Part shown: piece after piece, positions 1 to 32,068 of the stretch
How the letters are laid out: each line of letters opens with the position of its first letter
How positions within the stretch are numbered: the stretch's first letter is position 1
Assembly (NCBI GenBank): GCA_013042315.1
Contig: JABDQM010000040.1
Location: 1-32,068, forward strand
DNA: 32,068 bases
From: Flavobacteriaceae bacterium
GTDB lineage: Bacteria; Bacteroidota; Bacteroidia; Flavobacteriales; Flavobacteriaceae
Reading direction: 5' to 3'
Notes under the pieces: generated by a model
Told to the model about the DNA's origin: nothing
The model's input: the letters and a program-made list of their open reading frames with translations, nothing else
The model's database searches: none
Translations under genes and position numbers: made by a program

Positions 1-302
1 TTAATATCGTGTTCAGCGCAAATTCTTGAGAATTTGGAGTTTTCGGATAAAAATCCGTATCCAGGATGTATTCCATCGGCATTGGTAATTTCCGCTGCAG
101 CGATGATATTTGGAATTTTCAGATAGGATTCACTACTTGGGGCCGGACCTATGCATACGGCCTCGTCTGCAAAGCGCACATGGAGACTTTCTTCGTCTGC
201 CTTAGAGTATACGGCTACGGTCTTGATCCCCATTTCCTTACAGGTACGAATAATTCTCAGAGCAATTTCACCTCTGTTCGCAATAAGTATTTTCTTAAAC
301 AT
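1..302 (-). CDS. accC: Acetyl-CoA carboxylase biotin carboxylase subunit, N-terminal part (runs off the left edge)
   Basis: Reverse complement from the ATG at 302 reads [53 protein letters not shown]..., a typical biotin carboxylase N-terminus; lies directly downstream of accB. Not in the supplied ORF track because it is truncated. Confidence 0.95.
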
Positions 303-379
303 AATTACCTCATTTTCAATGACCAGGTCAATCTGTTCTCCCCTCAGGGACTAAACAGCCCTGGTGCTGTTATTATGTA

Positions 380-862
380 TTAGGATGGGTCTACCAGGAA
401 AAGTGGCTGATCAAACTCCACGGGGGAGGAATCATCTACAAGGACTTTTACAATTTTTCCTGACACTTCTGATTCGATATCATTGAATAGCTTCATTGCC
501 TCAATAACACATAGCACATCACCAACGGCGATATTGTCACCAACTTCCACAAATGAAGGTTTATCCGGAGAAGGCTTTCTGTAGAAAGTACCGATAATAG
601 GTGATTTAATAGTTACGTACTTCGAATCTTCTTCCTTTTTAGCAGGAGCTGCCTCCGCTGCAGGTGCCGGTGCCGCCTGTGCCGGAGGCGCAGGAGCCGG
701 TGCCATTGCTGCAGGGACTTGGTGAATATAGGTAGTTTCCCCTCCAGAATCTGCACTCCCTGTTCTGATCGTGATCTTAATCTCATCGGTTTCCAGTTTT
801 ACTTCACTGGCACCAGATCTCGCCACAAACTTAATTAAGCTTTGAATCTCTTTAATATCCAT
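380..862 (-). CDS. accB: Acetyl-CoA carboxylase biotin carboxyl carrier protein
   Basis: Ala/Pro-rich linker, then biotinyl domain with CVIEAMKLFNDIESE (biotinylation motif EAMK). Confidence 0.96.
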   Translation of the reverse strand: MDIKEIQSLIKFVARSGASEVKLETDEIKITIRTGSADSGGETTYIHQVPAAMAPAPAPPAQAAPAPAAEAAPAKKEEDSKYVTIKSPIIGTFYRKPSPDKPSFVEVGDNIAVGDVLCVIEAMKLFNDIESEVSGKIVKVLVDDSSPVEFDQPLFLVDPS

Positions 863-888
863 GGAATTCTTATTTGATTAGTTCTTGC

Positions 889-1881
889 TTAGTTATATGC
901 CCATTTTAAATATATAGAGCCCCAGGTGAAACCACCGCCAAAAGCGGCAAACACCAGGTTGTCTCCTTTTTTCAACTGCTTTTCATAATCGCTCAGTAAA
1001 AGCGGTAAGGTAGCAGAGGTAGTATTGCCATATCGCTGAATGTTCATCATCACTTTAGCAGGATCAAGACCCATTCTATTCGAGGTGGCATCAATAATTC
1101 GTTTATTCGCCTGGTGAGGAACCAGCCATTGTACGTCATCGTGTGAGAGATCATTTCTTTCCATGATGCGCGCTGCGACATCTGCCATATTTGAAACGGC
1201 AAATTTAAAAACCGACTTCCCATCCTGGAAGACGTAATGCTGTTTGTTCTTCACAGTTTCTTCTGAAGGTGGAAGCAGAGATCCGCCGGCTTCAATTTTT
1301 AGAAACTCTCTTCCATTGCCGTCAGACCTGAGGTACTCATCAAGTAACCCCAATCCCTCCGTATTCGGTTCAAATAAAACCGCACCTGCTCCATCACCAA
1401 AAATAATACAGGTGGTCCTGTCTGTGTAATCGAGGATCGATGACATTTTATCAGCCCCGATCAGCAGTACTTTTTTATACTTCCCTGATTCTATATAGCG
1501 AGCAGCCGTAGACATCCCGTAGAGGAAATTACAACATGCAGCCTGCAAATCATAAGCAAAAGCATTCACTGCTCCAATTTTACTAGCCACGTAAACCGCC
1601 GTTGATGCTACTGGAAGGTCTGGAGTGGCCGTTCCCAAAACAACGAGGTCGATCTCGGCGGGGTCAATATTTGATTTTGCTATGAGGTCCTCAGCTGCTT
1701 TAATAGCCAGATAGGAGGTGCCTTTATCTTTATCCTTAAGGATTCTGCGCTCTTTTATTCCTGTACGGGTGGTAATCCATTCATCTGTGGTTTCCACCAT
1801 GGTTTCCAGGATCTTATTGGTTAACCTGTAGTCTGGCACAAAGGCCCCCACAGCTGTAATCGCTGCTGTAATTTTGGTCAT
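889..1881 (-). CDS. fabH: Beta-ketoacyl-ACP synthase III
   Basis: KAS III features: AVGAFVPDYRLTN, DLQAACCNFLYG active-site Cys, VPHQANKRI, GGGFTWGS; next to accB and rpmF. Confidence 0.95.
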   Translation of the reverse strand: MTKITAAITAVGAFVPDYRLTNKILETMVETTDEWITTRTGIKERRILKDKDKGTSYLAIKAAEDLIAKSNIDPAEIDLVVLGTATPDLPVASTAVYVASKIGAVNAFAYDLQAACCNFLYGMSTAARYIESGKYKKVLLIGADKMSSILDYTDRTTCIIFGDGAGAVLFEPNTEGLGLLDEYLRSDGNGREFLKIEAGGSLLPPSEETVKNKQHYVFQDGKSVFKFAVSNMADVAARIMERNDLSHDDVQWLVPHQANKRIIDATSNRMGLDPAKVMMNIQRYGNTTSATLPLLLSDYEKQLKKGDNLVFAAFGGGFTWGSIYLKWAYN

Positions 1882-1998
1882 GCGAACAAGAGTTTTATAA
1901 GGAAACCTTTAAAAATGCTCCAAAAGTGGTGAAAAATAGTGATTTTTTATGACTTTTTTGATCAAAATAGTGCTTTTTCGGCCTTTACCTAGCGGCCA

Positions 1999-2029
1999 TA
2001 AAAAAACTCCCATTGTAGTAAATGGGAGT
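1999..2029 (-). terminator. Rho-independent terminator after rpmF (minus strand)
   Basis: On the minus strand: ACTCCCATT-TACTAC-AATGGGAGT followed by a T-run; 9-bp perfect stem. Confidence 0.8.
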
Positions 2030-2048
2030 CTTTGATCTTATTTCAGAA

Positions 2049-2246
2049 TTAAGCCGAAACTTCTTCCGATTTGTCTATAAGCACCTGGCCTCGGTAGTAT
2101 AATTTACCTTCATGCCAATGAGCTCTGTGATACAAATGCACTTCTCCTGTTGTAGGATCTTTTGCAAGAGTTGGAGCTACCGCTTTGTAATGAGTTCTTC
2201 TCTTGTCTCTTCTGGTTCTGGAAATTTTCCTTTTAGGATGTGCCAT
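2049..2246 (-). CDS. rpmF: 50S ribosomal protein L32
   Basis: [27 protein letters not shown]... is a canonical L32 N-terminus. Confidence 0.96.
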
Positions 2247-2254
2247 CGCGACTA

Positions 2255-2794
2255 TTATTTATCCGTTAGTAAATTTTTTAAAGCATCCCATCGGGGATCT
2301 GTATTATCGTTGTTATTTGATTCTTTTGGCTGCAATTCTTCTAGCTTTTTCAAGGCCTCCGACTTGAGTGTTCCGTCCTCCACTCCAGGGTGGATCCTTT
2401 TTTGTGGTACGGCAAGTACAAGCATCTCGTAAATATATTGCGCTATATTGAACTGATGCTCCCCATGAGGAATAACCAGAATCTCATCGTCCTCGTCATT
2501 GTATTCTTCTCCAAACTTTACCACAAGCGGTAAAGATGCAGAAACTTCCAGATCAAAGGGCTCGTTGGTAAGGTCACAAGCTACATTGACTGTTCCGTGA
2601 GCTTCCATTTCCAGTTCCATTACCGTACTCGTTTTGTTAAAATGAACTTTAACCGAAATATCGGTTTCATTAAACTCATAGTACTCAAAAGATTCAAAGA
2701 ACGAATTATTTATTTGATACTCAAACGAGTGTGCCCCTACTTTTAATCCTGAAAAAGGAATTATAAATTCCTTACGCGTCGTCATTGTGTTCAA
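2255..2794 (-). CDS. DUF177 / YceD family protein
   Basis: Located directly upstream of rpmF as is usual for YceD; acidic, with [11 protein letters not shown]... and [11 protein letters not shown]-terminus typical of Bacteroidota DUF177. Confidence 0.85.
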
Positions 2795-2892
2795 TCGTTT
2801 AAGGCGTGCAAAGATAAAATTATTTTACCAAATGCAAATCAATTTGTCAATTATTTAAGCCTCTTTTCCTCAAGGAGATGCCAAATTCAGGA

Positions 2893-3951
2893 CTATCCCT
2901 GAGAAGCCCTTGCTTTTTGCTTCCGCAAAGGGTTTTTTGAGATCTCCTCATAATCCTGCCTGTTCCTGTAAATCTTTATCGCGGTAAACACAGCTTCCTT
3001 AAAGGAACCCGGGTCTGCCTTACCCTTCCCGGCTATCTCATAAGCAGTACCGTGATCAGGGGAAGTCCTGACCCTGTTCAATCCGGCGGTAAAGTTTACA
3101 CCTTGACCAAAGGATAAGGTTTTGAAAGGAATAAGTCCCTGGTCGTGGTAGGCCGCAAGGATGGCGTCAAATTGCTTGTAGACATCTGAACCAAAAAAAC
3201 TATCGGCAGCATAAGGCCCGAAGATCAGCTTTCCGTTGTTGACCATTTCTTTTATTACGGGTCTCAATACCTCATCATCTTCCTTGCCAATAACACCATT
3301 GTCGCCACTGTGAGGATTGATTCCCAACATGGCAATTTTTGGCTTTGTGATCGCAAAATCCATTTTCAGGCTTTTCTCTATAATGTCGATCTTATTTCTG
3401 ATCCTTTTTGAGGTGATGTTCTCGGCCACATCTTTCACCGCCACATGGTCTGTTAATAGTCCCACCTTAAGGGTGTCTGTCACCATGAACATCAAACTCT
3501 CCCCTCCCAGTTCCTGGGCCAGATAATCCGTATGGCCCGGGAAATTAAAGTCCTCAGCCTGAATATTTTTTTTGTTTATAGGTGCTGTTACCAGGACGTC
3601 AATTTCGTTATTCTGGAGTGCCTTTACTGCTGCTTTGAGGGATTGAATCGCAAATTGTCCCGCTTCTGCTGTCTCTTTCCCGTATTGTATTGCCGGAGTT
3701 TGTTTCCAGACGTTTACAACATTGAGTTTTCCCGAAATCGCCTGAGACGCCCGATCCACACCGTGAAAGGTGATGTCTATTCCCAGGTCGGATTTTTGCT
3801 GACTTATGGTCTTATTTGAAGCAAAAATTACCGGGGTACACAACTCCAGCATACGGCTGTCTTCGAAAGTTTTCAGGATTACTTCACACCCAATACCATT
3901 GAGGTCTCCCACTGAAATCCCTACCTTAATATTTGCACTTTCCTTCTTCAT
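2893..3951 (-). CDS. pdxA: 4-hydroxythreonine-4-phosphate dehydrogenase
   Basis: VGISVGDLNGIGCEVILKTF, VTAPINKKNI, FPGHTDYLA, INPHSGDNGVIG, AYHDQGLIPFK, RTSPDHGTAYEIAGKGKADPGS. Confidence 0.95.
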   Translation of the reverse strand: MKKESANIKVGISVGDLNGIGCEVILKTFEDSRMLELCTPVIFASNKTISQQKSDLGIDITFHGVDRASQAISGKLNVVNVWKQTPAIQYGKETAEAGQFAIQSLKAAVKALQNNEIDVLVTAPINKKNIQAEDFNFPGHTDYLAQELGGESLMFMVTDTLKVGLLTDHVAVKDVAENITSKRIRNKIDIIEKSLKMDFAITKPKIAMLGINPHSGDNGVIGKEDDEVLRPVIKEMVNNGKLIFGPYAADSFFGSDVYKQFDAILAAYHDQGLIPFKTLSFGQGVNFTAGLNRVRTSPDHGTAYEIAGKGKADPGSFKEAVFTAIKIYRNRQDYEEISKNPLRKQKARASQG

Positions 3952-4079
3952 ATATCTTGTCTTTGCCTTACCTTTGTCGTTTTAAATTAAGGCTGAAGGC
4001 ACTTCTTTTTATTTAGTTCAAAAATACGGTATTAAGACCTTCCCGGCGGCCAAAAACACTCTTTTTTAACCCCCCTGAC

Positions 4080-4667
4080 ATGTTTACAGGAATAATAGAA
4101 ACCCTTGGTAAGATCACAAACCTTCAAAAAGAAGGCAGCAACCTACACCTTACGATCTCTACCGAAATCGCATCCGAACTCAAAATCGATCAAAGTGTTG
4201 CACACAATGGTGTTTGCCTTACCGTAGTGGGAATTGAAGGTGAATCCTATACGGTAACCGCCATAGAGGAAACCCTCCTGAAATCTAACCTCAGTGATCT
4301 TAAAACGGGAGACCTGGTAAACCTCGAACGGGCTATGATTCTCGGCACAAGGCTCGATGGTCATATCGTACAAGGCCACGTGGATACCACCGGCTCCTGC
4401 ACTAAAATTGAACAAAAAGACGGCAGTTGGTACTTTACTTTTAGTTACCCTGCAAAACCAAATGATGTCACTATCGAAAAAGGGTCTATAACGGTAGACG
4501 GGGTAAGCCTAACCGTTGTCGATTCAGAGGAGAGTAGCTTTAGTGTAGCCATTATTCCCTACACCTATGAGCACACCCGATTTAAACAGTACGAAATCGG
4601 TACTAGGGTAAATTTGGAATTTGATGTCATAGGGAAATACGTTGCCCGACTCCTCAGCAACCGTTGA
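4080..4667 (+). CDS. ribE: Riboflavin synthase
   Basis: MFTGIIETLGKI..., duplicated lumazine-binding domains, GHIVQGHVDTTG, GSITVDGVSLTV. Confidence 0.95.
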   Translation: MFTGIIETLGKITNLQKEGSNLHLTISTEIASELKIDQSVAHNGVCLTVVGIEGESYTVTAIEETLLKSNLSDLKTGDLVNLERAMILGTRLDGHIVQGHVDTTGSCTKIEQKDGSWYFTFSYPAKPNDVTIEKGSITVDGVSLTVVDSEESSFSVAIIPYTYEHTRFKQYEIGTRVNLEFDVIGKYVARLLSNR

Positions 4668-4677
4668 ATTCAGTTCT

Positions 4678-5874
4678 CTAATCCTCGAAAAAACTGATCG
4701 AAGAGCCTATCCAGGAATCATTTGTCAGGTGAGAAACATTAATCATAGGGCCTTTCCCCATTCGCGTAAGGTTGACCACCGGCTTTAGCTTCCCTTCCTG
4801 CTCATTCCACACATAAAGGATGCGCAACTCAACCTTGGCGTTTTTATCTGTATTTGTTTTTACAAGGGAGGCGTAAGTGACCTTTTTCTGAAGCATATAA
4901 TTCTTCCTGTCTTCTATCGCATTGAGTAATTCCCATGTTGGCTCCAGGTTCACACCTTTCCCAGCAAAAGAGAAGAGCGGTTTGAGGACGTATTGACTTA
5001 GATCTATATCTTCGGGAATCTCATCCAGGTAGTATGAATTCGGAACGCTTTCGTGGGAAAGCATTGGCATTATGCATTTAGAGATCATAAAGAACCAATC
5101 AGGGTTGGTAATCCATTCTACATCGAGGTCGTCAAAGAGATTGAAATTTGTCTTTAGGTCTTTAAACTGATACAAATCATCAAAAATAACCCGGTTGTAT
5201 ATCCTGTTTATCCTGATTTTCCGACCGTCTTTTTCATAATACAACTGTTTCCCCTCTTTAATCACCTTCGTCATGCAAACTACCTCTATCCCGAGAGCTT
5301 GTTGAGTTGCTGAAAAATCGATCCGCGTCTTTTGCTTTTCGGGATAGATCTCCATCAGGATCACATTCTCAGGATCTTCTTCTCCCAAAATAACTTCCTT
5401 AAGGTTATTGAGGTAAGACTCTTCCGTGTGTCCCCCTAATAAATAATGAAATCCTTTCTCCGGCAGGTTTGGATAGTGTTTCTTAAATGCTTTCGCTAAA
5501 AAGGGTTGATAACAAAATAGGGAGGGGAAGGCCTGTAGTTCAATGAGCTGTGGACTTAAATTTCCCTCTTCATCCTGGCATATCCCAAAGTCGATCCCTA
5601 AAAAATGCGGGTTTCCCACGGGAGTAGGGGAATGCAAATGCTTAGGCATAAAGCGTTGCCTCACCTCTTCAAACTCGAGCTGATCCAGTTGCTCAAGGAT
5701 AGCATCACAGGCGTCGAGCACCTTTTTCTTCATCTCCCGGTCAATAAAGACCGGGGTTTCTGAAATTCGGAAGGGACATGGTTCTCCAAAAGTCTGCATG
5801 ACCTCCTGCTGCAGGCCTTCGTAATACGACTGCTTAAACCCTTCGTTAAATGTTTCTCTTATTCCGGATATCAT
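4678..5874 (-). CDS. ATP-grasp-like ligase, uncharacterised
   Basis: Contains YVLKPLFSFAGKGVNLEP and KVELRILYVW-like segments resembling ATP-grasp nucleotide-binding and metal-binding strands; start overlaps the end of the upstream gene by 4 bp. Confidence 0.6.
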   Translation of the reverse strand: MISGIRETFNEGFKQSYYEGLQQEVMQTFGEPCPFRISETPVFIDREMKKKVLDACDAILEQLDQLEFEEVRQRFMPKHLHSPTPVGNPHFLGIDFGICQDEEGNLSPQLIELQAFPSLFCYQPFLAKAFKKHYPNLPEKGFHYLLGGHTEESYLNNLKEVILGEEDPENVILMEIYPEKQKTRIDFSATQQALGIEVVCMTKVIKEGKQLYYEKDGRKIRINRIYNRVIFDDLYQFKDLKTNFNLFDDLDVEWITNPDWFFMISKCIMPMLSHESVPNSYYLDEIPEDIDLSQYVLKPLFSFAGKGVNLEPTWELLNAIEDRKNYMLQKKVTYASLVKTNTDKNAKVELRILYVWNEQEGKLKPVVNLTRMGKGPMINVSHLTNDSWIGSSISFFED

Positions 5875-6707
5875 ACAGATACAGGGATTTTGTGATCAAT
5901 GGCATCTGCAGCTTGCTGTAGAAATCTAGGGATAATTGTCCTGTTAGTCCTCAAGATCTTATCGTCATCATCGAGGTGAATCATCATATCCAGATACTTC
6001 TTTTTACCGTGGTGCTTTACAATGTGGGCTCGCTTATCTGCTCTTTTAAAATAACGCATCATCCCTTCCGAATCCGCTTCAGGGTGGAATTGCACCCCGA
6101 CAATCTCATTAGAAAACCGAATGGCCATGACGGCGCGCTCCAGCGGAACATGGGGTCTTTTCTTTTCCTTGCACAGCACCTTACACCCGAGGCTCTTCAG
6201 CCTTTTCTTTTTGGGTTTGACCACTTGGTAATCCCTGGAATCTACTGCATAGAAGGGATTTTGTAGTCCGTCGAGCAGGAACTCTAACTTTCCTTTTTTT
6301 GTTTTATGTACGGGCATGATGCCAAATGCGGTAGATTTTCTTTTGGTTACTTTAGCCAGGTTCCAATGGATCACAGCTACCTGAAAAGAATGGCAAATAA
6401 GAAAAAGGTGTTTCTTCCGTTCCTCGAGAAGGTTGTGGTCATAAACATCATCCAGGAACCTGTAAAACTTCTTTTCCCACTTCTCCCCTTTGGGTTTTGG
6501 AGAGTCCGGGCCGCCTGAGGCGATAAAAATATCAAAGTCTTCAATTTCGGGAACTTCGTGATGTACACGAACATCGAAGATCTTATAATCCCCGTTGATA
6601 TCCTCCCTACTTATAAATTGTTCTACCAGCATTTTAATACAACGCATCCCTTCGTTGGGCTGCCCCGCATTCATGTCGAGAATGGCGATCTTATATGTTG
6701 AGTGCAT
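5871..6707 (-). CDS. Class I glutamine amidotransferase (GMP-synthase-like GATase1 domain)
   Basis: Oxyanion/ASGGPDSPKP segment, nucleophile region HLFLICHSFQVAV, catalytic His-Glu in GVQFHPEADSEGM. Confidence 0.8.
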   Translation of the reverse strand: MHSTYKIAILDMNAGQPNEGMRCIKMLVEQFISREDINGDYKIFDVRVHHEVPEIEDFDIFIASGGPDSPKPKGEKWEKKFYRFLDDVYDHNLLEERKKHLFLICHSFQVAVIHWNLAKVTKRKSTAFGIMPVHKTKKGKLEFLLDGLQNPFYAVDSRDYQVVKPKKKRLKSLGCKVLCKEKKRPHVPLERAVMAIRFSNEIVGVQFHPEADSEGMMRYFKRADKRAHIVKHHGKKKYLDMMIHLDDDDKILRTNRTIIPRFLQQAADAIDHKIPVSV

Positions 6708-6765
6708 TAAATTTTTTTCTAATTCGGAGAGGTCAGGACGACGGATTGTGATTTTTTATCCAACT

Positions 6766-7863
6766 TTAAAGGCCTTTGGCCGTTTCTCCCACAATGTATT
6801 TTACAACTTCTTTCAGGTCGTTGGTTTCGTTGAATACTTTCAGCTGCCGGTCTGCCCCAGAACCCTGTTCCAGCATTTGGTAGACGTAATTCACTTCGTT
6901 TCGGCATCCCAGTTCATCAACAACATCCTCCACAAAGTCGAGCAACTCATTGATCAGAGTTTTAAACGGAACCTCTTCTTCCTTCCCAAAATCGATCAAT
7001 TTCGCTTCTATTCCCCATCGGGCCGCTCTCCATTTATTTTCGTTGATCAGAACGCGTCTGTACGATCTAAAGCTCTGGTTTTTCTGGTGAAGATTGTGGA
7101 GCTTGGCTATGATACATTGCATCAAAGCGGCGAGACACGTTACTTCTTCTACGGTCATTACCATATCGCAAACCCTGAACTCAACGGTTGGATAAAAGGG
7201 GTGTAACCTGATATCCCACCAAATCTTTTTTCCATTGTCAATACAGTTGGTCTTCACCAGCACATCGACGAATTTATCGTATTCAGCTACGCTGGAAAAG
7301 TATGGCGGTATTCCCGTCCTTGGGAACTTGTCGAAGATCTTGGAGCGGAACGACTTAAAGCCGGTATCTCTGCCTTCCCAGAATGGAGAATTAGTAGAGA
7401 GAGCGTACAGGTGTGGCAGGAAATAACGGGCCACATTCATGATCTGAAGTCCCTCTTCCCTGTTAGGGATTCCAACGTGAACATGCATGCCAAAAATAAG
7501 GTTAGACCTTGCCACGTCTTTCATTTCCGCGATCAATTCATCGTATCGCGGATTAGGTGTAATGTGTTGTTCACTCCACATAGAAAAAGGATGGGTTCCT
7601 GCAGCTGCCACTTTTAATCCCTCTTTGGATGCAAGTTCAATAACTTGCTGTCTGAGGTATGAAACCTCATCTCTGGCCTGCGTGATATTCTCACAGACAT
7701 TGGTTCCCATTTCAATGACGGATTGATGCATTTCTTCCTTGATGCGTTCTTTAAGGAGTACTTTTCCACCCTCCAGGATCTTTGACATATGAGATCTTAG
7801 TGTAAATGTCTCACTGTCCAAAATCTGAAATTCTTCTTCTATACCCAAAGTGAACTTTTTCAT
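6766..7863 (-). CDS. Carboxylate-amine ligase, glutamate-cysteine ligase GCS2 (YbdK) family
   Basis: MKKFTLGIEEEFQILD, EMGTNVCENI, GTHPFS, GMHVHVGI, WDIRLHPFYPTVEFRVCDM match the GCS2 family pattern. Confidence 0.88.
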   Translation of the reverse strand: MKKFTLGIEEEFQILDSETFTLRSHMSKILEGGKVLLKERIKEEMHQSVIEMGTNVCENITQARDEVSYLRQQVIELASKEGLKVAAAGTHPFSMWSEQHITPNPRYDELIAEMKDVARSNLIFGMHVHVGIPNREEGLQIMNVARYFLPHLYALSTNSPFWEGRDTGFKSFRSKIFDKFPRTGIPPYFSSVAEYDKFVDVLVKTNCIDNGKKIWWDIRLHPFYPTVEFRVCDMVMTVEEVTCLAALMQCIIAKLHNLHQKNQSFRSYRRVLINENKWRAARWGIEAKLIDFGKEEEVPFKTLINELLDFVEDVVDELGCRNEVNYVYQMLEQGSGADRQLKVFNETNDLKEVVKYIVGETAKGL

Positions 7864-7884
7864 GATCGCGAATTATAGGTTAGC

Positions 7885-8997
7885 TTACTTTTTCTTTGGC
7901 GGAGTCTTTTTCCCTGTCGTTTTTGATGAGGTCTTAGCGGTTGTACCTTTGGCTTTGGTTTTTCTAATCGGTGTTTTCTTCACATCTGATCTTTTAACCT
8001 GAGCTGCTGATTTCAGTGGTGGTTTAGGAATTTTTTGATTCGAAGGCGCCACACATTCCTGTACATATGTCCCCCAGGAACTGTTGTTTGAGTTATCCTT
8101 GTGTGCAATGGCTTTCTCGACGGCAAATTTTGCGGCGTGCTCCACAATCCACCTGAAATTCCCTTCTCCTACTGAATGGATATCAGCATCCGGTGCGGGA
8201 TTGCAAAAATCAATGGCGTAGGGTATTCCATTTCTTACTGCAAATTCCACAGTATTGAAATCATACCCAAGAGCTTTATTGAGTTTTATGGTATAGTCAT
8301 GGATGGTCTTCATGAGTTTCTGATGTTCTTCACCTTGGGTTTTAGGTTCCGTAACGTACCGTAAATGAAACTCGTTTCTGGGTTCATACGGCATGATATG
8401 CACGTATTTCTGACCGAGACAATACACACGGTAGTAATCATCAAAGACAATTTCCTCTTGCAACATCATTACAAGTTGGTCTGTCTCTGAGTGTTTCGCA
8501 AATAGGTCATCCGGATCATTTACCTTGTAGACACTCTTCCAACCTCCTCCTGAATGAGGTTTCATATAGGCGGGAAATCCGATGTAGTTAAAAATATATT
8601 CCCAATCCAGAGGAGCTTTAAGGTTGCGGAAAGATTTTTCGGTAGTGTCATCCGGTCTCGATTTGGATGGCAACAATATGGTTTTGGGAACAGGAACGCC
8701 AATTTGCATGGCCAGGCAGTTATTAAAGAATTTCTCATCTGCACTCCACCAAAACGGGTTATTGATCACCGCCGTACCCATAAGGGCGGCATTTTTGAGA
8801 TACGCCCTGTAAAAAGGAACTTCCTGTGAAATTCGGTCAATGATCACATGGTAGCCGTAATCGATCCCTTGCTGTACCTTGTCAATCATTACGGGTTCGG
8901 CTACTACTTTTCCCTCTCCAATTTCATTTACCTTATCAATAAAGGCCCAGGGAAAGGTGTCTTCCATTCCAAATAAAATTCCTACTTTTTTTATCAT
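7885..8997 (-). CDS. ATP-grasp (RimK/Ddl-like) protein with Lys/Thr-rich C-terminal tail
   Basis: PAYMKPHSGGGWKSVYKV, YCLGQKYVHIMPYEPR, GYDFNTVEFAVRNGIPYAIDFCNPAPDADIHSVG resemble the ATP-grasp core; C-terminal ~45 aa is basic low-complexity (KKTPIRKTKAKGTTAKTSSKTTGKKTPPKKK). Confidence 0.78.
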   Translation of the reverse strand: MIKKVGILFGMEDTFPWAFIDKVNEIGEGKVVAEPVMIDKVQQGIDYGYHVIIDRISQEVPFYRAYLKNAALMGTAVINNPFWWSADEKFFNNCLAMQIGVPVPKTILLPSKSRPDDTTEKSFRNLKAPLDWEYIFNYIGFPAYMKPHSGGGWKSVYKVNDPDDLFAKHSETDQLVMMLQEEIVFDDYYRVYCLGQKYVHIMPYEPRNEFHLRYVTEPKTQGEEHQKLMKTIHDYTIKLNKALGYDFNTVEFAVRNGIPYAIDFCNPAPDADIHSVGEGNFRWIVEHAAKFAVEKAIAHKDNSNNSSWGTYVQECVAPSNQKIPKPPLKSAAQVKRSDVKKTPIRKTKAKGTTAKTSSKTTGKKTPPKKK

Positions 8998-9015
8998 AAT
9001 TCTAAGTGTTTTAAA

Positions 9016-9726
9016 TTAAAAATATCGGCCTATGTATTCAGGAAACGCCATTTTCCACAACGGCCAGTCGTGGTCTATCCATTTTTTTTCATCATACCAA
9101 TGAGGTATGCCTTTCGACTCGAGTATCCCGGCCATATGAACATTCTTCGGCTTGCAACTATCCCAATCGGAAGTGCTGATTACCAGGTTCATATGCTGAA
9201 ATTTCCAACTCTCTTCATTCTTCATAAATTCATCCGGGCAGTTGTAATAGATCCTGATATCGTCGGATAAGGGCACAAAATTTCGGATATTAAATACCCC
9301 CGACATGGTAAACATATGCGATACCAGGTCCGGGAATCTAAAGGCAGTGTTGCCCGCATGGTATCCCCCAAAACTCACTCCGGCAACACCAATTCGATGT
9401 GAATTACACTCCCTCTGAATATAAGGAATTAGCTCGTTTTTGAGGAATTGCATGTACAATTCGTAATTGTGGATCTTGGTTTCCGAAGACATATTCTCCG
9501 CGTAGAAACTCATGCCGTCAATTGTTTCTACATTGTACAATTTGATTTTCCCCTCCTCTACAAAGTTCATAACTGAACCATTGAGGCCAAAATCGTTGTT
9601 TTGTGTAAAACTTCCGTAAGAAGATGGAAACATCAATATGGGATATCCCCAATGCCCGGTAATTTCCAGATTTATATTTCGTTCCAGAGTATTAGAATAA
9701 TACTGAATGTATTGGATGGATGCCAT
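9016..9726 (-). CDS. Alpha/beta-hydrolase, esterase D-like
   Basis: Nucleophile elbow GVSFGG, HMFTMSGVFNIR, catalytic-His-like IDHDWPLWKMAFPEYI. Confidence 0.8.
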   Translation of the reverse strand: MASIQYIQYYSNTLERNINLEITGHWGYPILMFPSSYGSFTQNNDFGLNGSVMNFVEEGKIKLYNVETIDGMSFYAENMSSETKIHNYELYMQFLKNELIPYIQRECNSHRIGVAGVSFGGYHAGNTAFRFPDLVSHMFTMSGVFNIRNFVPLSDDIRIYYNCPDEFMKNEESWKFQHMNLVISTSDWDSCKPKNVHMAGILESKGIPHWYDEKKWIDHDWPLWKMAFPEYIGRYF

Positions 9727-9852
9727 AAGATAATGTAACCTAAATTCTTAAGTATACCAATAAAATTTTGGTGCGCAAAGATATTTTATTTTTGGATATA
9801 CTCTGCTTAAATTCAGCGGATTCCTTATACTTGCTCCCTTTAAAATGACAGA

Positions 9853-10686
9853 ATGATTTTCAATGTTGATCTCATCAGTTTAAAAGGATCGTTTTTTTCT
9901 AACAATTTAAAACGGAAAGTCCGATTCAGGTTGGTGGCTCCACCTTCTTTCAGAAACTCTGACACCCGCTTTCCGGTACTCCTGATGAATGATGGGCAAG
10001 ATTTCACCGCCTTAGGTTTGGAGCAAATTATAACGGAATCTTACCGGGACAAGAAACAAATGCCTTTTCTGTACGTAGGTCTCGAGACCGACGAAAACAG
10101 AATGAAAGAATACGGCACTTCAGGTATTCCTGACTTCAAAGGACGAGGCGAGAAAGCCGTTTTGTATTCGCGCTTCGTAACCGAAGAGTTTATCCCATTT
10201 TTACAGAAAGAATTCAGGGCGAGTTCTCATAAGGAAGAATGGGTGTTCTGCGGTATGTCGCTGGGCGGACTTTCAGCATTTGACATTGTTTATAACCATC
10301 CCGGCTTATTTGGAAAAGCAGGGGTTTTCAGTGGGTCGTTCTGGTGGCGTAAAAAAGCTTATACCCGAAAAGATCCGGAAGACCGAAGTCGTATCGTGCT
10401 AGATATGGTAAAAGAAGGTGTCTATTCCCCTCATCTCTCCTTTTGGCTCATGTGCGGTACGCATGATGAGAAGGCAGACCGAAATCACAACGGGGTTATT
10501 GATTCTATAGACGACACCCTCGACCTCATAAAAGAACTCCAATTAAAGGGATATTCCTATCCGGGCAAGATCAGTTATGTAGAAGTCCCCGGAGGAAAGC
10601 ACGACCTGCCCACCTGGTCTCATGTATTTCCCCATTTCCTGAAATGGGCATTTTCTAAGAAAATCTCTTCGGCCACAGATCAATAA
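9853..10686 (+). CDS. Alpha/beta-hydrolase, esterase family, with EF-hand-like loop
   Basis: GMSLGGLSAFD nucleophile elbow, GVFSGSFWWR, PGGKHDLPTWSHVFPHFLKW; divergent from the esterase at 9016-9726. Confidence 0.82.
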   Translation: MIFNVDLISLKGSFFSNNLKRKVRFRLVAPPSFRNSDTRFPVLLMNDGQDFTALGLEQIITESYRDKKQMPFLYVGLETDENRMKEYGTSGIPDFKGRGEKAVLYSRFVTEEFIPFLQKEFRASSHKEEWVFCGMSLGGLSAFDIVYNHPGLFGKAGVFSGSFWWRKKAYTRKDPEDRSRIVLDMVKEGVYSPHLSFWLMCGTHDEKADRNHNGVIDSIDDTLDLIKELQLKGYSYPGKISYVEVPGGKHDLPTWSHVFPHFLKWAFSKKISSATDQ

Positions 10687-10696
10687 CGGTGTTTTA

Positions 10697-11785
10697 CTAA
10701 ACCTTTATAAATATCTTTCTCCGATACATAAAAAGGGCAAGGAGTAAATAAAAACCCGTTACAGAAAGGCCGTAAAGGAGCGAAGACAACTCTCCTGACA
10801 GGAAGGAATGGACGTAGATGTTCTTGTACAACCAGCCATGTAATGATAGTCCTTCCTCTATCTGAACAGAGTAGAAGATTTTCGTGATAAAGCTCGAGAG
10901 GAAATACAGGGTGATGGCATTGGCCCCGGTATATCTGAAAATACTACCGAACTGTATGCCTTTTACATCCGTCAGATAATAAATAAGGGAGAGGAAAATG
11001 TTGGCCCATCCGGCTGTTACTAAGACAAAGCTACTAGACCACAAGGCCTTGTTGATGGGAAATGCCAGGTCCCAAAGATACCCCAGAAGCAGCATCCCTG
11101 CACCCAGGGCCAGAAGCATTAGCTCCTTTTTTGCCCGTTTTGAAATCAGGAGGAGTCCGGTGAAAATCCCGAGAAGGGAAGAGGCAATCGACGGCAAGGT
11201 GCTAAGCAGGCCTTCGGGATCGTAATCCTCCTTGTACATATGACTTCCAAAAACCTGCAAGTCGACATAATTAGCCCAATTATTTGGCGCCCTATCAAAG
11301 GTCGGGACATCCCCATTAATAGGAATAAATCCCAGCCAAATCCAGTATCCTGCAAGAATGGCAATGGTAATCCCTAGAATTACTTTCCAGTTGAAATTGA
11401 GAAAAATTACCGCTGCAAAGAAGAAAGCTACACCAATACGCTGCAAGACACCGGGAAATCTGATCTCAGAAAAATCCTTAAAGAAGGGAAATGAGATGGT
11501 AAATGCACCCAGGAATAACCCAAGGCCAATTAGTTTAAGTGTACGAATGCTTATTTTCTTGTATGTAGCGGGATTCGGTTCTTTATTTCGGTAGGCAAAT
11601 ACAATGGAAGTCCCAACGATAAAAAGGAAAAAGGGAAAGACAAGGTCGGTTGGAGTATACCCATGCCAATCTGCATGTCGCAACGGCGGATAAATGTACT
11701 CCCAGGTGCCTGGAGTATTTACCAATATCATCAAGGCTATGGTTAAGCCCCTGAAAATGTCTACAGATACGATCCTTTCCTTCAT
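10697..11785 (-). CDS. DUF5009 / heparan-alpha-glucosaminide N-acetyltransferase-like membrane protein (NagX-like)
   Basis: RIVSVDIFRGLTIALMILVNTPGTWEYIYPPLRHADWHGYTPTDLVFPFFLFIVGTSI is characteristic; multiple TM segments. Confidence 0.88.
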   Translation of the reverse strand: MKERIVSVDIFRGLTIALMILVNTPGTWEYIYPPLRHADWHGYTPTDLVFPFFLFIVGTSIVFAYRNKEPNPATYKKISIRTLKLIGLGLFLGAFTISFPFFKDFSEIRFPGVLQRIGVAFFFAAVIFLNFNWKVILGITIAILAGYWIWLGFIPINGDVPTFDRAPNNWANYVDLQVFGSHMYKEDYDPEGLLSTLPSIASSLLGIFTGLLLISKRAKKELMLLALGAGMLLLGYLWDLAFPINKALWSSSFVLVTAGWANIFLSLIYYLTDVKGIQFGSIFRYTGANAITLYFLSSFITKIFYSVQIEEGLSLHGWLYKNIYVHSFLSGELSSLLYGLSVTGFYLLLALFMYRRKIFIKV

Positions 11786-11790
11786 AGCGA

Positions 11791-13602
11791 TTATAGAATT
11801 GTTCCTTTCATTTTATTCCAGACCCTGGCCAGCAAGAATCCTGAGATCAGAGCCACTACCGTCAAAATACTTGCAGGCATTGTCTTTCCATAGATCCAAT
11901 AACCGGTGGCAAACATGATGGTGTAAATCAGGACACAACCCAATAACATAGCGGCAATTCCGGAAGGGACACTCCACTTTTCATTGGTGTTAATGATTCG
12001 CTGTTTATCCTCTTCAGCCTCTCTGACTACTTTTGCCCAGCCCGGTCCACCGGGTTGAATTTTCATGTAGAAGGAGCGGAGTACTTCCTTGGATTCTGGT
12101 TGGGTTAAAAAGGTAGCAGCCATCCAGATGGCAGTTGTGACAATTACCACAAAGATATATTCGGACCAATCAGGGAAAACGCCAGTTTCCGAAGCAAAAA
12201 GAAAGGCTCCAACGGGTGTGAGTTTTAAAACCAGGGAGATAATTCCCGAAGCGAACATCGCTGTTATTTCACTCCAGGCATTGATTCGCCACCAAAACCA
12301 TCGCAAAATAAAAATCAAGCCCGTCCCGGCACCGAAAACCAACAAAACCTCAAACAATTGCAGGGCATTTTGCAAGAGCAATGCCAATGCAGCACTAAAT
12401 ACCATAAGTATTACTGTTGAGATCCGGCCTACTGCCACTAATCGTTTTTCTGAGGCCTTAGGGTTTATCTGTTGCTTGTAAAAATCATAGACAATATAGG
12501 AAGATCCCCAATTGAGCTGGGTAGAGATCGTAGACATGTAGGCCGCAATGAGGGAAGCCAAAACGAGGCCAAGTAAACCGCTGGGAAGTTTTGTGAGCAT
12601 GGCGGAATAGGCCAGGTCGTGCCCTAATTTATCGTCGGCAATGCTCGGGAAGGCTTCCTGAATACTAGCCACATCAGGGTAGACCACAAGGGATGCCAGG
12701 GCTACAAGAATCCACGGCCATGGCCGCAGGGCATAGTGCATGATATTAAAGAAAAAGGTGGCGCCTATGGCGTGATTTTCATTTTTTGCGGCCAACATTC
12801 GTTGGGCAATATAGCCTCCTCCGCCCGGTTCGGCGCCCGGGTACCAGGAGCTCCACCACTGCACCGCCAGAGGAATGATAAAAAGCGTGATCAGGGCTTG
12901 TGTATTACTAAAATCGGGGAGAATAGAGAGTTTGTCAGTGACATTTTCATTCGCCATCAGTGCTTTTATCCCTCCTACTTCAGGTATGTTGACCAAATAG
13001 TAAGCCGCACCAATTGCCCCTGCCATCGCGACAAAAAATAAGAGGAAATCGGTATAAACCACGCCCTTGAATCCTCCGAGGGCACTAAAAATTACCGTAA
13101 TCAGTCCGGCGCTGACTACCGTTTGCCAGGGTTCAAGACCCAGCATAATTCCCCCGATCTTAATCGCTGCAAGGGTTACAGCAGACATCGTAATAACGTT
13201 AAAGATAACTCCCAGATAGATGGATCTGAACTTTCTGAGAAAGCTGGCTGCTGCCCCTCCATACCGAAGTTCGTAAAATTCAAGATCGGTATTTACATTA
13301 CTCTTCCTCCACAATTTGGCGTAGACAAAAACCGTAAGAAGCCCGGTAATAAGGAAAGCCCACCATACCCAGTTGCCCGATACCCCATTTGTACGAACAA
13401 TATCGGTGACCAAATTAGGCGTATCAGTAGAAAATGTTGTGGCCACCATGGATAATCCGAGTAACCACCAGGGCATAGTCCTTCCACTGAGAAAAAACTC
13501 GGAAGTATTCTTCCCGGATTTTTTAGAAACAATAATCCCAATGGCCAGAACTGTAGAAAAGAAAACAATGATAAAAATATAATCGAGAGTACCGATTTCC
13601 AT
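11791..13602 (-). CDS. Sodium:solute symporter (SSS family)
   Basis: GTLDYIFIIVFFSTVLAIGIIVSKKSGKNTSEFFLSGRTMPWWLLGLSMVATTFSTDTP; many TM helices. Confidence 0.92.
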   Translation of the reverse strand: MEIGTLDYIFIIVFFSTVLAIGIIVSKKSGKNTSEFFLSGRTMPWWLLGLSMVATTFSTDTPNLVTDIVRTNGVSGNWVWWAFLITGLLTVFVYAKLWRKSNVNTDLEFYELRYGGAAASFLRKFRSIYLGVIFNVITMSAVTLAAIKIGGIMLGLEPWQTVVSAGLITVIFSALGGFKGVVYTDFLLFFVAMAGAIGAAYYLVNIPEVGGIKALMANENVTDKLSILPDFSNTQALITLFIIPLAVQWWSSWYPGAEPGGGGYIAQRMLAAKNENHAIGATFFFNIMHYALRPWPWILVALASLVVYPDVASIQEAFPSIADDKLGHDLAYSAMLTKLPSGLLGLVLASLIAAYMSTISTQLNWGSSYIVYDFYKQQINPKASEKRLVAVGRISTVILMVFSAALALLLQNALQLFEVLLVFGAGTGLIFILRWFWWRINAWSEITAMFASGIISLVLKLTPVGAFLFASETGVFPDWSEYIFVVIVTTAIWMAATFLTQPESKEVLRSFYMKIQPGGPGWAKVVREAEEDKQRIINTNEKWSVPSGIAAMLLGCVLIYTIMFATGYWIYGKTMPASILTVVALISGFLLARVWNKMKGTIL

Positions 13603-13640
13603 ATGGAAGTATGATGGTTGGTGGTTAAAGATATTATTTT

Positions 13641-14426
13641 TTGGAATACCTTTACTTTCCCATCCCTGGGCTAACTGATCTATCTCCTGTGGAAATCACC
13701 CTTACCTCCTGGATCCTTGCTTTTATCGCCTCTTTTGTGCTGGGAATCTCCAAATCAGGGGTCAAAGGGATCGCTGTTATCATTATTACCCTTATGGCCC
13801 TGGCCTTTGGGGCAAGGGCTTCAACAGGCCTACTAGTTCCTTTGTTTGTCACAGGCGATATCTTTGCTGTGGCCTATTACAACAAGCACGCGCGCTGGAA
13901 ATATATTAGACGCTTTCTACCCTGGATGATGAGTGGGGTAGTCCTTGGCGTAATTCTGGGAAATGACCTTCCGGAAGAAACATTTAAAGTGGCCATGGTG
14001 ATTGTGATTATAGGCAGTGTGGTAATGATGACTTGGTGGGATATGCGCAAATCTAAGGTAGTTCCCACTCATTGGGGTTTTGCCGGGATTATGGGTATCA
14101 TGGCGGGAATTACAACGATGATTGGTAATCTGGCAGGGGCATTTTCAAACATCTTTTTTCTCGCAATGCGGATCCCCAAGAACGAATTTATCGGAACTGC
14201 AGCCTGGTTATTCCTCATCATAAATCTCTTTAAGTTGCCTTTTCACATCTTCGTATGGAAAACCATCACCCTTAACACCCTTCTTATTAATGCCAAACTC
14301 CTTCCCGGGGTGGCGTTGGGGTTATTTTGCGGGGTTCGACTTGTGAAGATTATCCGAGAGGCATTTTATCGTAAAATGATACTTTTTCTCACTGCTCTGG
14401 GTGCTTTAATTCTCTTGTTCAGATAG
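13641..14426 (+). CDS. TSUP family permease (TauE/SafE-like)
   Basis: FIASFVLGISKSGVKGIAVIIITLMALAFGARASTGLLVPLFVTGDIFAVAYY plus repeated TM topology. Confidence 0.88.
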   Translation: MEYLYFPIPGLTDLSPVEITLTSWILAFIASFVLGISKSGVKGIAVIIITLMALAFGARASTGLLVPLFVTGDIFAVAYYNKHARWKYIRRFLPWMMSGVVLGVILGNDLPEETFKVAMVIVIIGSVVMMTWWDMRKSKVVPTHWGFAGIMGIMAGITTMIGNLAGAFSNIFFLAMRIPKNEFIGTAAWLFLIINLFKLPFHIFVWKTITLNTLLINAKLLPGVALGLFCGVRLVKIIREAFYRKMILFLTALGALILLFR

Positions 14427-14493
14427 TCATTCCGTAAATTTTAGTATTTTACCCGTTGATTTGCTGGACTTTAGGCTTCAGCGTCCCTGTATC

Positions 14494-15957
14494 ATGAACT
14501 ATTTTACTCGATCAATTTTATTGTGTTTCCTACTACTGTTCTCCTGTAAAGAGTACAGCGTTGGAAAAAACTCCAGAAAGGTGAAAGCACAGGCAAACAG
14601 AGACCTCTCGGAGATAAAAGCCGATGGTAAACTACATGCGCTGATCGCTTACAGTGCCACCAGTTATTTCTTATACAGGGGGCAGCCTATGGGGTATGAA
14701 TACGAATTGCTCAAGCGCCTTGCCGACGACCTCGGAGTAGAATTGGAACTGCACGTTTCACGCGATCTGGACGAGATGCTAAGTGAACTTCAGAATGGCG
14801 ATGTAGACATCGTGGCTCATGGCCTGGCTATTACCGCAGAACGCAAACAAGAAGTGGCCTTCGCCGAGTACCTCTATATCACTGAACAGGTATTGGTACA
14901 GCGCAAACCAGACGGGTGGCGGAAAATGACCCTGGATAACATTCGGGAAGCCATGGTTAGTGACCCTATTGAACTTATTGGAGATACGGTTTCCGTGCGC
15001 AAGAATTCCTCCTATTTTAAAAGAATTAAAAATCTATCCCGTGAGATCGGTGGTGAAATCATCATTGATACTCTTACAGGGAATTATGCAACAGACGAGA
15101 TTATTAAAATGGTGGCGGAAGGCGAGATAAAATATACCCTGGCCGATAAAAACCTGGCTACCATAAATGCCTCCTACTACCCCAACCTGGATGTAGAGGT
15201 TCCGCTGAGTTTCTCGCAGCGCATTGCATGGGCACTAAGACCCGAAGCGACAGAATTACTGATGGCAACTAACGACTGGATCAAGAAGGAAAAGAAGGAG
15301 AGCGACTATTATGTGATATACAATAAATACTTCAAGAATAAGCGGAATTTCAGACGGCGTGTAAACAGTCCGTTTTACAGCTTAAACCAAAAGCAGATCA
15401 GTCGGTATGATCCCATTATCAAGGAGAATTCCAGGATGCTGGGGTGGGACTGGCGACTCTTAGCCTCCCTTATTTATCAGGAATCCCGTTTCGATCCAAA
15501 TGCCGAATCCTGGTCGGGAGCAAAGGGATTGATGCAATTAATGCCGGGTACGGCACAAGAATTAGGGGTAACCGAGACTGCAGATGCCGGAGAAGTGATC
15601 AACGCAGGTTCAAAATATCTCAGACAGCTATATCGAAACTTTGAGCAAATAACCGATTCCGTTCAGCGTATAAAATTCACTATGGCGGCATACAATTGTG
15701 GATATAGTCACGTATTAGACGCCCAAAACCTCGCCCGTGAAAAAGGCTTGAAAGACAGCATATGGGATGACCATGTTGAAAAGATGATCCTGGCGCTGAG
15801 TTTTCCAAAAAATTACAACCACGAGGTTGTGAAGTTTGGCTATGTCAGAGGTTTGGAACCATTCCAATATGTGGAACAAATCTTTCAGCGATTTGACCAT
15901 TACCAGAAATTTATTGATAAGGAAGAACCGGAAAATTTAAGTTTAGCGGGTTCTTAA
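14494..15957 (+). CDS. MltF-like lytic transglycosylase lipoprotein (periplasmic-binding domain plus SLT domain)
   Basis: Lipoprotein signal MNYFTRSILLCFLLLFSC from the ATG at 14494 (the track ORF starts at TTG 14461); SBP_bac_3-like half, then ASLIYQESRFDPNAESWSGAKGLMQLMPGTAQELG SLT motif. Confidence 0.9.
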   Translation: MNYFTRSILLCFLLLFSCKEYSVGKNSRKVKAQANRDLSEIKADGKLHALIAYSATSYFLYRGQPMGYEYELLKRLADDLGVELELHVSRDLDEMLSELQNGDVDIVAHGLAITAERKQEVAFAEYLYITEQVLVQRKPDGWRKMTLDNIREAMVSDPIELIGDTVSVRKNSSYFKRIKNLSREIGGEIIIDTLTGNYATDEIIKMVAEGEIKYTLADKNLATINASYYPNLDVEVPLSFSQRIAWALRPEATELLMATNDWIKKEKKESDYYVIYNKYFKNKRNFRRRVNSPFYSLNQKQISRYDPIIKENSRMLGWDWRLLASLIYQESRFDPNAESWSGAKGLMQLMPGTAQELGVTETADAGEVINAGSKYLRQLYRNFEQITDSVQRIKFTMAAYNCGYSHVLDAQNLAREKGLKDSIWDDHVEKMILALSFPKNYNHEVVKFGYVRGLEPFQYVEQIFQRFDHYQKFIDKEEPENLSLAGS

Positions 15958-17001
15958 TCTTGCCAGGATCTGTTTCTCAAATTTTTTATCATCTTCCAGG
16001 ATCTTAAAAAAAGAATCGAGAAAATCAGAAGCTTCTCGGTATTGTCCTGGATCCTGAAACCATTCCTTTAACTTGACGATCTCCAAAAGCATATCTGATT
16101 TTTTCTCAAGATAGGCCTGCCTAACCAGCAGAAGCTGCGCCTCCTCTCGTTCATATCCCTTGTATATTCTGTCAGTGACCATAGAGATAGAACCCGATAA
16201 GTTCTGGATGTTGGTCACCGCTGCGTAAGGAGCATTGACAAGGCCACACATATCAAAATCATACGGGAGTGGGATAATTTTATTTTCAGCAAAAAGCAGT
16301 TTTTGATTGTGTTGTTGCTTGGTAGAGTAATCTGTATTCGCAATCATAAATTCAAAAAAAGCATTCTGTATTGATGAAATTGGATCGTGTTGCAGGGGGT
16401 GTATGAGTCGTTTGATCTCCTGTCCTTTACAACGAATGGCCAAATAATCAATGTCCTCAATAAGGAAGCCGAAAACGTTATGGGTTACCTCTCTTTTACC
16501 TCTGGCCTCAGCTAAAGAGATTTCTACAAGTCGCGTTTTAAAATGATAGGGGGCGATATTTTCGAATAATTTATAAGCCAGGTATTCCCGCAGTACGTAA
16601 TCACTGGTATTTCGATCCAAGAGGCAGGGCAAGACCAATTTGAGCTTTCTACTACCTTCAAAAAAAGTTCCTTTGATCTGGGATTTAGGGAATTTCAGCT
16701 TTAATGGAGCAAAATAGCAGGTTTTTCGTCTGAAATTACCTCTCGCTCTGATCTTCACCGGAAGTGAATCCCAGGCACTTTCATCCTTAAACCAAATCAT
16801 AGAAGTAAGGTAGGTGCTATCATTGGTTTCCTTTTTTACCTGCTTATTGGAGTACTGAAGCTTTATTTGCAGAGGGAGTTCTTGACGGAAAAGCAAAGGC
16901 AGGGATGAATCTGAGATGGCAGGCATTTCTTCCTGCCCGTATACTGTCTCTCCAGTCCAAAGGAAACTGAATAGAATTGCGTAAAGGCAAAGGGGTTTCA
17001 T
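15943..17001 (-). CDS. Secreted protein, possibly CotH-like kinase family (divergent)
   Basis: Signal peptide; KIRARGNFRRKTCYFAPLKLKF, IANTDYSTKQQHNQKLL, PLPYDFDMCGLVNAPYA resemble CotH-type N..D and DFD motifs. Confidence 0.5.
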   Translation of the reverse strand: MKPLCLYAILFSFLWTGETVYGQEEMPAISDSSLPLLFRQELPLQIKLQYSNKQVKKETNDSTYLTSMIWFKDESAWDSLPVKIRARGNFRRKTCYFAPLKLKFPKSQIKGTFFEGSRKLKLVLPCLLDRNTSDYVLREYLAYKLFENIAPYHFKTRLVEISLAEARGKREVTHNVFGFLIEDIDYLAIRCKGQEIKRLIHPLQHDPISSIQNAFFEFMIANTDYSTKQQHNQKLLFAENKIIPLPYDFDMCGLVNAPYAAVTNIQNLSGSISMVTDRIYKGYEREEAQLLLVRQAYLEKKSDMLLEIVKLKEWFQDPGQYREASDFLDSFFKILEDDKKFEKQILARLRTR

Positions 17002-17153
17002 CGATCTGTTCTCTCCTTGTAAGATACGTATAATTGTTAAAAAAAACGTGGCAATAAAGGTCAGACCCTAGGCTCTTGAAGAAAGCTTTGTTAAGGTATT
17101 GTTAATTTATTAACTTTTTTTTAACTTGTGATTTATACCAGTAATTTGATCTA

Positions 17154-17330
17154 ATGGATGAATCAACACGATTATTTGGAGCCAGGATATGTACGGGATT
17201 ACTATTTATAGCAATAGCAACGCTCGTTATTTTAGCCTACCAGGGGTATTCTGCCGAATTAGCCCAGGAAGCTGAACTCTATCTCGCTTCCTCCTTACAT
17301 CAATTTGACACCTCTTTGGCAGTCAAATAA
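17154..17330 (+). CDS. Small single-TM membrane protein, 58 aa
   Basis: ATG at 17154 gives MDESTRLFGARICTGLLFIAIATLVILAYQGYSAELAQEAELYLASSLHQFDTSLAVK*; one hydrophobic helix; followed by a good terminator. Not in ORF track (below cutoff). Confidence 0.5.
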   Translation: MDESTRLFGARICTGLLFIAIATLVILAYQGYSAELAQEAELYLASSLHQFDTSLAVK

Positions 17331-17400
17331 GGAGACACCCTTTTGGAAATGGCGTAACCAAGGCTTTTATAATTTAATACATTACATCAATTGGACCATA

Positions 17401-17434
17401 AAAATCCGGGAGTTAAACCTGCCGGATTTTTTTT
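17401..17434 (+). terminator. Rho-independent terminator
   Basis: AAAATCCGG-gagttaaacctg-CCGGATTTT followed by TTTT. Confidence 0.8.
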
Positions 17435-17584
17435 GTTGCCATACATACATGAGCTTTCAAAGGTGATTTCCTCTTCTCTTCTCATTCGATTTTAAATTTT
17501 TTTTTCGCAAAAAAGTGACCTCCACCAAAAAACGGGGTCTTAAGTATGGGACTATTCCCAAAAAGAGAGCAAGGATAAGCTAAT

Positions 17585-17719
17585 ATGAAACCGCTAAGCA
17601 AATTTATACCCTTTAACCTGGGCAGATTAGAATCCGGATATTCCTATACTCTTATGTTTCACTATCTTGGCGGCTGTTATCATTGCTCAGAAAAGCAACC
17701 CAACCACAACTCATGGTAA
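17585..17719 (+). CDS. Possible 44-aa leader ORF overlapping the sigma-factor start
   Basis: ATG 17585: MKPLSKFIPFNLGRLESGYSYTLMFHYLGGCYHCSEKQPNHNSW*; stop TAA (17717-17719) lies inside the first codons of the sigma-factor ATG at 17713. Confidence 0.3.
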   Translation: MKPLSKFIPFNLGRLESGYSYTLMFHYLGGCYHCSEKQPNHNSW

Positions 17720-18345
17720 CTATACTTAGAAAATTATTTCTGGTAGTCATTGGAGAGCGGAATAAATCTTCCCTCGACAAGGATCATCCCTTCCGGGGTC
17801 TCTCGGATGAGGAATTGGTGGAGAAGATTGTAGAGACTAACAACACTTTACTTTTTGGGATCATTTACGATAGGTATGCAGACAAGGTTTATACCAAGTG
17901 TACCGGTTTTGCCCGTTCAGACGATGAGGCAGAAGACCTTACCCAGGATGTTTTCCTGACCATTTTTGTCAAGTTGGGCAGCTTTAAGGGCATCTCTAAA
18001 TTCTCTAGCTGGGTCTATTCCATTACCTACAACTTTTGTGTCAACTATATCACCCGCAATAAAGGGCGAAAGATCAGTGAGCAATCAGAAAAATTTGACG
18101 GTATGCAGCATCAATTGGCTGTTGAGGCAGAAGACCGTAGTTTCTTTCACATGCGTTCTGATAAATTAAAGATTGTATTGGAACAAATTCCGCCGGAGGA
18201 CAAAACCCTGCTGCTCCTCAAATACCAGGACGACGTACCGGTAAAAGATTTATGCGCCCTTTTAGACCTTGGTGAAAGCGCTGTAAAAATGAGATTGAAA
18301 AGAGCCAAGGCAAAAACATTAGCAACCTATAATGCACTCCCCTGA
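17713..18345 (+). CDS. RNA polymerase sigma factor, sigma-70/ECF type
   Basis: LFGIIYDRYADKVYTKCTGFARSDDEAEDLTQDVFLTIFVKLGSFKGISKFSSWVYSITYNFCVNYITR (region 2) and VPVKDLCALLDLGESAVKMRLKRAKAKT (region 4). ATG 17713 preferred over the track's TTG at 17683. Confidence 0.9.
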   Translation: MVTILRKLFLVVIGERNKSSLDKDHPFRGLSDEELVEKIVETNNTLLFGIIYDRYADKVYTKCTGFARSDDEAEDLTQDVFLTIFVKLGSFKGISKFSSWVYSITYNFCVNYITRNKGRKISEQSEKFDGMQHQLAVEAEDRSFFHMRSDKLKIVLEQIPPEDKTLLLLKYQDDVPVKDLCALLDLGESAVKMRLKRAKAKTLATYNALP

Positions 18346-18536
18346 TGGCAGAAAACATACAAAATCCTTTTAAGGATATCGGTAAAAGAATCATGGAAGC
18401 CCCGCCCAACCTGAAAAAAAAGGTAATGCAGGACGTGGCTGTGGCGAAACTATTTATGGACCTCGCCTCCCTCTATACGGTAAACACCAAAGAGCTACTC
18501 GCGAGTTTGTTTAAAACCCGGGAAAAAGACCAATAA
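18345..18536 (+). CDS. Small soluble protein, 63 aa, translationally coupled to the sigma factor
   Basis: Stop/start overlap TGATG at 18343-18347; MAENIQNPFKDIGKRIMEAPPNLKKKVMQDVAVAKLFMDLASLYTVNTKELLASLFKTREKDQ. Confidence 0.65.
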   Translation: MAENIQNPFKDIGKRIMEAPPNLKKKVMQDVAVAKLFMDLASLYTVNTKELLASLFKTREKDQ

Positions 18537-18560
18537 CATCTCTAATAACTCAACACAATT

Positions 18561-19379
18561 ATGGACACACTAGGAAGCTTAGCAACAGACTCACTCACTA
18601 CTATCATCCAGGATATAGTCTCGGCCTTACCGGGTATTCTCGGAGCCATCATCGTCCTTCTCATTGGATGGCTGATCATTAAGATTATTGGCTTTGTGCT
18701 AAAAAAGATCCTCAAACTCGCACGCGTTGATGCCTTGTCGGAAAAGATTAATGAAGCCCGTTTGTTCGGAGAGGAGAGCAAGATAAAAATAGATGTGATC
18801 AAGATCTTGTTGGGCTTTATCAAGGGAATCCTTTGGATCACTTTTATTATCGTAGCTGCCGAGATCATGGGGCTCACCATCATCTCCACTGAAATATCCA
18901 ACTTACTGCGTTACCTTCCTGTATTGCTGAGTGCCGTGGTCATTTTTATGATCGGGATGTACGCTGCAAAACTCATTAAAAGTGCCCTGACAAGCATTTT
19001 TGATTCCATGGGAATTGGCGGTTCTAAGGTCGTAAGTAGCATTGTCTACTATATGATCATCGTCTTTGTCCTTATCACCTCCCTCAACCAGGCGGGAATC
19101 GACACGGCCATCATCACCAGCAACATCACCCTGGTTATTGGTGCTTTTCTCCTGGCATTCGCTATCGGACTAGGACTTGGGTCAAGAGAGGTGGTCGCGA
19201 AACTACTCAACACCTTCTACGCCAGGAGGGCTTATACAGTTGGTGACGCCATCAAAACCAAGAAATTTGAAGGTACCATAGAAGCTATAGAGGGAATTTT
19301 GGTTACCCTAAAAACCAAGGAGGGGAAAATTGTTATTCCCATTGAAGATCTCATACAGACCAAAGTAGAACTGAAATAA
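18561..19379 (+). CDS. Mechanosensitive ion channel (MscS-like, conserved TM helix/CmpX type)
   Basis: Repeated TM helix segments, LGLGSREVVAKLLNTFYARRAYTVGDAIKTKKFEGTIEAIEGILVTLKTKEGKIVIPIEDLI (MscS beta-domain-like). Confidence 0.82.
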   Translation: MDTLGSLATDSLTTIIQDIVSALPGILGAIIVLLIGWLIIKIIGFVLKKILKLARVDALSEKINEARLFGEESKIKIDVIKILLGFIKGILWITFIIVAAEIMGLTIISTEISNLLRYLPVLLSAVVIFMIGMYAAKLIKSALTSIFDSMGIGGSKVVSSIVYYMIIVFVLITSLNQAGIDTAIITSNITLVIGAFLLAFAIGLGLGSREVVAKLLNTFYARRAYTVGDAIKTKKFEGTIEAIEGILVTLKTKEGKIVIPIEDLIQTKVELK

Positions 19380-19476
19380 GAAAGTACAAGCGATAAAAAG
19401 TCGGTAATTACCAGGAATATTGCACTAAAGAATTATAAATCAAACATTTGTATAATTAAAATTTAAAATCAAAACA

Positions 19477-19806
19477 ATGGGAAAATTTGAAATCAGAAAA
19501 ACAAAATCGGGTCAATATAAATTCGACCTGAAAGCTTCTAACGGCCAGGTAATCCTGAGCAGTGAGTCTTATAAGACCAAAGCGAGCTGTAAGAAGGGCA
19601 TACACTCTGTGATGAATAATGCATCAACAGATAAGCGTTTCGATAGGAAAGCGGCCAAAAACGGAAGCCCCTATTTTAATATGAAAGCGAGAAACGGACA
19701 GATCATCGGCACCAGCGAAATGTATTCCAATACCAATGGGATGGAAAATGGAATCGCCTCGGTAAAGAAAAATGCTGCTGATGCTTCCATTGATGACCAA
19801 TCATAA
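19477..19806 (+). CDS. YegP family protein (DUF1508, two repeats)
   Basis: Tandem GKFEIRKTKSGQYKFDLKASNGQVILSSESYKTKASCKKGI / PYFNMKARNGQIIGTSEMYSNTNGMENGI. Confidence 0.92.
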   Translation: MGKFEIRKTKSGQYKFDLKASNGQVILSSESYKTKASCKKGIHSVMNNASTDKRFDRKAAKNGSPYFNMKARNGQIIGTSEMYSNTNGMENGIASVKKNAADASIDDQS

Positions 19807-19848
19807 ATTTAAAAGGAGAATTTACACATAACAACAAATACAACAACG

Positions 19849-20775
19849 ATGAAGAAAAGAGGATTACTTGCTTTTTTCCTGGCTGCAGGAATGCTGGCAT
19901 ATGCCCAGACAGAAGCAGAACTCAAAGCAGAACAGGCTGCAAAGAAAGATTCTATTGCCGCCATTCAAGGCAGGGTCAATGCCCTGCAATCGCAGATCAA
20001 TGCCCTGCCGGGCTGGAAAACAGGGGCCTTCGGTACTATCGGGGTCAACCTTTCCAGCTTTAGCAACTGGTATACTCAGGGGTTCCCCAACAACTCGGCC
20101 GGGAATATCGGTTTTACCCTAAATGCTTTTGCCAACCTAAAGGAGGAAAAATTCTTCTGGCGAAATTCGGCAAACGTGAATCTCCAATGGGTAAAACTAG
20201 ATGACAAAGATGACCCCACGGATTCAGACAGCTTCCGCGAGGCTACAGATGTATTCAACATCTCTTCGCTTTACGGACGAAAACTCAGTGAGAAGTTCGC
20301 AGTATCAACCCTTGGGGAATACCGAACAACCATCCTAAATAATTTCAATGATCCCGGATATCTCGATATCGGACTTGGGGGCACCTGGACACCTACAGAC
20401 AATCTGGTAGTTGTTTTTCATCCACTGAACTACAACTTCGTTTTCAGCAGTGAGGATACCATCTTTAACTCCTCCCTGGGAGCCAAGATTGTCGCAGATT
20501 ATACCCGACAAGTGGGTGCGGTGAACTTTAAGAGTAACCTCTCCCTTTTTCAGAGTTACGAAAGTGGCGACCTGAGTAACTGGACATGGATCAATTCCTT
20601 CTCCTATACGCTTTGGAAAATGATCGGAGTTGGTTTCGATTTTGGGCTGCGTAACAACAAGCAGGAAGCCCTGAATTATTCTATCAATACTCTCGGGAAT
20701 ACCACGGATACTTTTGACACTGTAGATAATGATCTGCAAACCTACTGGACGGTGGGTCTGAGTTATTCCTTCTAA
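19849..20775 (+). CDS. DUF3078 domain-containing outer-membrane-like protein
   Basis: Signal peptide; WKTGAFGTIGVNLSSFSNWYTQG...FWRNSANVNLQWVKL typical of DUF3078; C-terminal aromatic WTVGLSYSF beta-barrel ending. Confidence 0.82.
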   Translation: MKKRGLLAFFLAAGMLAYAQTEAELKAEQAAKKDSIAAIQGRVNALQSQINALPGWKTGAFGTIGVNLSSFSNWYTQGFPNNSAGNIGFTLNAFANLKEEKFFWRNSANVNLQWVKLDDKDDPTDSDSFREATDVFNISSLYGRKLSEKFAVSTLGEYRTTILNNFNDPGYLDIGLGGTWTPTDNLVVVFHPLNYNFVFSSEDTIFNSSLGAKIVADYTRQVGAVNFKSNLSLFQSYESGDLSNWTWINSFSYTLWKMIGVGFDFGLRNNKQEALNYSINTLGNTTDTFDTVDNDLQTYWTVGLSYSF

Positions 20776-20827
20776 GAGTAAAATTAAATACACTTAACAC
20801 ATTAATAATCATTTAAACTTTAAAACA

Positions 20828-21229
20828 ATGCTTAAAGAATTCAAGAATTTTATTATGACCGGCAATGTCATTGAATTTGCCGTAGCCGTTATCCTTGCCG
20901 GAGCCGTTGGCCTGGTAGTAAACGGATTTGTGAACGACATCATTATGCCTGTTGTCGGTGAATTTTCAGGAGGGGTCGACTTTGCGAACCTGAAGTACGT
21001 CCTTACAGAGGCTTCCGGAGTAGCCGGAGAACCCGGTGCAATTGCCGAAAACGCTATTCGTTACGGAGCATGGATCAATACTATCGTTAACCTGATCATT
21101 GTTGGTTTTGTACTATTTATGATCGTAAAGGCCTACAACAAAACCAAGACGCCTCCGGCACCTCCGGCCCCAAAAGGTCCTAGTCAGGAGCAATTGCTTG
21201 CGGAAATACGCGACCTGCTGAAGAAGTAA
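20828..21229 (+). CDS. mscL: Large-conductance mechanosensitive channel
   Basis: MLKEFKNFIMTGNVIEFAVAVILAGAVGLVVNGFVNDIIMPVVG. Confidence 0.94.
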   Translation: MLKEFKNFIMTGNVIEFAVAVILAGAVGLVVNGFVNDIIMPVVGEFSGGVDFANLKYVLTEASGVAGEPGAIAENAIRYGAWINTIVNLIIVGFVLFMIVKAYNKTKTPPAPPAPKGPSQEQLLAEIRDLLKK

Positions 21230-21254
21230 GTTCAGCCCTTACCCCAAATCAGAG

Positions 21255-21292
21255 AAAAGCCTCCTGCGTGATCATTGTCAGGGGGCTTTTTA
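21255..21292 (+). terminator. Rho-independent terminator after mscL
   Basis: AAAAGCCTCCTG ... CAGGGGGCTTTTT hairpin with T-run. Confidence 0.75.
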
Positions 21293-21355
21293 ATTTCCGA
21301 CTACGAGCAATTGGAATACGTTTTATACATTGTCATTTACATAAGACTATTTTAG

Positions 21356-21868
21356 ATGATTCAAGAAATCGGACTTGGCGGGGGTTGCCATTGGTGCACC
21401 GAAGCCATCTTTCAAAGCCTCAAGGGCATCTCTGACGTGCGACAAGGATGGATATCCGCACGCGAATTTCCTTCTTTTTCCGAGGCGATCCTGCTTCGTA
21501 TAGATCCCTCTGTTATTTCGCTACCCGATGTATTGAGGATCCATCTCCAAACCCATAGTGCTACCGCAGCCCATCAGATGAGCACAAAGTACCGATCTGC
21601 CGTTTATGTGTTTTCCACAACTCAGAAGGCGACTATTGATGCGATACTGCAGGAATTACAAACTGAGTTTTCAGAAAAATTGATAACCCGGGTTCTGCGA
21701 TTCCAGGATTTTAAAATAAATAGCGAGACTTATCTCGATTATTACAGTCGCGATCCGGACAAACCGTTCTGTAAAAATGTGATCAGACCTAAGTTAGTCA
21801 AGCTCAGGGAAAGCTTCAGCAAGCATCTCGATCCGGATAAAATACCCCTTTCAGAAAGCAGAGAATAG
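21356..21868 (+). CDS. MsrA-like peptide methionine sulfoxide reductase, divergent
   Basis: GGGCHWCTEAIFQSLKGISDVRQGW, FSEAILLRIDPSVISLPDVLRIHLQTHS, STKYRSAVYVFS, YLDYYSRDPDKPFC align with MsrA motifs, but the active-site context is GCHWC and the central part is shortened. Confidence 0.78.
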   Translation: MIQEIGLGGGCHWCTEAIFQSLKGISDVRQGWISAREFPSFSEAILLRIDPSVISLPDVLRIHLQTHSATAAHQMSTKYRSAVYVFSTTQKATIDAILQELQTEFSEKLITRVLRFQDFKINSETYLDYYSRDPDKPFCKNVIRPKLVKLRESFSKHLDPDKIPLSESRE

Positions 21869-21937
21869 ACACTTAAATTTTTGTGATCTGCCTAATAATG
21901 AGTACCTTATACAGGCTAATCCTTTAAATTCTGCGTT

Positions 21938-22360
21938 ATGGGAACAATTAAGGCATGGAATAAATGGGCCAACGCCCATACGTATTACGGGCTCGATTTG
22001 GTTCGGGCGGCTCTGGGTGTCTTTCTGATCTTAAAGGGGGTCAACTTTATGTCTGATGCAGGAGCCATGGCGCTGGTGATGGATCCTTTTCGCGAGCTTC
22101 CTGGCAGTATGATGATTATCCATTACGTTGCTGCTGCCCACTTCGTAGGTGGTTTTTTTATCATCATCGGATTGTTAACCCGATGGAGCGTCGCTCTGCA
22201 AATACCCATCCTTTTAGGAGCCATCCTTACCAACTTTCTGGGTGTGATGATACTGAGTAACCTCATCCAGGCTGTTGTGGTCTTTCTGGTTTGTGGCTTC
22301 TTTATCTTCTATGGCTCAGGTAAGCATTCACTAGACTATTACCTGAAAATGCAGAAATAG
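21938..22360 (+). CDS. DoxX family membrane protein
   Basis: LDLVRAALGVFLILKGVNFM, HFVGGFFIIIGLLTRWSVALQIPILLGAI. Confidence 0.85.
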   Translation: MGTIKAWNKWANAHTYYGLDLVRAALGVFLILKGVNFMSDAGAMALVMDPFRELPGSMMIIHYVAAAHFVGGFFIIIGLLTRWSVALQIPILLGAILTNFLGVMILSNLIQAVVVFLVCGFFIFYGSGKHSLDYYLKMQK

Positions 22361-22363
22361 GAA

Positions 22364-22858
22364 CTATCGCCTGCTCGGCATTACCAGACTGTCTGCCGGG
22401 TAAGTCTTTGCCAGGTACGTCATCTGGTCTTTCGCCCATTTGATGATGAGTTGTCGCTGTTCATCTGTGAGATTGGCTTCAGGGTGCAGGCCAAAATTGG
22501 TATAGCTCTCCAGCGGCATTTCTTTCTCCTCCACCATTTCGATGGTTTCCTCTAATTTGTGATTCTGTATAGCTATGGGTCTTTTAGTAAATTCAGAAAA
22601 ATTCAGGTGGCCTTTACCGTGTTCTATGTGGTCATTAAGCCACCAGCCCACAGGTTGTATTTCGGCATACCAGGGGTAGACCGTATTGTTTGAATGGCAA
22701 TCGTTACAGGATACCCTCATGATCTTTTCTACCTCTTCAGGCACTTCGTATTTTGTGGTAATATCATAAGTGAGATCATTGCTGTTGTTTTTCTCAGGTC
22801 GGAAAAACTGGATCACAACCAGGGCTAGAACTAATAAAATTCCAATTTTCTTTAGCAT
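22364..22858 (-). CDS. Haem-binding domain-containing protein
   Basis: N-terminal TM; VSCNDCHSNNTVYPWYAEIQPVGWWLNDHIEHGKGHLNFSEF with CxxCH motif. Confidence 0.88.
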   Translation of the reverse strand: MLKKIGILLVLALVVIQFFRPEKNNSNDLTYDITTKYEVPEEVEKIMRVSCNDCHSNNTVYPWYAEIQPVGWWLNDHIEHGKGHLNFSEFTKRPIAIQNHKLEETIEMVEEKEMPLESYTNFGLHPEANLTDEQRQLIIKWAKDQMTYLAKTYPADSLVMPSRR

Positions 22859-23038
22859 GTTTTGTGGATTAGGTTGAACAATTCAAAACTATACTTTTTC
22901 TCGTAAAATGATCCTCGTCAAGGACTTCAAATTTAAAAATTAACACGCTTTTAAGGAAGCTGCCGGGATGGAGATTTAATCCTATCTTTAGAGTGTCCAA
23001 CTATTGTTATCTGGCCTCGTCTATTACTCACGGGAATT

Positions 23039-25570
23039 ATGGAAAATCAGCAGGATCAAATTAACAGACTCACTGAAAAACTGGAGATTCTCAGGCAGGT
23101 ACATTCACATTTTTCCGAGGAGATAGAAGGCCTGAGGGCCGAGATAGAACAGCTAAAAAAAGAAGGTGCCATGGGTGCCTCCATTGTAAATATCCCCGAA
23201 CAGGAGGCTCCTAAGTCCGATATGGATATTCCAGAAGAAACAGCCGATGTTAAGGCGGATCGTCTCCCTGAAAAAAACTACTATCGCAGGAGGGAGAATA
23301 AGATTCTCGGAGGTGTTTGCTCGGGGATGGCTGAAAGAACAGGAATGAACTTAGTACTGATGCGCTTCATTTGGGTGGTCTTTGCCTTGTTATTTTGCAT
23401 CGGGGCTGTCGTTTACCTGATCTTATGGGTGAGTCTGCCAGAAAAAGAAATGATCTCTCCTGTGACGTCTGCTGCAGCTGCAGAGGGTTCAGTGAAAGAA
23501 CAGGGCTATTCCCGTGCGAGCCAGGAAGAGACAAGTTCGGATCTCGAGAAATATATCGGAGAAAATATTATCAGTAAGATCGGGATTGCGGTCTTGATTA
23601 TTGGTGTTGGAATTGGAGCAAAATACTCTATTGACAACGACCTCGTTAGTCCGCTTATTCGCATCTTGTTAGGATATCTCGTAGGGGGAGGACTATTAGC
23701 TATAAGCTTCCGTTTACTTGCGAAGTACGAAAATTTCAGTGCTGTACTTCTCAGCGGGGCAATGGCCATTTTTTATTTTATCACCTACGCAGCGTATGCC
23801 TTTTACGCAATGTATCCGGCCTATGCCACCTTTCTTATGATGGTGTTGTTTACCGTGGCTACTGTTGGGGCAGCCCTTAAACTAAACAAGCAATTTATTG
23901 CGCATATCGGCCTGGTAGGGGCCTATGCCGTTCCCTTCTTGCTGAGTGAGGGAGAAGGAAAAGCCTTGGTTTTATTTAGTTATATGGCCATTATAAACAG
24001 TGGTATTCTGGTGGTCGCCTTTAAAAAGTATTGGAAGCCCTTATACCTGGTTGCTTTCGGCCTGAGCTGGCTTATCGTTATCAGCTGGGTAGCCGGAGCC
24101 TATGATGCTGATGAACATTTTGTTCTTGCCCTCGTCTTTAGCACCCTCTTCTTTCTGCTGTTCTACGGCACTTTCCTGGCTTACAAAATCCTGAAAAAAG
24201 AAGTTTATAGCTCCCTTGATATCGCGCTGGTTCTGGCCAATTCCTTTATTTTCTATGGCCTGGGTTACAGTTTCCTTACGAGTCAGGTCGATGGAGAAAA
24301 TTACCTCGGGCTTTTCACTCTGGGAAATGCCCTTTTACATCTTGGAGTCGGATTTATGGTTCACCGTCAAAAAGGGATCGACAAGAATATCTACTTCCTT
24401 ATTTCCGGAATGGTTCTCCTCTTTCTTACCCTGAGTATTCCTGTTGAATTGGATGGCAGCTGGGTTACTCTGTTATGGCTGGGCGAAGCCGTGGTTCTTT
24501 TCTATATCGGGAAAGCGAAGCAAGTGTCGATTTATGAAAACCTCGCCTATCCCTTGCTGATATTGTCTTCTATAAGTCTTGTACAGGATTGGGTTTGGGC
24601 CTATGGGGATAGAGAAGGACTGTTTTTGGCTTTCCTGAACCCCACCTTCCTGACTTCCGTGATTTTTTGTGCTGCAGTGGGCTATATGAATTTGCTTTAC
24701 CACAATCAGAAGTTACCCGGCGCTTTTGTGGGAGACAAAGGGAAATGGCAACTCATATCCACAGGATTGGCCGGCTTATTATTACTGGGTATGTACGCTT
24801 CGGTTGCCCTGGAAATTAATTACTACTGGGAAGGGCAATTTCAGGCCTCTGCAACCGGTGATTTTGGAGTTAGCGGAAGTTATAATTACGATCTTCTTAC
24901 TTTTCAATCCCTCTGGGACATGATGTATTTTTTAGGATATACCGCTACCCTCGTTTTTGTCAATTCCCGATGGATAAAAAGCAAGACGCTTGGGATTTTC
25001 GGAATTTGTCTGGCCGTATTGGGGCTGGGGTATTTCCTAACAGTAGGCTTGTACAACTTGAGTGAATTGCGGGAAAGCTACCTAGGTGAAAATGTAAATG
25101 AAGGTTTCGAAACGGGCATATTTCACCTGCTGATCCGCTATCTGGCATTTATTTTTACAGCTGCTGTTTTCTATGTTTCCTATAGATATTTGAGGACTAA
25201 CTTTAAGAAGGAAGTCTTTGCTCCTACCTGGAACCTTATTCTTGCTATTTCCCTCTTATGGGTTCTGAGTAGTGAACTGATCCACTGGCTAAATCTGGCG
25301 GGTACTGAAGGCATCTATAAACTATGGATGACTATTTTTTGGGGGATTTACGCCTTAGCCCTGATCAGCATCGGCATTTGGAAAGCTCAAAAACAGCTTC
25401 GTGTTGCGGCCCTGGTCTTATTTGGTATCACCTTGATTAAATTAGTCTTCTACGACTTGGCGAACCTGAACACCCTGGCAAAAACAGCTCTGTTTGTTTT
25501 ACTTGGGATACTGTTGCTGATCATTTCGTTTTTGTACAATAAGTTCAGGGGGCGCTTGTGGGGAGAATAA
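23039..25570 (+). CDS. PspC domain fused to DUF2339 multi-TM membrane protein
   Basis: Coiled-coil N-terminus, PspC segment NYYRRRENKILGGVCSGMAERTGMNLVLMRFIWVVFALLFCIGAVVYLILWVSLPEKE, then ~20 TM helices with DUF2339-like ENIISKIGIAVLIIGVGIGAKYSID. Confidence 0.85.
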   Translation: MENQQDQINRLTEKLEILRQVHSHFSEEIEGLRAEIEQLKKEGAMGASIVNIPEQEAPKSDMDIPEETADVKADRLPEKNYYRRRENKILGGVCSGMAERTGMNLVLMRFIWVVFALLFCIGAVVYLILWVSLPEKEMISPVTSAAAAEGSVKEQGYSRASQEETSSDLEKYIGENIISKIGIAVLIIGVGIGAKYSIDNDLVSPLIRILLGYLVGGGLLAISFRLLAKYENFSAVLLSGAMAIFYFITYAAYAFYAMYPAYATFLMMVLFTVATVGAALKLNKQFIAHIGLVGAYAVPFLLSEGEGKALVLFSYMAIINSGILVVAFKKYWKPLYLVAFGLSWLIVISWVAGAYDADEHFVLALVFSTLFFLLFYGTFLAYKILKKEVYSSLDIALVLANSFIFYGLGYSFLTSQVDGENYLGLFTLGNALLHLGVGFMVHRQKGIDKNIYFLISGMVLLFLTLSIPVELDGSWVTLLWLGEAVVLFYIGKAKQVSIYENLAYPLLILSSISLVQDWVWAYGDREGLFLAFLNPTFLTSVIFCAAVGYMNLLYHNQKLPGAFVGDKGKWQLISTGLAGLLLLGMYASVALEINYYWEGQFQASATGDFGVSGSYNYDLLTFQSLWDMMYFLGYTATLVFVNSRWIKSKTLGIFGICLAVLGLGYFLTVGLYNLSELRESYLGENVNEGFETGIFHLLIRYLAFIFTAAVFYVSYRYLRTNFKKEVFAPTWNLILAISLLWVLSSELIHWLNLAGTEGIYKLWMTIFWGIYALALISIGIWKAQKQLRVAALVLFGITLIKLVFYDLANLNTLAKTALFVLLGILLLIISFLYNKFRGRLWGE

Positions 25571-25610
25571 CTCAAGGTATGCGCATGCGGTTTATCGGCT
25601 TTTATCGTTG

Positions 25611-25690
25611 TATGGCCCTCTATTTTTAGGTTTACCACAGGTTTTAGGGGTTTCACAACAATTATAGGGGGGTTCACCACAGGAATGGGT
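25611..25690. repeat. Imperfect ~20-bp direct repeats
   Basis: TTTACCACAGGTTTTAGGGG / TTTCACAACAATTATAGGGG / GGTTCACCACAGGAATGGGT, preceded by a weaker ...TATTTTTAGG copy. Confidence 0.6.
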
Positions 25691-25730
25691 ATCTTATATA
25701 GAGAAAATGAATGTATAAAATCCTCACACT

Positions 25731-25859
25731 ATGGAAACAAATACAGAAAAACACCCTATTTTAAACAAGATCTTAACGGCCCTAAATATCAGCCTTGAAG
25801 TTATCCTGGTACTAATTGCCCTTGGCTTTATAATCGGGTTGTACGGAATTTTAAGCTAG
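25731..25859 (+). CDS. Small membrane peptide, 42 aa
   Basis: METNTEKHPILNKILTALNISLEVILVLIALGFIIGLYGILS*; one TM helix; flanked by repeats upstream and a terminator downstream. Not in ORF track. Confidence 0.5.
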   Translation: METNTEKHPILNKILTALNISLEVILVLIALGFIIGLYGILS

Positions 25860-25878
25860 TGCTTGTTTTTTCATCAAA

Positions 25879-25914
25879 TGAAAAAAGCTTCTGCTAAGGC
25901 AGAGGCTTTTTTTA
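25879..25914 (+). terminator. Rho-independent terminator
   Basis: AAAAAAGCTTCTGC-TAAG-GCAGAGGCTTTTTTT. Confidence 0.75.
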
Positions 25915-25920
25915 TGGCTG

Positions 25921-25985
25921 ACCCACCCCTTATTCCGCTTCGTAGCTTCAGCGACGAAGCATAAGCGACCCTCCCAGGAGGGGAG
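25921..25985. repeat. Palindromic intergenic element
   Basis: GCTTCGT-agcttcagcg-ACGAAGC stem-loop followed by CCTCCCAGGAGG palindrome, in the gap between convergent genes. Confidence 0.45.
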
Positions 25986-26051
25986 CACTTAGTTATTAGG
26001 ATTGGGAGTGTACTACAAAGTTGGCGCCCTCCAATGAAATTTTAAAGCAGC

Positions 26052-26465
26052 TTAGTCGGAGGAGCGCACATATCGATATTCCGGCCCATCGCAGGGAATA
26101 AAATCGGCCTGAATAAGCATCTCCCCTGAGAAAAAGAAGAATTCCTCGGGTTCAACAAAACAGTTTCTAACAAAAGAATGGTTTTCTGAATAGGTGACCC
26201 TGAATCCGGATCTTCCATCCTGTTCGCTGACCACCCAGCGGCCTTCAATGATGGTGGTTTCTCCCTCCCTGGTTTGGGATTTCAGAAAGAGGCCGTCTGA
26301 GATAAATTCGACCTTCTCGGTATAGTCGAGCTCTGAAGCCATTTGCTCTGTTTGGGTCATGTATGCGTAGGTGCTGTTCAAAACCCAGCTATCGGTCTGC
26401 AGTGGATCATTAGAAGAAGTACAAGAAAAAACAAGTAGTGCTAAAAAGAAAAACAGTCGAGGCAT
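26052..26465 (-). CDS. Hypothetical lipoprotein
   Basis: MPRLFFFLALLVFSCTSSNDPLQ lipobox; remainder unrecognised. Confidence 0.7.
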   Translation of the reverse strand: MPRLFFFLALLVFSCTSSNDPLQTDSWVLNSTYAYMTQTEQMASELDYTEKVEFISDGLFLKSQTREGETTIIEGRWVVSEQDGRSGFRVTYSENHSFVRNCFVEPEEFFFFSGEMLIQADFIPCDGPEYRYVRSSD

Positions 26466-26611
26466 AATTGAATTTTATTATAAGATAGAAAAAAGAGGTT
26501 CGGGTTGCTTTCCGGGATATTGTAAAAACATGTCCAATAAATAGATTAAGCTGTTCATCAATTATTTATAAAAATCCTATCTTACTTAACTAATTATTTA
26601 AACCAACTAAC

Positions 26612-27526
26612 ATGCCAAACAATTATGTAAAATTTCAAGTAAAAAGCTCCGGACAATGGTTAAATATCCTTAATGGGGGAAATGCCAATGGCACTGATGC
26701 CTGCCAGGGAGCAACACCCACTACAAATAACTTTCAGTGGGAATTAAGCGACTCGGCTGTTGCAGGGTGGTCTCTTATTCAAGTAAGAAGTAGCGGACTG
26801 TATTTGAACATTAAAAATGGCGGCAACTCAAATGGAACAGTGGCTTGTCAGGGGATATTGTCCGACCCCAGTACAGCACCGGACAACTTCTTATGGAAAA
26901 TAGTTCCAGATTCCAACCATCCAGGCTGGTCCAAGATACAAGTAAAAAGCAGCAATCAATTTCTGAATATTTACAATGGCGGTACTGTAAACGGTACGGT
27001 AGCCTGCCAGGGTAATACGCCAACAACAGACAATTTTCTTTGGTTGCAATGTGAGGCCAAACCTCCTAAGAAGGTGACCATAACCATGAATATATTAGAT
27101 TGTACGTCCATTTTTGCCTTACCTAATGGAACAAGGCTAACAGACGCTCAGGCAAATGACTGGCTGTCTATGGAAGACGATAACCGTGGAGGCAAGGAAA
27201 ATGGCAATCAAAGTTCATTTGAGTCTGTTTTAAACCCGGGAAGTGAAGTAACCTGGCAACCAAAAATAGCCTCTGGCGGCAGCAATTCGGGCTTTGCCGA
27301 TGCTATCACGAATATCACCTATGAGTCGGGCTCTGGAGCTAATGTATTGGGCCCGGTTACCCCTGTTGGCAACAGTGGCAAAGTAAATGCTACGGTTTTC
27401 TGGACGGCTATCCCCCCTTCGGGAGTTGACAATGAAGCTTATACCATTCAATTTACACTTAGCAAGGGCGGAACAACAAACACCTATTATTTCGATCCGA
27501 AAATAAAAGTAGACCCCAGTAATTAA
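26612..27526 (+). CDS. Ricin-type beta-trefoil-like repeat protein with unassigned C-terminal domain
   Basis: Three repeats: FQVKSSGQWLNILNGGNANGTDACQG..NNFQWEL, IQVRSSGLYLNIKNGGNSNGTVACQG..DNFLWKI, IQVKSSNQFLNIYNGGTVNGTVACQG..DNFLWLQ; no signal peptide. Confidence 0.8.
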   Translation: MPNNYVKFQVKSSGQWLNILNGGNANGTDACQGATPTTNNFQWELSDSAVAGWSLIQVRSSGLYLNIKNGGNSNGTVACQGILSDPSTAPDNFLWKIVPDSNHPGWSKIQVKSSNQFLNIYNGGTVNGTVACQGNTPTTDNFLWLQCEAKPPKKVTITMNILDCTSIFALPNGTRLTDAQANDWLSMEDDNRGGKENGNQSSFESVLNPGSEVTWQPKIASGGSNSGFADAITNITYESGSGANVLGPVTPVGNSGKVNATVFWTAIPPSGVDNEAYTIQFTLSKGGTTNTYYFDPKIKVDPSN

Positions 27527-27539
27527 CGGTTGCTTATAT

Positions 27540-29360
27540 GTGAGAACGCAGACATGGTACATCTTGATTTTTATTTTCCTGTTTGAAGGAACAGGGCAAG
27601 TATTGGCTCAAAACCAAAGTTTGGCAGATAGTCTTATATTAAGATTGAAGGAGCATAGAGGCTCGAATGACAGCCTTCCCCTTAATTGGTTATCAAAGAT
27701 CTCTTTTAACCATAATAAGCCCGATAGTGCGTTGTATTATGCACGCCAATTAATGTCTGAAACTGATGACCCTTATTGGTTATTACAGGCACACTATAAT
27801 GAAGGGTCTGCCCTGCGTATTATGGGTAACCTGGAAGGCTCCCTCCAATCGTATTTTAAAAGCCTTGAGTACGCTCAGCAATTGGGTGACAAAAAAAGGG
27901 AAGGTAATGCCTATATAGCGATCGGGGATGTCTATTCGGTATCCGGCGCCCATAAGAATTCTACCGATTATTATTCCAAATCTATCCCAATATTCAGGGA
28001 AATAAAAGATTCGGTAAAACTGGCTACTGCATTGTTCAATGCCGGTGATGAATATCTCAATCAGGATAGTCTTGTTACCGCTGTTACTCATTTCAACGAA
28101 TCTGCACAGCTTTTTGGACTCCTTGGATACGCCATAGGCGTGGCATATAACCTGGGGAACATGGGCTTGGTCTATGCCATGCAAGGCAATGATGCTTTGG
28201 CCCTCGATAATATCAATGAGGCTATCACCCTCCTTGAGAAACAAAAAGACTATTATGGAATTGCGGCATATCTCACGTTTATGTCTGATGTTTACATCAA
28301 CAAGGGCGATCTTCCTGCCGCCCTGGATTATGCTGAGCGGAGCCTTAAACTGGCTTCGGATTATGGTCTGAAAGATCAAATGAGCGAAACCAATCTGAGG
28401 CTGTCCACGCTACACGAGCAAATGGGGAATGCTGATAGATCTTATAAATATTATAAAGACCATATCGCCTTTCGCGACAGTGTAAGAAATATGGAGTCGA
28501 TTCAACAAATGGCCGATCTGGAAACAAAATACCAGGTAGAACAAAAAGAAGCTGAAAAGGAGGCGGAAATTGCAATCGTTAATCAACAAAAAAGGAACCA
28601 GCGAATTATTGCAGTGGCGACGGTGTTTTTGATAGGAATATTTGCAGTTGGACTTTATAGAAGGAATAAATTTATTCAAAAAACAAAGCGGATCATTGAA
28701 AAGGAGAGAGATAGGTCTGAGGCTTTGCTGCTCAACATACTGCCAGAAGAAATCGCCGAAGAACTTAAAGCCAATGGGAAAGCTGAAGCTCGTGAGTTTG
28801 ATCAAGTCTCTATTCTGTTTTCCGATTTTAAGGAATTTACCCAAACCGCCGAAAAGTTATCCGCCAAAGAATTGGTAAGTGAAATCAATCATTGTTTCAA
28901 AGCCTTTGATCTTATCTGTGAAAGATTTGATTTGGAAAAAATAAAGACCATAGGGGATGCCTTTATGGCTGCGGGCGGACTTCCGGTGCCCTCGAATGTA
29001 GCGGTAAAAAATATTGTCCTGGCGGGGCTCGAAATGCAACGCTTTATTGTGGAACGAAAAATACAAATGGACACCGAAGGAAAACCGGCTTTCGAAATGC
29101 GTCTGGGTATCCATACCGGCCCTGTGGTGGCTGGCATTGTCGGGGTCAAAAAGTTTCAGTACGACTTATGGGGTGATACCGTAAATACAGCTTCCCGGAT
29201 GGAGAGCAACAGTGAAGTGGGAAAGGTTAACATTTCCCAGCACACCTATGAGCTATTGCAGGATGATCCTGATCTGAAATTTGAGAAAAGAGGAAAGGTA
29301 GAAGTAAAGGGAAAAGGAGCAATGGAAATGTATTTTGTAAGCCTCAAAACCGCAGCCTGA
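27540..29360 (+). CDS. TPR-containing transmembrane adenylate/guanylate cyclase
   Basis: Signal/TM N-terminus (GTG start), TPR repeats, TM IIAVATVFLIGIFAVGLYRR, class III cyclase domain SILFSDFKEFTQTAEKLS, KIKTIGDAFMAAGG, DLWGDTVNTASRMES. Confidence 0.9.
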   Translation: MRTQTWYILIFIFLFEGTGQVLAQNQSLADSLILRLKEHRGSNDSLPLNWLSKISFNHNKPDSALYYARQLMSETDDPYWLLQAHYNEGSALRIMGNLEGSLQSYFKSLEYAQQLGDKKREGNAYIAIGDVYSVSGAHKNSTDYYSKSIPIFREIKDSVKLATALFNAGDEYLNQDSLVTAVTHFNESAQLFGLLGYAIGVAYNLGNMGLVYAMQGNDALALDNINEAITLLEKQKDYYGIAAYLTFMSDVYINKGDLPAALDYAERSLKLASDYGLKDQMSETNLRLSTLHEQMGNADRSYKYYKDHIAFRDSVRNMESIQQMADLETKYQVEQKEAEKEAEIAIVNQQKRNQRIIAVATVFLIGIFAVGLYRRNKFIQKTKRIIEKERDRSEALLLNILPEEIAEELKANGKAEAREFDQVSILFSDFKEFTQTAEKLSAKELVSEINHCFKAFDLICERFDLEKIKTIGDAFMAAGGLPVPSNVAVKNIVLAGLEMQRFIVERKIQMDTEGKPAFEMRLGIHTGPVVAGIVGVKKFQYDLWGDTVNTASRMESNSEVGKVNISQHTYELLQDDPDLKFEKRGKVEVKGKGAMEMYFVSLKTAA

Positions 29361-29484
29361 AATCTTCTAATCACGATCTTAATAATGGAAGGAAATATTT
29401 ATTTCGAGACTCTACTAAACCTTATCTTTAATCCATCGCTGATAAAATCCATGTTTTAATAATCCGTTCAACAACAAGTACTTT

Positions 29485-30336
29485 ATGAAGTTTATGCGAA
29501 ATCTCAACTCAATTTTGTGCCCCTTATTGACCATGGTGATTCTGCTTTTGGGAATTACATCTTGTGAAACCAAAGAAGAAAAAGAGCCCGAAGAGCTCAG
29601 GGAAATGGTGGAGATGGTCACAGATAAAGGAACCATGCGTATCGCCCTGTATAATGAAACGCCGCAGCACCGGGACAATTTCTTAAAACTAGCCAGTGAG
29701 GGAGCCTATGACAGCCTTTTATTTCACAGAGTGATTGAAAACTTTATGGTGCAGGGAGGCGATCCGGAGAGTAAAATCGCTCAAGCCGGAGATACGCTTG
29801 GCAACGGGGACCTCGCATATACAGTACCAGCAGAATTCCATCCAGAACTGTTCCACAAAAAGGGAGCCCTTGCTGCAGCCAGGACCGGCAATCCTGAACG
29901 GGCTTCAAGCGCCATGCAATTCTACCTGGTTCAGGGAAATGTTCTTAATGACACCCTGCTTGAAGAAGCTGAAGTATTTATCAACGAATGGTTGGCAGAG
30001 TATTACGTGCTTCACGATCCTCAGAACGAAGAGCTGTACCAGGCCATTAAAAAGGCAAATTCTGCAGAAAACTGGAGGGAATTCCGGATCCTTCAAGACA
30101 GTGTTATCAACATGGGGAAAACCTATACCAATTTTGAGAAGTATTCCATCCCGGAAGCTCATCAGGAAGTGTATAAAACTTTGGGAGGAACTGCCTTTCT
30201 GGATCAGAATTACACGGTATTTGGGGAAGTAGTGGAGGGGATGGATGTCATCGACTCTATCGCCAAAGTACAAACGGGTGACATGAATCGGCCTTTGGAA
30301 GATGTTAGAATTCTTAGTCTGAAAGTGGTGGAATAG
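29485..30336 (+). CDS. Cyclophilin-type peptidylprolyl isomerase, lipoprotein
   Basis: Lipobox LLLGITSC; DNFLKLASEGAYDSLLFHRVIENFMVQGGDPES, FYLVQGNVLND, FGEVVEGMDVIDSIAKVQTG. Confidence 0.9.
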   Translation: MKFMRNLNSILCPLLTMVILLLGITSCETKEEKEPEELREMVEMVTDKGTMRIALYNETPQHRDNFLKLASEGAYDSLLFHRVIENFMVQGGDPESKIAQAGDTLGNGDLAYTVPAEFHPELFHKKGALAAARTGNPERASSAMQFYLVQGNVLNDTLLEEAEVFINEWLAEYYVLHDPQNEELYQAIKKANSAENWREFRILQDSVINMGKTYTNFEKYSIPEAHQEVYKTLGGTAFLDQNYTVFGEVVEGMDVIDSIAKVQTGDMNRPLEDVRILSLKVVE

Positions 30337-30386
30337 GTAAGCACGATAAAAGTATCGCTATCATACAGCGGTGAATTTTTATCATA

Positions 30387-31160
30387 TCAGTTTTCTAGCT
30401 CCATTTCCATGTTGATCAGGCGAATTATCTCTTCGCACATGGCTTTCATTTCACTAAATTGACCGTTCATTACAGAAAATTCATAAACGGCCATCACAAA
30501 GCCGTTCTTTTGTTTCAGGTCTTTGAGCATGGTTTCGTAGTTTGCCCTTGGCAGGGCGATGTTCTCCCCTGCTTTGCCCTCAGTGACCTGATAGGTAAAG
30601 TTTTTAACAATAGGATTCAGGTCGAGTACCGAATACGAAGGCTCATAGAGCAAAACCTCAGCATCATAGCGGAAGTGTTCCTCTTCATTCTTTAGTTTCT
30701 TGTACAGTGCCTGCAGGTTAAGCAGGCCGTTTTTAATGCTGTCGTTGGAGATCAGGGCCAGGTTTCCCGAATTAATGAGTTCCTGAAAGGTATTATCCTG
30801 CTGGGTAAACTTCTGCCAGATATAGACGTTGGTAGTATGAAAAGCAAAGGCATTCAGGTCGGTTAGCGGCTTGCCCTCAAAATGTTCTAAAACAATTCTT
30901 GCCGATTCAATTCCAGAATTTCTAGTAGTAATATAGCGGTCCAGTTCAGCAATATTCAGAATAAGGTCGGTTTTCAAGTTTTTCAGATAGTGCAACTCCT
31001 GCTCCCTTTGTTTTCGGGCTTCGTTGGAATTGTTGATCTGCAGGGCGATCAGTATCCCGATAACGACCAATAGTATTTCCCCAATGGCGTAGAGAAAGTA
31101 TTTGGAAACCTTGTTTTCGTTAAGGAGTCTTTGCCTGATTCTTCTGAAGAATTTGATCAT
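30387..31160 (-). CDS. DUF6090-like membrane-anchored protein
   Basis: MIKFFRRIRQRLLNENKVSKYFLYAIGEILLVVIGILIALQINNSNEARKQR is a recognisable Bacteroidota family N-terminus. Confidence 0.75.
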   Translation of the reverse strand: MIKFFRRIRQRLLNENKVSKYFLYAIGEILLVVIGILIALQINNSNEARKQREQELHYLKNLKTDLILNIAELDRYITTRNSGIESARIVLEHFEGKPLTDLNAFAFHTTNVYIWQKFTQQDNTFQELINSGNLALISNDSIKNGLLNLQALYKKLKNEEEHFRYDAEVLLYEPSYSVLDLNPIVKNFTYQVTEGKAGENIALPRANYETMLKDLKQKNGFVMAVYEFSVMNGQFSEMKAMCEEIIRLINMEMELEN

Positions 31161-31447
31161 GGGCGGGGGGTTGGTTTTACTCTACCTAATGTACTTAATT
31201 ATTTAGAATCATATCGATGCCTGATTGTAAAACTCAGGCCTCTCTCCTTATCTAATTTATTTCTGATGTAGTGATCTGACTCAGATAAAATTTGCAAAAG
31301 AGATTTATTGCATAGGATTTTCTCAAATTTCCTTTCTCTTTCTACCTTTAAAGAGGTTGCGACATCGCAAAATAAGTAGTAATATTGCATGCTCTTTGCC
31401 GGGGTTATTTCTTTCTTGTGAAGAAGTAAACGACAAAGATTGACATA

Positions 31448-31705
31448 GTGAAAGTGTATGTGCTTCGAAGTGAACAAGACGGCAGGTTTTATGTAGGTAT
31501 GAGTTCGGATATCGAAAAAAGAATTATTGCACATAATTCTGGAAGAACAAAAAGTACAAAAGGGTATCGTCCATGGAAATTAATACATTTAGAGGACTAT
31601 CCAGAAAGAACTTCAGCAAGAAAAAGGGAGAAATATCTAAAAAGTGGATATGGAAAACAGTGGCTGAAGAAAAAGTACGCTAACGTTCATAAAGAAGAAG
31701 AATAA
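31448..31705 (+). CDS. GIY-YIG nuclease family protein, 85 aa
   Basis: GTG start; VYVLRSEQDGRFYVGMSSDIEKRIIAHNSGRTKSTKGYRPWKLIHLEDYPERTSARKREKYLKSGYGKQWLKKK is a compact GIY-YIG domain. Confidence 0.9.
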   Translation: MKVYVLRSEQDGRFYVGMSSDIEKRIIAHNSGRTKSTKGYRPWKLIHLEDYPERTSARKREKYLKSGYGKQWLKKKYANVHKEEE

Positions 31706-31706
31706 A

Positions 31707-31765
31707 GGTCCTGCCTACCTGTTTAAGGCAGGCGGGCCTGCCCACCTGGCGGTATGGCAGGTGGG
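31707..31765. repeat. Palindromic/direct repeats downstream of the GIY-YIG gene
   Basis: CCTGCCTACCTG (31710-31721) and CCTGCCCACCTG (31737-31748) direct repeat; CCCACCTG-gcggtatgg-CAGGTGGG hairpin (31741-31765); CCTGCC...GGCAGG hairpin (31710-31732). Confidence 0.75.
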
Positions 31766-31828
31766 TAGCTCAGCTGGTTATCTACTGGTCTATCGACACA
31801 GCAGACAGGGAGCACCTGACTCATAATC
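31766..31828 (+). pseudogene. tRNA-like fragment interrupted by 29-bp insertion
   Basis: TAGCTCAGCTGGTTA (31766-31780) + 29-bp insert (31781-31809) + GAGCACCTGACTCATAATC (31810-31828); both blocks are identical to, and would be contiguous in, the intact tRNA at 31868. Confidence 0.75.
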
Positions 31829-31867
31829 TCTCTGAGATTACTATTTTTGACATTTTGATTTTATAAC

Positions 31868-31941
31868 GGTCCTATAGCTCAGCTGGTTAGAGCACCTGAC
31901 TCATAATCAGGGGGTCCCTGGTTCGAGCCCAGGTGGGACCA
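31868..31941 (+). tRNA. tRNA with CAU anticodon (elongator Met or Ile2; not resolved)
   Basis: Full 74-nt cloverleaf: GGTCCTA/TGGGACC acceptor, D arm AGCTCAGCTGGTTAGAGC, anticodon arm CCTGA-CTCATAA-TCAGG, T arm CCTGG-TTCGAGC-CCAGG. Confidence 0.93.
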
Positions 31942-31951
31942 CATCAAGCGC

Positions 31952-31985
31952 AAACCCCCACTCCGCAAGGAGTGAGGGTTTTTTC
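31952..31985 (+). terminator. Rho-independent terminator after tRNA
   Basis: AAACCCCCACTCC-GCAA-GGAGTGAGGGTTTTTT. Confidence 0.85.
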
Positions 31986-32031
31986 ATTTCGAAAAGGAAA
32001 CCGAGCTTGCTCGAGTTTGCTTAGAGGAATG

Positions 32032-32057
32032 AAAAAAACACCTTGCGTTAGCAAGGT
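32032..32057 (-). terminator. Rho-independent terminator for an upstream minus-strand gene beyond the window
   Basis: Minus strand reads CACCTTGC-TAAC-GCAAGGTG-TTTTTTT. Confidence 0.7.
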
Positions 32058-32068
32058 GATGGTTTTGC

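Follow-up and report, generated by a model that had tools for sequence, protein, structure and literature searches.

What would a bacterium make with three ATP-dependent ligases of different folds (genes C, D and A below) encoded in one operon together with hydrolases? This question is raised by a locus in a 32,068-bp stretch of Flavobacteriaceae DNA, hereafter the window (contig JABDQM010000040.1, positions 1 to 32,068 of the forward strand), taken from a draft assembly (accession no. GCA_013042315.1) of 2.9 Mb in 399 contigs that is 94% complete and 8% contaminated. An earlier note, made from the letters of this DNA, had proposed an amide-ligase biosynthetic unit with hydrolases, and the identities, folds, catalytic residues, order and co-retention of the genes support that proposal. 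On balance, we favour a pathway of stand-alone amide ligases in which a small non-ribosomal peptide or peptide-amine conjugate is built and turned over.

Organization of the locus

Five genes are packed on the minus strand in the transcriptional order E-D-C-B-A, with gaps of 18 bp (E/D), 21 bp (D/C) and 58 bp (C/B) and a 4-bp overlap between B and A. These positions, gaps and overlap are the ones given in the earlier note, as is a divergent esterase gene, F; the shared promoter region of about 125 bp that it described corresponds to 126 bp measured between the divergent starts of E and F. A promoter scan of this intergenic region (9727–9852), the presumed promoter region, gave no convincing motif, and a terminator scan gave nothing useful. 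A convergent riboflavin synthase gene lies downstream, 10 bp from the end of A. The scan of the window for riboswitches and structured RNAs had a tRNA as its sole match.

The operon-like packing is supported both by this spacing and by the recurrence of the order in dozens of loci, and the protein families named earlier are supported by profile searches and structure models. As the order is repeated so often and A, C and D co-occur, the A–F arrangement is far from chance. The catalytic residues of the ligases, whose loss would speak against a biosynthetic unit, are retained. Scanning A–F and the adjacent genes returned no Pfam match to the alpha-E protein or the NTN peptidase of the CP-ATP-grasp/alpha-E tagging system (COG2307/COG2308). 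Plasmid searches with D and A as queries gave no matches, and a role in anti-phage defence was rejected as PADLOC returned no meaningful match.

Three ligases of different folds

Gene C (6766–7863, minus strand) encodes a carboxylate-amine ligase assigned by profiles to the GCS2/YbdK family, with a glutamine-synthetase fold and a GxExE motif. The GhExE metal/ATP signature, as defined for GCS2/YbdK ligases in PMC2588565, is present as LGIEEEF at residues 6–12, and its Gly and Glu residues are conserved in an alignment of 25 sequences. The C product scored 230.6 bits against PF04107 (GCS2; cut-off 21, 3e-68) and 553.6 bits against NCBIfam PRK13515 (NF010039; cut-off 371) and also passed the TIGR02050 cut-off, yet it differs from YbdK-family ligases in being surrounded by a dedicated multi-ligase operon. 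The E. coli member of the YbdK family has weak gamma-glutamylcysteine ligase activity, so that a gamma-glutamyl product is an assumption.

Gene A (4678–5874, minus strand, 398 aa) had no Pfam or NCBIfam match of its own. PF03738 (GSP_synth) was matched by 21 of 45 A orthologues (best 9.6e-6), the A of the window not being among the matches, and hhalign of A against E. coli YgiC gave an E-value of 6.6e-6. Using the AlphaFold model of A (pLDDT 91.3, pTM 0.91) in Foldseek, all 34 matches at E ≤ 2.3e-7 had the glutathione synthetase/glutathionylspermidine synthetase/YgiC-type fold; they comprised glutathione and homoglutathione synthetases and effector-type homologues, glutathionylspermidine and trypanothione synthetases, YgiC, YjfC, 3n6x and the amide ligase Cp1B. 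On the modelled structure, A is a circularly permuted ATP-grasp ligase of this fold. The label "ATP-grasp-like" in the earlier note thus holds as to type and is refined, through hhalign and Foldseek, to this particular fold.

In the alignment to Gss, A shares with E. coli YgiC/YjfC and Gss the catalytic Glu (E112) and the two ATP lysines (K266 and K298), whereas the Mg-ligand Asn of E-x-N in the characterised relatives is replaced by an invariant Gln (Q114). It further differs from these proteins in its identity of only ~14%, in falling below Pfam detection (the A of the window), in having no fused amidase and in its placement in a multi-ligase operon. Eukaryotic glutathione and homoglutathione synthetases share the fold (TM-score ~0.6, normalised to the query) at 8–15% sequence identity; just as glutathione synthetase pairs with a glutamate-cysteine ligase, A pairs with the GCS2 ligase C. 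The organisms bearing A already have bacillithiol genes. Peptide-spermidine ligation has been reported for YgiC and YjfC (Pederick et al. 2023, as cited in PMC12568646), and by analogy A is probably an amide ligase too. Among the matches listed for A, the nearest named one came from Muriicola marianensis (80%). One genus carries an in-frame fusion of A with a sodium-solute symporter.

Gene D (7885–8997, minus strand) encodes an ATP-grasp ligase of the Ddl/RimK/LysX type, as judged from its model and motifs, with a lysine-rich C-terminal tail. It scored 30 bits (3e-7) against the RimK-family profile TIGR00768, below the cut-off of 143.4, while the D model matched Ddl in Foldseek at 1e-13 and also matched LysX/ArgX, RimK and the graspetide ligases MdnC, PsnB and one from Chryseobacterium. 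The ATP-grasp motifs are conserved (K146-P-x-x-G-G-G-W, Q180-E181, E251, D263 and N266), with a metal motif that reads D-F-C-N instead of E-x-N and is one residue longer. D therefore has the fold common to Ddl, RimK and LysX ligases but, with its D-F-x-N-P-A-P motif and a score far under the RimK-family cut-off, belongs to a distinct family.

The likeness of D to RimK and LysX/ArgX raises the question of whether its substrate is a protein. By analogy, D could act on a protein C-terminus, as RimK does, and not on a small molecule; in a tagging system of this kind, D would add residues to a protein or peptide, A, C and the hydrolases would be modifiers or erasers, and the lysine-rich tails of D would target polyanions. 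Lysine/alanine-rich tails, which fit such a role, occur in 32 of 88 D proteins; most D proteins have none. Neither a conserved small tag nor a carrier protein is encoded in the operon, and two further ligases and two esterases suit a metabolite better, so we regard protein or peptide tagging as quite improbable. The graspetide ligases among the Foldseek matches of D point to yet another product, a ribosomal peptide cyclised by an ATP-grasp enzyme. No adjacent precursor gene was found, and the intervals in question (18, 21, 58 and −4 bp, and 10 bp below A) leave little space: with 58 bp as the largest gap in the five-gene run, a gene for a precursor peptide does not fit. As GCS2 and glutathione-synthetase-fold enzymes would also be atypical partners, a graspetide cluster was rejected as a candidate and is given hardly any weight.

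Hydrolases and the variable slot of gene B

Gene B (5871–6707, minus strand) encodes a class-I glutamine-amidotransferase-like protein, matching PF00117 (GATase) at 37.3 bits (cut-off 22.8, 2.9e-9), with a Cys-His-Glu triad (C105, H208 and E210) that is invariant in 35 sequences. The earlier note took B for an ammonia supplier. In the fullest form of this explanation, B would be a true glutaminase subunit feeding A, comparable to GatD/MurT, and the product would be an amide; the retained triad, the 4-bp overlap with A in the window and the adjacency of B and A in most loci are consistent with it. However, B is absent from 41 of the 105 genomes with A, C and D, in which the ligases persist, and its best PDB profile match is homoserine O-succinyltransferase (2e-4). 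Counting high-identity matches, an M29 aminopeptidase of one subfamily was present in 8 of the 41 B-lacking genomes and in 0 of 39 B-bearing ones (p 0.005), and in most of these 8 it sits between C and A, in the slot of B; in others an Amidohydro_3 protein adjoins A. As the ligase slots are constant and the hydrolase slot is variable, B fits better as an accessory or hydrolytic step that can be exchanged than as an obligatory ammonia supply. The ammonia-supply role proposed earlier is weakened accordingly, and ammonia-dependent amidation is in our view unlikely.

Genes E (9016–9726, minus strand) and F (9853–10686, plus strand) both encode serine hydrolases of the PF00756 esterase family, matched at 5e-9 and 3e-23, respectively. 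Across 61 sequences, S118, D189 and H219 of E and S136 and H250 of F are invariant. PF00756 also includes S-formylglutathione hydrolase.

Gene order across Bacteroidota

Complete or in large part, the run E-D-C-B-A was found in many of 40 phylum-wide loci as well as in most of 80 named ones, recurring from Maribacter via Chryseobacterium to Dyadobacter and Spirosoma. Maribacter-type loci and those of Dyadobacter and Hymenobacter read F/E-D-C-B-A. In Chryseobacterium, Epilithonimonas and Elizabethkingia, the order is F-M17-third ATP-grasp-E-D-C-B-A, where M17 is an aminopeptidase, the third ATP-grasp is dipeptide-ligase-like and F is co-directional with the ligases. No copy of this third ATP-grasp was found in the genome that the window comes from, the assembly of which is incomplete. 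Median gaps were 30–73 bp in the named loci, and the distance matrices of A, B, C and D correlated with one another (r 0.84–0.96); from this correlation and the tight spacing, it appears that the four genes were inherited jointly. The order is therefore conserved across many Bacteroidota genera, well beyond close relatives. The earlier emphasis on Flavobacteriaceae was misplaced, since the system is patchy in that family, with D in 7 of the 8 other genomes of the genus but in only a small number of the family's other genera, and widespread across the phylum. In the genomes examined that carry D and B without A, the place between these two genes is taken by a circularly permuted ATP-grasp of 450–470 aa (PF14403), and esterases are again present. 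The profile similarity of this protein to A is borderline, and its position suggests that an equivalent ligase fills the slot of A.

Co-occurrence of the three ligases

Among 396 Bacteroidota genomes, 246 had none of A–D, 64 had all four and 41 had A, C and D without B, so that the three ligases occurred together in 105. A was found without C in 5 of 114 genomes and without D in 4 of 114; A, C and D are thus nearly all-or-none in Bacteroidota. Pairwise Fisher tests for A, C and D gave p-values of ~1e-60 or smaller, which are uncorrected for phylogeny and inflated by shared ancestry. The trio is spread over about 25 families of the sample. Several families include genomes, some of them complete, that keep all three genes at distant positions; in one single-contig genome, the genes map to 1.23 Mb (A), 0.74 Mb (C) and 0.48 Mb (D). 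Retention of the three genes without linkage argues for a single pathway and is the strongest evidence obtained here. The three ligases are kept as a unit by about a quarter of this broad sample (105/396). Retention that is so deep and so nearly all-or-none suggests a core metabolite as the product and not a strain-specific antibiotic.

A possible pathway and its product

We infer that C, D and A act in series on one product; the order of the steps, a hydrolytic action of B and what E and F do are inferred in the same way. The favoured amide-ligase pathway would operate without carrier proteins and without a ribosomal precursor. C, having a glutamine-synthetase fold, probably activates a gamma-glutamyl-type carboxylate; C, D and A would each use ATP to form a carboxyl phosphate, which would then be attacked by an amine to give an amide. 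Their joint output would be a short non-ribosomal peptide or a peptide-amine conjugate, and the Cys-dependent B (an M29 or M17 aminopeptidase in other lineages), together with E and F, may trim, release or recycle intermediates or the product.

The most specific version of this reading is a previously unrecognised metabolite resembling glutathione or glutathionylspermidine and coexisting with bacillithiol, which we put forward only tentatively and rate as less likely than not. In such a route, C might make a gamma-glutamyl dipeptide, D or A might extend it and A might add glycine or a polyamine. Equally tentatively, turnover could involve a gamma-glutamyl hydrolase, a Cys-Gly-type dipeptidase and S-acyl (thio)esterases, parts that B, the M17/M29 enzymes, E and F might play. 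Several observations point this way: the top Foldseek matches of A are limited to glutathione synthetases, glutathionylspermidine/trypanothione synthetases, YgiC/YjfC, 3n6x and Cp1B; C is a GCS2 protein; aminopeptidases of the M17 and M29 families are found within the operons or next to them; and E and F belong to the esterase family of S-formylglutathione hydrolase. The peptide-spermidine ligase activity reported for YgiC/YjfC (Pederick et al. 2023, as cited in PMC12568646) is in line with a polyamine acceptor. On the other hand, the fold leaves the substrate unfixed, as Cp1B has the same fold and makes E-64, and no feature specific to polyamines or to cysteine was identified. Of 80 genomes tested, 79 carried the bacillithiol gene bshC, whether or not they had the cluster, and a replacement thiol for bacillithiol was therefore rejected: the product is no bacillithiol substitute.

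Relation to predicted amidoligase neighbourhoods

In PMC open-access text, neither a description of the A–F arrangement nor a product assigned to it was found. Iyer et al. 2009 reportedly predicted amidoligase neighbourhoods, in which ATP-grasp and glutamine-synthetase-like ligases are combined with peptidases, and predicted peptide synthesis for them. The likeness lies in amide ligases that stand alone, differ in fold and are several in number, beside peptidases and a GATase-like thiol hydrolase. Identifying the product would turn such a predicted neighbourhood into a concrete pathway and would provide a substrate for a distinct glutathione-synthetase-fold family, and the operon is present in culturable genera (Chryseobacterium, Dyadobacter and Spirosoma).

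Variation in gene content and surroundings of the operon

The Ddl/RimK/LysX-type ATP-grasp encoded by gene D (window positions 7885-8997, minus strand) ends in a histone-H1-like C-terminal tail rich in Lys, Ala and Thr. Such a tail was carried by 32 of the 88 D orthologues and absent from the rest, the longest in this set comprising 110 residues.

In one genus, gene A, which encodes the circularly permuted ATP-grasp of glutathione synthetase/YgiC fold, was fused in frame to an N-terminal sodium-solute symporter partner, giving a single open frame of 867 aa (locus L056, 6637-9240, plus strand). Open frames of 875, 591 and 535 aa were also present in genomes G125, G391 and G273, respectively. 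In L058, from a genus related to that of L056, a separate symporter gene is the immediate neighbour of gene A. Loci L087-L089 and L091 lack gene A and show the order D, a PF14403 circularly permuted ATP-grasp, and the class-I GATase-like gene B, with esterases alongside; the families hosting these variant operons have no gene A. Chryseobacterium-type operons (L034, L035, L108-L130 and others) contain two extra genes, a third ATP-grasp resembling dapdiamide/carnosine synthases and an M17 leucyl aminopeptidase.

Elsewhere in the window, a TPR-adenylate/guanylate cyclase fusion (27540-29360) and a sigma-70-like (ECF-type) sigma factor (17683-18345) are unrelated to the amide-ligase operon. The divergent esterase gene F is followed by a gene for a NagX-like membrane acetyltransferase and by one for a sodium-solute symporter (10697-13602), a layout also found in five named Maribacter/Muriicola-type loci.
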